Positions 1 through 64,000 of a stretch of DNA of 64,000 bases are shown piece by piece (within the stretch, counting starts at the first letter, position 1; every line of letters starts with the position of its first letter). The notes beneath the pieces are model-generated. The model had not been told where the DNA came from, did not search any database, and was given only the letters and a program-made list of their open reading frames with translations. The stretch is from Chloroflexota bacterium (lineage in GTDB: Bacteria > Chloroflexota > Chloroflexia > Chloroflexales > Roseiflexaceae), in assembly GCA_013388755.1 (NCBI GenBank), contig JACAEQ010000027.1, positions 1 to 64,000 of the forward strand, in the 5' to 3' direction. The position numbers were made by a program, and so were the translations under genes.

Positions 1-1017
1 CTGGAGCAGGCCCGCGTGCGGCTGCGCGAAGTGCAGAACGGACCGATCCCGGCGGCGGTGGACCGGGCGCAGGCCGATGTGGATCAGGCGCAGGCGTTAC
101 TGGAGCAGCGGCGCGCCGAGCTCTCAGCCGCCAAAGAAGAAGCGCGGCGGCTGATGGAGGAGCGCGCGAACGACCTGCGCGCGGCGCAGGCGACCTATGC
201 GTGGGCCAGTGAAGAGCGCCGCAGGAACGACGGTGACGACGCGCAGGGGCGAGCCGCGGCAGAGGCGCTGGCGCGGGCCGAACTGGCGATGTCCAGCGCC
301 GAATCGGTTCTCGAGCGCGCGAAAGTCGAATACGAAGCGCGACGCCAGGACGAAATCGCCGGTCTGGCGTCGGCCGAGGCACAGCTTGCTGCGGCGCAGG
401 CGAACCTGAACCTGCAGTTGCAGGGAGCGCGACCGGACGAACTGGCGAGCGCGCGGGCGGCAGTGGCGGCAGCCGAGGCTGATCTGGCGCGGCTGAGCAG
501 CGGCGAGCGCGCGGGAGAGCTCGAAGCAGCGAATGCGGTCGTAGCGCAGGTGCAGGCGGAGCTGGAGGGTCTGGTCGCCGGGCCGGACGCAGCGGCGCTG
601 GCGCTGGCGCTGGCGACGGTTGAAGAGAGCAAGGTGCGTCTGCAGCAGGCCGAGCTACGCCTGGCGCAGGCGACCCTGACCGCGCCGCTGGCGGGGACCG
701 TCGCGATGGTGGAGATCAAGCCGGGCGAGACCCCGAACGGGCGCAACGCGCTGCTGGTGCTGGCCGACACGACAGCCTGGCGCATCGAGGCGCAAAAACT
801 CACCGATTTCGACATGGTGCGCATCCATGAGGGAGACGCGGTGACAATCAGCGCATATGCCATCCCCGAGCTCCAGCTCTCAGGGCGAGTAGAGCGCATC
901 CAGCCGCCGGGCCGCAACGAGCAGGGCCAGGCGCGCTACACCGCCGTGATCGTCCCCGACGAATGGGACGAGCGGCTCAGATGGGGTATGAGCGTACAGG
1001 TGACCCTTGTACCGTGA
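1..1017 (+). CDS. HlyD/RND-type periplasmic adaptor (membrane fusion) protein, 5' end outside window
   Basis: The reading frame is open from base 1, so the N-terminus, with the expected membrane anchor, lies upstream of the window. What is visible is a long alanine/glutamate/arginine-rich coiled-coil hairpin (about residues 1-220 of the visible part). It is followed by the second half of a lipoyl/barrel-sandwich region (TAPLAGTVAMVEIKPGE) and a C-terminal beta-barrel ending at TGA 1015-1017. This order is typical of adaptor proteins that bridge an inner-membrane transporter to the cell envelope. Lying just upstream of polysaccharide genes, it may belong to an exporter, but its partner transporter is not in view. 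The next gene has a possible GTG start overlapping this stop (GTGA), suggesting translational coupling. Confidence 0.8.
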   Translation: MEQARVRLREVQNGPIPAAVDRAQADVDQAQALLEQRRAELSAAKEEARRLMEERANDLRAAQATYAWASEERRRNDGDDAQGRAAAEALARAELAMSSAESVLERAKVEYEARRQDEIAGLASAEAQLAAAQANLNLQLQGARPDELASARAAVAAAEADLARLSSGERAGELEAANAVVAQVQAELEGLVAGPDAAALALALATVEESKVRLQQAELRLAQATLTAPLAGTVAMVEIKPGETPNGRNALLVLADTTAWRIEAQKLTDFDMVRIHEGDAVTISAYAIPELQLSGRVERIQPPGRNEQGQARYTAVIVPDEWDERLRWGMSVQVTLVP

Positions 1018-1034
1018 GAAAGCGATCAGTATCC

Positions 1035-2327
1035 ATGATTCATTATCGCGAACAGTTGCTGAAGAAGGTCGCCGAGCCCGACGCGCGCCTTGCCATCATC
1101 GGTATGGGCTACGTCGGGCTGCCGCTGGCCGTGGTCTTCGCCGAGGCGGGGTTTCAGGTCGTCGGCATTGATATTGACCGGCGCAAGGTTGAGGCACTCA
1201 ACGCTGGCCAATCGTACATCGAGGACATTCCGAGCGAACGGCTGCGCCCGCTGGTGGCCGAAGGGCTGCTGACAGCAACCACCAGCTTCGCCGTGTTGCG
1301 CGCGTGCGACGCGGTGAGCATCTGCGTGCCCACCCCCCTGAACAAGACCGGCGACCCCGACATCTCCTACATCGCCGATGCCGCCGAGTCGATCGCCACC
1401 CACCTGCGCCCCGGCATGCTCATCGTACTCGAAAGCACCACCTACCCGGGCACCACCACCGAGGTGCTGCTGCCGCGGCTCAGCGCCGGTGGTGAGGGTC
1501 TCCGCGTCGGCGAGGAATTCTTCCTCTGCTTCTCGCCTGAGCGCGTGGACCCGGGGCGCAAGGACTGGACCACGGCCAACACGCCCAAGGTGATGGGCGG
1601 CGTAACCCCGGCCTGCATGGAAGTCGGGCAGGCGCTCTACGGCGCCGCCATCGAGCGCATCGTCCTGGTGAGTTCCACCGAGGCAGCCGAGATGGTCAAG
1701 CTGCTGGAAAACACCTTCCGCGCGGTCAACATCGGGCTGGTCAACGAAGTCCTGCTGATGTGCGACAAACTGGGGCTGGACGCCTGGGAGGTGATCGAGG
1801 CCGCGGCGACCAAGCCTTTCGGCTTTATGAAGTTCACCCCTGGGCCGGGGCTGGGCGGGCACTGCATCCCGATCGATCCGCTGTACCTGTCGTGGAAGCT
1901 GAAGGCGCTGAAGTACAATGCGCGCTTCATCGAACTGGCGAGCGAGGTCAACACCGGCATGCCGCACTACTGGGTGGGCAAGGTACAGGACGCGCTGAAC
2001 GATGCCGGGAAGGCGATGAAAGGCAGCCGGGTGCTGGTGCTGGGGGTGGCCTACAAGAAGGACGTGAGCGACCTGCGCGAATCGCCGGCGCTCGACATCA
2101 TCCACCTGCTGGCCGCAAAGGGTGCCCAGGTGAGCTACCACGATCCGTATGTGCCGAGCTTCAGCTACGACGGCGTATCACTGCAGGCGGTGAAGGACCT
2201 GGAGACCGCGCTGCAGTACGCCGACTGCGTGGTGGTGGCCACCGACCACTCAGTCTACGACTGGGCCATGGTACGGGAAGGGGCGCGGCTGGTCGTAGAT
2301 ACGCGGCGGGCAGTCGGGCCGATGTAG
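1035..2327 (+). CDS. Nucleotide-sugar 6-dehydrogenase (UDP-HexNAc dehydrogenase, WbpA/TviB type)
   Basis: Predicted 430-residue NAD-dependent enzyme that oxidises C6 of a UDP-HexNAc to the uronic acid for surface polysaccharide. The N-terminal Rossmann motif is IGMGYVGLPLA. The middle domain carries the catalytic-cysteine motif GLGGHCIPIDPLYLSWK, which resembles the WbpA/TviB branch more than WecC. A C-terminal UDP-binding domain follows (VLGVAYKKDVSDLRESPAL). I chose ATG 1035 because it lies a normal distance before the Rossmann fold. GTG 1014, overlapping the previous stop, would add seven residues and is a real alternative. The adjacent epimerase and the later WecB homologue fit a UDP-HexNAcA pathway. 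The exact substrate cannot be read from sequence. Confidence 0.9.
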   Translation: MIHYREQLLKKVAEPDARLAIIGMGYVGLPLAVVFAEAGFQVVGIDIDRRKVEALNAGQSYIEDIPSERLRPLVAEGLLTATTSFAVLRACDAVSICVPTPLNKTGDPDISYIADAAESIATHLRPGMLIVLESTTYPGTTTEVLLPRLSAGGEGLRVGEEFFLCFSPERVDPGRKDWTTANTPKVMGGVTPACMEVGQALYGAAIERIVLVSSTEAAEMVKLLENTFRAVNIGLVNEVLLMCDKLGLDAWEVIEAAATKPFGFMKFTPGPGLGGHCIPIDPLYLSWKLKALKYNARFIELASEVNTGMPHYWVGKVQDALNDAGKAMKGSRVLVLGVAYKKDVSDLRESPALDIIHLLAAKGAQVSYHDPYVPSFSYDGVSLQAVKDLETALQYADCVVVATDHSVYDWAMVREGARLVVDTRRAVGPM

Positions 2328-2391
2328 CGGCAACGCTGGCGCCATGCACGGAACAACAACCACCTGAGTGGCAAGGGCAAGGAGACAGGTC

Positions 2392-3447
<1,056 letters not shown>

Positions 3448-3467
3448 GGAGTATAATTGTTCCGCCG

Positions 3468-4841
3468 ATGCTCGATAACCGCGGGCGCATTCGCATCGAT
3501 AGGGTGAATCAGGATGGTATGCAGGCCAGAAAATACTATCGGAAGTTGGTAACCGACTCACCCTTTCACAAGGTGCTGGCAGTTACCATGGTGATGAACA
3601 TCCTGCTTGCCATCCTTAGCCTTTTGTCGGGCACGATTGCTGCACGTCTATTGGGACCGACTGGACGGGGAGAGCTCGCAGCAATTCAGACATTTCCGAT
3701 GATGCTTGCTCTCCTGGCATCCCTCGGCGTTCCGGATGCACTTGTATATTACTCCGCACGGGAGCCTGTCAGGGCAAAAAGCTGGTTGGCCTCTGCTATA
3801 TGCCTCGCAATTATTGGCTCCATTCCATTTGCACTTCTGGGTTATTTCTTTCTACCTTATGTTTTAAAAGCTCAATCCGCTAGTGTTATTAGTGCCGCTC
3901 AAGTGTACCTCTGGTGGTTGCCGATAAGTGCAGTCTTTGGGTTTTTGATACATCCGCTTCGTGGTAGAAATGATCTTCTCGTCTGGAATCTACTGCGTCC
4001 CATTCCCAATATTGTATGGATTGCAACCTTATTAGCTCACGGTTTTTCCGGGACGCCAGATCCCATAAGTCTATCTCGCGACTTTCTACTGTGGTACACA
4101 ATAGCAGGGCTCGCAACAGCCATATGTATTGCCATCCGTCTTCCGGGTTCGTTCCATCCGTCATTGGAACAGGTAAGTCCGTTGCTCCGCTTTGGTTTGC
4201 CGAACATGATGGGAACGCTCCCGTCTCTCATCAACTTACGTCTAGACCAGCTGGTCTTGGCGAGCCTACTTAGCCCGAAAGTGCTCGGTTTATACGTCGC
4301 GAGTGTAGCCTGGAGCGGAGCCGTCATTCCACTTGTTAATGCAGTAGCAGCAGTACTCTTGCCTAGAGCAGCGGGAGCGGGGGCCGAAAAGAGGAGTGAA
4401 CTTATTGCGCAGAGCACACGGATCGGCTTCATTCTGTCGATCATGCTCTCCCTTCTTTCAGCGGCGCTTACGCCGTTGGTTGTGCCCCTATTGTTCGGCG
4501 AAGCTTTCTCACCGGCGATTCTTGCCGCAGTCATTCTTTGTCTGGCAGGTGGTTTTTCCGCCTTTAACCAGGTATTGACAGCAGCCATCCAGAGTACAGC
4601 TAAACCTCATTACATCGTCATCGCCGAGAGCTCTGGACTCATTGTGACCGTTATTCTGCTCTGGATTCTATTGCCTGTTCTGCAGCTCACCGGTGCTGCA
4701 CTGACATCGCTGATTAGTTACTTTGTCGTGGCTGTTATCCAAATGATATTAATCGGAAAGGAAACTCGTGTCGCCATGTTGCAATTACTTCTACCTTCAA
4801 TCGCGGAAATATCTCGATTGATTGCACGTGCAAAGTTATAA
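3468..4841 (+). CDS. Polysaccharide/lipid-linked oligosaccharide flippase (Wzx-like, MATE/MOP fold)
   Basis: Predicted 457-residue integral membrane protein with about 12 hydrophobic segments. A short cytoplasmic N-terminus leads into MVMNILLAILSLLSGTIAAR and LLGPTGRGELAAIQTFP, the hallmark of the polysaccharide-transporter (PST/MOP) family that flips undecaprenol-linked repeat units. The start could be ATG 3468 or ATG 3519 (MQARKYY); an AGGAG at 3447-3451 is rather far from both. The DNA is visibly richer in A and T (for example 3770-3960) than the flanking genes, which suggests separate acquisition, a common feature of Wzx and Wzy genes. It lies between the sugar-nucleotide genes and a Wzy-type polymerase, which supports a Wzx/Wzy-dependent pathway. 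Confidence 0.87.
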   Translation: MLDNRGRIRIDRVNQDGMQARKYYRKLVTDSPFHKVLAVTMVMNILLAILSLLSGTIAARLLGPTGRGELAAIQTFPMMLALLASLGVPDALVYYSAREPVRAKSWLASAICLAIIGSIPFALLGYFFLPYVLKAQSASVISAAQVYLWWLPISAVFGFLIHPLRGRNDLLVWNLLRPIPNIVWIATLLAHGFSGTPDPISLSRDFLLWYTIAGLATAICIAIRLPGSFHPSLEQVSPLLRFGLPNMMGTLPSLINLRLDQLVLASLLSPKVLGLYVASVAWSGAVIPLVNAVAAVLLPRAAGAGAEKRSELIAQSTRIGFILSIMLSLLSAALTPLVVPLLFGEAFSPAILAAVILCLAGGFSAFNQVLTAAIQSTAKPHYIVIAESSGLIVTVILLWILLPVLQLTGAALTSLISYFVVAVIQMILIGKETRVAMLQLLLPSIAEISRLIARAKL

Positions 4842-5063
4842 AGTATCTTCCAGCACCGAATACCACGGCAGATGTGCGAGGTTGCGCCGCACGCTGGCCG
4901 ACAGGCCATGCTGTTGCAGCATCGCCTCGACATCGGCGTTAGAGCGATCGCTTCGTGGGCGGTTGTCGCGCAAGCTGTCGAGCGTGGCGAGACGGTCCTT
5001 GCCCCGTTGCATGTCGCTGAACACCTGCTCCCCGACGGTCAATCTGAAAGATTGAACTGCCAT
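4836..5063 (-). CDS. Small hypothetical protein (75 aa), convergent with the flippase gene
   Basis: A 75-residue ORF on the minus strand with an AGGA ribosome-binding site 7 bases before ATG 5063. It ends 6 bases inside the 3' end of the flippase gene. The product is charged and helical-looking, starting MAVQSFRLTVGEQVF and ending LPWYSVLEDTL, with no signal peptide or membrane segment. I do not recognise the family. Size and location are compatible with an antitoxin-like or orphan regulatory protein, or with a remnant of a larger gene. Support comes only from the ribosome-binding site and non-repetitive composition. Confidence 0.4.
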   Translation of the reverse strand: MAVQSFRLTVGEQVFSDMQRGKDRLATLDSLRDNRPRSDRSNADVEAMLQQHGLSASVRRNLAHLPWYSVLEDTL

Positions 5064-5331
5064 CAATCTATCCTATCCTGAGAAACGAACCGCTACACGG
5101 TTGCGAATCTCGGGAGATGACAGCACGCCCGGCACACTTTGCACGTGGGGTATTCTCGTGTACTGATGTTAAACACAAAATCGACGTTATGGGGCTTTCT
5201 GCCACGGATTGATCGAGGTAGATAAACGAGTGAGAAGAGCTGCGCGTATCCATCAAGGTCTCGGACACAGGCAGGTCCTTCCAGGCAGGCGCAAACACCT
5301 GGTACCTTTCCAGGCGTTGCTAGGTGGCGCG

Positions 5332-6747
5332 ATGCTGACCCTGCTGCTGTCTGCTCCCGAACCGGATAGATTACGTGTCGAGCAGTCAAGAGTCTTCGCC
5401 GGACTGATCCTGGTAGCGGTCCTTGCCCTTACGGTAATGGGGGCCCACTGGCTGCCGCGTGGCGCGAAAGAGGTGTTGCCTGTCTGGGTGCATCCACCCG
5501 TGCTCATGGGCGCGTTCTTCCTCGGTCTCTACGGCATATCCGGCTATGCAACATTTTTCTTCCCCGATCTGGCGTCGAACATTGAAGTCATGGTCGGTCT
5601 CCATTACGGCTACACGGCCTGGGGTTTGGCCCTGGTGCTCGTCGGTTTTGTTGCGCTATGGGCCGGCTATCTTGTAGGCCTGAGGGTGATACGCCCCTTG
5701 CCATTTCTACGAGTACCGCAGATAGGTGAGATGCCACAACGAATCCTATGGCTGGTCTATGTGTTGACCGTAGCACTTCGGCTTTTTGAGATTGCCGTTG
5801 TGGGAGCCGGTTTCTTTCGTGAAGCCTCTCGATTGGGCGAGTTTCAGGGTTTCAGCCAGTGGCTTGGCTATGTGCAATCTGTTGCCCTGCTGGTACTTGC
5901 GATCGTGGCAATCAGAGTTTCGAGGCAGAACCTGCCACTCCTGATCGTTGTTGTTATCACCGAGTTTGCCTTCGTCTTCATATCCGGGTTTGGTGGCCAG
6001 AGCATACCTCTGATGATCATCATTCTCACCGCGCTTCGCTGTTCCGGCATCTCATTACGACCGCTGGTACCGCTCGCGCTCATCATCGGGATGATCGTCG
6101 TGATTGCCTATCCCGTGACTCATGGCTTGCGCGAGCAGGAGTTTGACCCCCGTTCCGTTGGTAGCGTTGTAAACGCTGTGGATGAATCAGTGCGCTCGAC
6201 ATGGGGCGAGGGCGCGGGGACAGCGCTGGAGATTGTCTGGGCCAAACTGACCGGCAGGCAGGCGGAGGCGATCTATGCGCCCGGTGTGATTATGAGGAAA
6301 ACGCCGTCGGAAATACCGTATCAGGGTTTCGGGCGCTTTTTCATGATACCTGCGTATGTCGTACCACGCGTTATCTGGGAAGACAAACCCATCCTATCGA
6401 ACTATGTATGGTTCAGCATTAACTACTACAATCACCCCCCAACCTCGATCAGTTCAACACCGATGACCATCTTTGGCGACACCTATATGTACGCCGGCTG
6501 GGTCGGCACGATCTTTGGACTCGGTATGCTCGGGTTGTTCTTCGCGCTCGTCTTTCGGAACACAGCAGGAACAGGCTTACTGCCCGTCTATCTGGTGTTA
6601 ACAAGAAAATTTCTGTACTTTGAAGGCAATTATCCGACGCTGATCGTTGAGATATTCCAGCAGTTGCTCATTCTGTTGATTGTCCTGTGGTTCATGGCAT
6701 ATATCTCGCGCGTGAGATCGTCGCGATTGAGATCTAAACCTCGATAA
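5332..6747 (+). CDS. O-antigen/exopolysaccharide repeat-unit polymerase (Wzy-like)
   Basis: 471-residue multi-pass membrane protein. About ten or more hydrophobic helices are visible, among them VFAGLILVAVLALTVMGAHW, LALVLVGFVALWAGYLVGL and LLIVVVITEFAFVFISGFGG. A large soluble loop lies around residues 270-390, followed by late helices. This topology, length and position next to a flippase fit a Wzy-type polymerase that joins lipid-linked repeat units at the outer face of the membrane. The family has little sequence conservation, so the call is by topology and context. The frame is open upstream to 5209, but AGGTGG at 5322-5327 favours ATG 5332. The 265 bases between the small minus-strand ORF and this start hold no clear gene. 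Confidence 0.75.
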   Translation: MLTLLLSAPEPDRLRVEQSRVFAGLILVAVLALTVMGAHWLPRGAKEVLPVWVHPPVLMGAFFLGLYGISGYATFFFPDLASNIEVMVGLHYGYTAWGLALVLVGFVALWAGYLVGLRVIRPLPFLRVPQIGEMPQRILWLVYVLTVALRLFEIAVVGAGFFREASRLGEFQGFSQWLGYVQSVALLVLAIVAIRVSRQNLPLLIVVVITEFAFVFISGFGGQSIPLMIIILTALRCSGISLRPLVPLALIIGMIVVIAYPVTHGLREQEFDPRSVGSVVNAVDESVRSTWGEGAGTALEIVWAKLTGRQAEAIYAPGVIMRKTPSEIPYQGFGRFFMIPAYVVPRVIWEDKPILSNYVWFSINYYNHPPTSISSTPMTIFGDTYMYAGWVGTIFGLGMLGLFFALVFRNTAGTGLLPVYLVLTRKFLYFEGNYPTLIVEIFQQLLILLIVLWFMAYISRVRSSRLRSKPR

Positions 6748-6825
6748 CAAGAGATGGCCGCGTGATCAACGCTCGCGTTGTCATCGCTGGCTGTGGTTGC
6801 CGCGCTCACGCTCAGGTCAATCGCT

Positions 6826-8049
6826 ATGTCAGAGACTCGCTCTGTTGCGCTCCTCGTGCCCGCGCTCGCCGAAGGTGGCGGCGTTCCGGCCGTCGCCACG
6901 TTCCTCTACCAGGTATTGTCGCGGTCGGGTCGCTACCGGCCCGAGATAATCTCCCTTGCGACGTCGCTCCGTGACCAGAGTAGCGTCCGGCTACTCGCGC
7001 CATCGAGCTGGACTCGAGGGGTTAGATGCAGTGCTGGTATCTGGCAAGGTATACCCTATAGCCACATCGGCGCATTCCTTAGCGAGTTCGAGTTTCAACG
7101 CTACCGCCCAAGACAACTGCTAACCTCCAGGCTTCGTCAGTTCGATCTGATCCAGGTTGTCGCCGGGACGCCGGGCTGGGCGTTAGTGGCTCAGCAGGCG
7201 GAAAGGCCGGTGTGCATCTTTGCCGCAACTATGGCGCGGCCTGAGCGTGGCTCAAAAATGGCCCGGACCCTCGGCTGGAAGGGCCTCTGGCTGCGCGCCA
7301 TGACGAGCGTTATCACCAGGTTTGAGCGACGAGCGCTTGCACAGGCCGACTGCGTGTTCGCCGAAAGTGAATACACGTGGCTACTGTTAAGCGCCTACAC
7401 TGCCCCGCACAAACTGGTTATAGGCATTCCCGGAATAGCAACGGATGCGTTTCGCCCGGGTGATTACGATGCCGATGGCCCTATCCTTGCCGTTGGTCGC
7501 TGGGCGGATCCACGGAAGAATGTTCGCCTCCTGTTTCAAGCCTATTGCTCTTTGCGCCAGGCGGTGCCGTGCGCTCCTAGATTGATCCTCGCCGGGGCCA
7601 CGCGTCCCACAGCCAGCGATTGGTCTTACGCTGTGTCGCTCGGCATCGCACCATGGATCGACATCCGAGAAAATGTTTCAAGAGCGGAGCTTATCGCTCT
7701 TTATCAGAGCGCCTCGTTCTTCGTATTACCCTCCAACGAAGAGGGGCTCGGGGTTGTCATCCTCGAAGCAATGGCAAGCGGCCTCCCCGTCATCAGCACG
7801 CGCTGTGGCGGGCCAGAAACCGCGGTGAGCCATGGCGAGACCGGCTACCTTACGCCGGTTGGTGACGCCGCAGCGCTGGCCAGCCATATGGCTGAACTGG
7901 TCCAGACGCCCGCCGTTCGGTATCGCATGGGCCGTAAGGGACGCCAGATTGCCGAAGCCCGCTTCTCCCTGGAGGCAACCGGCAGGGTCTATCTCGACAA
8001 ATATGATGAACTGTTGAATACGACCCCTCGTGAAATACGGGCGGTATGA
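6826..8049 (+). CDS. Glycosyltransferase, GT4-type (GT-B fold)
   Basis: 407-residue GT-B enzyme. The N-terminal domain begins VALLVPALAEGGGVPAVATF. The C-terminal donor-binding domain contains ILAVGRWADPRKNVRLLFQA and the GT4-type segment SNEEGLGVVILEAMASGLPV with its E-x7-E motif. It is expected to transfer a sugar from a nucleotide donor to the lipid-linked repeat unit at the cytoplasmic membrane. ATG 6826 was chosen as the first Met before the Rossmann-like start; GTG/ATG codons upstream (6762, 6778) give unconvincing extensions. The stop at 8047-8049 abuts the ATG of a truncated glycosyltransferase stub, so the two were once one operon. Confidence 0.87.
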   Translation: MSETRSVALLVPALAEGGGVPAVATFLYQVLSRSGRYRPEIISLATSLRDQSSVRLLAPSSWTRGVRCSAGIWQGIPYSHIGAFLSEFEFQRYRPRQLLTSRLRQFDLIQVVAGTPGWALVAQQAERPVCIFAATMARPERGSKMARTLGWKGLWLRAMTSVITRFERRALAQADCVFAESEYTWLLLSAYTAPHKLVIGIPGIATDAFRPGDYDADGPILAVGRWADPRKNVRLLFQAYCSLRQAVPCAPRLILAGATRPTASDWSYAVSLGIAPWIDIRENVSRAELIALYQSASFFVLPSNEEGLGVVILEAMASGLPVISTRCGGPETAVSHGETGYLTPVGDAAALASHMAELVQTPAVRYRMGRKGRQIAEARFSLEATGRVYLDKYDELLNTTPREIRAV

Positions 8050-8235
8050 ATGCGCATACTACTTGTTGGCATTGGCGAGGCGTTTCATATTGGCGCCTTC
8101 TTCCGACGATCACTCGAGGAAGCAGGGTATCAGTACAGCTTTATTGACGAACACCGGTTCCTTAAAGGGTTTTACAGATCGCGCACGAATTGCAAAGCCG
8201 GATACCGGCGTGCAACGGAAGGTCGGCACACCTAA
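8050..8235 (+). pseudogene. Truncated glycosyltransferase stub (N-terminal remnant)
   Basis: Starts immediately after the stop of the previous gene and encodes 61 residues. The first 40 or so look like a genuine N-terminal Rossmann segment (MRILLVGIGEAFHIGAFFRR, then SLEEAGYQYSFIDEHRFLKG), as seen at the start of CgeB/GT1-like glycosyltransferases. The rest (SRTNCKAGYRRATEGRHT) looks out of frame and the ORF stops. No continuation is found before the asnB-like gene at 8303. I read it as the 5' end of a glycosyltransferase gene whose body was deleted during locus rearrangement. A short expressed peptide is not excluded. Confidence 0.6.
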
Positions 8236-8302
8236 TTGTTGGGCGGGATTTTTCGGATACTGATGTTCAGCTCTTCAAAAAGCATAGATCAGGTCATAGA
8301 GT

Positions 8303-10189
8303 ATGTGTGGTATCGCAGGCTTACTCTCCTCAAAGGGCTGGGTAGAAGAACATCATGCTCGTGTTCAGGCAATGACCGATGCCCAGCGCCACCGCGGCCC
8401 CGACGACGAGGATGTGGTGATGCTTCGCGGGGCCAACCCAGCCGTTGGCTTCGGCCATCGTCGCCTTGCCATCATCGATCTTTCTCCGGCCGGTCACCAG
8501 CCAATGGCTGATCCCGACCGTGGCACCTGGATCACCTTCAATGGTGAGATCTATAACTATCGCGAGCTGCGCCGGGAGCTTGAGCAGCTTGGCCAGTGCT
8601 TCAGAAGCCTGACTGATACTGAGGTCATCCTGAAAGCGTACGCTGCCTGGGGCGTTGCTGCCGTGGATCGGCTGCGCGGCATCTTTGCCTTCGCCATCTG
8701 GGACGAGCACGAGACCCGGCTCTTGCTGGCCCGTGACCAGCTCGGTGTCAAGCCGCTCTACGTCTGGCAGCGCGACGACCTGCTCCTTTTTGCCTCCGAA
8801 GTACGCGCCCTGCTCGCTTCACAGCTTGTGCCCCGCCGCCTGGATGCTGCCGGTCTGCAGTCGTACCTGGCGTATGGAGCGGTTCAGGAGCCATACACGC
8901 TCGTCGATGGCGTCAGGTCGTTGCCACCCGGTCACACGCTCGTCTGGCAATCGAACACGACAACAACTCGGCGCTACTGGCGCTTGCCCGGGCCGGACGC
9001 TATCTTGCCGCTGGCGCCGCACGACGTCTACGAGTGCGTCGCCCACCAGTTGCGCGAAGCCGTCGGCTTCCAGCTCGTGGCCGATGTCCCCCTGGGTGCA
9101 TTTCTCAGCGGAGGGATTGATAGCACCGCCATCGCCGCTCTGATGCGCCAGGCCGGCAGCGACTCCGTCAAAACCTTCAGCGTCGTCTTCGACGAAAAGG
9201 AGTTTGATGAGCGTGAGTACGCGAGGATCGCGGCCCGGCACATCGCGACCGATCATCACGAGCTTCACCTGCGCGGCGAGGATGTGCGCCGGTCATTGCC
9301 GGCCGTGCTCAGCGCCTTTGATCAGCCCAGTGTGGATGGGGTAAACACCTATTTCGTCTCAAAGGTTACCCGTGAGGCGGGACTCACGGTGGCGCTCTCC
9401 GGACTTGGAGGCGACGAGCTCTTCGGCGGTTACGAGGGCTATCGCAAGCCCCTGCTGCTTGAGCGCTGGGGCCGCCCCAGGCAATGGCTGCCTGCGGGGG
9501 TGCGTCACGGTGCGGCATCGCTCCTTGAGCGCGTCCCGCGCAGCCCGGTAACTGATCGCGCTGGTGCCTTTCTTCGCACTGAGCGGCACCCGTACTTCGC
9601 TTCCCGACAGATCTTTACCGATCGGCAGATTGCCACATTCGTTGACCCCACCATCCTGGCCCGCTCAGCCGGGTGGGAGAATCTCAGCTTCGGTGAGCTG
9701 GAGCAGGCGGCGGCGAGGTACGACCCGATTAACCGCGCCTCTGCCCTTGAGCTGCAGACCTACATGCTCAGTATGCTCCTACGCGATGCCGACCAGATGA
9801 GCATGGCCCACGCGCTGGAGCTGCGTGTTCCGTTCCTCGATCACATACTGGTCGAGCAGGTTTTCGCGCTTCCCGGCGCAGCCAAGGTCGCCCCGGCCCA
9901 GCCGAAGCCGTTGCTGACCCGCTCATTGAACGGTGCGCTACCTGCAGCATGTGTTTACCGCCCGAAGCGCGGCTTCACGCTCCCGTTCGCCGTCTGGCTC
10001 CGCGAAAGCCTGCACCAGGAGATGCGTGCCACCCTGTGCAGTGGGACCGGACGTCTGAGCGATATGTTCCGTCAGGATGGATTGACCGATCTGTGGCGGA
10101 GTTTCGAGCGCGGTCAGATCGGATGGAGTCGTGTGTGGGGGGTCTACGTGCTGCACGACTGGCTAAGCCGGCAGAGCATCGCAGGGTAG
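8303..10189 (+). CDS. asnB: Glutamine-hydrolysing asparagine synthetase-type amidotransferase
   Basis: 628-residue class II glutamine amidotransferase. Start MCGIAGLLSS places the nucleophilic cysteine at position 2 after Met removal. The glutaminase domain covers about residues 1-210, with RHRGPDDED and GHRRLAIIDLS. The synthetase domain carries the PP-loop LSGGIDSTAIAALM at about 268 and ALSGLGGDELFGGYEGY. Such enzymes inside polysaccharide loci often amidate uronic acids or peptide moieties; whether this copy makes free asparagine or amidates the polymer is not visible. A uronate substrate would fit the dehydrogenase at 1035. There is no strong ribosome-binding site; the start is fixed by the Cys2 requirement. 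Confidence 0.92.
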   Translation: MCGIAGLLSSKGWVEEHHARVQAMTDAQRHRGPDDEDVVMLRGANPAVGFGHRRLAIIDLSPAGHQPMADPDRGTWITFNGEIYNYRELRRELEQLGQCFRSLTDTEVILKAYAAWGVAAVDRLRGIFAFAIWDEHETRLLLARDQLGVKPLYVWQRDDLLLFASEVRALLASQLVPRRLDAAGLQSYLAYGAVQEPYTLVDGVRSLPPGHTLVWQSNTTTTRRYWRLPGPDAILPLAPHDVYECVAHQLREAVGFQLVADVPLGAFLSGGIDSTAIAALMRQAGSDSVKTFSVVFDEKEFDEREYARIAARHIATDHHELHLRGEDVRRSLPAVLSAFDQPSVDGVNTYFVSKVTREAGLTVALSGLGGDELFGGYEGYRKPLLLERWGRPRQWLPAGVRHGAASLLERVPRSPVTDRAGAFLRTERHPYFASRQIFTDRQIATFVDPTILARSAGWENLSFGELEQAAARYDPINRASALELQTYMLSMLLRDADQMSMAHALELRVPFLDHILVEQVFALPGAAKVAPAQPKPLLTRSLNGALPAACVYRPKRGFTLPFAVWLRESLHQEMRATLCSGTGRLSDMFRQDGLTDLWRSFERGQIGWSRVWGVYVLHDWLSRQSIAG

Positions 10190-10213
10190 CGAGAAGTCGC
10201 GAAAGGTAGCCTG

Positions 10214-11449
10214 ATGGTGAGCACATCCTCCAGCATTTCCACAGGGTTCAGGCCGAAGATCTTGATTGTGCTCGAGTACTACCTGCCGGGTTTCAAGTCG
10301 GGGGGGCCCATTCGCTCGATCTCAAACCTGGTGGATCTCCTGGGCGACCAGTTTGACTTCTACATTCTCGCGAGGGACCACGACTCAGGCGACAAAAAGC
10401 CGTATCAGGGCGTGCAGTTCAACACCTGGGTGAAGGTGGGCAAGGGTCTGGTTTACTATGCCTCACCCGACCATCTCTCGTTCCGTCACCTGCTGTCACT
10501 TGTCAGAGACTTGCGTCCGGCCATTATCTGCTTGAACAGCTTTTTCGCCCCGCTGGCGCGCACGTTCCTCATGCTTCGGCGACTGGGGCTTCTGGCCGAG
10601 TCGCAGGTCATTCTTGCGCCCCGAGGTGAGTTTTCGCCCGGCGCGCTCAGGATCAGTGCGCTCAAGAAACAGGTCTATACCAATCTTGCGCTTCGTGCCG
10701 GCCTGGCCAACCAGTTGATCTGGCAAGCTTCCACGCCGCTTGAGCAGGAGGATATTCGGCGAGTTATTGGAGCAGGCCCTCAGATACGCATCGCCTCAAA
10801 TATGCCCCCCGCGGTTGAGGTAAGCGCTCTAAAGACTTCCAGGATCCCCAAACGGACCGGGAGGGTTCGCTTTGTATTTCTGTCACGGCTGGCGCCGAAG
10901 AAGAACCTCAACCAGGCAATTGCAATGCTCGCGCCGCTACGCGGCGAGGTCTCGCTCGATATCTATGGTCCAGTTGAAGAAAAAGATCTTGCCTACTGGC
11001 AAGAGTGCCAGGCATTGATAGCTCGCGCCCCGGCAAACGTCGCAATAACCTACCACGGCGAACTGACGCACTCGAAAGTGGTAAGCACCCTCGCGCAAAG
11101 CCACTTCTTCCTCCTTCCGACCCTCGGCGAAAACTTTGGACACGTCATTCTTGAGGCGCTTCTTGCCGGGTGCCCCGTTCTCATCAGTGACCAGACACCG
11201 TGGTTCAAACTCGCTGACCGGCCGATCGGCTGGGGCATCCCGCTGGATGACACCCGCGAGTGGCAACGGGTGCTCCAGCAGTGTGTCGACATGGACGATG
11301 CGACCTACCAGGCGCTCTCGCGCTCGGCGTCGGGCTTCGCTCGCACGTTCGCCGATAGCCCGAGTGCTGTCCAGGAGAATGTCGCTCTCTTCTTGAGCGC
11401 CCTGGCGCCGTCGGCGACCCGGTCGCGCGCGGTTGAGCCGGGTCTTTGA
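10214..11449 (+). CDS. Glycosyltransferase, GT4-type
   Basis: 411-residue GT-B glycosyltransferase. The N-terminal domain has ILIVLEYYLPGFKSGGPIRS, a segment seen in Wbp/WfgQ-like transferases. The donor domain has RFVFLSRLAPKKNLNQAI, and the C-terminal motif is LPTLGENFGHVILEALLAGC with the two glutamates of the E-x7-E signature. ATG 10214 follows an AAAGG at a normal distance and lies 24 bases after the amidotransferase stop, so both are likely in one operon. It should act in the cytoplasm on the lipid-linked oligosaccharide. Donor and linkage are unknown. Confidence 0.85.
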   Translation: MVSTSSSISTGFRPKILIVLEYYLPGFKSGGPIRSISNLVDLLGDQFDFYILARDHDSGDKKPYQGVQFNTWVKVGKGLVYYASPDHLSFRHLLSLVRDLRPAIICLNSFFAPLARTFLMLRRLGLLAESQVILAPRGEFSPGALRISALKKQVYTNLALRAGLANQLIWQASTPLEQEDIRRVIGAGPQIRIASNMPPAVEVSALKTSRIPKRTGRVRFVFLSRLAPKKNLNQAIAMLAPLRGEVSLDIYGPVEEKDLAYWQECQALIARAPANVAITYHGELTHSKVVSTLAQSHFFLLPTLGENFGHVILEALLAGCPVLISDQTPWFKLADRPIGWGIPLDDTREWQRVLQQCVDMDDATYQALSRSASGFARTFADSPSAVQENVALFLSALAPSATRSRAVEPGL

Positions 11450-11539
11450 GCAGAGGGCAGTGGTCCGCTGGCTGAGCACCAGGCGTTTCGACTTCTTCGC
11501 AGGCTACTCGTCGGCGAGATCTACACCCTTTCCAGTCAG

Positions 11540-11870
11540 ATGCAGGAGCAGGGCCGAGGATCATTTGCGCACACCTGATGGCCGGATGGTGATCGGAATG
11601 AACCAGGTTTTCGAATGGGCGCCCGGTGTGCGTGAAGTGCAGATCGGACAAAGCAAGCTGCACGCGATCGAGGTTCGCGTTGTCCCCGAGCCTGCCTTCG
11701 ACCGGGCCGCCGACCTGCGCATCCTGGAAGACGAGCTGCGCAAGCGACTCGGTCGGGAGAGATGGGGATCGCCCTCGAGGCAGCCCGAACGGCAACTATC
11801 GCGCGGTGATCTCGCGCCTGCTGCACGCTTCCCATGTCGCGTCGTTTGAAGAGATGTTATCTGGAGCTCC
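11540..11870 (+). pseudogene. Decayed PaaK/CapK-like gene remnant (C-terminal part, frameshifted)
   Basis: In one frame, 11553-11755 encodes EDHLRTPDGR, then MNQVFEWAPGVREVQIGQ and IEVRVVPEPAFD. This matches in order and spacing the C-terminal lid of the intact PaaK/CapK-like protein at 13353-14759 (EDYVVLANGS, DHIFKDLVRIREAQIVQ, MTIRVVPRAGY). After about 11755 the homology continues in another frame as RGSPNGNYRAVISRL, matching RSKAGKLRFVISEL of the intact copy. So this is a 5'-truncated, frameshifted relative, about 1.8-3 kb upstream of an intact one. It probably marks a duplication or replacement of a cassette. The 90 bases before it, after the glycosyltransferase stop at 11449, show nothing recognisable. 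Confidence 0.75.
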
Positions 11871-11875
11871 AGATC

Positions 11876-13372
11876 GTGATCACTAATACCGTTCGCATCG
11901 CTGCCCTTCAGTCGCCAGCGCTTACATACCCGGTCGAACAACCATTCCATCCAGATACAGCCTTCCCCGAGTCGCCCTCCCCGGTGATCGCCACGGCGCC
12001 GAATCTGGTCTATGGAGCCGTGCGCGATCTCCTGCGCCTCGCCGGTCTCGACTGTGACCGCTTTGGCACGGCCGACTGGAACCCGCTCCGGGGCCTGGTC
12101 AACCCCGGCGAGACCATCCTGCTCAAGCCCAACCTGGTCAAGGAGAGCCACCCGCGCGACCCCGAGGGCTGGCGCTATGTGATTACCCACGGCAGCGTGA
12201 TTCGCGCCCTCGCCGACTACGTGTGGATGGCCCTCAATGGCCGCGGCACAGTTATCGTCGCCGACGCGCCCCAGACCGACTCGTCCTTTAGCGCGATGGT
12301 GCGGCTCCTCGGCCTTGACGCGATCCGCGACTTCTACTGCGCCCACGGGCTTGACTTCCGGCTGCTTGATTTACGGAAGGAAGAGTGGCTCAATCGCGAC
12401 GGCGTGATCATCGAGCGGCGTAGGCTCGGTGGTGATCCACGGGGGTATATCGCCTTCGATCTGGCTGCGGCAAGCGAGTTTGCAGATCATCCTGGCGCGG
12501 GCCGCTATTATGGTGCCGACTATGACGCCGAAGAAGTCAACCGTCATCATAGCGGTGGTCGCCATGAGTACCTGATCGCCGGCACGGCCATCGCCTGCGA
12601 TGTGATCATCAACATCCCCAAGCTGAAAACCCACAAGAAGGCCGGCATCACCGTCAGCCTCAAGAACCTCGTCGGCATCAACGGCGACAAGAACTGGCTG
12701 CCGCACCACACCGAGGGCGCCCCCGCCACCGGTGGCGACGGGCACCCCGGCGATGACTCGCGCCGCAGGCTCGAGCGTACCCTTGTCGCCCAGACACGCC
12801 GCCTCTCGTCTCAGCTTCCCGGCGTCGGGCCGTGGCTCCACCGCAAGCTACGCCGTATGGGTGGCCACGTCTTTGGCGACACGGAGGACGTGATCCGTAG
12901 CGGCAACTGGTGGGGCAACGATACCACCTGGCGTATGTGCCTCGATCTGAACAAGATCGCGCTCTACGGCAACCTCGACGGCACGCTGCGCGAGGCGCGG
13001 CCCCACAACCGTAAGCGCCACTATGTCCTCGTCGACGGCATCGTCGCGGGGGAGGGGCGCGGCCCAATGAACCCCGATCCGCTTCCCGCTGGCGTGCTCC
13101 TCTTCGGCGTGAATCCGCCGAGCGTCGACGCCGTCGCCGCCTACCTGATGGGATTCGACCCGGATTGCATCCCGATCGTCAGGCAGGCCTTCCGCTGCAA
13201 GCACTACCCCCTTGCCGACTGGGACTGGCGCGCGATCGAGCTCTCCAGCAACAACCCGGCCTGGAACGGCCCCCTGAGCACGATCCCCGACGACGCAACG
13301 TTTCACTTCGAGCCCCATTTCGGCTGGAAGGGCCAGATTGAGCGACAGGCGTATGAAGCAGCGGGCATTTGA
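11876..13372 (+). CDS. DUF362 domain-containing protein
   Basis: 498-residue DUF362 protein. Visible family features are ILLKPNLVKESHP near residue 80, DVIINIPKLKTHKKAGITVS with LKNLVGINGDKNW around 245-280, and a C-terminal segment HYVLVDGIVAGEGRGPMNPD then VDAVAAYLMG. The family is linked to ferredoxin-like or uncharacterised redox proteins, but no CxxCxxC cluster motif is visible here, and its function in polysaccharide loci is unknown. I chose GTG 11876 with GGAG nine bases upstream, because ATG 11834 would extend the protein into the decayed PaaK remnant in another frame. The 3' end overlaps the next gene by 20 bases, so they are translationally coupled. Confidence 0.8.
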   Translation: MITNTVRIAALQSPALTYPVEQPFHPDTAFPESPSPVIATAPNLVYGAVRDLLRLAGLDCDRFGTADWNPLRGLVNPGETILLKPNLVKESHPRDPEGWRYVITHGSVIRALADYVWMALNGRGTVIVADAPQTDSSFSAMVRLLGLDAIRDFYCAHGLDFRLLDLRKEEWLNRDGVIIERRRLGGDPRGYIAFDLAAASEFADHPGAGRYYGADYDAEEVNRHHSGGRHEYLIAGTAIACDVIINIPKLKTHKKAGITVSLKNLVGINGDKNWLPHHTEGAPATGGDGHPGDDSRRRLERTLVAQTRRLSSQLPGVGPWLHRKLRRMGGHVFGDTEDVIRSGNWWGNDTTWRMCLDLNKIALYGNLDGTLREARPHNRKRHYVLVDGIVAGEGRGPMNPDPLPAGVLLFGVNPPSVDAVAAYLMGFDPDCIPIVRQAFRCKHYPLADWDWRAIELSSNNPAWNGPLSTIPDDATFHFEPHFGWKGQIERQAYEAAGI

Positions 13373-14759
13373 TCGTGAGCAACTCTACCTGCGCCTGCCG
13401 GTGCAGCTTCAGCACGCTGCCTGTAGCGTCGAGGGCTTGCGGGCCCACAACCGACGCTTCGGGGGCGACTTCCCCGCGCTGCTCGCCGACGCCGAGGAGC
13501 GCAGCGGCTGGACAGCGGAGCAGATTGCGGAGTACCGGGATCGGCGCCTCCGGGCGTTTGTGCGCTCCGCGGCGGCCTCAACCCCCTACTACCGCCGTCT
13601 GTTCGCCGACCTGGGCCTCGACCCGGCCTCCATCTCTGGCCTCGAAGCCTTGAGCCAGCTTCCCATCCTCACCAAGGACACGGTGCAGGCCCACTACCCC
13701 GAGCTGATCTCCAGCAACTTTCAGCCTGCTGAGCTCATACCCGTGCACACCAGCGGAACCACCGGCGGCGGGCTGCGCTTCGCAACGACACGTCGCGCCC
13801 ACCAGGAGCAGTGGGCGGTGTGGTGGCGCTACCGGCGCTGGCACGGTATCACGCAGGACACGTGGTGCGCCTATTTCGGCGGGCGCTCCGTGGTGCCCCT
13901 TACGCAGCAGCGGCCGCCCTACTGGCGGTACAACGTTCCCGGGCGGCAGATCCTCTTCAGCGGGTACCACATGGCGCCCGACACCCTCGACGCGTACATC
14001 GCCGAGCTGCGCTGCCGCAGGCCGCCATGGCTCCACGGCTACCCTTCGCTGCTGGCCCTGCTCGCCGCCCACATCCTCGACTGCTCGCTGGAACTGGGCT
14101 ACCAGGTGCGCTGGGTGACGATCGGGGCTGAGAACCTGCTCCCGCAGCAGGCTGCCCTGATCGAGCGGGCTTTCGGCGTATGGCCGCGCCAGCACTATGG
14201 TATGGCCGAGGCGGTGGCCAACATCTCCGAGTGCCCCCTGGGCAAGCTCCACGTCGACGAGGACTTCGCCGCAGTGGAGTTCCTGCCCAACCCGGAGGGG
14301 CCGGGCTGCCGGATCATCGGCACCGGTTTCACCAACCCGGCCGTCCCCTTCCTGAGATATGAGATTCAGGATCTAGCCACTGTCGATGACGACGGCTGCC
14401 CCTGTGGCCGGCCCGGTCGCATCGTGGCCCACATCGATGGGCGGCACGAAGACTACGTCGTCCTGGCCAACGGTAGCCGCGTCGGTCGGATGGACCACAT
14501 CTTCAAGGACCTGGTGCGCATCCGTGAGGCGCAGATCGTCCAGCGCGAGCCGGGCGCGATGACCATCCGCGTGGTTCCGAGGGCGGGTTACACGCAGCAC
14601 GATGAGCAACTCCTCAGGCAGGAGACGGCCAGGCGTGTGGGCACGGAGATGGTGGTGCTGATTGAGTATGTCGACGTGCTGCCGCGCTCGAAGGCTGGCA
14701 AGTTGCGCTTTGTAATCTCCGAACTGGATGCAGGGAAACTCGATCGCATAACTCTATGA
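13353..14759 (+). CDS. PaaK/CapK-like AMP-forming acyl-CoA synthetase family protein
   Basis: 468-residue member of the phenylacetate-CoA ligase-like branch of the ANL adenylating enzymes. The phosphate-binding loop HTSGTTGGGLRF is near residue 131, YGMAEAVANISEC near 285 corresponds to the A5 motif, and DGRHEDYV leads into the C-terminal lid. Members in capsule loci (CapK) are thought to activate an acyl group for attachment to a sugar, but none of that is proven by sequence. The ATG at 13353 overlaps the DUF362 gene by 20 bases, and its stop overlaps the next ATG (ATGA at 14756-14759). The repeated pairing of DUF362, PaaK-like and bi-domain oxidoreductase genes suggests a shared step. Confidence 0.85.
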   Translation: MKQRAFDREQLYLRLPVQLQHAACSVEGLRAHNRRFGGDFPALLADAEERSGWTAEQIAEYRDRRLRAFVRSAAASTPYYRRLFADLGLDPASISGLEALSQLPILTKDTVQAHYPELISSNFQPAELIPVHTSGTTGGGLRFATTRRAHQEQWAVWWRYRRWHGITQDTWCAYFGGRSVVPLTQQRPPYWRYNVPGRQILFSGYHMAPDTLDAYIAELRCRRPPWLHGYPSLLALLAAHILDCSLELGYQVRWVTIGAENLLPQQAALIERAFGVWPRQHYGMAEAVANISECPLGKLHVDEDFAAVEFLPNPEGPGCRIIGTGFTNPAVPFLRYEIQDLATVDDDGCPCGRPGRIVAHIDGRHEDYVVLANGSRVGRMDHIFKDLVRIREAQIVQREPGAMTIRVVPRAGYTQHDEQLLRQETARRVGTEMVVLIEYVDVLPRSKAGKLRFVISELDAGKLDRITL

Positions 14760-16990
14760 AACAGATCACCCAGAACTATCGCAGCGGTGAGCTGTCGGTG
14801 GCCGATGTGCCGCCGCCGGCGCTGCGCCCCGGGGGCGTGCTGGTCGCCGTAGCCGCCTCGCTGGTCAGTGCGGGCACCGAGCGCACCATGGTTGGCCTGG
14901 CCCAGGCCAGCATGCTCGAAAAGGCCCGCCAGCGGCCGGACCTGGTGCGCCAGGTGCTCGACAAGGCCCGCCAGGAGGGCCCCCTCACCACCTACCAGAA
15001 GGTGATGACCCGCCTCGACAGCCTCTCGCCCCTCGGATATTCCTGTGCCGGCACCGTGATCGCTGTCGGCGAGGGCGTCACCGATCTCAAGCCGGGCGAC
15101 CCTGTGGCCTGCGCCGGGGCGGGCTACGCCAACCACGCCGAGGTCGTCTTTGTCCCCCGTAACCTGGTCGCCCCTATCGTCGGCTCCGTGCCCTTCGAGG
15201 CGGCGGCCTTTACCACCGTTGGCGCCATCGCCCTCCAGGGCATCCGCCAGGCCCAGCCGGCCCTCGGCGAGACGGTGGCGGTGATCGGCCTGGGGCTGAT
15301 CGGCCTGATCACGGTGCAACTGCTGCGCGCGGCCGGCTGCCGCGTGGTGGGCATGGACCTGAGCCCGGCACGCTGCGAGCTGGCGGTGCGCATGGGGGCG
15401 GTCGGGGCGGTCACCGGCGACGAGGAGCTGCGGGCCCTCGTCGAGCGGCACACCGGCGGCCTTGGCGTCGACGCCGCTCTGATCACCGCGTCTACGAAGT
15501 CCAGTGCGCCGCTGCGCCTCGCCGCCGAGCTCTGCCGCGACCGCGGGCGCGTGGTGGCGGTGGGCCTGGTGGGCCTCGAGGTCCCCCGCAAGCCCTTCTA
15601 CGACAAAGAGCTCGACCTGCGCCTCTCACGCTCCTACGGCCCCGGCCGCTACGACCCGGCCTACGAGGAGCAGGGCCACGACTACCCCGTCGGCTACGTG
15701 CGCTGGACCGAGAACCGCAACATGCAGGCCTTCCTCGACCTGCTGGCCGACGGCAGCGTGGATGTGGGGCCGCTGATCACCCACCGCTTCCCGATCGCCG
15801 AGGCCGAGCAGGCCTACGCGCTGATCACCGGCGAGCGGGCCGGCGCGGCCCTCGGCGTGGTGCTCAGCTACCCCGAGGCCAACGTCGCGGCCCGGCTCGC
15901 GCCCGTTGTGTGGATCCAGCCGCCGGTGCCGCAGGCCGTGCCGGCTGGGAGCCGCGGGCCGGCGGCGACCGTGCGCCTGGGCCTGGTCGGCTCGGGTGTC
16001 TTCGCCCAGGGGACGCTGCTGCCGGCGCTGGCCAGCGTGCCGGGCGCGCCGCTGCGGGCGGTGGCGAGCGCCTCGGGGCTCTCGGCGCGCCACGTGGCCG
16101 CGAAGTACGAGGCCGCCTACTGCACCACCGACTCCGGGCGGCTCATCGCCGACCCCGAGCTCGACGCCGTGCTGATCGCCACGCGCCATGGCTCTCACGC
16201 TGCCCTGGCGATCCGCGCCATCGTGGCGGGCAAGCCGGTCTTTGTCGAGAAGCCCCTGGCGGTGAACGCCGAGCAGCTTCAGGCTGTGGTCACGGCCTAC
16301 GAGGCGGCGCTGCGGCGCGCCGCGGAACCGCCCAACGGCTCGGCGCCGCCGGCGCCGCCGCTGCTGCTCGTTGGCTACAACCGGCGCTTCGCGCCGCTGG
16401 CCGTGGCCATGCGCGACTTCCTCGCGGGCGCCGGCCCCCTGACGCTGCAGTATCGCGTCAACGCCGGCTGTGTGCCGGCCAGTTCGTGGCTCCACGACCC
16501 TGTCGAGGGCGGCGGGCGTATCGTCGGCGAGGTCTGCCACTTCGTTGACCTGCTGCAGTTCCTCACGGGCGCCGACCCGGTGACGGTGCAGGCGATGGCC
16601 GCGCCGTCGCGCGCTGGCGCCGGTAAGGAAGACAACCTCAGCATCCAGATCGGCTTCGGCGACGGCTCGGTGGCGAGCATCCTCTATGCCTCCGGCGGCG
16701 ACAAGGCCTTCCCCAAGGAGCGGCTCGAGGCCTTCGGCGGTGGGCGCGCGGCCGCCCTCGACGATTTCCGCACCCTGGAGCTCGTGCGCGACGGCCGCCG
16801 CAGGGTCGAGCGCAGCCTGCTGCGCCAGGACAAGGGCCACGCCGCAGAGCTGCGGGCCTTCGTCGACGTGGTCCGGGTCGGCGGTCCCTCCCCGATCCCG
16901 TTCGCCAGCCTGGCCCTCACCACCCTGACCACCCTGCGCATCCGCGATGCCCTCCGCACTGGCGGCACGGAGCGGGTTGTTGAGGGGTGA
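14756..16990 (+). CDS. Bi-domain oxidoreductase: zinc-type alcohol dehydrogenase fused to Gfo/Idh/MocA dehydrogenase
   Basis: 744-residue fusion. Residues 1-370 are a medium-chain dehydrogenase (GYSCAGTVIAVGEGV, then the Rossmann motif VAVIGLGLIGLITVQLLRAAG near 173). Residues about 395-744 form a Gfo/Idh/MocA oxidoreductase with RLGLVGSGVFAQGTLLPAL near 406, the lysine-containing VEKPLAVN near 497, and GGGRIVGEVCHFVDLLQF. This fusion is a recognised architecture in exopolysaccharide loci and often travels with heparinase II/III-like and WbuB-like proteins, as here. A plausible role is coupled oxidation and reduction of a sugar or sugar nucleotide, without release of the intermediate. The substrate is unknown. 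It starts within the stop of the PaaK-like gene. Confidence 0.88.
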   Translation: MKQITQNYRSGELSVADVPPPALRPGGVLVAVAASLVSAGTERTMVGLAQASMLEKARQRPDLVRQVLDKARQEGPLTTYQKVMTRLDSLSPLGYSCAGTVIAVGEGVTDLKPGDPVACAGAGYANHAEVVFVPRNLVAPIVGSVPFEAAAFTTVGAIALQGIRQAQPALGETVAVIGLGLIGLITVQLLRAAGCRVVGMDLSPARCELAVRMGAVGAVTGDEELRALVERHTGGLGVDAALITASTKSSAPLRLAAELCRDRGRVVAVGLVGLEVPRKPFYDKELDLRLSRSYGPGRYDPAYEEQGHDYPVGYVRWTENRNMQAFLDLLADGSVDVGPLITHRFPIAEAEQAYALITGERAGAALGVVLSYPEANVAARLAPVVWIQPPVPQAVPAGSRGPAATVRLGLVGSGVFAQGTLLPALASVPGAPLRAVASASGLSARHVAAKYEAAYCTTDSGRLIADPELDAVLIATRHGSHAALAIRAIVAGKPVFVEKPLAVNAEQLQAVVTAYEAALRRAAEPPNGSAPPAPPLLLVGYNRRFAPLAVAMRDFLAGAGPLTLQYRVNAGCVPASSWLHDPVEGGGRIVGEVCHFVDLLQFLTGADPVTVQAMAAPSRAGAGKEDNLSIQIGFGDGSVASILYASGGDKAFPKERLEAFGGGRAAALDDFRTLELVRDGRRRVERSLLRQDKGHAAELRAFVDVVRVGGPSPIPFASLALTTLTTLRIRDALRTGGTERVVEG

Positions 16991-17096
16991 GTGGGCAGTA
17001 GTAAGGAACCGAGCCGAGGCGCTTACACCGACGGCGTGCGCGTGCCGGCCACCGCGTGACGCGAACGACAACGGTAGTACGTAAGGAACCATCCCG

Positions 17097-18332
17097 ATGA
17101 AGATCCTTATCCTTGCTCACTTTTACCCGCCCGAGATGGGCGGCCCACCGGCGCGGCTGCACGGGCTGGCTCGCTGGCTGGCCGCCTTCGGCCACCAGGT
17201 CACGGTGATCACCGGCTTCCCCAACTACCCTACCGGTGTGGTGGCCGGGGAGTACCGTGGCAAACTGCGCGCCATCGAGCGGCTGGACGGCGTTGATGTG
17301 CTGCGCACCTGGGTGTACGCTTCGTCGTTTCGCAGTAGCTGGCGCCGGCTGGCCAATAACCTCTCGTTTGCTGGCTCGGCCATTGTGGCCGGTCTTACCT
17401 CAGGTCGTAGCTACGATGTGATTCTGGCCTCCTCGCCGCCGCTCTTCGTCGGCCTGGCTGGCTGGGTCCTGGCCCGCGTGCTGCGTATCCCCTTTGTCTT
17501 CGACATCCGTGACCTCTGGCCGGAGGTGGTGATCGAGGCCGGCGAGCTGGCCCCCGACGCGCCGCTGACCCGCGGCCTGGCTGCCCTGGCGCGCGGCATC
17601 TACCGGGCGGCCGATCATATCACGCCGGTGACCGAGCGTAAGCGTGCCAAGCTCATTGCCACCGGGGTGCCGCCGGAGAAGCTTACCGTGGTGAGCAACG
17701 GCGCCGACCTCGATCGCGTGCCGGTGCATCTCAATGGTCACAAGCGGAGCGAGCTGGGGCTCGACGACAAGTTCGTCGTGCTCTACGCCGGCCTGATCGG
17801 CATCGCCCAGGGGGTGGAGATTGCTGTCCACGCCGCCGACCGGCTGCGCGAGCACGATGATATACATTTCCTGATCGTCGGCGATGGCGTGCGCAAGCCT
17901 GAGCTGCTGGCGGAGGCCAGGCGTCTCGGCCTCACCAATGTCACCATGTTGCCGCGGCAGCCGCGCGAGGCCATTCCCGCCTTTCTCAGCGCCGCCGACG
18001 CCTGCCTGGTGCCCCTTGTCAACACCAGCCTCGACGACGCAGTGCCTTCGAAGCTGCTCGAGGCCTGGGGCCACGGCCGCCCGGTGATTCTCGCGGCCGG
18101 CGGCGAGGCAGCCGAACTGGTGATGCGTAGCGGGGGCGGCGTGGTTGTCTCGCCCGATGACCCTGGCCAGCTCGCCGAGGCTGTTCTCTCTCTCAAGCGC
18201 GACCAGGCGCGACTCGCCGACTACGCTCACAGCGGACGCGCCTTCGTGGCCGAGCACTTCGACCGCGCGGCGCTTGCCTGCCGTATGGAGCAGGTGCTCC
18301 AGCGGGTTGTCGCTACCCGTGCCACACGCTGA
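17097..18332 (+). CDS. Glycosyltransferase, WbuB/WcaI-like GT4
   Basis: 411-residue GT-B transferase with the WbuB/WcaI-type N-terminus ILILAHFYPPEMGGPPARLH and the segment PFVFDIRDLWPEVVIEAGEL. The donor-binding half contains FVVLYAGLIGIAQGVEIAVH. The C-terminal segment SKLLEAWGHGRPVILAAGGE occupies the position of the usual GT4 E-x7-E region. WbuB transfers L-fucosamine and WcaI acts in colanic acid synthesis; donor specificity here is unknown. A 106-base gap before it holds no clear gene, and the ATG lacks a strong ribosome-binding site (AAGGAA at 17082-17087 is the best candidate). Confidence 0.87.
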   Translation: MKILILAHFYPPEMGGPPARLHGLARWLAAFGHQVTVITGFPNYPTGVVAGEYRGKLRAIERLDGVDVLRTWVYASSFRSSWRRLANNLSFAGSAIVAGLTSGRSYDVILASSPPLFVGLAGWVLARVLRIPFVFDIRDLWPEVVIEAGELAPDAPLTRGLAALARGIYRAADHITPVTERKRAKLIATGVPPEKLTVVSNGADLDRVPVHLNGHKRSELGLDDKFVVLYAGLIGIAQGVEIAVHAADRLREHDDIHFLIVGDGVRKPELLAEARRLGLTNVTMLPRQPREAIPAFLSAADACLVPLVNTSLDDAVPSKLLEAWGHGRPVILAAGGEAAELVMRSGGGVVVSPDDPGQLAEAVLSLKRDQARLADYAHSGRAFVAEHFDRAALACRMEQVLQRVVATRATR

Positions 18333-18460
18333 CGGGCCGCTTCTCCCCGGGGTGGCTTTTCCAGGGTCAAAGGGCGAGCGTCTGAACCGTCGGTAGTGAT
18401 TACGTGCAAAGCAAAGATGGTCTCTGTGGACCTCTGCGTCTCTACGGTAAATATCGAAAA

Positions 18461-20245
18461 ATGGGCAGCAATCTCAAGGCTCCTCCCCTGATCTTTCCTG
18501 TATATCTCGATCGCTCCCTCGCGCTCCGCGCCGCCTGGCTGACCGCCCGCCGGGCGGGGCTGCGGCGCGTGCTCCGTCGCCTCGAGCGTCGGCTCAGACT
18601 CGGTGTGATGGACCCGTGGCTGGCCCCACGGTTCTACCCGGCGCCCGCCGGCACCGCTGCCGGCCCCGCGCTGCCGACGCAGCTCGCCGTGTTGCGCTGT
18701 CTGGTCGCCCTGCGAGGCGCCACGCCCCTCGCGGCCGCCTGGGACGCGCTCACGGGTACGATCGCGCTGCTTGGGCAGCCGCCTGCGCTCCTGGCCTGGC
18801 CAGCCAGCTGGCTGGCGTCACCCGTCGCCGACCCGCTCTGGGCCTTCAGGCTCCATAGCTGGGAGTGGGCCTGGCCCCACCTCGCTGACCCGGCGCGGCG
18901 CACGGCGCTGCTGGAGCTCTGGCACTACTGGCTGGCGCGCGTGCCCGTTGGCCGCGGCCCGGCCTGGGAGCCGCACCCCACCTCGCAGCGCCTCGTCGTC
19001 TGGGCCGCGGCCTGGCACCTGCTCGGCGGCGACGCGACGCTCGCCGCCGCCATCGCCCGGCAGGCCGCCTTCCTCGCCGACCACCTGGAGCGCGACCTCG
19101 ACAACAACCACCTGGTCGCCAATGCGAAGGCCCTGGCGTGGGCGGGCCTGCTGCTGCCCGGCCTGCCCGGCGCGCCGCGCTGGCGGCGCCAGGGCCTCGA
19201 ACTCTTCTGGACCACCCTGGACGCCCAGGTGCTGGCCGATGGGGGCCACGACGAGCGCTCCACCGGCTACCACCTGGCCGTCTGGCTTGACGCGCTCGAG
19301 CTTGCGCTTCTCTGCCTGGCCAGTGGTGAGGCCCCCCCACCACGAGCGTGGGCAGCCCTGGAGCGCATGCGGGTCTTCGCCCTGGCCCTCCGCCGGCCTG
19401 ATGGCCGTCTGCCGCTGCTCAACGACAGCGTCGAGGATGAGCCGCTGCCGGCCTCCGCGATCTTCGCCCTGGCCGAGGTGCTGCTCGGTGTGCCCGGCCA
19501 TGCCGCAGGACGTTGCCGCCCCGTGACGGAACTACGCGACAGCGGCTACGCCGTGCTGCGCGCCGGCGCCGGCCCCGCTGGCGTCTACCTGGCCTTCGAC
19601 GCCGGCGAGCTCGGGCCGCGCCACTTTCTCGGCCACGGCCACGCCGACGCGCTGAGCTTCGAGCTCTGGGCCGGCGGCGAGCCTCTCGTGCTGGACCCCG
19701 GCACCTACCAGTACCCTGCCGGCCCCTGGCGCGACTACTTCCGCGGCACCGCCGCCCACTCCACCGTCACCGTCGACGGCTACGACCAGTCGGTCTTCGC
19801 CGGGCCGTTCCGGGTGGCCGAGGCTGCCCACGGGCGCATCGTCGCCGTCAGCGAGGACGCTGGCGACCCCACCGTCACCGGCGAGCACGACGGCTACCGA
19901 CGCCTGGCGAGCCTCGTCAGCCATCGCCGCAGCGTCCAACTCCACGGCCCCTCGCGCCTCACGCTGGCCGACCAGCTCGAAGGCGCTGGACGGCATGCCC
20001 TGGTCGGGCGGCTGCACCTGGCGCCTTGCCAGCTAGCAATAGAGTCCCCGCAACTGGCCCGGGCCATCTACCCCGGCGGGTCGCGGGTGGCCTACCGTCT
20101 CGTCGGCGACGCCGCAGCGTGGCGGGTTGAGGAGGGCTGGACGAGCCGCCGCTGGTACCAGCGCGAGCCCTCCCCGGTGCTGGCCTGGGCAGTGGAGACG
20201 CCACTGCCGTTCGCGCTGGTAACCGAGATTGCGATTGAACCTTGA
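18461..20245 (+). CDS. Heparinase II/III-like (alginate-lyase-type) protein
   Basis: 594-residue protein. The N-terminal alpha/alpha-toroid (about residues 60-370) includes WEWAWPHLADPARR, NNHLVANAKALAWAGLL and GGHDERSTGYHLAVW. The C-terminal beta-sandwich typical of heparinase II/III begins near 380 (SGYAVLRAG) and contains GHGHADALSFELWAGGEPL and DPGTYQY. The conserved Asn-His and Tyr-His features fit a polysaccharide lyase. No signal peptide is visible, as is common for this group within EPS loci, where the enzyme may act on the nascent polymer or on lipid-linked intermediates. ATG 18461 is preferred; GTG 18404 would add 19 unconvincing residues. It is followed closely by wecB. Confidence 0.85.
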   Translation: MGSNLKAPPLIFPVYLDRSLALRAAWLTARRAGLRRVLRRLERRLRLGVMDPWLAPRFYPAPAGTAAGPALPTQLAVLRCLVALRGATPLAAAWDALTGTIALLGQPPALLAWPASWLASPVADPLWAFRLHSWEWAWPHLADPARRTALLELWHYWLARVPVGRGPAWEPHPTSQRLVVWAAAWHLLGGDATLAAAIARQAAFLADHLERDLDNNHLVANAKALAWAGLLLPGLPGAPRWRRQGLELFWTTLDAQVLADGGHDERSTGYHLAVWLDALELALLCLASGEAPPPRAWAALERMRVFALALRRPDGRLPLLNDSVEDEPLPASAIFALAEVLLGVPGHAAGRCRPVTELRDSGYAVLRAGAGPAGVYLAFDAGELGPRHFLGHGHADALSFELWAGGEPLVLDPGTYQYPAGPWRDYFRGTAAHSTVTVDGYDQSVFAGPFRVAEAAHGRIVAVSEDAGDPTVTGEHDGYRRLASLVSHRRSVQLHGPSRLTLADQLEGAGRHALVGRLHLAPCQLAIESPQLARAIYPGGSRVAYRLVGDAAAWRVEEGWTSRRWYQREPSPVLAWAVETPLPFALVTEIAIEP

Positions 20246-20300
20246 TCGCGTGGGAGGTGAGCGTCTCACCACACCAACGCGCCCACACGGAGAACATCAG

Positions 20301-21440
20301 ATGCGACTCTTGCATATCGTCGGTGCGCGCCCGAACTTCATGAAGGCGGCGCCGGTCTGGCTGGCCGTTGCCGAGGCCGGGGGCTTCGACCAGGAACTGG
20401 TCCACACCGGCCAGCACTACGACGTCAACATGTCGGACATCTTCTTCGCCGAGTTGGGACTGCCGGCGCCCCACTACTACCTGGGCGTCGGCTCGGGCAC
20501 CCACGCCCAGCAGACGGCGGCGGTGATGGTGGCCTTTGAGCAAACCCTTGCCGAGGCCCGGCCCGACCTGGTGCTGGTCTACGGCGACGTGAACTCGACC
20601 GTCGCCGCGGCCCTGGTCTGTGCCCGGCTGCTGCTGCCGGTGGCCCATGTGGAGGCGGGGCTGCGCTCGGGTGATCGGACCATGCCGGAGGAGATCAACC
20701 GGCTGCTCACCGACCAGATCGCCGACCTGCTGTTCACACCCTCGGCTGACGGCGACGTCAATCTGCTGCGAGAGGGCGTGGCGCCGGAGAAGATCATTCG
20801 CGTTGGCAACGTAATGATCGACAGCCTGGTGCGGCTACTGCCCCTGGCCCGGCGCTCGGGCGTGCTGGACAGGCTGGGGCTCGCGCCCCGCCGCTACGCC
20901 GCCCTCACTCTCCATCGCCCGTCGAACGTGGACGACCCGGCGCGCCTGTGCGCACTGCTGGAGACGCTCGGTGACCTTTCGGCGCGGTTGCCGATCGTCT
21001 TCCCCGTCCACCCGCGTACCCGCAAGCGCATCGAGGACCTGGGCCTGAATGCGACCGGCGACATCAGACTGACCGAACCCCTGGGCTATCTGGAGTTCCT
21101 GCACCTGATGAGCGAGGCTCGTCTGGTGCTGACCGACTCGGGCGGCATCCAGGAGGAGACGAGTTACCTGGGCATCCCCTGCCTGACCCTGCGGGCCAAT
21201 ACCGAGCGGCCGATCACCGTTGACCACGGTACCAACACCCTGGTCGGCCTGGAGGTCGAGCGGCTCGCCGACCTGTTCAACGCCATTCTCGACGGAACGT
21301 ACCTCTGGGACCGCCGGCCAGCCGGCGGGATCCCTCTGTGGGACGGCCAGGCCGCCCGGCGCATCGTGGCGGCCCTTGAGCAACTGAACGGTGGCATGCT
21401 CCACAGCATCCATACAACGTCAAAGGAGGTAGCGCGATGA
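20301..21440 (+). CDS. wecB: UDP-N-acetylglucosamine 2-epimerase (non-hydrolysing)
   Basis: 379-residue enzyme expected to interconvert UDP-GlcNAc and UDP-ManNAc in the cytoplasm. Family motifs are LHIVGARPNFMKAAP at the N-terminus, VYGDVNSTVAAALVCARL, HVEAGLRSGDRTMPEEINR with the catalytic acidic residues, and LTDSGGIQEETSYLGIPCLT near residue 280. A GGAGAA seven bases before ATG 20301 sets the start; the frame is open further upstream but without support. Together with the dehydrogenase at 1035 it could make UDP-ManNAcA. The stop overlaps the ATG of the next small ORF (ATGA), so that ORF is translationally coupled. Confidence 0.93.
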   Translation: MRLLHIVGARPNFMKAAPVWLAVAEAGGFDQELVHTGQHYDVNMSDIFFAELGLPAPHYYLGVGSGTHAQQTAAVMVAFEQTLAEARPDLVLVYGDVNSTVAAALVCARLLLPVAHVEAGLRSGDRTMPEEINRLLTDQIADLLFTPSADGDVNLLREGVAPEKIIRVGNVMIDSLVRLLPLARRSGVLDRLGLAPRRYAALTLHRPSNVDDPARLCALLETLGDLSARLPIVFPVHPRTRKRIEDLGLNATGDIRLTEPLGYLEFLHLMSEARLVLTDSGGIQEETSYLGIPCLTLRANTERPITVDHGTNTLVGLEVERLADLFNAILDGTYLWDRRPAGGIPLWDGQAARRIVAALEQLNGGMLHSIHTTSKEVAR

Positions 21441-21598
21441 TCAACGCGACGACGAAGGATACACCCGTGCCCGCGACCACCCGCTCCGAGCTGCTCCCCC
21501 GCTTCTCGGAGCGCCGTCTGATCCTGATCGCAGGCGACATCATCACGATCGCGCTGGCCGGGGGGCTGGCCGTCTGGATCAACGGGTTGCTGCGCTGA
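21437..21598 (+). CDS. Detached N-terminal membrane segment of an initiating sugar transferase (53 aa)
   Basis: A 53-residue ORF coupled to wecB by an ATGA overlap and preceded by AGGAGGT. It has a basic N-terminus with LLPRFSERR, then one hydrophobic helix (LILIAGDIITIALAGGLAVW) ending INGLLR and a TGA. This is exactly what the first 50 residues of a PglC/WbaP-type polyprenyl sugar-phosphate transferase of the PCPT/CoA-binding class look like. The rest of that enzyme follows in another frame at 21612 behind its own ribosome-binding site. Either a mutation broke one gene, or the enzyme is now made as two polypeptides. Confidence 0.65.
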   Translation: MINATTKDTPVPATTRSELLPRFSERRLILIAGDIITIALAGGLAVWINGLLR

Positions 21599-21611
21599 GA
21601 GGGAGGAGGCT

Positions 21612-22922
21612 ATGCTCTGGCTACTCTTCATCGTGGCCGCCTGGTTACTGCTGTTGATGCTGATCGGCGGCTATGATCTGCAGATCGCGGGCAACCGCTT
21701 GCAGGTAATGAGCCGTGTGGTCTCGGCAACGCTGCTCGCCGGCCTGATCTACCTCGTCATCTTCTTCATCTTCGGGCGCCAGGCTTTGCTGGCAGAGCAT
21801 ATCTCCCCGACCTGGCTGAATCTGTTTGATTTGAGCCTGCCGCCGCGCCTCGTCCCGGCGCTACTGATCGCCCTCGGCCTGCCCCTGCTGATCGCCTGGC
21901 GCTTCACCTACATCAGGCTCTTCAGCAACCCGGCCCTGCACCGGCGCGCCGTGATTGTTGGCGTGGGCGAGGCCGGCTCGATGCTGGTGCATGCCACACA
22001 GCAGGTAACCGTCGCGTACGAGTACGCCGGCTTCATCGACCACGACCCGACCCTGCATGGCCAGACCGTCGCGGGCATCAAGGTGCTGGGGAGCTACGAT
22101 GTGCTCGACCGGCTCGTGCGAACGCGCAGCGTCGACGAGGTGATCGTCACCGTCACCAACCAGGGCGAGGACCGCTTCTTCACGTCGCTGGTGCTCTGCC
22201 ACGAGCAGGGCGTGAAGATCCGCTCGGTCTCGAACGTCTACGAGGAGGTGCTCGGCCAGGTGCCGGTGGAGCACCTGGGGCCGGAGTGGTTCGTTGACAC
22301 CTTTAACAACAACTTCCCAACCGTCTATCGCCTGTTCAAGCGCCTGCTCGACATCGTGGCCGGGATGGCGGGGATGGCGGGACTGGCGCTGATCTTTCCC
22401 TTCATCGCCCTGGCGATCTACCTCGACAGCCCCGGTCCGATCTTCTACCGCCAGGAGCGCCATGGGCAGTACGGGCGGCGCTTTCACGTGCTGAAGTTCC
22501 GCTCGATGATCCCAAATGCAGAGAAGGTCGGTCTGGAGAAGCTGGGGCTCGATAAGTGGACCGAGAAGAACGATCCGCGTATCACGCGGGTAGGCCGATT
22601 GATCCGCAAGGCGCGCATCGACGAGCTGCCGCAGGTCTGGAACATCCTCAAGGGCAATATGAGCGTGGTTGGGCCGCGGCCCGAGGTGTCGCGCATGGTC
22701 GAGCGGTTGGAACGCGAGGTGCCGTACTACCGGCTGCGCTTCAGTGTCAAGCCGGGTCTTACGGGCTGGGCACAGGTGCGCTACCGCTACGGCGCCACGA
22801 TCGAGGATCAGTTGGCCAAATTGCGCTACGACCTGTACTATATCAAGCATCAGAGTCTGGTGCTCGACCTGCTGATCATCATCCGCACCCTCAGGGTGGT
22901 GTTCTCCTTCCGCGGGGTGTGA
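21612..22922 (+). CDS. Exopolysaccharide polyprenyl glycosylphosphotransferase (initiating sugar transferase)
   Basis: 436-residue membrane enzyme that transfers a sugar phosphate from UDP-sugar to undecaprenyl phosphate, starting repeat-unit synthesis. Three N-terminal helices come first (LLFIVAAWLLLLMLIGGYDL; VVSATLLAGLIYLVIFFIFG; LVPALLIALGLPLLI). A nucleotide-binding CoA-binding-like domain follows (RRAVIVGVGEAGSMLV). Then comes the catalytic C-terminus: KRLLDIVAGMAG with a membrane hairpin, FYRQERHGQYGRRFHVLKFR, and DELPQVWNILKGNMSVVGPR. The family normally has one more N-terminal helix; it is encoded separately at 21437-21598. GGAGG at 21602-21606 precedes ATG 21612. The catalytic domain looks intact. 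Confidence 0.92.
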   Translation: MLWLLFIVAAWLLLLMLIGGYDLQIAGNRLQVMSRVVSATLLAGLIYLVIFFIFGRQALLAEHISPTWLNLFDLSLPPRLVPALLIALGLPLLIAWRFTYIRLFSNPALHRRAVIVGVGEAGSMLVHATQQVTVAYEYAGFIDHDPTLHGQTVAGIKVLGSYDVLDRLVRTRSVDEVIVTVTNQGEDRFFTSLVLCHEQGVKIRSVSNVYEEVLGQVPVEHLGPEWFVDTFNNNFPTVYRLFKRLLDIVAGMAGMAGLALIFPFIALAIYLDSPGPIFYRQERHGQYGRRFHVLKFRSMIPNAEKVGLEKLGLDKWTEKNDPRITRVGRLIRKARIDELPQVWNILKGNMSVVGPRPEVSRMVERLEREVPYYRLRFSVKPGLTGWAQVRYRYGATIEDQLAKLRYDLYYIKHQSLVLDLLIIIRTLRVVFSFRGV

Positions 22923-23058
22923 TGTCCAGTCCGATGCGCCGCTTCCCAGAACGTTACTGTCACACATCGCCGACGCGGGCCGTCTGTTATACCAGCGCTG
23001 CTCCAGCGCCGGGGCGCCCCGCTATGCACCCCACGCGGCGTGGCGCGGCCACACCGGC

Positions 23059-23490
23059 ATGACCGGGGGGATGGCACGGCACGGCGGCGCGGGCCGACGC
23101 CCGTGTCGTCGGGTCCTCGGCCTGGGGGCCCTGCTGGCACTGGGGCTGGTGCCTTCAGCGCCGAGGCCTGGCTGGACGCGCCTGGCCACTGGCTCACGGT
23201 CCCCTCGACGCCCTACCCGTCCGAAGTGATCGCCGTGCTGGGCGGCGGCGGTGAGCGCCCGGGCTACGCCGCCGGACTGCGCGACCGAGGCTTCGCCCCC
23301 GAACTCTGGCAGACGGGAGGCCCCGGGGATCGCGAGGCGGCACTGGCTATCCGCGACAGGCAGGGTTGGCTGGCGGAGAGTGTTGCCTTCCTCTGGTGGC
23401 GCAACCCTACCAGTCGCCGCAACGTCGCCGACGAACTGGTGAAACTGGCTGGCTACGCTGCGCTCTACGGCCTGAACCCCTGGAACTGCG
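23059..23490 (+). pseudogene. Frameshifted remnant of a DUF218 (YdcF/SanA-like) membrane protein
   Basis: From ATG 23059 one frame gives a basic stretch and a membrane helix (RRVLGLGALLALGLV). Near 23145-23155 the homology moves to another frame: SAEAWLDAPGHWL, then SEVIAVLGGGGERPGYAAGL and FAPELWQTGGPG, the DUF218 N-terminal pattern. The middle of the domain is missing, and the ORF rejoins something like its end (LVKLAGYAALYGLNPWNC). I therefore read a DUF218 gene broken by a frameshift and an internal deletion. Such proteins are often found beside initiating sugar transferases in EPS loci and are thought to act in the envelope. The bases from 23490 to the convergent epimerase at 23639 show nothing. 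Confidence 0.65.
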
Positions 23491-23638
23491 CGTTGCCGCC
23501 CACATCACGACCGCATCCATCACATCCAGCTGCGAGCGGGTGTGCCGATTACAACAAGGCGTGGGGCAGGATCTGTTCAATGCTCCTGACCCACGCCTTC
23601 TGTTTTCATAAGTGGAGCGACGCACGGCCCCACCATGG

Positions 23639-24556
23639 CTATTCTGCCCCGACGGTCTGAGTCAGACCGTCACGGAGGGTAACGCGCGCGCGAAAGCCGG
23701 CAGCGGCGAAGGCGCTCACGTCCGCGCATGAGCGGCGCACCTCGCCTTCGCGGGCCGGGGCGAAGAGCGGGCGCACCTCCCGGCCAAGACAGGCGCCGAT
23801 CGTCTCCGCCAGCTCCAGCACACTGGTCTCCTCGCCACGTCCCACGTTGAAGACGGCCCCCGCGATCCTGGAGAGGCTTGCCGCCGCCCGTAGACTCTCC
23901 ACGATGTCGCCGACATAAATGAAGTCGCGCGTCTGCAGGCCATCACCGTAGATCGTGGGTTGTCCTCCCGCGCGCAGTGCGGCGATAAAGCGCGGCACCA
24001 CCGCCGCATAGGGCGAAGCCGGGTCCTGGCGCGGCCCGTACACGTTAAAGAAGCGGAGGGAGACGGTTTCGAGACGGTGCAGCCGGGTGTAGAGTTTGAG
24101 CGCCTCCTCGGCAGCGAGTTTCGAGGTCGCATAGGGCGAGAGCGGCGCCGGCGGGTCCTGCTCACTGACGGGAAGCCTGTGCGTGTCGCCATAGATGGCG
24201 CAGGTGGAGGCGAGGATCACCCGACGGACACCGCCGAGACGCGCCGCTTCCAGGACGTGCAGCGTTCCTGTTAGGTTGACATCAAAGGTCTCGACCGGTT
24301 GTGCCACCGATTGGACCACGGAAACCAGCGCCGCGAGATGATAGATCACCTCCGTCCCTTCCGCAGCGGCGGCGAGCGCGCGGGGGTCGCGCACATCGCC
24401 CGCCTGCACCTGCACATCCGCTCCGAGGTGTGCGAGCCGATCGACTGACCCACTCGAGAAATTGTCCAGTATCCGCACGCGATCGCCCGTCGTGACCAGA
24501 CGTTCGACCAGGTGTGAGCCAATAAAACCGGCGCCCCCCGTTACGAGGACCTGCAT
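23639..24556 (-). CDS. NAD-dependent epimerase (UDP-glucose/UDP-GlcNAc 4-epimerase-like SDR)
   Basis: 305-residue extended SDR. It has GGAGFIGSHLVERL at the N-terminus, DVRDPRALAAAAEGTEVIYH with LAALVSVVQSV, the catalytic serine in ASTCAIYGD, and PYATSKLAAEE supplying YxxxK. RFFNVYGPRQDP and RDFIYVGDIV are further family motifs. It is expected to epimerise a UDP-hexose in the cytoplasm. The start ATG 24556 is preceded by GGGAGGT at normal spacing. It is the only gene of the polysaccharide locus on the minus strand, and its last codons contain an odd 21-base palindrome (23651-23671), which may also act as a stem at the end of the mRNA. Confidence 0.88.
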   Translation of the reverse strand: MQVLVTGGAGFIGSHLVERLVTTGDRVRILDNFSSGSVDRLAHLGADVQVQAGDVRDPRALAAAAEGTEVIYHLAALVSVVQSVAQPVETFDVNLTGTLHVLEAARLGGVRRVILASTCAIYGDTHRLPVSEQDPPAPLSPYATSKLAAEEALKLYTRLHRLETVSLRFFNVYGPRQDPASPYAAVVPRFIAALRAGGQPTIYGDGLQTRDFIYVGDIVESLRAAASLSRIAGAVFNVGRGEETSVLELAETIGACLGREVRPLFAPAREGEVRRSCADVSAFAAAGFRARVTLRDGLTQTVGAE

Positions 24557-24976
24557 ACATACCTCCCACGGCTTGCTCGCATACCCGATCCCCCGGCGCG
24601 CCTTCGCGGCAGCACTCCGTCATTGAGAGTGTTCGCCTATCTCCCGGGAGCTAGGGCGTCGCGCCCTCGCTCCAGAGTAGCGTTTACTCCCAGGTGTGAA
24701 TATCTTCATCATAGTACGGCGACCGTACCTCGGGCGCTCGCAACGACGTTCACGCTGTAGACGTCGAGGCCGGCCTGGCAGTTCGGCTGCCCGGATGGCG
24801 TCCGTACCCACATTCCCGCGGCAGAGCGGTATTTGTCTTCTTTTGTGGTGCCGTGCGGCGGCTTCGCCCGGCGCACCGCACCAGCTTTCAAAGCCTGGAA
24901 GCGGTGGGCTGCGCGCAGCGCGAACGGTGTTCTGTTAAAGTTTCACCCATCGTCAGGGTCGCGCTGAGTGCCCGGT
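24557..24976. other. Intergenic stretch without a recognisable gene
   Basis: About 420 bases between the epimerase start and the end of the broken BTAD gene, both on the minus strand. Small ORFs occur on both strands (for example 24709-24891 minus) but have atypical composition and no convincing ribosome-binding site. A minus-strand TATGAT at 24707-24712 could be a -10 for the epimerase, about 150 bases upstream, without a good -35. I see no transposase or tRNA remnant. It forms the boundary between the polysaccharide locus and the regulatory region. Confidence 0.4.
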
Positions 24977-26013
24977 CTACGACCCGAGTTTGCGTTCGCG
25001 CTGGAGTGATTCGTAGGTGGCGATCACCCGGTCGGCGGTGGCGCCGGGGGCCAGCGGGTTGAGGGCGGTGGCGCGCAGGTAGCGCCGGTAGGCGCGTTCG
25101 AGCTCGGCGCCCTGGTCGAGACGCAGGTATGCCTGGAGCAACCAGATCGTCACGTCGTCGGCGTCCGGCGCTTCATCAATCGCGCGGGTGCAGACGTTGA
25201 CGCATTCCCGGTAGCGCTGCTCCTCGACATACTGCTCCGCCAGGCGCTCGGCGGCATTGACGAAGTGCCCGAGGAGCAGCTGGCGCCGTTCGAGCATCCA
25301 GCCGTTGCTGCGCGCAATGTCGGCCATGTACGGCCCGCCGTACAGTTCCAGCGCGCAGCGATACAACGGCGCGGCGGCCGCCAGCCCGTCCCGCTGCTCG
25401 ATGCGGTCGGCCAGATCAAATGCCTGCTCGAAGATGTCGGCGCTATTGCGGATGAAGTCGGGGCGCAGCATGCAGCGCTCGGCGTCGGTCACCAGCGCCG
25501 AGTCGGCCAGTTCACTGCCGCTGGCGTCGGCGATCAGGGTACGCAGCGAGGTCAGCGCGCGCGCCAGGCTGGCGGCGCCGGCGGCATTGCCCCACACCGC
25601 CGCGATGATCGCTTCGCGCGTGGCACCGCGCGCGCCGGTATGCGCCAGATAGGCGAAGACGCTCTGTAGCTTCTGCGCGCCGGCGCGCCCGCTGTCATAC
25701 CGCCCCAGTCCTGCACCTGGATCGTGAGGCCGTTGATGTGGACCTGGAAGGCCCCCAGACAGCCGATCTCGATCCCGCCGAAGGGCGGTGTGGCACTGCA
25801 CAGCCCGCCGCAGGCGTCCAGCGCGTCAAGTGCCAGGCGCGCCTGCCGGCGCTCCTCAGGCGTGCCGGCGCGCAGCACCAGGCGCACATGCACGGTGGCC
25901 TGGTCGCCGTAGGCGGCGTACAATGCCAGTGCGGTGTGCCGGCGGACCTCTTCGTCCGGATGAGAGAGCAGCGGTAAGTAGAGCCGGATCAATCCGGCAA
26001 GCTGCTTGATCAT
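24977..26013 (-). pseudogene. BTAD/SARP-family transcriptional regulator, interrupted by a single-base frameshift
   Basis: Two overlapping minus-strand ORFs make one protein of about 345 residues. Residues 1-100, from ATG 26013, hold a HEAT-like helical segment (LLSHPDEEVRRHTALALYAA) and the start of a winged helix (IEIGCLGAFQVHINGLTIQV, then QDW). The second ORF continues GRYDSGRAGAQKLQSVFAYL and AVWGNAAGAASLARALTSLR, and ends in a bacterial transcriptional activation domain with TPR-like helices (ERLAEQYVEEQRYRECVNVC). The switch is at about 25700-25706, in a run of four G/C, and needs one missing base. Either a true mutation, a sequencing error, or less likely programmed -1 frameshifting. 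AT-rich DNA at 26080-26150 probably holds its promoter. Confidence 0.75.
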
Positions 26014-26152
26014 GCGAGTCTGCCTGCCAGGATGGTTGACCGGTGCGTGGCGACTGGCTGTTGGAACGAGAGCTGCGTATCTGCTGATCAGTATACCTTA
26101 TATGTGGGCGATTTGTATCCTACAATTTGATGACAATTCTGTTCCTATACTC

Positions 26153-27196
26153 CTACCGCGCCGCCCGCTGCTGGTATAACGCCACCAGCGCCGCGCCGAT
26201 CGCCTGGGACAGGTCGCCCAGCGCCGCCGGCACGATTGTCAGGTAGCCGCGCTGCGGTGGCCAGAGATAGGCGTCGGCAGTTTCGCGCACGATCCGCAGG
26301 TAGCGTTCGCGGAACTCCGCGGTTGTTGCCTCGGGGTCCATCAGGCCGCCGCCAACCACGACATACTGCATATCGAACGCCATGGCGAGGTTGGCGACGT
26401 GCAACCCGAGCGCGCGCGCCTGGAAGTCGAACAGTTCGGTTGCCAGCGGGTCGCCGTGCTGCGCCAGGCCGCGCAGGGCAAACGCCCGCTCGCGCATGTC
26501 GCGCCCGGGCCTGGCAAGTTCGTGGTCGGGGTAGCGCGGCAGGCGTTCGGCCAGCAGGTATGGCAGGCCGGAGAGGGTCGTATACACCTCGAAACAGCCC
26601 CACGTCCGGCCGCAACCGCACGGGTAGGGGCGCGCGTCGAGCAGGTGCAGCGGCGCCGGCATGTGGCCGCCCTCCATGCCGTTGAGCGAGTCGCCGTCGA
26701 GCGGCAGGCCGTCACGGCCCACGTAGGCGCACCCGAGGCCGGAGCCGGGCGCCAGCATCACTACCGTGCCGTTGCCGTCGCCGCGCGCGTGCTGCGCTTC
26801 CGCCACGCCGCCCATATTGCCGTCGTTGCCGAAGGCCAGCGGGATCGGGCGCCCGGCCCGTTCGGCCAGCGCGGCGCTGTAGGCGGCGTGCAGGTCGAAC
26901 CCCGCGAAGCTCTCTGGCAGGTTCGGCGAGCGGTCGAGTACACCATAGCGCTGGTATGGCCCCGGGATCGCCAGCCCGACGCCGCGCACCTGCGCCCAGT
27001 CAAGACCGTTCTGCTCCAGGTAGTCGGTGATCGCTGCGACCCAGCCGCGCACTACGGCCTCCGGCCCGCCGGCGGAGCCGGTCGGTCGCTGCAATAACCG
27101 GGTAGAGATGGCCGTCCCGTCGTCCCAGACGCCACCAACCTTCGACGTCGTGGCGCCGCCGTCGGTGCCGATGTAGATCTGCCGCGTTGCGCTCAT
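26153..27196 (-). CDS. ROK-family sugar kinase
   Basis: 347-residue ASKHA-fold kinase. The phosphate-1 loop is IGTDGGATTSKVGG, the sugar-binding part is GLAIPGPYQRYGV with FGNDGNMGG, and the glycine-rich ATP region is LAPGSGLGCAYVG. The ROK zinc signature appears as GGHMPAP followed by CGCGRTWGCFEVYTT. It is expected to phosphorylate glucose, GlcNAc or a similar hexose in the cytoplasm. The frame is open upstream, but ATG 27196 directly precedes the conserved fold and has CCAGG six bases upstream. A good promoter lies at 27256-27283 on the same strand, making it a separate transcription unit with a 5' leader of about 50 bases. Confidence 0.87.
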   Translation of the reverse strand: MSATRQIYIGTDGGATTSKVGGVWDDGTAISTRLLQRPTGSAGGPEAVVRGWVAAITDYLEQNGLDWAQVRGVGLAIPGPYQRYGVLDRSPNLPESFAGFDLHAAYSAALAERAGRPIPLAFGNDGNMGGVAEAQHARGDGNGTVVMLAPGSGLGCAYVGRDGLPLDGDSLNGMEGGHMPAPLHLLDARPYPCGCGRTWGCFEVYTTLSGLPYLLAERLPRYPDHELARPGRDMRERAFALRGLAQHGDPLATELFDFQARALGLHVANLAMAFDMQYVVVGGGLMDPEATTAEFRERYLRIVRETADAYLWPPQRGYLTIVPAALGDLSQAIGAALVALYQQRAAR

Positions 27197-27255
27197 CGTA
27201 TGCCTGGCTTTCTGCTGCTTGTCTTTACAGAGGAAACCGGGGGACCGGCGCGCAC

Positions 27256-27283
27256 ATTGTAGTCGTTCGTGGTGAGATGTCAA
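27256..27283 (-). promoter_or_regulatory. Sigma-70-type promoter of the ROK kinase gene
   Basis: On the minus strand, TTGACA (27283-27278) and TACAAT (27261-27256) are separated by 16 bases. Transcription should begin near 27249, about 50 bases before the ROK kinase ATG at 27196. Confidence 0.65.
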
Positions 27284-27426
27284 AATGTGAGTCAGGCCCG
27301 TGCGTCTCGGAAGCTATGTTCCACAACACATCGCGTAGTACCCCTACCAGTCCGCACACAACCATCTCCAGTCCAAAATGAATTATACTGAGGCTCGCGC
27401 CAGCGTTGTTCGTATGGGGAGCCTGC

Positions 27427-28728
27427 TTGAACGCGTATTGCCCATCCTGCGGCGCGCCGGTGATGCCACGGTCGCGCTTTTGCCCATCCTGTGGCCGCCC
27501 GTTGCCCGACCCGCCGCCGCTCCCGCCGCCGTCGCCGCCGCGCGGGAACGGCGATCCGCCGGTCGAGGGGGTGCTGCCGAGTGGTAAGCGCCTGCGCGTC
27601 AGTGGCGATAGCCTCGATCTGCGCGAGTTGATAAACGTGGTAGAATCGGGCGTGCGCTGGTGGCAGCGCAGCCTCAGCAGTGGCGATGCGGTGACGCGCC
27701 AGCAGGCGGCGACCGCGATTGATGAGCTGTCGCAGATTCTGCGTAGCCTGTCGCAACAGCTGGCTCAGGGGCGCGAGACCATCCGCATCACGAAACGCCT
27801 GCCGGCGTTGCGCCATTTCGACCTGCCCTGCCCGCTGTGCGGCGGCGGCAATCGCGCCGGCGCGCGTTTCTGCCAGCGTTGCGGTGCGCTGCTGGCGGCA
27901 GCGCCACGTTATGGAGCCGAACAGGTGCAGTCACGCGCTTTGCGCTTCACGGTCGCAGCTCGCACCGATACTGGCCGGGTGCGCAAAAATAACCAGGACG
28001 CGGTGTATACCGGGGAGATCGATCTCCCTGGTGGCCGGCGCGCGCTCCTGTGCCTGGTCGCCGATGGGATGGGTGGTGCGGCTGCGGGTGAGTACGCCAG
28101 CCGCCTGGCGACCGAGGTCAGCCGTGCACACCTCGAGCGCGAGTCGGCTGACCATCCGCCGCCGACCGATGAAGCATGGCAGGCGCTGCTGCGCGAGGCG
28201 GCGCGCGCCGCCAATCGCCGGGTCTATGATGACTCGCGCGCCGATACATCGCGGCGCGGCATGGGAACAACGCTGACGATTGCGCTGATCGCCGGCGATC
28301 GGTTGCATATCGCGTCGGTGGGCGACTCGCGCGCTTACCTGTTGAACAATGGCGGCGTCACGGCTGATGGCGCGCCCGCCGCCCAGTTGACGTCCGACCA
28401 TAGCCTGGTGGCACGCCTGGTGGATATCGGCCAGTTGACGCCGGAACAGGCGCGCGTGCACCCGCAGCGCAATATTCTGTATCGCTCGATCGGCACCGAT
28501 CCGTCGGTGGATGTTGATACACGCTCGGAACAACTCGAGCCGGGAGATGTCATCTTGCTCTGCTCCGATGGCCTGGTCAACCATGTCGGCGACGACGAGC
28601 TGATGCAGATAGCCCTCGGCGAGGCGAGCCTCGATCGGGCGGCTGCACGCCTGGTAAGCCTGGCCAATGAGCGCGGCGGGCGCGACAATATCAGTGTGGT
28701 GATTGTGCGTATCGAACATGCGCTATAG
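27427..28728 (+). CDS. PP2C-type protein phosphatase with two zinc ribbons
   Basis: 433-residue predicted cytoplasmic Ser/Thr phosphatase. A zinc ribbon (C5, C8, C19, C22) is followed by a proline-rich linker, a helical segment, a second ribbon (C135, C138, C149, C152) and a PP2C domain at about 174-430. PP2C metal-binding motifs are visible: TGRVRKNNQDAV, LVADGMGGAAAGEYAS, GDSRAYLLNNG, LLCSDGLVNHV and RDNISVVIVRI. TTG 27427 is chosen because GGGGAG lies five bases upstream and ribbon proteins start this way; the frame also allows TTG 27406. It opens a five-gene + strand island with a kinase, a VWA and an FHA protein and should reverse phosphorylation by the kinase at 30689. Confidence 0.87.
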   Translation: MNAYCPSCGAPVMPRSRFCPSCGRPLPDPPPLPPPSPPRGNGDPPVEGVLPSGKRLRVSGDSLDLRELINVVESGVRWWQRSLSSGDAVTRQQAATAIDELSQILRSLSQQLAQGRETIRITKRLPALRHFDLPCPLCGGGNRAGARFCQRCGALLAAAPRYGAEQVQSRALRFTVAARTDTGRVRKNNQDAVYTGEIDLPGGRRALLCLVADGMGGAAAGEYASRLATEVSRAHLERESADHPPPTDEAWQALLREAARAANRRVYDDSRADTSRRGMGTTLTIALIAGDRLHIASVGDSRAYLLNNGGVTADGAPAAQLTSDHSLVARLVDIGQLTPEQARVHPQRNILYRSIGTDPSVDVDTRSEQLEPGDVILLCSDGLVNHVGDDELMQIALGEASLDRAAARLVSLANERGGRDNISVVIVRIEHAL

Positions 28729-28838
28729 TTCTGCTGTTGCCGTTGCACCTGCGGGGAGGTCCGGAGGGCGCCGCCCCTCCAGCATTCCCTGTTTGCCCGT
28801 TGTGCGGATCGTTGCGAACGTGGAGTGGTAACCTGGCC

Positions 28839-30638
28839 ATGCCTGTCTGTCAGTCGTGTGGCGCGGTGAACCGTGAGGGAGCCCGCTACTGCCTGCAATG
28901 TGCAACGCCGCTTTCGCCTGGCCGATCGCCGGCGGATGATCGTGCATGGCTGGCGGCGCGATTGCTCGCCGACCCGCCCGAACCGCCGCCAGACTCACCG
29001 GTGTCGCCAGACGCACATACCCCACCGCAGGGAATGATGGCTGCGACACTGCCGCCCGACGCGCCTCCGCCGCGTCCAGACGAGGAGCCCGCTATGGATT
29101 CCCCGCCCGCCGAACCTGGCGCAACTGAGCTGTTTGCCGGCCGCTATGAGTTGAGCGCCGCGTCCGCCGAAACGGTCGAGGTGATCGATCGCCAGCCGTG
29201 GCGCCGCTGCTGGTCGTGTGATACGACGCTGAATGAATCGGGTGAACTCTACTGTACCCAGTGCGGCGCGGCACTCGATGGTCGCCGCTATCGCGGTCGC
29301 CTTGCCGCTGGCCCGCCAGCGGGCCTGGCGCTGGTGCCGGCGGTAACCGACCCGGCCGCGCTGGCCATCCTGCCGCCGATCTGGGACCAGGTGGCCGATG
29401 GCGAGCGTACGCTGACGCTGACCCCTGCGAGCCAGCGTGCGCCGCTGTCCCTTCCGCTGGGTGAACTCGAGGCGCTCTTCGTCGGGCGTGCCCTGGCGCG
29501 CCTGCTGGATACGCTGCACGCCGCCGGCTTTGCTCTGGGTGCGGTCGAACCGGATAATCTCGATCTGACCCCGGCGCACGCGGTACGCCTGCGCGATGTG
29601 CCCGGTCTGTGCCGCGCTGAGGGGGAGGCTGCTGCCGACCTGCAGCACCTGGCGACATTGCTCGAAGCATTGACCGAAACGCCGCGTACTACCCGGCGTC
29701 TCGATGAAGAGGATGTGACGCTGGTCGAGGCGCCGACGCTTGCCGACCTGCTGCGCGAGGTGCGCACCGGGCGCATCACGGATGCGGCGGTTCTCGCACA
29801 GCGACTCGACAGGCTGATTGCCGATCGCACCGAGCCGGCGCAACTCTGGGTGCACTTCGGCGCCGCCACCGACCCCGGCATGGTGCGTGACCTGAACGAG
29901 GATAGCCTGCTGGCGTTCGATCTGCGCATGGTGCGGCGCGATACCCCGCGCGCCTGGAGCCTCTTCATCGTCGCCGACGGGATGGGTGGCCATAGCGCCG
30001 GCGAAGTCGCCTCCGACCTGGCGCTGCGCGGTGCATTTGAGGTTGTCCAGAGTGCCTACCTGGCGCCGACGATTGATGCCGACGCGCGTGATGATGAGGA
30101 GCAGTTGCGCGCGATTGTGCGGCGCGCGGTGCAGCAGGCCAATGAGTATGTGGTGCGCGAGGCGCGCAGTCACGGCAACGATATGGGAACAACCATGACG
30201 CTGGCGCTGGTTGCCGGTGATCGCGCGATTGTCGGTAATGTCGGCGATAGCCGCACCTACCTGCTGCGTGATGGCAAACTGCGCCGCGTCAGCCGCGATC
30301 ATTCGCTCGTGCAACGCCTCGTCGATCTTGGCCAGATCAGCGCCGATGATGTCTATACCCATCCGCAGCGCAATGCCGTCCTGCGTTCGCTGGGCGACAA
30401 ACTCGATGTGGATATTGACGTGTTTGGCGAGCGGTTGCGCCCCGGCGATGCCCTGCTGTTGATGAGCGATGGGTTGTGGGAAATGGTGCGCGATGGGCGG
30501 ATGGAAGAAATCATCGCGGCGCACCCGGATCCGCAGGCGGCCTGCGCGGCGCTGATTGCGGCGGCGAATGCCGCCGGCGGCGACGACAATATCACCGTCA
30601 TCCTGGCAAAATTCGCCACATACGGAGGGCAGTCGTGA
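28839..30638 (+). CDS. Zinc-ribbon pseudokinase fused to a PP2C phosphatase
   Basis: 599 residues. Order: zinc ribbon (CQSC...CLQC, residues 4-22), acidic/proline-rich linker, then a kinase-like region at about 101-325, then a PP2C domain at about 335-598. The kinase-like region begins LFAGRYELSAAS. A second zinc ribbon (CWSC...CTQC, about 124-142) interrupts its N-lobe. Later LLDTLHAAGFALGAVEPDNL stands where active kinases have LH..HRDLKPxN, and LRDVPGL stands where DFG would be, so it should be catalytically dead. The PP2C part has LNEDSLLAF, IVADGMGGHSAGEVAS, GDSRTYLLRDG and MSDGLWEMV and looks active. ATG 28839 was chosen; the frame is open to 28737. Confidence 0.8.
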   Translation: MPVCQSCGAVNREGARYCLQCATPLSPGRSPADDRAWLAARLLADPPEPPPDSPVSPDAHTPPQGMMAATLPPDAPPPRPDEEPAMDSPPAEPGATELFAGRYELSAASAETVEVIDRQPWRRCWSCDTTLNESGELYCTQCGAALDGRRYRGRLAAGPPAGLALVPAVTDPAALAILPPIWDQVADGERTLTLTPASQRAPLSLPLGELEALFVGRALARLLDTLHAAGFALGAVEPDNLDLTPAHAVRLRDVPGLCRAEGEAAADLQHLATLLEALTETPRTTRRLDEEDVTLVEAPTLADLLREVRTGRITDAAVLAQRLDRLIADRTEPAQLWVHFGAATDPGMVRDLNEDSLLAFDLRMVRRDTPRAWSLFIVADGMGGHSAGEVASDLALRGAFEVVQSAYLAPTIDADARDDEEQLRAIVRRAVQQANEYVVREARSHGNDMGTTMTLALVAGDRAIVGNVGDSRTYLLRDGKLRRVSRDHSLVQRLVDLGQISADDVYTHPQRNAVLRSLGDKLDVDIDVFGERLRPGDALLLMSDGLWEMVRDGRMEEIIAAHPDPQAACAALIAAANAAGGDDNITVILAKFATYGGQS

Positions 30639-30688
30639 GTTCATGGGCCGTGTCTTTGCCGCTGCGCCAGTCTACTGGAGCCTGAACG

Positions 30689-32035
30689 ATGCGCTGCCCG
30701 ACCTGTAACACGCTCAATCCGGCAGGGGCGCCGTTCTGTGCCGAATGTGGCACGCGCCTGGTAACATCCCCTGGCCCGCCGTCCGTGCCACCGACCGGCG
30801 CGCTGCCGCAGCAGATGGTGCTCCAGGGGCGCTATGTCATCGAACAGAAACTTGGCCAGGGCGGTATGGGCGCCGTCTATCGCGCGCGCGACCTGCGCCT
30901 CAGCACGGTGACCTGGGCCATCAAGGAGATGAGCCAGTCGCAGATTACCGGCCCGCTCGAATTGCAGCAGGCGCGCGTGGCCTTCCAGCAGGAAGCCGAG
31001 TTGCTCGCCGGATTGTCGCATCCTGGCCTGCCGCGTGTCGTTGATCATTTTGAGCAGGATGGTAAGGCCTACCTGGTGATGGAATTTGTGCCCGGTGGGT
31101 CGTTGCTGGCCATTGCACAGCGCGAAGGGTTGCCGCTGCCGTTGCCGCGCGTGCTCGACTGGGCGCGCCAGATCTGTGATGTCCTCGAATACCTGCATAG
31201 CCGCCCGTCGCCGATCATCTTTCGCGACTTGAAACCGGCCAATGTGATGCTGACCCCTGAAGGGCAGGTCAAGTTGATCGATTTCGGGATCGCGCGCCTG
31301 TTCAAGCCCGGCAAAGAGCGCGACACGCAGGCGTTCGGTACCATGGGGTACAGCGCGCCCGAGCAGTATGGTCGCGGCCAGACCGATGCGCGTTCGGACG
31401 TCTATTCGCTGGGTGTGCTGCTGCACCAGTTACTGACCGGTTATGATCCGACGTCAACACCCTTCCGCCTGCCGCCCGCACGGCAAGTCAACACGTCGTT
31501 GCCGGCGCACGTCTCCGACGCAATCGCGCGCGCGGTCGATCCCAATCCCGAGGCGCGGTTTCCCGGCGTCGCCGCCTTTCGCGACGCGCTCATGGCTGGC
31601 GAGCAGGTCATGCTGCGCCCGGTAAGCCGGCCGATCGAGACCGATCGCGCATATGACGCTGCGAGCCAGCAGGTCTCGGCGCAGAACGTGCAGCCGGCGC
31701 CGATCGGCGGTGACTCGACGCTTATCGCCAATGCCGGGCGCTGGGTCGGGATCGGTAGCGTGGCGTTGATGGCCCTGGCGGCGTTGATCGTCGGCATCGA
31801 GGCGGCGCGTGGCGATTCGGGCAGCGCGCTGGCGGGATTCGCCTACATTGTCGCGTTCATTCCATTACTTGCCGGCCCGGTGGCTTTTGTGCTCGGCATG
31901 ATCGCGCTGGTCTCACCGGTCACGGCGCAGACGGTACATGGCCGGCGCCACGCAACAATTGCCGTCGTGACCGGCGTGGCAACGCTCCTGCTCTGCTGCG
32001 GGATCTTCGGCCTGGCCGGCACGACGAATGGATGA
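30689..32035 (+). CDS. Membrane-anchored Ser/Thr protein kinase with N-terminal zinc ribbon
   Basis: 448 residues. A zinc ribbon (C3, C6, C17, C20) is followed by a Hanks-type kinase domain at about 47-310: glycine loop LGQGGMGAVY, ATP lysine K79 in WAIKEM, catalytic loop IIFRDLKPANVML (D180, with Phe replacing the usual His), DFG at 198-200 and YSAPEQYG. Three hydrophobic segments follow at about 351-370, 382-408 and 422-444, with no extracellular sensor such as PASTA. The kinase is therefore cytoplasmic and tethered by its C-terminus. Sitting between two PP2C genes and VWA/FHA genes, it is the likely writer of the island, with FHA at 33371 as reader. Confidence 0.9.
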   Translation: MRCPTCNTLNPAGAPFCAECGTRLVTSPGPPSVPPTGALPQQMVLQGRYVIEQKLGQGGMGAVYRARDLRLSTVTWAIKEMSQSQITGPLELQQARVAFQQEAELLAGLSHPGLPRVVDHFEQDGKAYLVMEFVPGGSLLAIAQREGLPLPLPRVLDWARQICDVLEYLHSRPSPIIFRDLKPANVMLTPEGQVKLIDFGIARLFKPGKERDTQAFGTMGYSAPEQYGRGQTDARSDVYSLGVLLHQLLTGYDPTSTPFRLPPARQVNTSLPAHVSDAIARAVDPNPEARFPGVAAFRDALMAGEQVMLRPVSRPIETDRAYDAASQQVSAQNVQPAPIGGDSTLIANAGRWVGIGSVALMALAALIVGIEAARGDSGSALAGFAYIVAFIPLLAGPVAFVLGMIALVSPVTAQTVHGRRHATIAVVTGVATLLLCCGIFGLAGTTNG

Positions 32036-32103
32036 TCGACAGCGCAACGTTTCCGCCCTGCAAGGCGTATAACAGGTAAGGATACGCCAGAGAGGAGAGA
32101 GCC

Positions 32104-33351
32104 ATGTCCGGTGCCATCTCGCTCAGTTGCACCTGGGGACGCGCGCCGATGGTCGCCAGCCAGAACCCGCAGGTTGCCTACCTGCTGGTCGAAGCGCAGG
32201 CGGCGACGGTTGCCGAGCCTGTGCCACTGAATTTCAGCCTGGTGCTCGACCGCTCAGGCTCGATGCAGGGCGCCAAACTGGCAGCGTTGAAGGACGCGAC
32301 CAGGCGCGTGATCGAGACGCTGACACCACACGATATTGTTTCGATCGTGCTGTTCGACGATACGGTGCAGACGTTGACGCCTGCGACGCCGGCAACTGAC
32401 AAAGCCGCGCTTATCGCCCAGATTGACGCAATCGAAGAGGCCGGTGGCACTGCAATGTCGGGTGGCCTGGCGGCCGGCGTGGTCGAACTGCGCAAGCACG
32501 CCGATCCCGGGCGCGTCGGCGCAATGTTGCTGTTGACCGACGGCCAGACATGGGGCGACGAGGATCGTTGCCGTGCCCTGGCCCAGGAGCTTGCCCGCGA
32601 TGGCGTGCGCGTCACGGCGCTCGGCCTGGGCGCTGAATGGAACGAGCAACTGCTCGACGATATCGCCGAAGTGACCGGTGGTACGTCGGATTATATTGCT
32701 GACCCGGCCCAGATTACGACGTTCTTTCAACACGCCGTGCGTACGGCGCAGGGTACGGTTGCGCAGGATGCGCGCCTGCTGCTGCGCCTGGTACGCGATG
32801 TCGCGCCGCGCGCCGTTCACCGCGCCACGCCGGTCATTGCCAACCTGGGCTACCAGCCGATTGGCGAGAGTGAGGTTGCGGTGCGCCTGGGCGCCATTGA
32901 CGTTGGCGCGCCGGCCAGCGTGGTGATTGATATGATGGTGCCGGCGCGCGGGCCCGGTAGCTTCCGCGTGGCCCAGGCCGAGTTGCACTACACGCCGGTT
33001 GGCGGTACGGAACAGGTGATCAAACAGGACATCCTGCTTGAGTTCGTCGCCGACCCGGCTGCGGCGGCGTATGACCCGCGCGTGATGAACCTGGTCGAGA
33101 AGGTGACGGCGTTCAAGTTGCAGACCCGTGCCCTCTCCGAGGCGGAGGCCGGCAACCTCGCTGGCGCGACCCAGAAGTTGCGCGCCGCCGCCACCCGTCT
33201 GCTCGATCTTGGCGAACTGGACCTGGCACAGAAGGCAACCGAGCAGGCGGATCAACTCGAGCAGGGCAAGGCGCTCAGCGCCGAAGGCCAGAAGGAGTTG
33301 CGTTATGCAACGCGCCGCCTGACGCAGAAACTGGAGGAAGAGCCTTCATGA
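32104..33351 (+). CDS. VWA (von Willebrand factor A) domain protein, TerY/YfbK-like context
   Basis: 415 residues. The VWA domain (about 42-215) has an intact metal-ion-dependent adhesion site: LVLDRSGSM (D49, S51, S53), GGTAMSGGL and LLLTDGQTWGDE. A beta-rich domain follows (215-330), then a helical C-terminus rich in Ala, Glu and Gln. No signal peptide or membrane helix, so it acts inside the cell. GAGGAGAGA precedes ATG 32104. VWA proteins paired with PP2C and kinase genes are known as TerY-P triads. A role as a metal-dependent adaptor for a phosphorylated partner is an inference from that context. Confidence 0.85.
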   Translation: MSGAISLSCTWGRAPMVASQNPQVAYLLVEAQAATVAEPVPLNFSLVLDRSGSMQGAKLAALKDATRRVIETLTPHDIVSIVLFDDTVQTLTPATPATDKAALIAQIDAIEEAGGTAMSGGLAAGVVELRKHADPGRVGAMLLLTDGQTWGDEDRCRALAQELARDGVRVTALGLGAEWNEQLLDDIAEVTGGTSDYIADPAQITTFFQHAVRTAQGTVAQDARLLLRLVRDVAPRAVHRATPVIANLGYQPIGESEVAVRLGAIDVGAPASVVIDMMVPARGPGSFRVAQAELHYTPVGGTEQVIKQDILLEFVADPAAAAYDPRVMNLVEKVTAFKLQTRALSEAEAGNLAGATQKLRAAATRLLDLGELDLAQKATEQADQLEQGKALSAEGQKELRYATRRLTQKLEEEPS

Positions 33352-33370
33352 GCATTCCGGAGGATTGGCG

Positions 33371-34876
33371 ATGATAACATGTTCGACCTGTGGCGCCCTG
33401 AATGACCCGGTCAATCGTTTCTGCGACCAGTGCGGTTCGCGGCTCGAGCCAGGCGGTGTCGCGCCACAGGCCCCGCCGCCCGCATTGAATGCGCAGCCCA
33501 CCGCTGCCGCGCCCGTCTGCCCGAGCTGTGGGGCCATGGTGCTTCCTGGCCAGGCGTTCTGCGAGGAGTGCGGCACCGCGCTGGCGGTCGCCGTCCAGCC
33601 TGCCAGCGGTGATGTGCCGACGATGTTTGCGGCGGCACCCGACATCGCCGCGGTAGGCCCGGTCTGTCCCGCATGCGGCCACCAGAACCTGCCTGGCGAC
33701 CGCTTCTGTGATAGCTGCGGCGCATCGCTTGCTGCCGCTGCTATGCCCGCGCCGCCCATTTCCGATGTGCCGACGGCTGCTGCGCCCGGTGAGCCGGCGA
33801 TGCCCCCGCCGGAGCCGTTTGCCGCGCCGCCCGGCGAACCGGCGATGCCGCCGCCTGCCTTCGAGCAACCACTGCCCACCATGATCGAAGCCGTTGCGCC
33901 GGTGATCGAGCCGCCGGTTGCGCCGCCACCGGTGGTTGAGCCACCTGTCGCGCCGGTGGCGGCGCCGCCTGCCGTTGACGCGCAGGCGGAGTATGAGGCC
34001 AGGCGCCAGACGCTGACCGGCGAGATTGCGCGCCAGCAGCAGATCATCGCGCAGTTCGAGCAGATGCAGGCGATGTTCGGCGCCGCGACGCCGCACGCGG
34101 TGGCGCAGGGTCTGGCCGAAGCGCGTGATGCGCTGGCAAAGGCCGAGGCCGAACTGGCCGCCCTCCAGCCACCACCGCCCCCGGTGGACCCGGCAGTCGT
34201 TGCCAGGCTCAATGACGAGATTGCGCGCCAGCAGCAGATCATCGCGCAATTCGAGCAGATGCAGGCGATGTTCGGCGCCGCGACGCCGCACGCGGTGGCG
34301 CAGGGTCTGGCCGAAGCGCGTGATGCGCTGGCAAAGGCCGAGGCCGAACTGGCCGCCCTGGGCGTGGCCGCCGCGCCGGTCGCGCCGCCGGTGGCGCCAG
34401 CCCCCGCAGCACCGGTGGTCGCTCCACCCGTTGCGCCTCCCGTCCCGCCGGCATCTGTCGAGCCGGACGATACTGCTGCAACGGTAACCTCGCCGCCGCC
34501 GGATCTTCTGGCAGCCTCGGCGCCAACGATCCTGGCGCCGCCCGTCGCGCCGACCGGGCCACGCCTGGTGTTTGATGACGGCAAGCACGAGATCGTATTG
34601 CCGATGGATAAAACTGAAATTACGGTCGGGCGCGAGGATCCAATCAGCGGCATCCATCCCGAGATTGACCTGACCCCCTTCGGTGGCGAAAGCGGCGGCG
34701 TCAGCCGGCAGCACGCACGCCTCATCCAGAGTGGCGGTCACTGGGCGGTGGTTGATCTGGGTAGCACCAACTATACCCGCGTTGACGGCGTACGGGTCGA
34801 ACCGGGCGCGCCGCAGCCGCTGAAAGATGGCGCGCGGGTGCAGTTCGGCCGCCTGGCGGTGACGTTCAAGCTGTAA
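33371..34876 (+). CDS. FHA-domain protein with three zinc ribbons and a duplicated coiled coil
   Basis: 501 residues. Three zinc ribbons (C4-C21, C50-C67, C99-C116) lead into a Pro/Ala-rich linker. Two almost identical 48-residue helical repeats follow (from EIARQQQIIAQFEQMQ, residues about 218-265 and 283-330), then another Pro/Val linker and a C-terminal FHA domain at about 398-501. The FHA phosphothreonine-binding residues are visible: ITVGRED, GVSRQHARLI and DLGSTNYTRVDG. GGAGG at 33357-33361 supports ATG 33371. As the last gene of the island it is the obvious phospho-reader. The ribbons shared with the kinase and phosphatases suggest a common docking partner. The 3' end overlaps the convergent tetR-like gene by 11 bases. 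Confidence 0.88.
   Translation: MITCSTCGALNDPVNRFCDQCGSRLEPGGVAPQAPPPALNAQPTAAAPVCPSCGAMVLPGQAFCEECGTALAVAVQPASGDVPTMFAAAPDIAAVGPVCPACGHQNLPGDRFCDSCGASLAAAAMPAPPISDVPTAAAPGEPAMPPPEPFAAPPGEPAMPPPAFEQPLPTMIEAVAPVIEPPVAPPPVVEPPVAPVAAPPAVDAQAEYEARRQTLTGEIARQQQIIAQFEQMQAMFGAATPHAVAQGLAEARDALAKAEAELAALQPPPPPVDPAVVARLNDEIARQQQIIAQFEQMQAMFGAATPHAVAQGLAEARDALAKAEAELAALGVAAAPVAPPVAPAPAAPVVAPPVAPPVPPASVEPDDTAATVTSPPPDLLAASAPTILAPPVAPTGPRLVFDDGKHEIVLPMDKTEITVGREDPISGIHPEIDLTPFGGESGGVSRQHARLIQSGGHWAVVDLGSTNYTRVDGVRVEPGAPQPLKDGARVQFGRLAVTFKL
34022..34359 (+). repeat. Near-perfect 143-bp direct repeat within the FHA gene
   Basis: Bases 34022-34164 and 34217-34359 are nearly identical (one difference noticed, cagttc versus caattc), offset 195 bases, with a short Pro-rich spacer. 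Identity at synonymous sites implies a recent in-frame tandem duplication of the coiled-coil module. Confidence 0.9.
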
Positions 34877-35453
34877 CGCGACTCAGGCCGTGCAGAACAA
34901 AGCGTACCGCCTCCTCGGCAAGCGTCTCGGCGTCGGCCTGGCAGGCATTCCCGAGACGCCGGCAGGTACGCAGGCTCAGGAGCTCGAGGCAGAATGCCGC
35001 AAGCAGGCGCGGATCGCCGTCGCGAATCAGGTGCTGGCGCTGGCCGTCGGCGATCGCGTCGGCCAGCAGTTCATGCAGCAGCCGGGCGACCTCCTCCGGT
35101 TCGGCGGCGTCAATCGGCGGGAGCGCATGCGTAAGGGGTGCGTGCGCGCTATGATGGAACTGCACCAGCGCCAGCGCTTTCAGCCGCGCGATCGGGTTCG
35201 TGGCATGGCTGGCGGCGCGCAATGAGTCGCATGTGCTGGCGCACGCTGCGTGAGCGACCGCTGCAAGGAGTTCTTCTTTGCTATTGAAACGGCGGTAGAT
35301 TGTGCCCACGCCGACCCCGGCGTGACGCGCCACTTCTTCCATCGTCACATCAGCGCCGCGCTCGGCAAATAACTCGTGCGCCGCGCGCAGGACGCGCTCG
35401 AGATTTCGCTGCGCATCGCTCCGCGCGGCGCGTTGTGGTTCGTCGTGCGCCAT
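34866..35453 (-). CDS. TetR-family transcriptional regulator
   Basis: 195 residues. The N-terminal helix-turn-helix is typical of TetR proteins: RVLRAAHELFAERGADVTME, VARHAGVGVGTIYRRFNSKE and ELLAAVAHAA. The C-terminal ligand-binding/dimerisation half is helical and divergent, ending EEAVRFVLHGLSRV. It lies between the phospho-signalling island (convergent, 11-base overlap) and the YtkA-like operon (same strand, upstream). The target is unknown. Its own promoter region contains a short palindrome at 35501-35511, suggesting autoregulation. Confidence 0.88.
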   Translation of the reverse strand: MAHDEPQRAARSDAQRNLERVLRAAHELFAERGADVTMEEVARHAGVGVGTIYRRFNSKEELLAAVAHAACASTCDSLRAASHATNPIARLKALALVQFHHSAHAPLTHALPPIDAAEPEEVARLLHELLADAIADGQRQHLIRDGDPRLLAAFCLELLSLRTCRRLGNACQADAETLAEEAVRFVLHGLSRVTA

Positions 35454-35492
35454 AAGTTCGCGTCTGATCTTGCTCTGGTTGCCGCAATGGGC

Positions 35493-35511
35493 AGTATACC
35501 ATGACTGTCAT
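35493..35511 (-). promoter_or_regulatory. Probable tetR-like promoter -10 with overlapping palindromic operator
   Basis: On the minus strand TGG-TATACT (extended -10; TATACT at 35498-35493) lies about 40 bases before the TetR start. Directly upstream, in the spacer, is the 11-base palindrome ATGACTGTCAT (35501-35511), a plausible operator half-site pair. No good -35 is visible. Confidence 0.4.
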
Positions 35512-35586
35512 CGAAACGGGTTCACAGAACGACCGCGCACCGCGTGGAAGCGAGAAGAAACGTCGGCGCTTCGTTCTCGGGCTCGC

Positions 35587-36084
35587 TCATGGCCAGATAG
35601 TGACCTGAAACTCCGCGAGTTCGCGCGCATCGCTACGATCGATAGCAACTTCGATCTGCCACTCGCCATCCATCGAGAAGAGCACCCCATCAGCCTGGTA
35701 CCGCCCGTCCGCCAGCGGGCGCGCAACCACCTCCGGCGACGCCATGCCATGCTGGCGCATCAGCGGGAGAATACGGACCGCCTCGATCGCGCCTGGCTGG
35801 CGACCGTGGTTTTCGATTGCTATGATCGCCTGGCGTTCGCCGGTCCGGCGCTCGCTGAGCGCCAGGCGTACCGTGTAACTGGCCGTCTGCGCTGTCAGGC
35901 GGTCACTCGATGCACACGCCACAAGTGTGACAAGAAGCGCCAGCACAAGGGCGACGAGTGCGGGCTGCGTGAATGCAGGGGTAGTGGGCGCCAGGCGGCA
36001 GGCGCCGGCAGGGCTACGGTTGCTGGCTGCATCCCCACCGGATGGAAGCATGGCCCGGATGGATCGCAGGCGGATCAATCTCAT
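35587..36084 (-). CDS. YtkA-like-domain lipoprotein
   Basis: 165 residues. The N-terminus has a basic stretch, a hydrophobic segment (LVALVLALLVTLVAC) and a lipobox-like LVAC, so the mature protein should be lipid-anchored outside the membrane. The remaining 110 residues look like a YtkA/FixH-type beta-sandwich (YTVRLALSERRTGERQAIIA, then DGVLFSMDGEWQIEVAI). ATG 36084 overlaps the stop of the upstream larger YtkA-like gene (ATGA), so the two form an operon. ATG 36054 is an alternative start that gives a shorter leader. YtkA-like domains often occur with copper-handling genes; metal binding here is not shown. Confidence 0.7.
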   Translation of the reverse strand: MRLIRLRSIRAMLPSGGDAASNRSPAGACRLAPTTPAFTQPALVALVLALLVTLVACASSDRLTAQTASYTVRLALSERRTGERQAIIAIENHGRQPGAIEAVRILPLMRQHGMASPEVVARPLADGRYQADGVLFSMDGEWQIEVAIDRSDARELAEFQVTIWP

Positions 36085-37469
36085 GGCGCCACCTCCAGCG
36101 TCGCCGGGACGGTGACTACCTGGCCGGCGTGACGGAACTGGAACCACGCGTGGTACCGGCCGGCACGCGCAAACGTATGGACGAAACGCAGCTCCGGGCC
36201 GTAGCGGATTGTGCTGCCTGGCGTCGCCATCGGCGCGGCGGCGTGGATATGGCTGAAGAGCATGCCGTCGGTGCGCCGCAGTATCAGGTGCCCGGCCATG
36301 CCGAGCCAGGGTTCGACATCACGCACCGGCCCGGCATCATCACTGAGCAGAAGTGCAAGCACGGCCTGCTCGCCGGCGCGCAACTGGCCGGGGGAGGTCT
36401 GCACGGTGACCTTCAATCGTTCGAAGGTGCGCTCGCCGGGTGGCGGCAGGGCGGGCGTGACGGCCGCTGCACCTGTGACCGCGAACTGGCTGGTCACGAC
36501 CTGGGCGCCGCCGCCGTGACGCACAATCTCGGCATAGGCCGTGTACGTCCCGGGCCGGTCGGGAACCAGTGTGACCGCGAACTGCCCCGGCGCGATACGT
36601 GCCGGGTGCATATGGGCAAAGAAACCGCCGCTTTCATCAATCAGCACCAGGTGTACCAGGGCGTCGTGATGCGGCGATAGATCGTCGGCGGCCAGGCCGG
36701 TCGCGCCGTCGCGCAGGTCAAGGGTGAGCACTGCCGGGCTTCCGGCGACCGGCGACTGCGGTTCGCTCGCCAGTAACAGATTGATATGCGGCGCGCCGCC
36801 GTATGTGGTGCCTGGCGCGGGAGCGACGGCCTGGACGGGGGCGAATTGCTGCCAGACGAAGATGGCCGTGGCGACTGCTGCAGCGAACGCGACATAATTC
36901 AGAATGCGGGCGGTTGCGGCGAAGCCGCCGCGTGTGGCGCGCCCGCCGGCGCTGACAGCCGCGCCGGCCAGCAGGCTGATCACGAGCGCGCCCAGGGCGA
37001 CCGCCAGCGGGATCGTGGTGGGGGGCAACGGTGGTTGCGCCACCGTGACCGGAATACGCGCCAGGCCCTGGCCGCGGTCGCCCTGGGCGCGCAGTTCGAC
37101 CTCCCAGGTGCCGGGGCCGGCGAGGTCAAGCTGCGTGGTTGCCGAAAGCGGGGCGCTCAGGGTGAGACGGGTGGTTGGTGACGCAGGGAAAGGACTGCCG
37201 TAGCGTGTGAGGCGCAGTTCAACCGCCGCTGGCGCGGGCGCGCGTTCAGATGTCAGCGCAACCAGTAATGGACCGGGAAGGGCCGGCGGGATCGTCATGG
37301 TCACCGCCAGTGCATACGGCCCGGCATCCATCACGAGAGTCTGCACCGGCCCCGTGTCGCCGACGTGTGCTGCCGCCGGCAGCGGTGCCACGAGCGCCAG
37401 GCATGCCAGCAAGGCGACGAGTGCAGCGGAGCGCATTGCCTGGCGTGATTGTGAACATTTGCACAGCAT
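36081..37469 (-). CDS. Secreted/membrane protein with YtkA-like domains
   Basis: 462 residues. Signal sequence MRSAALVALLACLALVAPLP with an AAAHVG cleavage-like site, then a beta-rich domain (to about 160), one or two membrane helices (VALGALVISLLAGAAVSAGG; LNYVAFAAAVATAIFVWQQF), and two C-terminal beta-sandwich domains. These contain HHDALVHLVLIDESGGFFAH with MHPARIAPGQF, and HLILRRTDGMLFSHIHAA with a later FVHTFARAGRYHAW. The recurrent histidines suggest metal binding, as in YtkA/CopC-like proteins. The start at ATG 37469 is preferred because a good promoter places the transcription start at or next to it; ATG 37436 is the alternative. Confidence 0.75.
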   Translation of the reverse strand: MLCKCSQSRQAMRSAALVALLACLALVAPLPAAAHVGDTGPVQTLVMDAGPYALAVTMTIPPALPGPLLVALTSERAPAPAAVELRLTRYGSPFPASPTTRLTLSAPLSATTQLDLAGPGTWEVELRAQGDRGQGLARIPVTVAQPPLPPTTIPLAVALGALVISLLAGAAVSAGGRATRGGFAATARILNYVAFAAAVATAIFVWQQFAPVQAVAPAPGTTYGGAPHINLLLASEPQSPVAGSPAVLTLDLRDGATGLAADDLSPHHDALVHLVLIDESGGFFAHMHPARIAPGQFAVTLVPDRPGTYTAYAEIVRHGGGAQVVTSQFAVTGAAAVTPALPPPGERTFERLKVTVQTSPGQLRAGEQAVLALLLSDDAGPVRDVEPWLGMAGHLILRRTDGMLFSHIHAAAPMATPGSTIRYGPELRFVHTFARAGRYHAWFQFRHAGQVVTVPATLEVAP

Positions 37470-37478
37470 GACGCATGT

Positions 37479-37507
37479 ATCATACCACACACGCCGGTGG
37501 CTGTCAG
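37479..37507 (-). promoter_or_regulatory. Promoter for the YtkA-like operon, apparently leaderless
   Basis: Minus strand CTGACA (37507-37502), 17-base spacer, TATGAT (37484-37479), with TGG immediately before the -10. The predicted start point is only a few bases before or at ATG 37469. Confidence 0.65.
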
Positions 37508-37525
37508 ATCACGCAGGTAGTCTGG

Positions 37526-37631
37526 TAGCAATCTCCTATCGCGCCGGTAGATTGTTTCGCTATCGCGCGCAACGACATCCAGCCATCCGTTTTTTCCGCG
37601 CACCCGGGTTCGCCAGCACTGTCGTTGCGAG
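37526..37631. repeat. Degenerate copy of the GTCATTGCGAG/GAAGCAATCTCC palindromic repeat
   Basis: TAGCAATCTCCTATCGCGCC and GATTGTTTCGC (37526-37560) match the core of the element at 53552-53652 with few changes. CGCAACGAC (about 37568-37576) and GTCGTTGCGAG (37621-37631) resemble its inverted ends. It lies in the divergent intergenic region between the YtkA-like and winged-helix genes. Confidence 0.65.
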
Positions 37632-37658
37632 AACCCTGCTCTCCCCTGTTGATGGGTC

Positions 37659-37687
37659 TTGACACACATGTTTCGCTGTGGTATATC
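37659..37687 (+). promoter_or_regulatory. Strong sigma-70-type promoter for the winged-helix gene
   Basis: TTGACA (37659-37664), 17-base spacer, TATATC (37682-37687), with TGG before the -10. The start point should be near 37694, leaving a 19-base leader that contains GAGGAG before ATG 37713. Confidence 0.7.
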
Positions 37688-37712
37688 TGAAAGGGGATGA
37701 GTAGAGGAGCGC

Positions 37713-38258
37713 ATGATGATGCTAGCGACGAGCGATATTCCCCAGGCGGATGTGTTGTGGCATGTCGCGCGCGTGCCCGAAGCAATCGTTCGCGGCCACG
37801 ACACGCACGAAGCGATCGGCGCCTACCTCGGCGCCAAAGGTCAGCGCCAGGGTCTGTACTATGCTCAGGCCGCGCGCGTGCTGGGTCTTGTCGGTGAGCC
37901 GGACGCCGCCGGGATCATTCCGCTGACGCCGTATGGCCGGGCGTTTGCGCAGTACGATCGCTTCGCGCAGACTACCGCGTTGCGCCGGTTGTTGCGCGAG
38001 CAGGAGCCGACGCGCTCGGTGTTGCTGGCCGCGCGCGAGCATGGTGGCCTCGATTACGCCGGTATCGCCGGCGTGCTGCGCCGGCTTGCGCCGCTGGCCG
38101 AGAGCACCGCGCGGCGGCGCGCCCACACTGCCGCAGCCTGGCTGGTCTCAGCCGGCCTGGCCGCCTGGCGCGATGGTCAACTCGTTGCAGCACGCGCAGC
38201 GCCCGAGAGTATGGGCTGGGCCGTGGCACGCCGCCGTGCCGGCGACGCGGCGCGCTGA
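37713..38258 (+). CDS. Hypothetical winged-helix-like protein
   Basis: 181 residues, no signal peptide or membrane segment. The first half has a pattern seen in winged-helix domains of nuclease- or AAA-associated proteins: GQRQGLYYAQAARVLGLVGE, then IIPLTPYGRAFAQYDR. The second half repeats a helix-rich module with a likely winged helix (ARRRAHTAAAWLVSAGLAAW). I cannot name a family. Three ATG codons in a row (37713, 37716, 37719) follow AGAGGAG; the middle one has the best spacing, but the first is used here. It is a single-gene unit behind a strong promoter, which hints at meaningful expression. A DNA-binding role is an inference. Confidence 0.7.
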   Translation: MMMLATSDIPQADVLWHVARVPEAIVRGHDTHEAIGAYLGAKGQRQGLYYAQAARVLGLVGEPDAAGIIPLTPYGRAFAQYDRFAQTTALRRLLREQEPTRSVLLAAREHGGLDYAGIAGVLRRLAPLAESTARRRAHTAAAWLVSAGLAAWRDGQLVAARAAPESMGWAVARRRAGDAAR

Positions 38259-38306
38259 TGGTGCCTGTGTACCCCCGGGGATGCGAGCGGCCCTGGTAGA
38301 GACGCC

Positions 38307-39343
38307 CTACCGCACCGCCGGCACTTGCTGGGTCAGGCAGTGCCACGCGCCCAGACCCCAGATGATATCGGTGCAGTCAATGCCGACGATCTCGCGGCCC
38401 GGTAGCAGTTCTGCCAGGATCGCTGCTGCGCGATCATCATTCGCGTGGCCAAACGCCGGCAGCAGCACGACACTGTTCCCGATGTAGAAGTTGGCGTACG
38501 ATGCCGGCAGCCGCTGGCCAGCGTACGACACTGCCGGCGGCATCGGCAGTTCTACCACCCGCAGCGCCCCGCCGCGCAGGTCGGTCAGGCCGCGCAGGCG
38601 GCGCAGATTCTGCTGTAACACCTCGTAATTCTCATCGGCAGGGTCGTTCTCGACGACCGTGACGACCGTGTCAGGTGCCACAAAACGCGCCAGGTCGTCA
38701 ATGTGGCCGTCGGTATCGTCGCCGGCGATGCCGTCGCCAAGCCAGAGGATCGTGACAACGCCAAGATAGTCACACAGCCGCTGCTCGATCTGTTCACGGC
38801 TCAATTGCGGATTACGGTTCGGGTTGAGCAGGCATGCCTCGGTGGTCAGCAGCAGGCCGGCACCGTTCACATCAATCGAGCCGCCTTCCAGGATCATGCC
38901 GCCGTCGAAGCGCGGCACACCAAGCGTCTCGGCCATCCGCCGCGCGACCTGGTTGTCCAGATCGTATGGTGGATATTTCTCCCCCCACGCATTGTACCCC
39001 CAGTCGGTTGCAGCCAGCGGCGCAGGACCGTCGCGTACCACGAAGATCGCGCCATGATCGCGGCACCAGGCATCATTGGTTGCGATCGGGTGGAAGCGGA
39101 TGTCACCCTCGGCTCCGGCGGCGCGCAGCAGGCGGCGCGCCTGCTCCTCCATGGCGTCATCGTTGACATTGATGTGAATGGTTTCGGATTGCGCCAGCGC
39201 CGCGACCATGCGAGCGTACACTGGAAGGATGACGGGGAACTTTCCTGGCCAGGAGGCTTCCTTGTGCGGCCAGGAGAGCCAGGTGGCCTGGTGCGGCTCC
39301 CACTCAGCGGGCATGCGATATCCGAGTGCCGCAGGCGCCGGCG

Positions 39344-39347
<4 letters not shown>
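38307..39347 (-). CDS. aguA: Agmatine deiminase
   Basis: 346-residue guanidino-group-modifying enzyme converting agmatine to N-carbamoylputrescine plus ammonia. Family residues are visible: MPAEWEPHQATWLSWPH at the N-terminus, NDAWCRDHGAIFVV, DGGMILEGGSIDVNG, DDTDGHIDDLARF with the catalytic Asp/His, and the nucleophilic cysteine in LGAWHCLTQQVPA at the C-terminus. The GTG start at 39347 overlaps the stop of the upstream amidase gene (GTGA), so both are made from one mRNA, in reaction order reversed. Together they convert agmatine to putrescine. No arginine decarboxylase gene is in the window. Confidence 0.93.
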
Positions 39348-40246
<899 letters not shown>

Positions 40247-40484
40247 AGGTGTGCCTTCTGTGGCAACGTGCAACAACCTTGCGCCCCGGTGGGGCGCGCC
40301 GCGCGCAGGAACAACAGCGCGTCGGCGGATCATCGTTGCTGCTCGCCGCGGTAGGCCAGGAATCATGCAGATAGGCGATTATAGCATGCCGCTGGAAGAT
40401 CGCCAGCGACGGGCAAGGTCATCGAACCATTCGCGTGCCGGGAGCACGGGCGTTCTGCGGGCAAGATGCGCGCGCTCCTGGCGA

Positions 40485-41219
40485 TCAACCATTCTGCGCT
40501 TCGTTGTCGTCCAGCGTCGCGGCGATCAGCACATAGGTCAGCGGGAAGCGCCCGGTATTGACAACCTGGCGCTGGACGCCGATCGGGTAGCTGATCACGG
40601 ATCCGGCGCTGCAAGGGATGCTATGATCGTTCCAGACGAAATGTCCTTCGCCATAGAGGACATAACTGGTTTCGCTGGTATCGTAATGGGTATGTCGTTG
40701 CGTCGCTCGACCGGGCGCGATGGTCAGAACCTCCGCATTGACGAGTTTTTGCGGGCGGCGTAGCCAGATATTGCGAATACGCAGGTGCAATCCTTCTTCG
40801 TGCGATCGGTTGCTGCCTTCGTCAAACACGCGGGTGACGGCCACCCCCGAGCCAATCGCGGGCCGGTCGATTGTTGCGCCCCGTTGCGTCACAGCGGTCC
40901 AGGTGACGCCACCATCGGGCGCGATCCCGCCTGTGACGAGAAACTCGATGTAACGCAGCGGTGCGTCGCCGATATTGAGAATCTCATGCTTGATGCGCGG
41001 CGTGAGATAGACGGACGTATCCTGCCGCATTTCGTACACATCGCCGTCGGGCGCAGCGTCGTAGATGCTGAAGATGCCGCGACCGTCAAGCATGTAATAG
41101 AGCCGTTCTTCCGGGTGATCCGCCAGGGGCAGGTGCCCGCCGGGCGGCAGTGTTACCTGGTTCACGGCAGTGCGCCGGCAACCGGACTCGTGGTACCGTA
41201 GCAGATGGATCGTTTGCAT
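40485..41219 (-). CDS. Double-cupin domain protein
   Basis: 244 residues with two beta-barrel cupin domains. The first contains LPPGGHLPLADHPEERLYYM and a following LDGRGIF turn; the second contains GRATQRHTHYDTSETSYVLY and a following GEGHF. Each resembles a G(X)5HXH(X)3-4E-type motif 1, more complete in the second (H-T-H ... E). It probably binds one metal ion and acts as a small-molecule dioxygenase, isomerase or binding protein; the substrate is unknown. AAAGG eight bases before ATG 41219 sets the start. It is transcribed divergently from the dinG-like gene, with promoters of both genes in the 100-base gap. Between it and aguB (40247-40484) no gene is seen. Confidence 0.8.
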   Translation of the reverse strand: MQTIHLLRYHESGCRRTAVNQVTLPPGGHLPLADHPEERLYYMLDGRGIFSIYDAAPDGDVYEMRQDTSVYLTPRIKHEILNIGDAPLRYIEFLVTGGIAPDGGVTWTAVTQRGATIDRPAIGSGVAVTRVFDEGSNRSHEEGLHLRIRNIWLRRPQKLVNAEVLTIAPGRATQRHTHYDTSETSYVLYGEGHFVWNDHSIPCSAGSVISYPIGVQRQVVNTGRFPLTYVLIAATLDDNEAQNG

Positions 41220-41256
41220 GATCGTTTGCCTTTCGGAGGCGGTATGGCGTGCTGCA

Positions 41257-41265
41257 ATCATACCA
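41257..41265 (-). promoter_or_regulatory. Extended -10 promoter for the cupin gene
   Basis: Minus strand TGG-TATGAT (41265-41257), the same hexamer as at 37484-37479. No good -35. The start point would be near 41250, about 30 bases before ATG 41219. Confidence 0.45.
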
Positions 41266-41302
41266 CGTTGCCGCCGGGCCGCGGCGCGCTCCGAGCAGGC
41301 TA

Positions 41303-41311
41303 TGCTATAAT
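41303..41311 (+). promoter_or_regulatory. Extended -10 promoter for dinG-like gene, apparently leaderless
   Basis: TGC-TATAAT at 41303-41311 gives a consensus extended -10. The expected start point coincides with ATG 41320, so translation either begins leaderless there or at ATG 41350 behind GAGGG. Confidence 0.6.
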
Positions 41312-41319
41312 ACCGCGTC

Positions 41320-44175
41320 ATGATCCGCACAGGCGAGCGAGGGCCGTTCATGGACCGCATCTTTATTGCAATCGATGTCGAGACGACCGGGCTGGATGCC
41401 GCCGTCGACGAGATCATCGAGGTCGCAGCGGTCAAGTTTCGCGACGACGAGGTGCTTGAGACGTTCAGCGAACTTGTGCGGCCGCACCACACGCTGCCTC
41501 TCAATTCGGCGCGTCTGACGGGCATTACGCCAGAGATGCTCGCCGGCGCGCTGCGTTTCGCCGAGGTTGCGCCGCGCCTGGCGACGTTTCTCAAGAGCTA
41601 TCCCCTGATCGGCCACAATATTGATTTTGACCTGCGGATGCTGCGCGCGCACGGGATGCGTCTGCCACAGCCGGCATTCGATACGCTGGAGCTGGCGACG
41701 CTGCTGGTGCCGCGCGCGCCTGCCTACCGTCTCGGCGCGCTGGCGGCGGCGCTTGGCATTGCTCACGATGAGGCGCACCGTGCCCTGAGCGATGCTGATG
41801 CCACGCGCCAGGTGTTTACATACCTGCTGCGCCGGATCAGCGCGCTCGACCTGGCGGACCTGAATGAGATTGTGCGCCTGACGGGGCGGATCGAATGGCC
41901 GCTGCGCGAGCTGTTCGAGGAAGCACAGCGTGACAGGGCGCGTCAGGTGTTCAATACGGATCAACCGCTCCAGGTCGCCGATCACCGGCGCGAGTCGGAC
42001 GAGAAGCCGTTGACGCCGCTCAAGCCGACCGGCTATGAACGCCCGATCGACCTGGCTGATATCCGGCGCTTCTTCAGCCCGGATGGCGCGCTCGGTCGCG
42101 CATTCGCCGGTTATGAGCAACGCGAACCACAGGTGACCATGGCTGAAGCGGTCGCCGATGCGCTCAACCAGGGCGGCGCGCTGATTACTGAGGCCGGCAC
42201 CGGTACCGGCAAGGGGCTGGCGTATCTCGTTCCTGCCGCGCTTCACGCCGCCCGTCGTGGCCAGCGCGTGGTTGTTTCAACCAATACGATCAACCTGCAG
42301 GATCAGCTCTTCTTCAAGGATATCCCGGCGTTGCAACAGGTGATGGCGAATAGCGACGCGATGCCGCCATTTACTGCGGCGCTGCTCAAAGGGCGCAGCA
42401 ATTATCTGTGCCTCAAGCGCTACAAAGAACTACGGCGCGATTCCCGCCTCCTCGCCGATGAGATACGTGCCCTGCTCAAGGTGCAGCTCTGGCTTCCGGC
42501 GACCGAAAGTGGCGATCGCGCCGAGTTGCCCTTCAACGATCGGGAGGGAGCTGCCTGGGGCCGGATGAGCGCGGCCTGGGAGCAATGCACCGGCCCGCGC
42601 TGTGCCGAGTACCACCAGTGCTTCTTCTTCAAAGCGCGTAAACAGGCCGAAGCCGCACACCTGGTGGTCGTTAACCACGCGCTGCTGCTCGCCGATCTCG
42701 CGGTTGAGACGAATGTCATCCCACCATACGACCACGTCATTATTGATGAGGCGCATAACCTGGAGGATGTGGCGACCGACCAGTTCGGTTTTGCGGTCGA
42801 TCGTGAAGGGCTGGTGAAGTTCCTCGACGATATTCATGTCGAGGGGCAGGCGCAGATTGTCGGCGGTCTGTTGAGCGATCTGCCGAACCACTTCCGTGAG
42901 AGTATGGCCAGCCAGGCCGATGTGGATCGCGCTGATGCGATCGCCGCTGCGCTGCGCCCGGCGGTGGCGCGCGCGCGCGAGGCGGTGTATGGCTGCTTCA
43001 ATGTGCTGAGTGCATTTATCAAGAGCGAAGCCGAATTGACGGCGTACGATTCACGTGTGCGCATCACCGGCTCGCTGCGGCGCAAGCCGGCATGGGTTGA
43101 GGTCGAACGCGTCTGGGATGTCCTGAATACTGGCCTGAACGCGGTTGGCGAGGGGCTTGGCCGCCTGGAGACGTTGCTGGTCGATCTGAAAGATGCCGAG
43201 TTGCTGGAGTATGACGCGTTGCTGCTGCGCGTGCAGGCGCTCAAGCGCTATGCAACCGATGTGCGGATCAATATCGGCCATATCCTGGTGGGCGGCGCCG
43301 AGGAGAAAGTTACCTGGCTGACCCAGGATCGCGTGCGCGACACGCTGACCCTCGCTGCGGCGCCGCTCTCGGTGGCCGACATCTTGCGCACCAGCCTGTT
43401 TGAACGCAAGGCAACGACCGTGCTGACATCGGCGACACTCTCCGTCGGCGGTGACTTCCGGTTCGTGCGCAGCCGTATTGGCCTCGACAGCGCCGATGAA
43501 CTGGTGCTCGACTCGCCGTTCGATTATACGCGCCAGGCGCTGGTCTATATTCCCCAGGATATTCCTGAGCCGAATCAGCATGGCTACCAGCGGGCGCTGG
43601 AAGAAGTGATAGTTGCGCTGGCGCGTGCAACCGGTGGACGAATGCTGGTGCTGTTCACTGCCACGAATGCGCTACGCCAGACCTATCGCGCCATCCAGGA
43701 GCCGCTTGAGGACGCCGGGATTGCGGTGCTTGGCCAGGGGATTGATGGATCGCGACGCAACCTGCTGGAACGGTTCAAGGAATATCCCGGAACCGTACTG
43801 CTCGGGACGTCGAGCTTCTGGGAGGGGGTGGACGTGGTGGGCGATGCCCTCTCGGTGCTGGTGATCGCCAAGTTGCCGTTCAGTGTACCGAGCGACCCGG
43901 TGTTTGCCGCGCGTTCCGAGGGGTTCACCGATTCGTTCAACGAGTACGCTGTGCCGCAGTCGATTCTGCGCTTCAAGCAAGGGTTCGGTCGCCTGATCCG
44001 CTCGAAAGAGGATCGCGGCGTGGTGGCGGTGCTCGACCGGCGCCTGCTGTCAAAGAAGTATGGCCAGATGTTCCTCGACTCATTGCCGCATACGACGGTG
44101 CGCAGCGGGACGCTGCAACGCCTTCCCGATCTGGCGGCCCGCTTTCTTGCCGGTACGAATGGTGCGGCAAAGTGA
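41320..44175 (+). CDS. dinG: DinG-family ATP-dependent helicase with N-terminal 3'-5' exonuclease domain
   Basis: 951 residues. A DnaQ-like exonuclease (about 12-180) has IAIDVETTGLD, IGHNIDFDLRML and HRALSDADATRQ. The XPD/DinG helicase has Walker A EAGTGTGKGLAYLVPA, iron-sulfur-domain cysteines in SNYLCLKRY and EQCTGPRCAEYHQCFFFKAR, the DEAH box IIDEAHNLEDVA, and late motifs VLTSATLSVGGDFRF and KQGFGRLIRSKEDRGVVAVL. The exonuclease-helicase fusion is the usual Gram-positive/Chloroflexi form of DinG. It is expected to unwind DNA or R-loop structures during repair. Start ATG 41320 or 41350 depends on whether the mRNA is leaderless. Confidence 0.93.
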   Translation: MIRTGERGPFMDRIFIAIDVETTGLDAAVDEIIEVAAVKFRDDEVLETFSELVRPHHTLPLNSARLTGITPEMLAGALRFAEVAPRLATFLKSYPLIGHNIDFDLRMLRAHGMRLPQPAFDTLELATLLVPRAPAYRLGALAAALGIAHDEAHRALSDADATRQVFTYLLRRISALDLADLNEIVRLTGRIEWPLRELFEEAQRDRARQVFNTDQPLQVADHRRESDEKPLTPLKPTGYERPIDLADIRRFFSPDGALGRAFAGYEQREPQVTMAEAVADALNQGGALITEAGTGTGKGLAYLVPAALHAARRGQRVVVSTNTINLQDQLFFKDIPALQQVMANSDAMPPFTAALLKGRSNYLCLKRYKELRRDSRLLADEIRALLKVQLWLPATESGDRAELPFNDREGAAWGRMSAAWEQCTGPRCAEYHQCFFFKARKQAEAAHLVVVNHALLLADLAVETNVIPPYDHVIIDEAHNLEDVATDQFGFAVDREGLVKFLDDIHVEGQAQIVGGLLSDLPNHFRESMASQADVDRADAIAAALRPAVARAREAVYGCFNVLSAFIKSEAELTAYDSRVRITGSLRRKPAWVEVERVWDVLNTGLNAVGEGLGRLETLLVDLKDAELLEYDALLLRVQALKRYATDVRINIGHILVGGAEEKVTWLTQDRVRDTLTLAAAPLSVADILRTSLFERKATTVLTSATLSVGGDFRFVRSRIGLDSADELVLDSPFDYTRQALVYIPQDIPEPNQHGYQRALEEVIVALARATGGRMLVLFTATNALRQTYRAIQEPLEDAGIAVLGQGIDGSRRNLLERFKEYPGTVLLGTSSFWEGVDVVGDALSVLVIAKLPFSVPSDPVFAARSEGFTDSFNEYAVPQSILRFKQGFGRLIRSKEDRGVVAVLDRRLLSKKYGQMFLDSLPHTTVRSGTLQRLPDLAARFLAGTNGAAK

Positions 44176-44242
44176 CTGCTTGCGCGTGGCATGGAGCCTG
44201 GCTCGTGTGCAGAATGTCCGTCGCTCTTCCGCCTTGCGACTG

Positions 44243-44272
44243 ATTGACGCCGCTCGACCAGGCGTGATATAC
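44243..44272 (+). promoter_or_regulatory. Strong promoter of an orphan transcription unit
   Basis: TTGACG (44243-44248), 18-base spacer, TATACT (44267-44272), with TG at 44264-44265 making an extended -10. The start point should be near 44279, more than 200 bases before the small arginine-rich gene at 44496. Confidence 0.65.
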
Positions 44273-44310
44273 TGCGCGCGTTAAAGATGCCGGCCGTGAG
44301 GCTTTGAACG

Positions 44311-44418
44311 ATGATCATTCTGCGCGATACGATGAACACCCGCCGCCTCCGCGTCATGCGCGGTATGGGGATGCGGGAGTTCCTGCCTATGGCTGGCGTA
44401 TCGCCCGGGTGGTCCTGA
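44311..44418 (+). CDS. Possible 35-aa leader peptide
   Basis: ATG 44311 opens a 35-codon ORF in the leader of the orphan transcription unit. It has five internal Met, many Arg (MIILRDTMNTRRLRVMRGMG) and ends GVSPGWS. GTGAGG lies about 10 bases upstream, a weak ribosome-binding site. It may be a regulatory leader peptide or chance. Confidence 0.25.
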   Translation: MIILRDTMNTRRLRVMRGMGMREFLPMAGVSPGWS

Positions 44419-44495
44419 GTACACCTCCAGCGAAGATACGGGCCGTGGGCAGCAGGACGCGCTCACGGCTCTTTTGATCGTTCAGGAGGTGCGCA

Positions 44496-44696
44496 ATGAG
44501 CAGATCTCGCCAACCAGAACGCAACGGTCGCCAGCACAGGCTGCTGCGCAACGATGCACAGAGTGTTCCCGACCGCGAAGGTAAGCCGGTAGATGCGGCG
44601 CGCCAGCGTCGCGAGGCGCAGATCGCTGCCAGGCAACCGGCGCAACGTCGTGGTCCGGTACTTTCGCGACGGCCGCTGCGCGTGCCTGGCCGGTAA
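44496..44696 (+). CDS. Small arginine-rich basic protein (66 aa)
   Basis: 66 residues, about a quarter arginine: MSRSRQPERNGRQHRLLRND at the start and RRGPVLSRRPLRVPGR at the end. No cysteine, signal peptide or membrane helix. A perfect AGGAGGT (44484-44490) lies five bases before the ATG, one of the strongest ribosome-binding sites in the window, and a good promoter lies at 44243-44272. The protein is likely disordered and nucleic-acid- or ribosome-binding, but I do not recognise a family. Confidence 0.6.
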   Translation: MSRSRQPERNGRQHRLLRNDAQSVPDREGKPVDAARQRREAQIAARQPAQRRGPVLSRRPLRVPGR

Positions 44697-45224
44697 GGAA
44701 ACACCAGATCCGCCGTCCGGAGGGGCACACAGGGTATGCCCCTCTGGAGTACAACCGGGGTGCCCCACGCGCTCCGGGACCTGGTACGACGATGACAGCT
44801 TCTTGCCCCGGTACAACTCATAGAGTGCCCTTCAAACGCACACGACCACTCAGCGGCCCGCCCGGGCGGATGGCGGCATAGCCGCCTCTCTTCACACCCT
44901 CAATCGGTTGCACAATTATCTGAATTGACCTATGCTTCTGCGAGCCGGGCCGCACTGCCCGCCGGGACCGATGGCCCGTGCCGTTGCGCTCATCGACAGG
45001 AGTTACGCAGTGGCGTATCAGCAGGGTGGCCTGGCGGGCGGCACGCCCTCCAGAGTCCATCATCCGGCGGCGGGAAGGCGGTCGCAACGCGGAAACGAAC
45101 GTCGTCCCGCCGGCGGGTGGGCACTGGCATACGCCCGGCTGGCCGATTGCGCGCGTGACCGCGTCACTCGTATCATTGACACGATGTCGTGCATACTATT
45201 GAACAGAAAGATCGAGGCATCCCT
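44697..45224 (+). other. Intergenic region with strong potential RNA hairpins, upstream of metG
   Basis: About 530 bases without a convincing gene. Immediately after the small basic gene are two strong stems: 44717-44727 with 44737-44747 (11 pairs including one G-U, 9-base loop), and GTAC..CCGGGG 44749-44760 with CCCCGGTAC 44806-44814. No U-tract follows the first, so it is not a textbook terminator. GC-rich smaller stems occur around 44854-44886. A TTGACA at 45176-45181 may belong to a metG promoter, but no well-spaced -10 follows. GAGG eight bases before 45225 is the metG ribosome-binding site. I do not recognise RNase P, tmRNA, SRP or 6S RNA. Confidence 0.4.
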
Positions 45225-47003
45225 ATGCCTGACAATATTCTCGTTTCCGTGGCCTGGCCCTATGCCAACGGCCCGTTTCATGTCGGCCATGTTGCCGGCG
45301 CGTACCTGCCGGCGGATATTTTCGCCCGGTACCAGCGCCTGCGCGGCAACCGGGTGCTGATGGTTTCAGGCTCCGATTGCCACGGCACGCCGATCACCCT
45401 CGCGGCTGAAAAAGAGGGCATTTCGCCGCAGGAGGTGATCCAGCGCTACCATCCATCATTTCTCAAGACGTTCCAGACCCTCGGTATTACCTTCGACCTG
45501 TTTACGCAGACGTATACCGCGAATCACTATCGCGTGACGACCGACATGTTCCTGCGGTTGCTCGAGCATGGGTATCTCATCAGGCAGACCATGGTCGGGT
45601 CGTACTCAGAGTCGCTCGGGCGCTTTCTGCCGGATCGCTTCGTCGAGGGAACATGCCCGAATTGCGGCTTCCCGCGCGCCCGCGGCGATCAATGCGACAA
45701 CTGTGGCCAGTTGCGCGACCCGCAAGATCTGATTGCGCCGCGATCGACACTCGATGGCGCGCCGGTCACGTTCCATGACACCGAGCATTATTTCATTGAC
45801 CTGGCGAAACTTGAGCCGGCGTTACGTGCCTGGCTCGATGGGGTCGATCGCGGCTACTGGCGCGCCAATACGCTGCTCTTCACGCGGAACTGGCTGCGCG
45901 AAGGGTTACGCGCGCGGGCAATCACGCGCGACCTGGAATGGGGCGTGCCGGTGCCGGTGGATGATCCGGCGTTCAAGGATAAACGGATCTATGTCTGGTT
46001 CGATGCTGTGATCGGGTACTTTTCGGCTTCGATCGAGTGGGCCGAGCGCTCTGGCGCACCGGATGCCTGGAAGGAGTGGTGGGTGTGCCGCCCGGACGGC
46101 TCGGCGCCGGCGCGTTCGTACTATTTCATCGGCAAGGATAACATCCCATTTCATACCATCATCTGGCCGGCGATCCTGCTCGGCTACGGCGACCTGGCGT
46201 TGCCGTACGATGTCCCCGCCAACGAGTTCCTCAACCTGGAGGGAGATAAAATGAGCACCAGCCGGAACTGGGCGCTCTGGGCGCCTGAGATTGAGGATCG
46301 CTACCAGCCTGACGCCCTCCGTTATTACCTGGCGGCCAATGCCCCCGAAACCCGCGACAGCAACTGGAGCTGGGCCGATTTTGTGCAGCGGGTCAACAGC
46401 GAACTGGTTGCGACGTGGGGCAACCTGGCCAATCGTGTGCTGAGCATCACGCATCGCAATTATGGCGTTGTGCCGCAACCCGGCGATCTGGCCGATGCTG
46501 ACCGCCAGTTGCTCGCCGCGACCGGCCAGACGTTTCAAGCCGTCACCGAGTTGCTGGATGGGGTGAAACTGAAGGCGGCATTGACCGAGACACTGGCCCT
46601 GGCACAGGCGGCAAACCAGTATCTCAGTGAGCAGGAACCGTGGAAAATGGTGAAAACGGATCGTGCGCGCGCGGCCACGGTGCTGTTCGTTGCCTTGCGC
46701 GTGGTGGATACGCTGAAGACGCTGTTTTCGCCCTTCCTGCCTTTCAGCAGCCAGCGCCTCCATGAATTGCTTGGCTACCAGGGGATTCTGGCGCCGCAAC
46801 CACGGATTGAGGATGCCATCGCGTTTGATGGCACGCCACGCACGGTGTTGACCGGCGATTATCCGGTCGATACAGGCGCCTGGGCGGTAAGTGACCTCCC
46901 TCCCGGCCAGGCCCTCCAGTCGCCTGCGCCGCTGTTCCAGAAACTGGACGAGGCGCTGGTTGCAGAAGAGCTTGAACGATTACGCGCGAAGGTGCGCGCA
47001 TAA
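45225..47003 (+). CDS. metG: Methionyl-tRNA synthetase
   Basis: 592-residue class I aminoacyl-tRNA synthetase charging initiator and elongator tRNA-Met. The HIGH-type motif is PYANGPFHVGHVAGAYLPAD, the connective-peptide zinc site is CPNC...CDNC (PNCGFPRARGDQCDNCGQ), and the KMSKS loop is GDKMSTSRNWALW. WFDAVIGYFSASIEW is another family segment. There is no C-terminal EMAP/tRNA-binding domain, as in the shorter MetG forms. ATG 45225 is the first Met before the catalytic fold. It probably has its own promoter in the preceding non-coding region and is followed 21 bases later by a small membrane-protein gene. Confidence 0.96.
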   Translation: MPDNILVSVAWPYANGPFHVGHVAGAYLPADIFARYQRLRGNRVLMVSGSDCHGTPITLAAEKEGISPQEVIQRYHPSFLKTFQTLGITFDLFTQTYTANHYRVTTDMFLRLLEHGYLIRQTMVGSYSESLGRFLPDRFVEGTCPNCGFPRARGDQCDNCGQLRDPQDLIAPRSTLDGAPVTFHDTEHYFIDLAKLEPALRAWLDGVDRGYWRANTLLFTRNWLREGLRARAITRDLEWGVPVPVDDPAFKDKRIYVWFDAVIGYFSASIEWAERSGAPDAWKEWWVCRPDGSAPARSYYFIGKDNIPFHTIIWPAILLGYGDLALPYDVPANEFLNLEGDKMSTSRNWALWAPEIEDRYQPDALRYYLAANAPETRDSNWSWADFVQRVNSELVATWGNLANRVLSITHRNYGVVPQPGDLADADRQLLAATGQTFQAVTELLDGVKLKAALTETLALAQAANQYLSEQEPWKMVKTDRARAATVLFVALRVVDTLKTLFSPFLPFSSQRLHELLGYQGILAPQPRIEDAIAFDGTPRTVLTGDYPVDTGAWAVSDLPPGQALQSPAPLFQKLDEALVAEELERLRAKVRA

Positions 47004-47024
47004 CATAGACAAGGAGCTGATGCT

Positions 47025-47366
47025 ATGGACCCGTGGATGCTGCGCCTGGTCATTTCACTGATCTTCGCCGCGATACTGGCGTACCGGGCGCGGATCACGG
47101 CCGGGCGCCCGCTGACGCGTCGCGCCTATACCCTGGGAGCAGCGGCATTTCTCTCGTTTGCGGCGCTGAACCTGGCATTGATCGCCGGCGCGGAGTTCGG
47201 CCCGATCCAGATCGTGCTCGGCATTCTGGCGGTGGCGCTGCTCATGTACTCGGTCGTCTCGCTGCTGCTTGGCGTACGCGCCGGCGAAATGCGTCGCGGG
47301 CAGGAGTCTGCCGCAAGGATGGTTGAGGAGTATAAGAAGCGCCGTGAACGGGATGAAGGCGCGTAG
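47025..47366 (+). CDS. Small hypothetical membrane protein (113 aa)
   Basis: 113 residues with three hydrophobic segments (about 5-20, 35-54 and 59-85) and a highly charged cytoplasmic tail (ESAARMVEEYKKRRERDEGA). AAGGAG at 47011-47016 is well placed for ATG 47025. No family recognised. Position 21 bases after metG suggests co-transcription with no obvious functional link. Its stop codon touches a perfect hairpin (47366-47399) that could end the transcript. Confidence 0.7.
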   Translation: MDPWMLRLVISLIFAAILAYRARITAGRPLTRRAYTLGAAAFLSFAALNLALIAGAEFGPIQIVLGILAVALLMYSVVSLLLGVRAGEMRRGQESAARMVEEYKKRRERDEGA

Positions 47367-47399
47367 TGCCTATCCGAAAACCTCTATTCGGATAGGCAC
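47366..47399. repeat. Perfect 13-bp inverted repeat carrying the CCTATCCGAAAACC motif
   Basis: GTGCCTATCCGAA (47366-47378) and TTCGGATAGGCAC (47387-47399) are exact reverse complements around an 8-base loop. CCTATCCGAAAACC (47369-47382) equals the outer end of the element at 53665-53678. There is no following T-run, so terminator activity is doubtful; the right arm may overlap the -35 of the next gene. Confidence 0.75.
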
Positions 47400-47411
47400 C
47401 TGCCATTGATC

Positions 47412-47417
47412 TATAAT
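47412..47417 (+). promoter_or_regulatory. Perfect -10 box placed for leaderless transcription of the metallo-beta-lactamase gene
   Basis: TATAAT at 47412-47417 ends six bases before ATG 47424, and no ribosome-binding site is visible. A weak -35-like TTCGGA (47387-47392) lies in the right arm of the hairpin with a 19-base spacer. Confidence 0.55.
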
Positions 47418-47423
47418 CACTCT

Positions 47424-48329
47424 ATGCCAATCCTGCACAATATCACGGAACGCACCGCATATGTGCCGGGTGCAAATAATCTTGGCGTTGTGCTGACCGG
47501 TGACGGTGGCGCCATCGTGATTGATACCGGTCTCGACAAAGATACGGGGCGCATGGTGCGCCGCGCACTCGAAGAGGCGCGCTGCGAACTGCGGGCGATC
47601 GTCAGCACGCATCACCATGCTGACCATATTGGCGGGAATGAGTATCTGGTGCGCAACGTTCCCGGCGTCGTAGTGTGTGCGCCACGTCTCGAGGCGCCAC
47701 TGGTCGAGAATCCACTCCTCGAGCCGGTATACCTGTCGCTCGGCGCAAGCCCGCCTGCGGCGTTGCGCACAAAGTGGTTGATGGCAAAGGGTGTACCTGT
47801 CAATCAGATCATTGATGGGAACACGTGCGAGATTGCGGGGGTGACGCTAGAGATCGTTGCGTTGCCTGGCCACAGTATAGGCCAGGTCGGGGTCGTCTTC
47901 GACGGGGTATGTTTCGCAGCCGACGGGTTCTTCGGGCCGGTGGTACTGGCGAAACATGGCATCCCGTATGCGCACGATGTTGCGGCGCAACTTGCAGCGC
48001 TGGATCGTCTGGCGGCGCGTGGTGAGCGCTTCTTTCTTCCCGGTCATGGCGAGTTGACGGAGCGCGGCGACCTCGATGCGGCGCTGGCTGCCAACCGGGC
48101 GGCGATTGAACGCGCTGCCACCGCCGTATGCGATGCGCTCACGGCGCCGGGCGATACTTTCGAGATTGCCCGCCGGGTACGCCGTATACTCGGCCTGACG
48201 ATCGCAGGTCTGCCGCAGTACGCCATCTTTACATCAGCGGTGGCGGCGTATTTGAGCTATCTCGAGGCGCGCGGCACGGCGACCCTGGCAATGACCGACG
48301 ATGGAGCCGTGTGGCATGGCGTGGCGTGA
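47424..48329 (+). CDS. Metallo-beta-lactamase-fold hydrolase
   Basis: 301 residues. The HxHxDH zinc motif is STHHHADHIGGNEYL, preceded by VIDTGLDKDTG. Later ligands lie in LPGHSIGQVGVVFDG, FAADGFFGP and RFFLPGHGEL. The C-terminal third is helical. It is a general thiolester/phosphodiester/lactone hydrolase of the glyoxalase II-like superfamily; substrate unknown. The start at 47424 lies next to a TATAAT box, so the mRNA is likely leaderless. The stop overlaps the GTG of the next gene, and five genes follow in tight succession (to 52616), probably one operon. Confidence 0.87.
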   Translation: MPILHNITERTAYVPGANNLGVVLTGDGGAIVIDTGLDKDTGRMVRRALEEARCELRAIVSTHHHADHIGGNEYLVRNVPGVVVCAPRLEAPLVENPLLEPVYLSLGASPPAALRTKWLMAKGVPVNQIIDGNTCEIAGVTLEIVALPGHSIGQVGVVFDGVCFAADGFFGPVVLAKHGIPYAHDVAAQLAALDRLAARGERFFLPGHGELTERGDLDAALAANRAAIERAATAVCDALTAPGDTFEIARRVRRILGLTIAGLPQYAIFTSAVAAYLSYLEARGTATLAMTDDGAVWHGVA

Positions 48330-49441
48330 ACAGCAGTGACCTCACCGGTGTGGATGCCGGAACAGACACGCCCGCCAGTGCGCCGGGCAGGCAACGACGT
48401 GGGCGCTGGCCCCTGCGACTCCTGTCGGTGGTGTTCGGGCTGTTTCTTTTTGTTCTGGCCCTCGATCTGCTGAAAGACGGTGCCCATGCGTATGGTCGCG
48501 CCATTGTTGAGTTCCTGAATGTTGGCAGCCCGGCGAGTGCCCTCGGCTTCGGCTGGTTGCTGGCCTACCTGTTTCTCAGCGGCTCGCCGGTAGCCGCGAT
48601 TGCGATCACGTTCTTCGCTTCCGGCACGCTCGACGCGTTGCAGACCTTTACCATGATTACCGGTTCGCGCCTGGGGGCATCGCTGATCGTACTGGTCGTC
48701 GGGTTTCTCTACTATCTGCGCGGGTACCGCCGTGCCGCAAGTATTGCGATCGGCGTGCTGGCGTTGCTGACGACGGCGGCGATCTACCTGCCGGCGCTGG
48801 CACTTGGCTACTGGGTTCTGTCATCGGGTGTCGTCGGAACAATCAATGCCGAAGCGGACGTGCCGCTGACGTCGTTTCTCGACTGGTTGTACGCGCCGAT
48901 TCTCGCGCTGATCGATGGCCTTGGTCTGCCCGGCTGGGCGTTGTTCGTCGCCGGGATCTTCGTGCTGCTCGGGGCTTTCGCGCTGCTGGATCGTGCATTG
49001 CCGCAGATCGAACCCGGAACCGGCGAGTTCAGCCGCATCGGCCGGCTGGTCTATCGCCCGATGGTGATGTTTGCGCTTGGCATGGCCGTGACGTCGGTCA
49101 CCCTGTCTGTCTCGGTTTCGCTCTCGATCCTGGTGCCGCTCTCGGCACGCGGCCTGGTGCGGCGCGAAAACACATTGCCGTATATCATGGGAGCCAATAT
49201 CACAACATTCATTGATACCCTGGTGGCGGCGCTCATCGTCGGCGGGGCAGCGGCCTTCACCATTGTGCTGGTGGAGATGGTCAGTGTTGCAATCCTGTCA
49301 CTGATCGTGATTCTTCTGGTCTACCGCCGTTTCCAGCGGCTGGTGCTGCGCACCCAGGACGCCATCGTGCGCGACCGGCGCACATTGGTGGCGTTTCTGG
49401 CGATCATGCTGATTGTTCCTGTCGTGTTGCTCATGCTCTGA
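48326..49441 (+). CDS. Na/Pi-cotransporter-like membrane protein
   Basis: 371 residues with about eight hydrophobic segments. Two related modules are visible: SPVAAIAITFFASGTLDALQ with FTMITGSRLGAS, and LPYIMGANITTFIDTLVAAL. These resemble the inverted QSSSA / GANIGTT repeats of the Na/Pi cotransporter (NptA, PF02690) family, although the QSSS signature itself is replaced. It may therefore transport phosphate or another anion, or be a divergent relative. GTG 48326 overlaps the preceding stop (GTGA). The C-terminus ends in a helix after a basic stretch. Confidence 0.65.
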   Translation: MNSSDLTGVDAGTDTPASAPGRQRRGRWPLRLLSVVFGLFLFVLALDLLKDGAHAYGRAIVEFLNVGSPASALGFGWLLAYLFLSGSPVAAIAITFFASGTLDALQTFTMITGSRLGASLIVLVVGFLYYLRGYRRAASIAIGVLALLTTAAIYLPALALGYWVLSSGVVGTINAEADVPLTSFLDWLYAPILALIDGLGLPGWALFVAGIFVLLGAFALLDRALPQIEPGTGEFSRIGRLVYRPMVMFALGMAVTSVTLSVSVSLSILVPLSARGLVRRENTLPYIMGANITTFIDTLVAALIVGGAAAFTIVLVEMVSVAILSLIVILLVYRRFQRLVLRTQDAIVRDRRTLVAFLAIMLIVPVVLLML

Positions 49442-49445
49442 CATT

Positions 49446-50261
49446 ATGCACCTGCTGATTTATGCCGGCCCGGGACCATCGCGCGAGCATGTGCTTGCGA
49501 TTGCGGCGCCGCTGGTTGAACGAGTTGCGACCGCTGTGACACTCGTGACCGGCGGCGGGGCCCGTCACGCCCCGTTGCTGGATGAGGCTGCCAGACGGCT
49601 TGGTGTTCCCCCAGGCGTACCGGTAACGCAACGGGTGCTCGATGGCGCGCCACAGGCAGCGATTCTCACGGTCGCTGGCGAACGGGCCCATGACCTGGTG
49701 ATATTCGGCACGTTCCAGCGCCCGCTCGAACGTTTGTTGCGCGTGTGGCGCGACGATACCCTGGCCGTACGCTTGAAGTCGTCCGTGTTGCGTGTCAAGG
49801 GTCCGGTGCGCCCGCTTCGACGTATCCTGCTCGCCAGTGGCGGCGACCGGCACACGTTCACCACTGCTGAGCGCGCCATTCAACTTGCTGCTCCGCTTGG
49901 CGCGTCAATCACCGTCCTGCATGTCGTTTCGCAGCAGCCGATCGTGTTTGATCCCCGGGCGCTGCCGGCTGCTGATGAAGCTACGTTTCTGGCCGGCGAC
50001 TTACCTGAGGCTGCCATCCTGCGCCAGGCAGCGGAATGGCTGCATGCGCGCGGCATTCCTGTCGCTGTACGGGTACGTTTCGGGATGGTGGTGGACGAAG
50101 TACTGGCGGAACTGGCCGCTGGCGACTACGATCTGCTTGCCGTGGGGACGCATCATCTTGAAGGACCGCTCGATCGTATGCTTATCGAGGATCTGACCGG
50201 CGACCTGCTCGATCTCTGCCCACGTTCGATCCTCGTCGCCCGGCATACGCCGGGTGACTGA
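49446..50261 (+). CDS. Universal stress protein, two UspA-like domains
   Basis: 271 residues with two alpha/beta UspA-like halves. The second is clearer: RRILLASGGDRHTFTTAERA, ASITVLHVVSQQPI, then YDLLAVGTHHLEGPLDRMLI and LCPRSILVARH. The usual nucleotide-binding GxxGxxxxG..S is partly kept in the second half and poor in the first. It probably acts in the cytoplasm in stress adaptation. ATG 49446 lies five bases after the transporter stop, so it is in the same operon. Confidence 0.8.
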   Translation: MHLLIYAGPGPSREHVLAIAAPLVERVATAVTLVTGGGARHAPLLDEAARRLGVPPGVPVTQRVLDGAPQAAILTVAGERAHDLVIFGTFQRPLERLLRVWRDDTLAVRLKSSVLRVKGPVRPLRRILLASGGDRHTFTTAERAIQLAAPLGASITVLHVVSQQPIVFDPRALPAADEATFLAGDLPEAAILRQAAEWLHARGIPVAVRVRFGMVVDEVLAELAAGDYDLLAVGTHHLEGPLDRMLIEDLTGDLLDLCPRSILVARHTPGD

Positions 50262-50292
50262 ACCAGCCCTTGTGTATGGTGGCCTGCTTTCT

Positions 50293-51210
50293 ATGACAAG
50301 CTATAGCGAGTTTCAGCGCCGGTTACAGGCCGGCCAGATCGTCGTGACCGGCGAGATTGCGCCGCCGCGCGGCGCGGCGCGCGCGGCGCTTGAGCGGCTG
50401 GCGCTCGGTCTGCGCGACTCAGTTGACGCGATCAATCTGACTGACAACCAGCGTGGCCTTGGCCGGATGTCGGCGCTTGGCGCGGGGATCATCCTGCGCC
50501 AGCTCGGTTGTGAGCCGGTGGTGCAGATGACCTGCCAGCATCGTAATCGTATTGCGCTCCAGTCGGACGTCCTGAGCGGCGCGGCATGCGGTATCACCAA
50601 CTTCCTGGCGATGACCGGTGACCATCCGCGGATCGGCGACCATCCGGATGCGAAGAATGTGCTCGATCTGAACTCGTTTCAGTTGATCAAAACGCTGCGC
50701 ACCATGCGTGACGAGGCGAAGTTCCAGTCCGGCGTGGCATTGACCGAAGCGCCGCGTTTCTTTCTTGGGGCGGTTGCCAACCCGAACATTGAGCGTGTGG
50801 CGCGGCTGGAACGCAAGATTCAGTTTGGCGCCGAATTCATTCAGACGCAGATCCTGTTCGATCTCGACCGTTTTCGCCAGTGGATGGCCGATGCACGCGC
50901 CGCTGGATTGCACCAGCAAGCCTATATTCTTGCCGGTATCATGGTGGTCCGGTCGGCACAGTCGGCGCGGTTCCTGCGCGATCACCTGCCTGGCTCGCGG
51001 GTGCCGGAGTGGGTGATCGACCGTATGGATCGCACCGCGCAACCTGAAATGGAGGGCATTGCGATTGCCGCGGAGTTGATCGGCGAGTTGCTGGCCATTG
51101 ATGGGGTGCGTGGCGTGCATATCATGTCGGTTGGATGGACGAAAGCCATACCGCAGGTGGTGGCGCGCGCCGGGTTGCTGCCGCGACCGCCTGCCCCCCC
51201 GCTGCCATGA
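50293..51210 (+). CDS. metF: Methylenetetrahydrofolate reductase-family protein
   Basis: 305-residue TIM-barrel flavoprotein family member. VVTGEIAPPRGAARAALERL at the N-terminus contains the conserved Glu. VDAINLTDNQRGLGRMSALG, VVQMTCQHRNRIALQSDVLS and NFLAMTGDHPRIGDHPDAKN correspond to the folate- and FAD-binding loops, and FGAEFIQTQILFDLDRF to the later barrel strands. It should reduce 5,10-methylene-THF to 5-methyl-THF for methionine synthesis; the electron donor may be a partner protein. ATG 50293 is preferred; GTG 50254 overlaps the upstream stop. Its stop overlaps the next ATG (ATGA), linking it with aspartate kinase. Confidence 0.88.
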   Translation: MTSYSEFQRRLQAGQIVVTGEIAPPRGAARAALERLALGLRDSVDAINLTDNQRGLGRMSALGAGIILRQLGCEPVVQMTCQHRNRIALQSDVLSGAACGITNFLAMTGDHPRIGDHPDAKNVLDLNSFQLIKTLRTMRDEAKFQSGVALTEAPRFFLGAVANPNIERVARLERKIQFGAEFIQTQILFDLDRFRQWMADARAAGLHQQAYILAGIMVVRSAQSARFLRDHLPGSRVPEWVIDRMDRTAQPEMEGIAIAAELIGELLAIDGVRGVHIMSVGWTKAIPQVVARAGLLPRPPAPPLP

Positions 51211-52616
51211 TCGTCATGAAGTTTGGCGCGGCGGCGGTCAGCGATGCCGGCCGCGTGCGTGATCTGGTGCAGGTCGTTCGCGACGCCGTAGATGGCGGCG
51301 AGGCGGTTGTCGTTGTGTGCGCGGCAATCGCCGATGTGACCAACCTGCTGATCGGCGCCGCGCGCGCCGCGGCGCGTGGCAGCCTCACCGTCGCGCAACA
51401 GGCGCGCCGCGAGTTATGGCTGCGCCATCGCGTCATCGCCGAACGTCTGGTCACTGACGACTGGGAACGTGAGACACTGTACCATGCATGGGCCAATCTG
51501 CTGAAGTCATTCGACCGGATCATTCGCGCGGTAGCGACACTGGGCGAACACTCGCCGCGCAGTAGTGATGCGGTCGCTGCGCTTGGGGAACGGTTCGTCG
51601 GATTGTTGCTGGCCGTGGCGCTGCGACGCGCCAGTGTGGCGGCGCAATTGATCGACGGCCAGGAACTTATCATCACCAATGAGCATTTCGGCAACGCCTT
51701 GCCGTTACCCGACGAGACCGCCGCCCGCGCCCGCGCCCGCTTGCTGCCGCTGGTTCAGGCACGCATCGTTCCTGTGGTGACCGGGTACACCGGCGCAACG
51801 CGTCAGAACCTGACAACGACGCTTGGCCGCGGCGGTGGCGATTACTCAGCAACCCTGATTGCAGCAGCGCTTGATGCCGACGAAGTCGTGCTCTGGACCG
51901 ACGTGGCGGGGATTCTGACCGCCGATCCAAAGATTGTGCCTGGAGCGCGAACGTTACCGACGTTATCCTACGCCGAGGCAGCAGAAATCGCCACGATCGG
52001 CGCAGAAGTATTGCACCCGCGTACCCTGACGCCGCTGGCCCATCGGAACATCCCGTTGCACATCCGCAGCATGGCGCGCCCTGACCTTCCCGGGACGCGC
52101 GTTGTGGCCACGCCGGACCCGACCGCCAGCATGGCGCGCGCAATCATCTCGGCGCCGGCTATCAGCCTGATTGAGATCAGCGTCAGCCCCCTGGCGAATG
52201 GTGGGCTGGGCTGGGCGCCGGAACTCGCCGTGCGTGTGCTGTCGGAATTGACGACTGCCGGCGTGGAGGTACTGACCTTTGCCCAGAGTTTCAGTGAGCG
52301 GAGCCTGCTGCTGGCGGTGCGCTCAACCGACGCTGAATATGCCTACGAACGGATCGAGGCCAGTTTGATGATGGAACGCGAGAGTGGCGCGCTCCGCGCC
52401 ATCAACCAGCAGGCGCCCGCAGCGCTCGTCGCAGTGATGAGCGCACCGGGCGGGGCGCGCCTGGCGCCTCGCGCGCTGGCAGCACTGGTGCGCGCCCAGG
52501 CGACCATTCTCGCCATGGTGCATGGCAACGCCTCAAATCACCTGTCGTTCATCATGCGAGAAGAAGACATGGGCGCTGCCATACGCGCGTTGCATCGTGA
52601 GTTATTGGAGGAGTGA
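51207..52616 (+). CDS. lysC: Aspartate kinase-family protein with atypical KFG motif
   Basis: 469 residues. The amino-acid-kinase domain starts IVMKFGAAAVSDAGRV, where almost all aspartate kinases have KFGGTSV; the lysine is kept. Other motifs are normal: LGRGGGDYSATLIAAALDAD, WTDVAGILTADPKIVPGART and AEIATIGAEVLHPRTLTPLA. Two ACT regulatory domains follow (from about 310), including VLTFAQSFSERSLLLAVRST. It is expected to phosphorylate aspartate at the head of the lysine/threonine/methionine pathway, with feedback control through ACT. The altered motif leaves open a changed activity. The ATGA overlap with the MetF-like gene implies co-translation. Confidence 0.85.
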   Translation: MIVMKFGAAAVSDAGRVRDLVQVVRDAVDGGEAVVVVCAAIADVTNLLIGAARAAARGSLTVAQQARRELWLRHRVIAERLVTDDWERETLYHAWANLLKSFDRIIRAVATLGEHSPRSSDAVAALGERFVGLLLAVALRRASVAAQLIDGQELIITNEHFGNALPLPDETAARARARLLPLVQARIVPVVTGYTGATRQNLTTTLGRGGGDYSATLIAAALDADEVVLWTDVAGILTADPKIVPGARTLPTLSYAEAAEIATIGAEVLHPRTLTPLAHRNIPLHIRSMARPDLPGTRVVATPDPTASMARAIISAPAISLIEISVSPLANGGLGWAPELAVRVLSELTTAGVEVLTFAQSFSERSLLLAVRSTDAEYAYERIEASLMMERESGALRAINQQAPAALVAVMSAPGGARLAPRALAALVRAQATILAMVHGNASNHLSFIMREEDMGAAIRALHRELLEE

Positions 52617-52620
52617 CCGG

Positions 52621-53289
52621 TTATTTACCGCCGCTGATCAGTTCGTATGCGCCGAGGCTGCGATTCCAGCGCACACCCGCCGCCTGGGTGTATGGCTCTC
52701 CGCTGCTGTTGATCGGCAGCACCGCTACCGTTGCCGGCTGGGCCGTGCCAATCAGTAGCATGAGTGCGACCGGGTTGTACGTCGCGTTGCTCGAAGGCGG
52801 GAAGCTGACGGCCAGTTGCTTCCCAAACATAATCCCTGCCAGGTTCATCATCACCAGCATCTGCGGCCGCCCGGTTGTGTCGGCCTGTACAATCACCGCC
52901 TCGCTGGCCGCGCCGATGTATGCCGCATATTCCGGGCGCTTGAAAGTCGCACCGGGTGTGATCGTCGCCGGCTTGTATGCCACGACGTCGGCGCGGCCAT
53001 CGGCGTTCAAATCTCCACGGTACGCGACCGTCCACTCAGGTCCGACAAGTGACTCGGTTCCGGGCGGGGCGATCGGCGTCGCTGTGGCTGGTGCGATTGT
53101 GGGTGGAGCAACGGTAGCCGGTATGGCAGTCGCAGGCGCCGGGTATGCGGTAACAATTGCTTCGGACATGATCGACGATTCGCTGGTGGGTGTTGGCCGT
53201 GTGGCAGATCGGTTCGTGCAGGCACTGAGCGCCAGGCCCGCAAGCAGCGCGAGTGCAAATGCGCCTGTGATCCAGGCTTTCGGTACCAT
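52621..53289 (-). CDS. Lipoprotein with FG-GAP/VCBS-like calcium-binding motif
   Basis: 222 residues. Signal peptide MVPKAWITGAFALALLAGLA ends in a LSAC lipobox, so the mature protein is lipid-anchored at the outer face of the membrane. A Pro/Thr/Ala-rich linker of about 50 residues (TAYPAPATAIPATVAPP) is followed by a globular domain opening with VAYRGDLNADGRADVVAYKP, a Dx(D/N)xDG-type calcium loop as in VCBS/FG-GAP repeats. GGAGGT precedes ATG 53289. A TGC-TAAACT extended -10 may lie at 53337-53329 (minus). Function unknown. It converges on the aspartate kinase gene, four bases apart. Confidence 0.75.
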   Translation of the reverse strand: MVPKAWITGAFALALLAGLALSACTNRSATRPTPTSESSIMSEAIVTAYPAPATAIPATVAPPTIAPATATPIAPPGTESLVGPEWTVAYRGDLNADGRADVVAYKPATITPGATFKRPEYAAYIGAASEAVIVQADTTGRPQMLVMMNLAGIMFGKQLAVSFPPSSNATYNPVALMLLIGTAQPATVAVLPINSSGEPYTQAAGVRWNRSLGAYELISGGK

Positions 53290-53414
53290 GAAGACCTCCA
53301 CTGTGCTGAAGGATCACGCACTGTCAAGAGTTTAGCACAACCATGATCGTTCGTCTAGCGTGAGTTTGCGGATTGCCCGGGAACAAATGCAATACGAGTT
53401 GTATGATCGGAGAC

Positions 53415-53429
53415 GAAGCAATCTCCTCT
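53415..53429 (+). repeat. Fragment of the GAAGCAATCTCC repeat
   Basis: GAAGCAATCTCCTCT at 53415-53429 is identical to 53570-53584 within the full element 155 bases downstream. Flanks do not match, so it is a fragment. Confidence 0.6.
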
Positions 53430-53475
53430 GAGTATTCATTATCCCCTACGTGCGCGCCGCCACGCCGTTCCCGTG

Positions 53476-53484
53476 TGGTATACT
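53476..53484 (+). promoter_or_regulatory. Extended -10 box directly before a terminator-like hairpin
   Basis: TGG-TATACT at 53476-53484 with no good -35. The start point would be near 53491, inside the left arm of the hairpin at 53489-53514. Confidence 0.35.
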
Positions 53485-53488
53485 GTAT

Positions 53489-53521
53489 GGTGGTGCGGCG
53501 TTGTCCGCACCACCCTGTTTT
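53489..53521 (+). terminator. Rho-independent terminator-like hairpin
   Basis: GGTGGTGCGG (53489-53498) pairs perfectly with CCGCACCACC (53505-53514) around a 6-base loop, followed by CTGTTTTA. Stem and T-tract fit an intrinsic terminator reading on the + strand. No + strand gene ends nearby; the closest is aspartate kinase at 52616. Confidence 0.6.
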
Positions 53522-53526
53522 ATGTA

Positions 53527-53678
53527 CCTGTCCGAAAACCAGACGGTCAATGTCATTGCGAGCGCGAGCGAAGCAATCTCCTCTCGCGCCGGTCGATTGC
53601 TTCGGCCACGTTTCGCTCGCTGCACGCTGTCGCTGGCGCTCCTCGCAATGACCGCATGCCCATGGGTTTTCGGATAGG
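53527..53678. repeat. Nested inverted-repeat element (152 bp), MITE/REP-like
   Basis: Outer ends CCTGTCCGAAAACC (53527-53540) and GGTTTTCGGATAGG (53665-53678) are inverted with one mismatch. Inside, GTCATTGCGAG (53552-53562) and CTCGCAATGAC (53642-53652) are perfect inverted repeats flanking a core with GAAGCAATCTCC and GATTGCTTCG. No ORF of substance. It resembles the dispersed GTCATTGCGAGCGAAGCAATCTC palindromic repeats known from many bacterial genomes. Confidence 0.75.
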
Positions 53679-53702
53679 CTCGATGTATGCAGATGATGAG
53701 CA

Positions 53703-55217
53703 ATGGAATATCAGCCTGATCTGAAACGTATGACCGGCGCGGGCGGCGAGATTGCCGTCGTTGCGCCGGGCAGCGTCGCCGCCGATCTTGGATTGCGCCC
53801 GGGTGATGTGGTTGTGGCCGTTGGCGAGCAACGTCTGCGCGATGTGATTGATTACCGTTTTGCGATCGCTGATGAGCGCATCGAACTCCGTGTGCGCCGC
53901 GGTGATGACGAAACGATCTATGAGATCGAAAAGGATGCCGACGATGACCTGGGGATCGAGTTCGTCGAGCCATTATTCGACCGGCTGCGCACGTGCAACA
54001 ATAAGTGTCCGTTCTGCTTTCTGACGCAAATGCCCCGCGGGTTGCGCCGCTCGTTGTATCTCAAGGATGACGATTATCGCCTCGGTTTTTTGTACGGCAA
54101 CTTCGTCACATTCACCAACCTGACGGAAGACGACTGGCATCGGATTGAAGAGCAACGTCTCAGCCCGCAATACATCTCGGTGCACGCGACCGACCGTGCG
54201 TTGCGCGCGGTGTTGCTTGGTAAACCGGATGTGCCGGATGTCATCGCACAGATTGAGCGCCTGGGCCGGATGGGTGTCACGGTGCATGCGCAGGTGGTTG
54301 CGCTCCCGGAGTTGAATGATGGCGCCGCATTGCACCAGAGCATTCGTGACCTTGCCGCGCTGTATCCGGTCGTGCAGACGATCGCCGTCGTGCCGGTCGG
54401 CCTGACGAAGTACCGTTTTGACGGCAAGCGGCCCCAGAGTATCAAAGCGGCGATCCAGATCCACGAGACGCCGGAGTGGATTGATGCGACCTGGGAGCGC
54501 CAGCCGCTCTGGGAAGAGGCGCTCCGGAATGGTACGCCGGAGCGCGCGCTGGCGGAGGAACTGGGCCACTGCGCGCGCCAGATCGTCGCGGCTGATGTGC
54601 CGATGCGCTGCTATCGGCCCGACGAGGCACCACGCATCATTGATCTGGTTGAAGCGTACCAGGTGGAGTTCCGCCACCGCTATGGCGTGGCGCTGGTCCA
54701 TGCTTCCGACGAGTTCTACCTGCTCTGTGGCCGTGCGCTGCCCCCTGCCGCCGAATATGATGGCATGCCGCAGTACTCGAATGGCATCGGCATGACACGC
54801 GACTTTCTTGACGGGTGGGCGAAGGCGCAGCGACGGTTACCGGCGCGCCTGGCGCGCCCCGCCGAACTGGCGCTTGTCTGTGGCACGTTAATCGCCCCTA
54901 CCCTGCAGCGCGTCGTTGACCGGCTCAATCGTGTCGCTGGCCTGCAGGCGCGTCTGCTGCCGGTGGTTAACCGCTTCTTCGGTGAGACGGTGACCGTCTC
55001 TGGATTATTGATGGGCCAGGATGTCGCGCCGGTCATTCGCGACTCCGGCGCGCGGCGCGTGTTGTTGCCGCGCGTGATGTTCGATCACCGCGGAGAGCGC
55101 ACGATCGACGAGTACACCATGGAGCGCATCGGTGCCGAAAGCGGGGCAGCTGTCGCCGTTGCTGGCGAGCCGGATGAGATCGTCCGCTATGTGAGGGCGT
55201 TAAGCGTGGAACGTTGA
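53703..55217 (+). CDS. DUF512 family protein: PDZ + radical-SAM-like CxxxCxxC + DUF512
   Basis: 504 residues. A PDZ-like domain (about 1-70: GEIAVVAPGSVAADLGLRPG) is followed by RLRTCNNKCPFCFLTQMPRG, whose CxxxCxxC is the radical-SAM iron-sulfur motif, and a barrel-like region (FLYGNFVTFTNLTEDDW, YISVHATDRALRAVLLG). The C-terminal DUF512 ends with LPRVMFDHRGERTIDEYT. The reaction is unknown. This family is regularly found beside der, as here with one gene between. ATG 53703 has only a weak ribosome-binding site; ATG 53730 is possible. The gene lies just downstream of the inverted-repeat element. Confidence 0.88.
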   Translation: MEYQPDLKRMTGAGGEIAVVAPGSVAADLGLRPGDVVVAVGEQRLRDVIDYRFAIADERIELRVRRGDDETIYEIEKDADDDLGIEFVEPLFDRLRTCNNKCPFCFLTQMPRGLRRSLYLKDDDYRLGFLYGNFVTFTNLTEDDWHRIEEQRLSPQYISVHATDRALRAVLLGKPDVPDVIAQIERLGRMGVTVHAQVVALPELNDGAALHQSIRDLAALYPVVQTIAVVPVGLTKYRFDGKRPQSIKAAIQIHETPEWIDATWERQPLWEEALRNGTPERALAEELGHCARQIVAADVPMRCYRPDEAPRIIDLVEAYQVEFRHRYGVALVHASDEFYLLCGRALPPAAEYDGMPQYSNGIGMTRDFLDGWAKAQRRLPARLARPAELALVCGTLIAPTLQRVVDRLNRVAGLQARLLPVVNRFFGETVTVSGLLMGQDVAPVIRDSGARRVLLPRVMFDHRGERTIDEYTMERIGAESGAAVAVAGEPDEIVRYVRALSVER

Positions 55218-55237
55218 GCGTGAAACGAGGTGCACCC

Positions 55238-56947
55238 GTGAGCCGTGAGTTGAACGCCCAGCGAATCTTGAGCGTCGTTCAGCGTGCGACGCAGATCGCC
55301 GCTCGATCGGAACTCGCAACGTTGCTCGAGCAAACACTCGATCTGTTTGTGGAGGAAGCCGGCGCCGAGGCGGGGACCCTCTACCTGTACGATTCCGAGC
55401 ATGACGAACTGGTGTTCCATGTCGTCAAAGGCGATCCGGAGAGCCAGCGCCTGCTCGGCATGCGAATCTCGGCCGGGCGTGGCGTCGCTGGCGCTGCATT
55501 ACGCGCCCGTGAACCGCTCTTCGTGCCGGATGTCGCTCGCGATCCGCGCTGGGATCGCAGCACCGGCGAACTGGCCGGGATGGAATTACGGACCATGTAT
55601 TGCCTGCCGCTGATCCTCGAGGATCGCCCGGTTGGCGTCGTCCAGGTCTTTAATCTGCCGTCCACAGCGGTGGATGGCGCCGATGAACTTGCTCTATTGC
55701 GCATTCTCGGCAATGTGATGGTCAGCGTGATTGACAAGGCGCGCCTGCTCGACGAAGCGCGCCGCCGTGAATTGCGCCAGCGCGCTCTGGCGGATATCGC
55801 GGCGCGTCTGACAACGACGCTCGATCGCCAGCAATTACTGACGTTGATCATGGACTATGCGCGTGAGTTGCTCGACTGTGAGGCGACTTCGGTGTGGGAA
55901 ATCGACGACGAGGATGAAACGATGCCGGTGTTGCGTTCACACGTCGCTACCGGTGAGCGCGGTGAACAGGTCGCGGGGGTGACGGTGCCGCTCGGCCAGG
56001 GGATCATTGGGCACGTGGTTGCAACCGGTGGCATTATCCGGGTTGATGATGTCACCAGAGATGTACGCCATTATCAGGGCGTCGATCAGATGAGCGGCTT
56101 TGTGACCCGCTCAATCCTGTGCGTCCCGTTACATGCGCCGAAAATCGAGCTTGGCGCCGAACGCGGCCGCGTGGAAGCGCGCATTATTGGCGGTGCGCAG
56201 GCGCTCAATAAAATCGGGGGGCCGTTCACCGACGACGATGTTGACCTGTTCGAGTCATTCGCCAACCTTGCGGCAACCGTGTTGCAGCTCTCGCGGTTGT
56301 ATGCCGACACGCAGGATCTGATGCTCGGCATGATCAAGGCGCTGGTCGAGGCGATTGATGCGCGCGATCGCAACAACCAGCATCACTCACGCCGCGTCTC
56401 CGACTTCTCGGTGGCGATTGCCGAGGAGCTTGGTCTCTCTGATGAGCAGGTGTACCATGTCCGCATCGGCAGCCTGCTGCACGATATCGGCAAAATTGGT
56501 GTGCCCGACGCGATTCTTGACAAACCTGGCCGCCTGACCGACGAAGAACTGATCGAAATGCGCAGCCACACGACCAGAGGGTATGACATCATGAGCCAGG
56601 CTGAACTCAAACGCCTGTTGCGCGTCGAGTTGCCCGCCCTGGTACAGCATCATGAGCGGCTCGACGGCAATGGCTATCCGTACCGCATCTCTGGCGACGA
56701 GATGGTGTGGATCTCGCGGATCGTGGCCGTGGCCGATGTGTTCGATGCCCTCACCAGCGCCCGGCCGTATAAGGCGCCCTGGAGCGCCGAAACAGCAATC
56801 AGTTACCTGAGCGAGCGGAAGGGAACCGAGTTTGACCCGGCGTGCGTTGATGCACTCGCCCGGGCGCGCGCCAGGGGCCATCCCTATGTGAAGACGCAGG
56901 GTGAACGTGCGGGTGCGCGCGGCGCTGGCGCTTTGCCTTCTGCGTAG
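55238..56947 (+). CDS. GAF-GAF-HD-GYP cyclic-di-GMP phosphodiesterase-like protein
   Basis: 569 residues. GAF domain 1 lies at about 15-165 (GAEAGTLYLYDSEHDELVFH) and GAF 2 at about 185-355 (LLDCEATSVWEIDDEDETMP, VPLGQGIIGHVVATGGI). The HD-GYP domain follows at about 365-550: HHSRRVSDFSVAIAEELG, LLHDIGKIGVPDAILDKPG, RSHTTRGYDIM, and HHERLDGNGYPYRISGDE with the GYP triad. Metal-binding His/Asp residues are present, so it should hydrolyse c-di-GMP under control of a GAF ligand or partner. GTG 55238 is chosen for GAGGTG upstream; TTG 55214 overlaps the DUF512 stop. Confidence 0.9.
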   Translation: MSRELNAQRILSVVQRATQIAARSELATLLEQTLDLFVEEAGAEAGTLYLYDSEHDELVFHVVKGDPESQRLLGMRISAGRGVAGAALRAREPLFVPDVARDPRWDRSTGELAGMELRTMYCLPLILEDRPVGVVQVFNLPSTAVDGADELALLRILGNVMVSVIDKARLLDEARRRELRQRALADIAARLTTTLDRQQLLTLIMDYARELLDCEATSVWEIDDEDETMPVLRSHVATGERGEQVAGVTVPLGQGIIGHVVATGGIIRVDDVTRDVRHYQGVDQMSGFVTRSILCVPLHAPKIELGAERGRVEARIIGGAQALNKIGGPFTDDDVDLFESFANLAATVLQLSRLYADTQDLMLGMIKALVEAIDARDRNNQHHSRRVSDFSVAIAEELGLSDEQVYHVRIGSLLHDIGKIGVPDAILDKPGRLTDEELIEMRSHTTRGYDIMSQAELKRLLRVELPALVQHHERLDGNGYPYRISGDEMVWISRIVAVADVFDALTSARPYKAPWSAETAISYLSERKGTEFDPACVDALARARARGHPYVKTQGERAGARGAGALPSA

Positions 56948-56979
56948 AGGCGGCCTGTGCGCTGCCAGACGAGATAACC

Positions 56980-58467
56980 ATGAAACCGATTGTCGCTCTG
57001 GTTGGCCGGCCGAATGTCGGCAAATCAACACTCTTTAATCGCCTGATCGGTGAACGCCGGGCCATCGTCGAGGATTTGCCGGGAACCACGCGTGACCGCC
57101 TCTATGGTGACTCTGACTGGAATGGCCGGGTCTTTACCGTGGTGGATACCGCCGGCCTGCTGCTCGAAGAGGATGACCTGACGCCCGGCACACCACAGCT
57201 TGAGATTGCACGCCGGGTGCGTGAACAGGCGGAGGTGGCGATTGCCGAAGCTGACGCGATTATTTTCATCGTTGATACGCGTGAAGGCCTGACCGCCGCC
57301 GACGCCGCTGTGGCGGACGTACTCCGTCGCACCGACAAGCCGGTGGTGCTGGCCGCCAACAAGGCCGACAATCGCGAGCGGGCGCTTGACGCGGTCGAGT
57401 TCTATGCGCTGAATCTCGGTGAGCCGATCCCGATGAGCGCCTATCATGGCATTGGTGTCGGCGACGTACTCGACCGCGTCGTCGAGGCGTTGCCGGTTGT
57501 TGCCGAGGAAGAAGGCGAAGCGGCGGTCAAAATCTCTATCGTGGGCCGCCCGAACGTCGGCAAGTCGTCGCTGCTCAATCGCCTGCTCGGCCAGGAACGC
57601 AGCGTTGTCAGCGAGGTGCCCGGCACGACACGCGACAGTATTGATACGCTTATCGAGGTAGCCGGCGTGCAGGCGCTGTTGATCGATACCGCCGGTGTGC
57701 GCCGCCGGGGCAAGATCGAGCGCGGGATCGAGCGCTATAGCGTCATGCGGTCGCTGCGCGCCATCGAGCGCTCCGACGTTGCGCTGCTCCTTATTGATGC
57801 CAGCGAGGGTGTGACCGCGCAGGATACGCATGTGGCGGGAATGATCCTCGAATCGCTCAAAGGCGTGGCGATCCTGGTCAACAAATGGGACCTGGTGGCT
57901 AAGGACAATGACACATTCAATGCCTTCAGCCGCCATGTGCGTGATGCGTTCAAGTTTATCCCGTACGCGCCGTTGTTGTTCATTTCGGCAAAGACTGGCC
58001 AGCGCGTCGACCGTGTGTTGCCGCTGGCGCTGGAGATTGCCCAGGAGCGCCAGCGCCGCGTCCCGACATCGGAACTGAATGCGTTGCTGCGCCGCGCCGT
58101 GTATGAACACCCGCCGACCGCCATTCATAAAGGAGCGCACCTGCGGCTCTACTATGCCACGCAGCCGCAGACGGCACCCCCCGTGTTCCTGTTCTTCGCC
58201 AATAATGCCGAGCAGGTGCACTGGGGCTATGCGCGCTACCTGGAAAACCGCATCCGTGAGCGCTACGGCTTCACCGGTACCCCTATCAAGGTCGTGTTTC
58301 GCAGCCGTCGTGAGAAGCGGGATGAACGTGGTGCCGCGAAGGTGGGGCGGGCAGATGCGCGGAAGGGCGGGCAGGAACGTGTGACCGTGCCTGACGAAGA
58401 GCGCGTCGAGATCTGGACCGGTGATGATTTCGATGCTGAGGCCGATGTCTACTGGACGGACGAGTAA
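56980..58467 (+). CDS. der: Ribosome-assembly GTPase Der (EngA)
   Basis: 495 residues with two tandem GTPase domains and a C-terminal KH-like domain, the Der signature. Domain 1 (about 1-165) has GRPNVGKSTLFNRLIGE, PGTTRD, DTAGL and NKAD. Domain 2 (about 175-345) has GRPNVGKSSLLNRLLGQ, PGTTRDSIDTLI, DTAGVRRRGKIERGIE and VNKWDLV. The KH-like region contains HKGAHLRLYYATQPQTAPP and FLFFANNAEQVHWGY. A C-terminal charged extension follows. Der acts in 50S subunit maturation and is essential in most bacteria. It is 32 bases after the HD-GYP gene and probably in its operon. Confidence 0.96.
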   Translation: MKPIVALVGRPNVGKSTLFNRLIGERRAIVEDLPGTTRDRLYGDSDWNGRVFTVVDTAGLLLEEDDLTPGTPQLEIARRVREQAEVAIAEADAIIFIVDTREGLTAADAAVADVLRRTDKPVVLAANKADNRERALDAVEFYALNLGEPIPMSAYHGIGVGDVLDRVVEALPVVAEEEGEAAVKISIVGRPNVGKSSLLNRLLGQERSVVSEVPGTTRDSIDTLIEVAGVQALLIDTAGVRRRGKIERGIERYSVMRSLRAIERSDVALLLIDASEGVTAQDTHVAGMILESLKGVAILVNKWDLVAKDNDTFNAFSRHVRDAFKFIPYAPLLFISAKTGQRVDRVLPLALEIAQERQRRVPTSELNALLRRAVYEHPPTAIHKGAHLRLYYATQPQTAPPVFLFFANNAEQVHWGYARYLENRIRERYGFTGTPIKVVFRSRREKRDERGAAKVGRADARKGGQERVTVPDEERVEIWTGDDFDAEADVYWTDE

Positions 58468-58509
58468 TGCGAGATGGCAATCTGGTAGAACGCGAGGTAT
58501 GGCGCAGGA

Positions 58510-58920
58510 TCATGGGTCGGCCACCGGCATGGCGCTCACTGTGGAGAATGTTCCCGGAGCATAGTAGGTGACGGTATATGGGCCGATCACACAGAAGGCG
58601 CCGTCCGTCAACAGCCGCGGCGCATACGGCGCCAGCCGATCGCCACCGACATATGTGCCGTTCGCGCTACCCAGATCGGTGACCGTCACGCCCCCGGGCG
58701 CGGGATGGATCTCGGCATGGCGCCGCGAGACCCCCTCATGGCTCAGCACCAGGTCGTTGCTCAACGCACGCCCGACGGTGATCGCCACCTGGCCCAGTAC
58801 CAGTCGGCGCTCAATCACGCCGTCGCGGCGTACGACGAGACGGGCTGCCGCAGCAACGCGCGGCGTGAAGGCATCGCCGCTGGCGGCAGGTGGAGGTTGC
58901 TGGCTCGAACTACCGTTCAT
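58510..58920 (-). CDS. Small FHA-domain protein
   Basis: 136 residues, almost all one FHA domain after a short disordered N-terminus (SSSQQPPPAAS). Phosphopeptide-binding residues are visible: AITVGRALSNDLVLSHEGVS, RRHAEIHPAPGG and TDLGSANGTYVGGDRL. It would bind a phosphothreonine partner, possibly a substrate of the kinase at 30689 (an inference; no link in sequence). Minus-strand AAGG lies ten bases before ATG 58920. It converges on der, 42 bases apart. The 132 bases up to the next minus-strand gene end hold nothing recognisable. Confidence 0.85.
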   Translation of the reverse strand: MNGSSSQQPPPAASGDAFTPRVAAAARLVVRRDGVIERRLVLGQVAITVGRALSNDLVLSHEGVSRRHAEIHPAPGGVTVTDLGSANGTYVGGDRLAPYAPRLLTDGAFCVIGPYTVTYYAPGTFSTVSAMPVADP

Positions 58921-59052
58921 AGATAGCTTGCCTTATGCTCTCTTCTTGACAGCCGATTGTATGTGTATTGTGGCTGGCGGTCAAGTTGCCCGGCAACGGC
59001 ACGACGACGTCTCTGTTCACCTCCGGGGCAACAGAAACGTCACGCATGACGA

Positions 59053-60042
59053 TCAGCGCTTGAAAATTGACGTGCGCAGGTGCAGATCCGTGTCGCACTG
59101 GCTACACCGCCCATCTACGACCCCGCTGAGTCGCGCGCCGGTTGCGCCACGCTCAATAACCACCGCGGCGCAGGATGGGCACGTTGTCGCCTGGCCCGGT
59201 TCGGGGCCGTAGACAAAATGGAGCCCGGCCTCCGCACCCAGCCGGCGCGCACGGGCTACCGCGGCGGTGGCCGCGGCACCGGCATCGCCCGGCAGCACAT
59301 GCCAGGGCACAAACGGCCCCAACGCCGCGTGAATCCAGTGCGCCAGTTCGCTCACATGACCGGTGGCATCGTTCACGCCAGGATGCAGGCGTGTGACCAC
59401 CTCAACATGGCATCCCCAGCGATGCCGGGCATGGGTGGCGATTTCCAGGACCCCGCGCCAGTGCTCCAATCCCGCCAGCCGGCGGTATGCCGCATCATCG
59501 AAAGCGCGCAGATCGAGGCAGAGACCGTCAAGATAATGCCCGATCTGATCCAGCGCTTCAATGGTCATAAAACCAGTTGCAACGAGTGCCGTATAGCGAC
59601 TGCTGGCGCGCGCTGTGCGTAGCAGGTCGAGAACATACTCGTGCGACACGGTCGGGTCGCTGTAGCTCCAGACGATACCGCGACAGAGACGCTCCAGCGC
59701 AAATGTTGCCGCGCGTTCCGGGTCGAGGCGGCGTTGTTTCTCCGGCTCGGCAGGGATAACGCCATACTGCCCGCGTTGCTGATCCTCGGGAAATGCATAG
59801 CCCCAGCCGCCAATCACCAGCGCTGATGTCCCGGGAAAGAAATGCCATAACCGGTGATCTTCCACCGGCCCGACCATCGCCGCGCTGATCAGCCCATCAT
59901 TATGAACGGCGATGCCGTGGTCATCGCGAACGCGAACCTGGCAGCGACCGGCCTGCCCGGGTGCGAGTTCACAATGCCACTGGCAGACATTGCACCGCAA
60001 CCTGCCATTGTCGAGCGCTTCAATGAGCTCCGTGTAACGCAT
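59053..60042 (-). CDS. AmmeMemoRadiSam-type radical-SAM-fold protein lacking the CxxxCxxC motif
   Basis: 329 residues. The N-terminal cysteine knot CNVCQWHCELAPGQAGRCQV (C17, C20, C24, C34) and the C-terminal pairs CPSC (288, 291) and CSQC (313, 316) match the AmmeMemoRadiSam-system radical-SAM enzyme family. LWHFFPGTSALVIGGWGYAF is where the family has FHFLPG...GTVGCNFRCQFCQN, but all three cluster cysteines are absent (residues 81-90 read GYAFPEDQQR). Later family blocks are kept: WSYSDPTVSHEYVLDLL, GLCLDLRAFDDAAYRRL, RLHPGVNDATGH and LGPFVPWHVLPGD. AGGGG precedes ATG 60042. It probably no longer cleaves SAM by the usual mechanism. Confidence 0.82.
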   Translation of the reverse strand: MRYTELIEALDNGRLRCNVCQWHCELAPGQAGRCQVRVRDDHGIAVHNDGLISAAMVGPVEDHRLWHFFPGTSALVIGGWGYAFPEDQQRGQYGVIPAEPEKQRRLDPERAATFALERLCRGIVWSYSDPTVSHEYVLDLLRTARASSRYTALVATGFMTIEALDQIGHYLDGLCLDLRAFDDAAYRRLAGLEHWRGVLEIATHARHRWGCHVEVVTRLHPGVNDATGHVSELAHWIHAALGPFVPWHVLPGDAGAAATAAVARARRLGAEAGLHFVYGPEPGQATTCPSCAAVVIERGATGARLSGVVDGRCSQCDTDLHLRTSIFKR

Positions 60043-60085
60043 GGGATCCCCTACTGCACCGAGTCTTCAACTGGTTGATCGTCCT

Positions 60086-60113
60086 GTACCGATCAGCTAT
60101 CAGCTATCGGTAC
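60086..60113. promoter_or_regulatory. Inverted repeat in the divergent lepB / radical-SAM-like intergenic region
   Basis: GTACCGAT (60086-60093) and ATCGGTAC (60106-60113) are perfect inverted repeats; the 12-base centre carries a direct CAGCTAT repeat. Possible operator or hairpin between divergent genes. Confidence 0.35.
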
Positions 60114-60211
60114 CGCTTCATCGTGTTGCCGTACCTTCGCCCACGGAACCATCATTTATCGCCTGTGACCAGTTGCCGCGTCCCGCGCTAGCGTTCTCTA
60201 CGTCGATCAGG

Positions 60212-60217
60212 TATAAT
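60212..60217 (+). promoter_or_regulatory. Possible -10 box for lepB
   Basis: TATAAT at 60212-60217, about 100 bases before the signal peptidase start; no clear -35 or TG extension. Confidence 0.35.
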
Positions 60218-60318
60218 CCTGGAGCGCGTTGCGTTGTGTGTGCAGCGCAAGCATCGTTCCCATCCGCGCCCCGAGCCGCATGCCAGTGGCATCCGGGCGC
60301 GTCAGTACATCGAGAGTC

Positions 60319-61059
60319 ATGGACGAAACACCATTGCGCCGTCGCCTCGGGCTCGACAGTGCCGGCCGGCCATCGGTTGCCGAACAGTCGAACGATGACC
60401 AGGCGCTGGCCAGCGCTGCTGTGCGGCCAGTCCCCGCGGTACGAAGCGTCGTGCGCGAGATGCTGGAAACCGCCGTTTTCATCCTGCTGGTCTTCTTGAT
60501 CGTTCGTGGCGTGGTGCAGAACTTCAAGATCGAGGGCCAGAGCATGGAGCCCAATCTGCACGGCGGGCAATATATTCTGGTAAATAAGCTGATCTTCTTC
60601 CACTTTGATCTGAATGCACCGCTACGCCTGCTCCCCGGCAACGCCGATCTGCCGCCCCGTATCGCCTACCCCTTCCGTATGCCTCGTCGCGGGGACGTGG
60701 TCGTCTTTGAATATCCACGCGATTTTAGTAAGGATTACATCAAGCGCGTCATCGCGTTGCCCGGCGAAACCGTCGAAATCAAAGATGGCGCCGTGTACGT
60801 GAATGGGGTGCTGCTCGATGAACCGTATCTGCAAGGCGCGCTGACAACCTGCCGCTTTGAAGATCCCTGCGCGCGCGGCCCGGTGGTGGTCGAGCCCGGC
60901 ACGGTTTTTGTGATGGGCGATAATCGTGCCAACAGCAGCGACTCGCGCGAGTGGGACGATTTGCCGCTGGATCGGATCATCGGGCAGGCCTGGGTCTCGT
61001 ACTGGCCGCGTGAGCAGTGGGGCGTGATTACGCCACCGACCTATGCGGCACTGCCGTAA
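60319..61059 (+). CDS. lepB: Signal peptidase I
   Basis: 246 residues. A charged cytoplasmic N-terminus (about 45 residues) precedes one membrane helix (TAVFILLVFLIVRGVVQNF). Then come the catalytic-serine motif KIEGQSMEPNLHGGQYILVN, the lysine in RGDVVVFEYP...YIKRVIALPGETVEI, and GDNRANSSDSREWDDLP with IIGQAWVSYWP. It removes signal peptides of secreted proteins at the outer face of the membrane. ATG 60319 is the first Met giving a normal N-terminus; the frame is open to 60229. A short glycosyltransferase gene follows at 22 bases, perhaps co-transcribed. Confidence 0.95.
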   Translation: MDETPLRRRLGLDSAGRPSVAEQSNDDQALASAAVRPVPAVRSVVREMLETAVFILLVFLIVRGVVQNFKIEGQSMEPNLHGGQYILVNKLIFFHFDLNAPLRLLPGNADLPPRIAYPFRMPRRGDVVVFEYPRDFSKDYIKRVIALPGETVEIKDGAVYVNGVLLDEPYLQGALTTCRFEDPCARGPVVVEPGTVFVMGDNRANSSDSREWDDLPLDRIIGQAWVSYWPREQWGVITPPTYAALP

Positions 61060-61080
61060 CTCATTATATACCAACGGTGC

Positions 61081-62268
61081 ATGCACGTCGCCATCAATGC
61101 ACATCTCCTGGCCCATACGCGCACCTTCCGCCGCGCCGGCGTCTCCAACTATGTCGAGGCGCTGCTTACGCATCTGGGCCAGCTCGACCACGACCACCAG
61201 TATACCGTGTATACCACGCGCGGCCTGAATGGTGCAGCGCTTGATCTGCCACCCAATTTTCGGGTGCGGCCCAGTCTGCTGCCGACGATTAACCCGCGCA
61301 TCCGTATTCCCTGGGAACAATTGCTGGCCCCGCTGTTGCTCCGCCTTCATTCCGCCAGCGTGTACCATGGTGTGCTGAATGTCGTTCCGCTGGCATGCCC
61401 TGTGCCAAGCGTGGTGACGATTCATGATCTGAGCGCCTTCCTGTTTCCGCAGACGTTCCGGCGCGTGAATCGCACCTATACACAGTGGGCGATCCGGGTC
61501 GCCGCGCGTCGTGCCAGCACCATTCTTGCCGTCTCAGAGTTTACCAGACGTGAGATTGTGCGCTGGCTGGGAGTGGCCCCCGAGCGTGTCGTTGTGACGC
61601 CGAATGCTGCTGACGCGCGTTTTGCGCCGCCGGAACCTGCGGCGCTTGATGCGTTTCGCCGGCGCGCCGGCCTGCCGGATCGGTTTGTGCTGTTTCTTGG
61701 GACGCTCGAGCCGCGTAAGAATCTGCCGCTGCTGCTGGAAGCATATGCGCGGATTGCGCGCGATACCGATGCGCCGCTCCTGGTCGGTGGAGCGCGAGGC
61801 TGGCTGTATGAGCCGATCCTGGCGCGCGCCGAACAACTCGGCCTGGGCGATCGGTTGCGATTTGTCGGTTATATTGACCAGGAGGAGCAGGCACTCTGGT
61901 ATGCGGCGGCAACTGTCTTTGTGTTTCCGTCATTGTATGAAGGGTTCGGCATGCCGCCACTTGAGGCGATGGCATGCGGTACGCCGGTGATCGTCAGTAA
62001 TAGCAGCAGCCTGCCCGAAGTCGTTGGTGATCCGTCGGCCGGGCCGGATCAGGCGGCAGCCTTAATTGTGCCGCCCACGGATGCCGATGCGCTGGCGGAG
62101 GCGATGCGCCGCTTGCTGGCTGATGCCGATCTGCGCGCCGAGTTGCGTGCGCGCGGTCTGGCACGGGCGCGCTGTTTCTCCTGGCGCGCCACGGCTGCGC
62201 GCACGCTGGCGGTGTACCGCGCCGCCGCTGGAAGATCGCCGGTGCCGCACGATGGCGCCTATGGCTGA
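61081..62268 (+). CDS. Glycosyltransferase, GT4-type (GT1 family Pfam)
   Basis: 395-residue GT-B transferase. The N-terminus is [20 protein letters not shown], then [20 protein letters not shown] and [16 protein letters not shown]. The donor domain has [20 protein letters not shown], and the C-terminal E-x7-E motif lies in [20 protein letters not shown]. This pattern fits mannosyltransferases of the GT4 family. It stands alone, away from the polysaccharide locus, and may act in glycolipid or polymer synthesis; acceptor unknown. The stop overlaps the start of the next gene. Confidence 0.88.
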
Positions 62269-63196
62269 TTGCCGGGTTGCCGCGTGTAGATTATTCGGCG
62301 AAGAATCGCGGAACAGGTCTGTGGGCCGGGAGTGGCTCGTGTTTCGTCTGGCCATTGTCTGGATGCTGGCGACCGTCATATTTGTCGGTACCGGGATCGC
62401 TCAGTTCCTTCAGGCACATCATGTCGCGGTAACGGCGCAGCCGTTCGTGCGCCCGGAGTTTGCGGCGCAGATGGAAACGTTGCGCCCGCTTATTCTGGCG
62501 GCTGCCGCACGCCATAACGACCCCGCGCTTTCAGGCATGGACGATGCCAGCTTTGCGGAGATTGTCGCGCTGGTACTGTACAACGAACATTTCGGCTGGC
62601 TCGAAGATGCTGTGCCGTCGCTACGGCCGTTGACGCCGTGGTACCAGGCGGCGCAGGTGGCGATCAATGGGCACGGCGCTGACCTGACCGTCTGGCCGAG
62701 TAATCTGCGACCGTCGGTCGCGCTCGAAATGTTGCGCGGCGAGTTACCGGTGAAAGGATCGCCCGGCGTCGCCATTATCCCGCTGGCGATCAATGGCAGC
62801 CGGATCGATCCGGCGCACGACCAGAACGAGGCGGCATTGTACGCGGCAATTAACGATGAACTGGTTGAGCCGGCGCTCGCGGTGGAGTATCTCGCCGCCA
62901 ACCTGGAACGTGGCGTGTACCGGGCACGGTTTGAAGGGGTCCCGGTCACCTGGCAGGCGCTGGCGGCCTGGCACAACCAGGGGATCGTCGCGCCGGCCGA
63001 TATCGCTGCCAACCTGACGGCGCGCGCCTACCTGCGCCGCGCGGCGGCCTACCGCGCGCTCGCGCACGCCTTTATCACGGCGTCCCCTTCCCCAGCGCAT
63101 ACTCGCGCACTGCCCAGTAGATCGCCTTTGGCGTGCCATCCGCCGTTACAAAGTTCCAGTTATCCTGATAGGTACGCGTCTGCCAGGGCATGCTGA
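62252..63196 (+). CDS. Membrane-anchored hypothetical protein, possible lysozyme-fold
   Basis: 314 residues. A short N-terminus and a single membrane helix (FRLAIVWMLATVIFVGTGIA) place the rest outside the cytoplasm. FAEIVALVLYNEHFGWLEDA, then NGHGADLTVWPSNLRPSVAL with EMLRGELP, resembles a lysozyme-superfamily pattern in which a Glu (in YNEH) comes before a conserved S/N-x-RPS segment; this is a weak match and only suggests a muramidase-like fold. ATG 62252 or 62261 overlaps the glycosyltransferase stop. The C-terminal 40 residues (ITASPSPAHTRALPSRSP onward) overlap a convergent gene by 122 bases and look unstructured, so the functional end may be nearer 63080. Confidence 0.6.
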   Translation: MAPMADCRVAACRLFGEESRNRSVGREWLVFRLAIVWMLATVIFVGTGIAQFLQAHHVAVTAQPFVRPEFAAQMETLRPLILAAAARHNDPALSGMDDASFAEIVALVLYNEHFGWLEDAVPSLRPLTPWYQAAQVAINGHGADLTVWPSNLRPSVALEMLRGELPVKGSPGVAIIPLAINGSRIDPAHDQNEAALYAAINDELVEPALAVEYLAANLERGVYRARFEGVPVTWQALAAWHNQGIVAPADIAANLTARAYLRRAAAYRALAHAFITASPSPAHTRALPSRSPLACHPPLQSSSYPDRYASARAC

Positions 63197-64000
63197 ACTG
63201 CCACAGGCAGATTGCTTCCAGCCACGGCCACTCCCGTGCCATCTGATACGCCCCGACCGTCCAGCGTATGCGCTGTGCCGGGCGCACCGCTGCCGACCAG
63301 CGCGGGTGGTCGTTCCAGCCTCCTTCGGTGATGAACAATGGTTTGTGCCCATCACCCAGGTAGGTGATCAGGTCATGCACCAGTTCAATACGGCGGAAGT
63401 TGACCGTCTCAGGCGCCGGTAGAGCGTCGTGTGGTTGCTGCGCACCGTAATTATGCACTGCCCAGGCGTCGAAGTATGGCGCTGCCCCGGCTGCATACAC
63501 CTCGGAGATATAGCGCAGGTCGCCCATCCGCACTTCGGCATTGTCGCCAAGATCGGCGCCGGGTGAAAGTGCCCCGGCAATCACGACGGCGTCGGGTACC
63601 GCAGCTTTGACCTGTGGATAGACCGCCTGCAGCAGTGCGGCATAGGCACGCGGGTCAGGCGAGCGGCGCCCCCATTCAAAGGCCAGGTTTGGCTCGTTCC
63701 AGATCAGGACATGGCGCACACCGTCGGGCCGGTAACGCCGGACGAAGGCTGCAACATAGGCGGCGTAATCGGCATAGTGCGTTTCATCAAGGTACCGATC
63801 GCTCGAGTCGCGCGGGCGTGCCCACTGAGGCACCATGTCGAGACGCGCGATGACGGTCAGGCCCTGGCGTACAGCGTGCCGTACCACCATGTCGGCACCG
63901 ACCCAATCGTAGCCATAACGAGATCGGGGCTGCACATAGGCCCACGGAAACAGGTCAACGATCCAGGGTGCACCCATCTCGCGCACCTGCTCGAGCGTGC
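63075..64000 (-). CDS. Glycoside hydrolase (GH5/GH39-like, clan A TIM barrel), 5' end outside window
   Basis: The frame is open through the window end, so the N-terminus is missing; about 308 residues are visible. Clan-A TIM-barrel motifs are present: the acid/base in HVLIWNEPNLAFEWGRR, DAWAVHNYGAQQPHDA, and the nucleophile in KPLFITEGGWNDHPRW. WQFSMPWQTRTYQDNWNFVT near the C-terminus closes the barrel. The enzyme should hydrolyse a beta-linked glycan; the substrate is unknown, and the missing N-terminus hides any signal peptide. It is convergent with the preceding gene and overlaps it by 122 bases. Confidence 0.82.
   Translation of the reverse strand, partial: TLEQVREMGAPWIVDLFPWAYVQPRSRYGYDWVGADMVVRHAVRQGLTVIARLDMVPQWARPRDSSDRYLDETHYADYAAYVAAFVRRYRPDGVRHVLIWNEPNLAFEWGRRSPDPRAYAALLQAVYPQVKAAVPDAVVIAGALSPGADLGDNAEVRMGDLRYISEVYAAGAAPYFDAWAVHNYGAQQPHDALPAPETVNFRRIELVHDLITYLGDGHKPLFITEGGWNDHPRWSAAVRPAQRIRWTVGAYQMAREWPWLEAICLWQFSMPWQTRTYQDNWNFVTADGTPKAIYWAVREYALGKGTP

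Follow-up and report, generated by a model that had tools for sequence, protein, structure and literature searches.

The stretch of DNA analysed here (the window, 64 kb in length) contains an operon of five adjacent genes on the + strand (27427-34876), which is retained partly or wholly across Chloroflexota. As its VWA protein is built like ArnB of Sulfolobus, the operon probably works as a complete ArnA-ArnB-type phosphorylation switch. The comparison suggests a new form of the archaeal zinc ribbon (ZnR)-FHA/VWA switch, one that is bacterial, relies on PP2C and includes a pseudokinase. In Sulfolobus, the ArnA-ArnB phosphorylation switch controls swimming. ArnA possesses an N-terminal ribbon (C21, C24, C35, C38) and a C-terminal FHA domain that binds phosphothreonines in the helical bundle of ArnB, whose phosphorylation is added by the kinase ArnC and taken off by PP2A (PMC12852372, PMC6509490, PMC7472852). 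The ArnA ribbon itself docks on ArnB, a VWA protein free of ribbons (PMC12852372).

Gene order and its conservation

Open reading frame positions and Pfam domains bear out the five-gene layout proposed in the initial annotation. A kinase writer (gene 3), two PP2C erasers (genes 1 and 2), an FHA reader (gene 5) and a VWA protein (gene 4) were confirmed by Pfam matches well over the curated cut-offs. The intergenic gaps are, from gene 1 to gene 5, 8, 50, 68, and 13 bp, the genes flanking the stretch lie on the opposite strand, and terminator-like sites in the operon are no commoner than in shuffled sequence.

The initial annotation had made its proposal dependent on the gene order being kept outside the source genome, and the order is clearly conserved in other Chloroflexota. 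Roseiflexus, Kouleothrix, Oscillochloris, and Chloroflexus have all five genes in identical order; Herpetosiphon has them divided between two loci; in Ktedonobacteria and other Chloroflexota a PP2C-VWA-ZnR-FHA core recurs, usually with a kinase. Among 18 VWA-anchored loci, picked irrespective of their neighbours, an FHA gene is found downstream of the VWA gene within 1.2 kb at 16, a PP2C gene upstream within 2 kb at 14, and a kinase gene at a distance of at most 6 kb at 13, the VWA and FHA genes thus being the tightest pair throughout the phylum. This conservation supports the view that the kinase, phosphatases and phosphopeptide reader form a conserved module. Fusions also join operon parts: two of the type STK-FHA, one of them with a ribbon, and one of the type ZnR-STK-VWA. 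In small-genome Roseiflexaceae, genes 2 and 5 adjoin each other, and no ArnB-type VWA protein is recognisable by a full-length profile; therefore, the ribbons or the FHA domain must have other partners there.

Enzymes, FHA protein and zinc ribbons

Gene 1 (27427..28728, +, TTG start) encodes a double zinc-ribbon PP2C phosphatase of 433 aa, with Pfam PP2C/PP2C_2 matches and a score of 248 bits to NCBIfam Stp1_PP2C (cut-off 230). Both ribbons were found by motif search: the first, C-x2-C-x10-C-x2-C, at 27439..27492 (also matched by Zn_Ribbon_1), the second at 27829..27882, directly ahead of the PP2C domain. An alternative TTG start is present at 27406.

Gene 2 (28737..30638, +) encodes a zinc-ribbon/pseudokinase/PP2C protein of 633 aa (AlphaFold pLDDT 84.7). 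Its N-terminal ribbon (28848..28901, motif search) is absent from the relatives in Herpetosiphon and small Roseiflexaceae. The pseudokinase region (29130..29831), delimited by AlphaFold and hhalign, contains a second ribbon (29208-29264) between predicted strands beta2 (146-151) and beta3 (184-191), the Cys residues of which are invariant in 22 relatives and nearly invariant in 47. A PP2C domain identified by Pfam (29844..30620) follows, with conserved metal ligands D414, D578, and D617. When the gene 2 profile was compared with PDB sequences, PP2C alone appeared among the 60 matches listed; the pseudokinase was therefore tested by hhalign and with a viral fold library. The hhalign comparison with the operon's own kinase (probability 98.4%, E ~1e-14) bore out the pseudokinase of the initial annotation, and Foldseek matches of the predicted model in the viral fold library included both protein kinases and PP2Cs. 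The region has no counterpart of the catalytic Asp (F178-R-D180 in the kinase) or of the DLKPAN Lys, EPDN remaining, and DFG is replaced by DVP.

Gene 3 (30689..32035, +) encodes the Ser/Thr kinase assigned by Pfam, with a single N-terminal ribbon found by motif search (residues 3-20; 30695-30748) and a kinase domain (approximately 30812-31606) whose catalytic residues FRDLKPAN, DFG, and APE are conserved in 11 orthologs. Its description as a membrane kinase agrees with three C-terminal hydrophobic segments (approximately 31733-32026), which were found in all 11 orthologs.

Gene 5 (33365..34876, +) encodes a protein of 503 aa that has the predicted combination of ribbons, coiled coil and FHA domain: three N-terminal ribbons (33380-33433, 33518-33571, and 33665-33718, spanning 33380..33718; motif search), two tandem coiled-coil repeats of 144 bp each (34022..34360) identical at 142 of 144 bases, and a C-terminal FHA domain by Pfam (34562..34873). 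The phosphate-binding residues G422-R423, S447-x2-H450, and N469 of the latter are conserved.

A search for C-x2-C-x(9-13)-C-x2-C in the five proteins and in six frames of the 64 kb window upheld the earlier count of eight ribbons on four of the five proteins (2+2+1+0+3 for genes 1-5), the VWA protein being the sole member without one, and gave just two further matches elsewhere in the window. Seven of the eight have the x10 spacing between Cys pairs that is seen in ArnA. The Pfam ribbon model found 24 ribbons in the 5.08 Mb genome, seven of them inside the 7.45 kb operon stretch, where an even spread would put approximately 0.04. Loss of ribbons does not track loss of the VWA protein: Herpetosiphon has the VWA, yet its gene 2 lacks the N-terminal ribbon, and the FHA protein of small Roseiflexaceae has two ribbons with no recognisable full-length ArnB-type VWA.

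The VWA protein and comparison with ArnA-ArnB

Gene 4 (32104..33351, +) encodes an ArnB-type VWA protein of 415 aa (AlphaFold pLDDT 90.6; Foldseek). Its MIDAS is intact, as had been noted from the sequence, with D49-x-S51-x-S53, T116, and D146 invariant in 39 relatives. The predicted fold is tripartite: the VWA domain (approximately 32227-32733) is inserted in a split beta-sandwich, and a C-terminal helical bundle (approximately 33076-33324) follows, the order of elements in the AlphaFold model being strands 5-33, VWA, strands 218-315, and helices 325-407. The best Foldseek match of the model is an actinobacterial VWA protein (4fx5, TM 0.75), after which come the two ArnB chains in 8s05, the ArnAB complex (TM 0.64-0.69 over approximately 424 columns), and the ArnB paralog 5a8j (TM 0.56-0.63). 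According to the 2026 structure paper, the ArnB fold is widespread and also occurs in proteins without a known phospho-switch role, mostly not being tied to switching (PMC12852372). When the VWA family profile was compared with the sequences of the whole PDB, ArnB was the best match (E 7e-26), and a second, weak match to it was collinear and covered the beta-sandwich and helical bundle. Across the whole genome, the Pfam model ArnB_C (PF18677) had no match, even with the threshold relaxed to E <= 1, the Sulfolobus control being positive; the case for homology between this bundle and that of ArnB is thus one of fold and order.

The bundle is the candidate phosphoacceptor region. Five nearly invariant threonines (T341, T356, T364, T403, and T407) are Thr in 95-100% of 39 relatives, and two bundle helices are the best conserved among the segments compared, the MIDAS strand excepted. 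Enrichment of Thr among conserved bundle positions is marginal (P 0.058), which makes it a lead rather than proof; as the conserved threonines sit in predicted helices, they may be structural. The idea that T403-R404-x-x-T407 forms a free C-terminal phosphopeptide tail was weakened, since AlphaFold places this motif in a bundle helix.

The operon and the Sulfolobus module share a zinc-ribbon-FHA protein, with the ribbon N-terminal and the FHA domain C-terminal in both ArnA and gene 5, and a three-domain VWA protein with an intact MIDAS. The FHA partner is encoded beside the VWA gene (13 bp apart here), and both modules have Hanks-type kinases (ArnC/ArnD in Sulfolobus) and a Ser/Thr phosphatase. 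VWA paralogs lie nearby in both groups, as Saci_1209 and ArnB flank ArnA, and Herpetosiphon VWA genes are in tandem. Unlike in Sulfolobus, the kinase and phosphatases lie within the operon, the phosphatases are PP2C rather than PP2A, one of them has a pseudokinase with an internal ribbon, and ribbons occur on several proteins, with three on the FHA protein, which also contains a coiled-coil repeat. The host is bacterial, and a role in archaellum function is not implied.

The ArnAB switch has been studied biochemically, but treated as an archaeal peculiarity; a phylum-wide bacterial locus in which an ArnB-type VWA protein is combined with a ZnR-FHA protein, kinase and PP2Cs speaks for a switch of greater age and wider distribution. 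The five proteins make up a self-contained set, relatives of which occur in cultured bacteria, and would allow hub, writer, eraser and reader to be tested together. The operon would also assign a definite function to the N-terminal zinc ribbons seen on numerous kinases, phosphatases and FHA proteins of bacteria.

Proposed switch, alternatives and related systems

In the proposed switch, gene 4 would serve as hub and substrate in the manner of ArnB, and gene 5 as reader in the manner of ArnA; the writer would be the membrane-anchored product of gene 3, and the erasers those of genes 1 and 2. The initial annotation had suggested that the proteins dock through shared ribbons. Docking by ribbons has a precedent; however, the ArnA ribbon binds the ribbon-less ArnB and not other ribbons (PMC12852372), and the operon ribbons probably give phospho-independent docking onto the ribbon-less VWA protein. 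For the same reason the VWA protein, earlier considered as a possible independent effector, is better read as a hub and kinase substrate. In the resting state, the gene 5 ribbons would dock on it, perhaps together with those of the kinase and PP2Cs. The active kinase would then phosphorylate threonines of the VWA protein, at sites presumably within the C-terminal helical bundle, the FHA domain would bind the resulting phosphothreonines, and the complex might tighten or oligomerise; removal of the phosphates by PP2C would loosen it, if signalling runs in this direction. The gene 2 pseudokinase, with a ribbon within its N-lobe, may position or regulate its phosphatase. More tentatively, the VWA protein could be a common hub to which the kinase, both PP2Cs and the FHA reader are all recruited via ArnA-like ribbons, forming an ancient Chloroflexota phospho-signalling complex with a core resembling the Sec23/24 fold.

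The ribbons could alternatively be thiol/redox or metal sensors gating each enzyme separately, with no protein docking, similarly to the cyanobacterial kinase SpkB, which is inactivated by oxidation of its N-terminal Cys motif (reviews PMC12189002, PMC10651672). Gene 1 does match the NCBIfam 4-Cys-prefix kinase domain model (29.4 bits, cut-off 24), and the ribbons are N-terminal on four operon enzymes or readers; however, their spacing is that of a complete four-Cys zinc site, structural zinc-ribbon models match them, in ArnA there is an example of an FHA protein whose ribbon serves docking, and the member free of ribbons is precisely the would-be docking surface. We consider such a sensor role unlikely. 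It is distinctly unlikely that the FHA protein and kinase mainly serve other targets, such as a metabolic enzyme (as GarA and OdhI do) or a protein of the cell envelope, and that the VWA protein is a never-phosphorylated metal-dependent scaffold. The tightness of the VWA-FHA gene pair speaks against this, as does the bundle, the phosphosite region in ArnB, which here is no less conserved than any part outside the MIDAS, even though the gene 5 profile matches ArnA weakly (5a8i/8s05_C, E 0.02), other FHA proteins in PDB, including GarA and OdhI, match better, and some relatives keep genes 2 and 5 with no adjoining VWA gene.

The TerY-P triad (VWA, PP2C, kinase-ZnR), invoked in the initial annotation together with type VI secretion regulators, likewise has VWA, PP2C and a ribbon-bearing kinase encoded together (PMC11090510). 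In TerY-P kinases, however, the zinc ribbon (or OB fold) is at the C-terminus (PMC11090510), the end that carries the membrane anchor here, the ribbon being N-terminal; the VWA protein is of another, three-domain ArnB type by Foldseek and has no Ter-family Pfam match, and the operon adds FHA and pseudokinase-PP2C proteins. TerD was not found in the source genome (B. subtilis control positive), nor was the type VI marker VipA/TssB (E. coli control positive), so that, for these two markers, the reported lack of Ter and secretion genes nearby holds for the whole genome. The type of VWA protein and the position of the kinase ribbon make TerY-P the wrong parent, and the genome-wide absence of VipA/TssB led us to reject a type VI kinase-PP2C-FHA regulator; a triad or PpkA/PppA/Fha-like regulator that has lost its effector is highly improbable.

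Besides the ArnA-ArnB type of switch, which we prefer, two other gene sets resemble the operon. An archaeal operon (Front Genet 2020, PMC7016017) encodes a calcineurin-like phosphatase beside a ZnR-FHA protein and a vWA-beta-barrel protein, and is thus alike in its three-part logic, with phosphatase, zinc-ribbon-FHA and beta-domain vWA genes side by side; its phosphatase family is unrelated, and the passage on this operon describes no kinase or pseudokinase. Actinobacterial GAP1-N2 GTPase systems, described as restricted to actinobacteria, include neighbouring genes for a kinase, often with a ribbon or TM helices, an active PP2C and a standalone vWA (PMC7159879); unlike the operon, which has no GTPase beside it, this theme is part of a GTPase system, and FHA is absent from its description. 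Identity as a defence system is not favoured: matches to PADLOC phage-defence candidates (PDC-M21C, PD-T4-6, MAD6) span just generic PP2C and kinase domains, and the VWA and FHA proteins matched no PADLOC defence model. Finally, the cyanobacterial-type zinc-ribbon phosphatase model PRK14559 (NF011149), which has a C-terminal PP2C, is matched by genes 1 and 2 in its PP2C part alone (116 and 97 bits, far under the cut-off of 374), and by gene 5 in the ribbon segment near the model start. FraH of Anabaena, a ZnR-FHA protein, is a candidate relative.

Operon organization and zinc ribbons

The operon (27427-34876) comprises five genes on the + strand, separated by gaps of 8, 50, 68, and 13 bp and flanked by opposite-strand genes encoding a ROK-family protein upstream and a TetR regulator downstream. 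Gene 1 encodes a Stp1-family PP2C with two ribbons; gene 2, a ribbon-pseudokinase-ribbon-PP2C protein; gene 3, a Ser/Thr kinase that carries a ribbon and has three hydrophobic segments at its C-terminus; gene 4, a VWA protein; and gene 5, a triple-ribbon, coiled-coil, FHA protein. The gene-by-gene description in the initial annotation (five + strand genes, eight ribbons) is accurate: eight ribbons were counted by pattern search, of which seven are spaced C-x2-C-x10-C-x2-C, whereas the eighth has x11. By the Pfam model, 7 of the 24 ribbons of the whole 5.08 Mb genome fall within the operon. A ribbon-like CPNC...CDNC motif was also seen outside it, at 45654 (+) in a 607-codon open frame, and an extra FHA domain is located far from the operon, at 58597-58782 (-) in an open frame of 140 aa.

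The pseudokinase noted earlier in gene 2 was borne out, as the region preceding the second PP2C aligns with the operon's own kinase over the N-lobe and most of the C-lobe (hhalign 98.4%, E about 1e-14) and lacks the DFG motif along with the catalytic Asp and the DLKPAN lysine. AlphaFold (pLDDT 84.7) sets one ribbon between the second and third N-lobe strands; none of its cysteines varies across 22 relatives, and they are almost invariant in a broader set of 47. The N-terminal ribbon, by contrast, is lost in several lineages. Foldseek retrieved PP2Cs, then protein kinases. Both PP2C domains of the operon keep the metal-ligand aspartates.

Comparison with the archaeal ArnA-ArnB switch

In Sulfolobus, the ribbon-FHA protein ArnA uses its ribbon to dock on ArnB that is not phosphorylated, at the latter's beta-sandwich and helical domain; threonines of the ArnB helical bundle are phosphorylated by the kinase ArnC and then bound by the ArnA FHA domain, and the phosphorylation is undone by PP2A (PMC12852372, PMC6509490, PMC7472852). 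Another source (PMC7016017) describes archaeal genes for a calcineurin-like phosphatase, a ZnR-FHA protein, and a vWA protein arranged in one operon. The operon studied here has the same parts, but its phosphatases belong to another family, and it adds its own kinase and a pseudokinase. We found no open-access report tying the ArnA/ArnB pair to Chloroflexota, a name that none of the papers listed for this pair contains; such an absence is no proof of novelty.

In the gene 4 model (AlphaFold, pLDDT 90.6), two N-terminal strands precede the VWA domain, and a series of strands and then four helices follow it. Its top Foldseek match was a Catenulispora VWA protein (4fx5), followed by ArnB of the Sulfolobus ArnAB complex (8s05) and by vWA2, a paralog of ArnB (5a8j), with inter-alpha-inhibitor and Sec23/24 ranking below the ArnB matches. 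With the family profile as query, the best-matching chain of the entire PDB was ArnB (E 7e-26); most of this match lies in the VWA domain, and the remainder gave a weak collinear match to ArnB. The Pfam model of the ArnB helical domain did not match gene 4, which makes the protein, as modelled, ArnB-type by fold and order and outside ArnB's own sequence family. Two bundle helices are better conserved than the whole VWA domain (mean information 3.38-3.40 vs 2.85 bits), and five bundle threonines are conserved at 95-100%; threonine enrichment among conserved bundle positions is marginal (P 0.058). The gene 4 protein is the sole operon member without a ribbon, as would be expected if it were the surface for ribbon docking.

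In gene 5, the FHA residues known for holding phosphothreonine are conserved. Its coiled-coil unit is duplicated in tandem (34022-34165 and 34217-34360, 142 of 144 bases identical); relatives also carry two units, and the near-identity suggests recent homogenisation of the repeat.

Alternative readings

TerY-P triads, whose neighbours are Ter or restriction genes, contain a kinase with a C-terminal ribbon (PMC11090510), whereas the operon kinase has its ribbon at the N-terminus and a C-terminus predicted to be membrane-anchored. This assignment was rejected, also because TerD is missing from the genome; the lack of VipA rules out a link to type VI secretion. The earlier remark that no Ter or secretion gene lies nearby thus holds genome-wide for these two genes. 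Matches to PADLOC defence models cover no more than the generic kinase and PP2C domains. Instead of docking, the ribbons may serve in redox switching, with SpkB of Synechocystis as the precedent.

Gene order and related modules

Searches with the proteins of the operon recovered the five-gene order, whose conservation in other Chloroflexota the initial annotation had left to be checked, in Roseiflexus, Kouleothrix, Oscillochloris, and Chloroflexus. The kinase gene is missing at the locus in Chloroploca and several other Chloroflexales. Herpetosiphon has one locus with VWA, pseudokinase-PP2C, VWA, and VWA genes and a separate one with PP2C, kinase, and ZnR-FHA genes, and in small-genome Roseiflexaceae only the pseudokinase-PP2C and ZnR-FHA genes remain. 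The latter pair also persists in lineages where no full-length ArnB-type VWA can be recognised, which shows that, there at least, the FHA protein must act with different partners. To avoid choosing loci by phosphatase, 151 genomes of the phylum were searched with the VWA profile alone. In the surroundings of 18 full-length matches (own genome excluded), an FHA gene follows within 1.2 kb in 16 loci, a PP2C gene precedes within 2 kb in 14, and a kinase gene lies no more than 6 kb away in 13; 12 loci combine all three. Contigs labelled Gracilibacteria and Cyanobacteria (L101, L108) bear operon genes of a type typical for Chloroflexales and look like misassigned bins.

The genome that carries the operon contains two more modules. 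On contig 132 (L062:6801-11629), a kinase with a PQQ-type propeller is followed by PP2C, ArnB-type VWA, and short ZnR-FHA genes; on contig 36 (L163:6974-9872), an ArnB-type VWA gene is divergent from, and about 145 bp away from, a gene for a 494-aa fusion of Ser/Thr kinase, zinc ribbon, and FHA. Kinase-FHA and ribbon-kinase-VWA fusions in relatives further link the module parts. On a contig labelled Poribacteria (L121:419-4672), a pseudokinase-PP2C relative adjoins a ribbon-kinase-VWA fusion. In other Chloroflexota, module VWA proteins bear an N-terminal DnaJ domain, confirmed by Pfam at L155:6731-8263 and seen in the sequence at L158:6599-8236.
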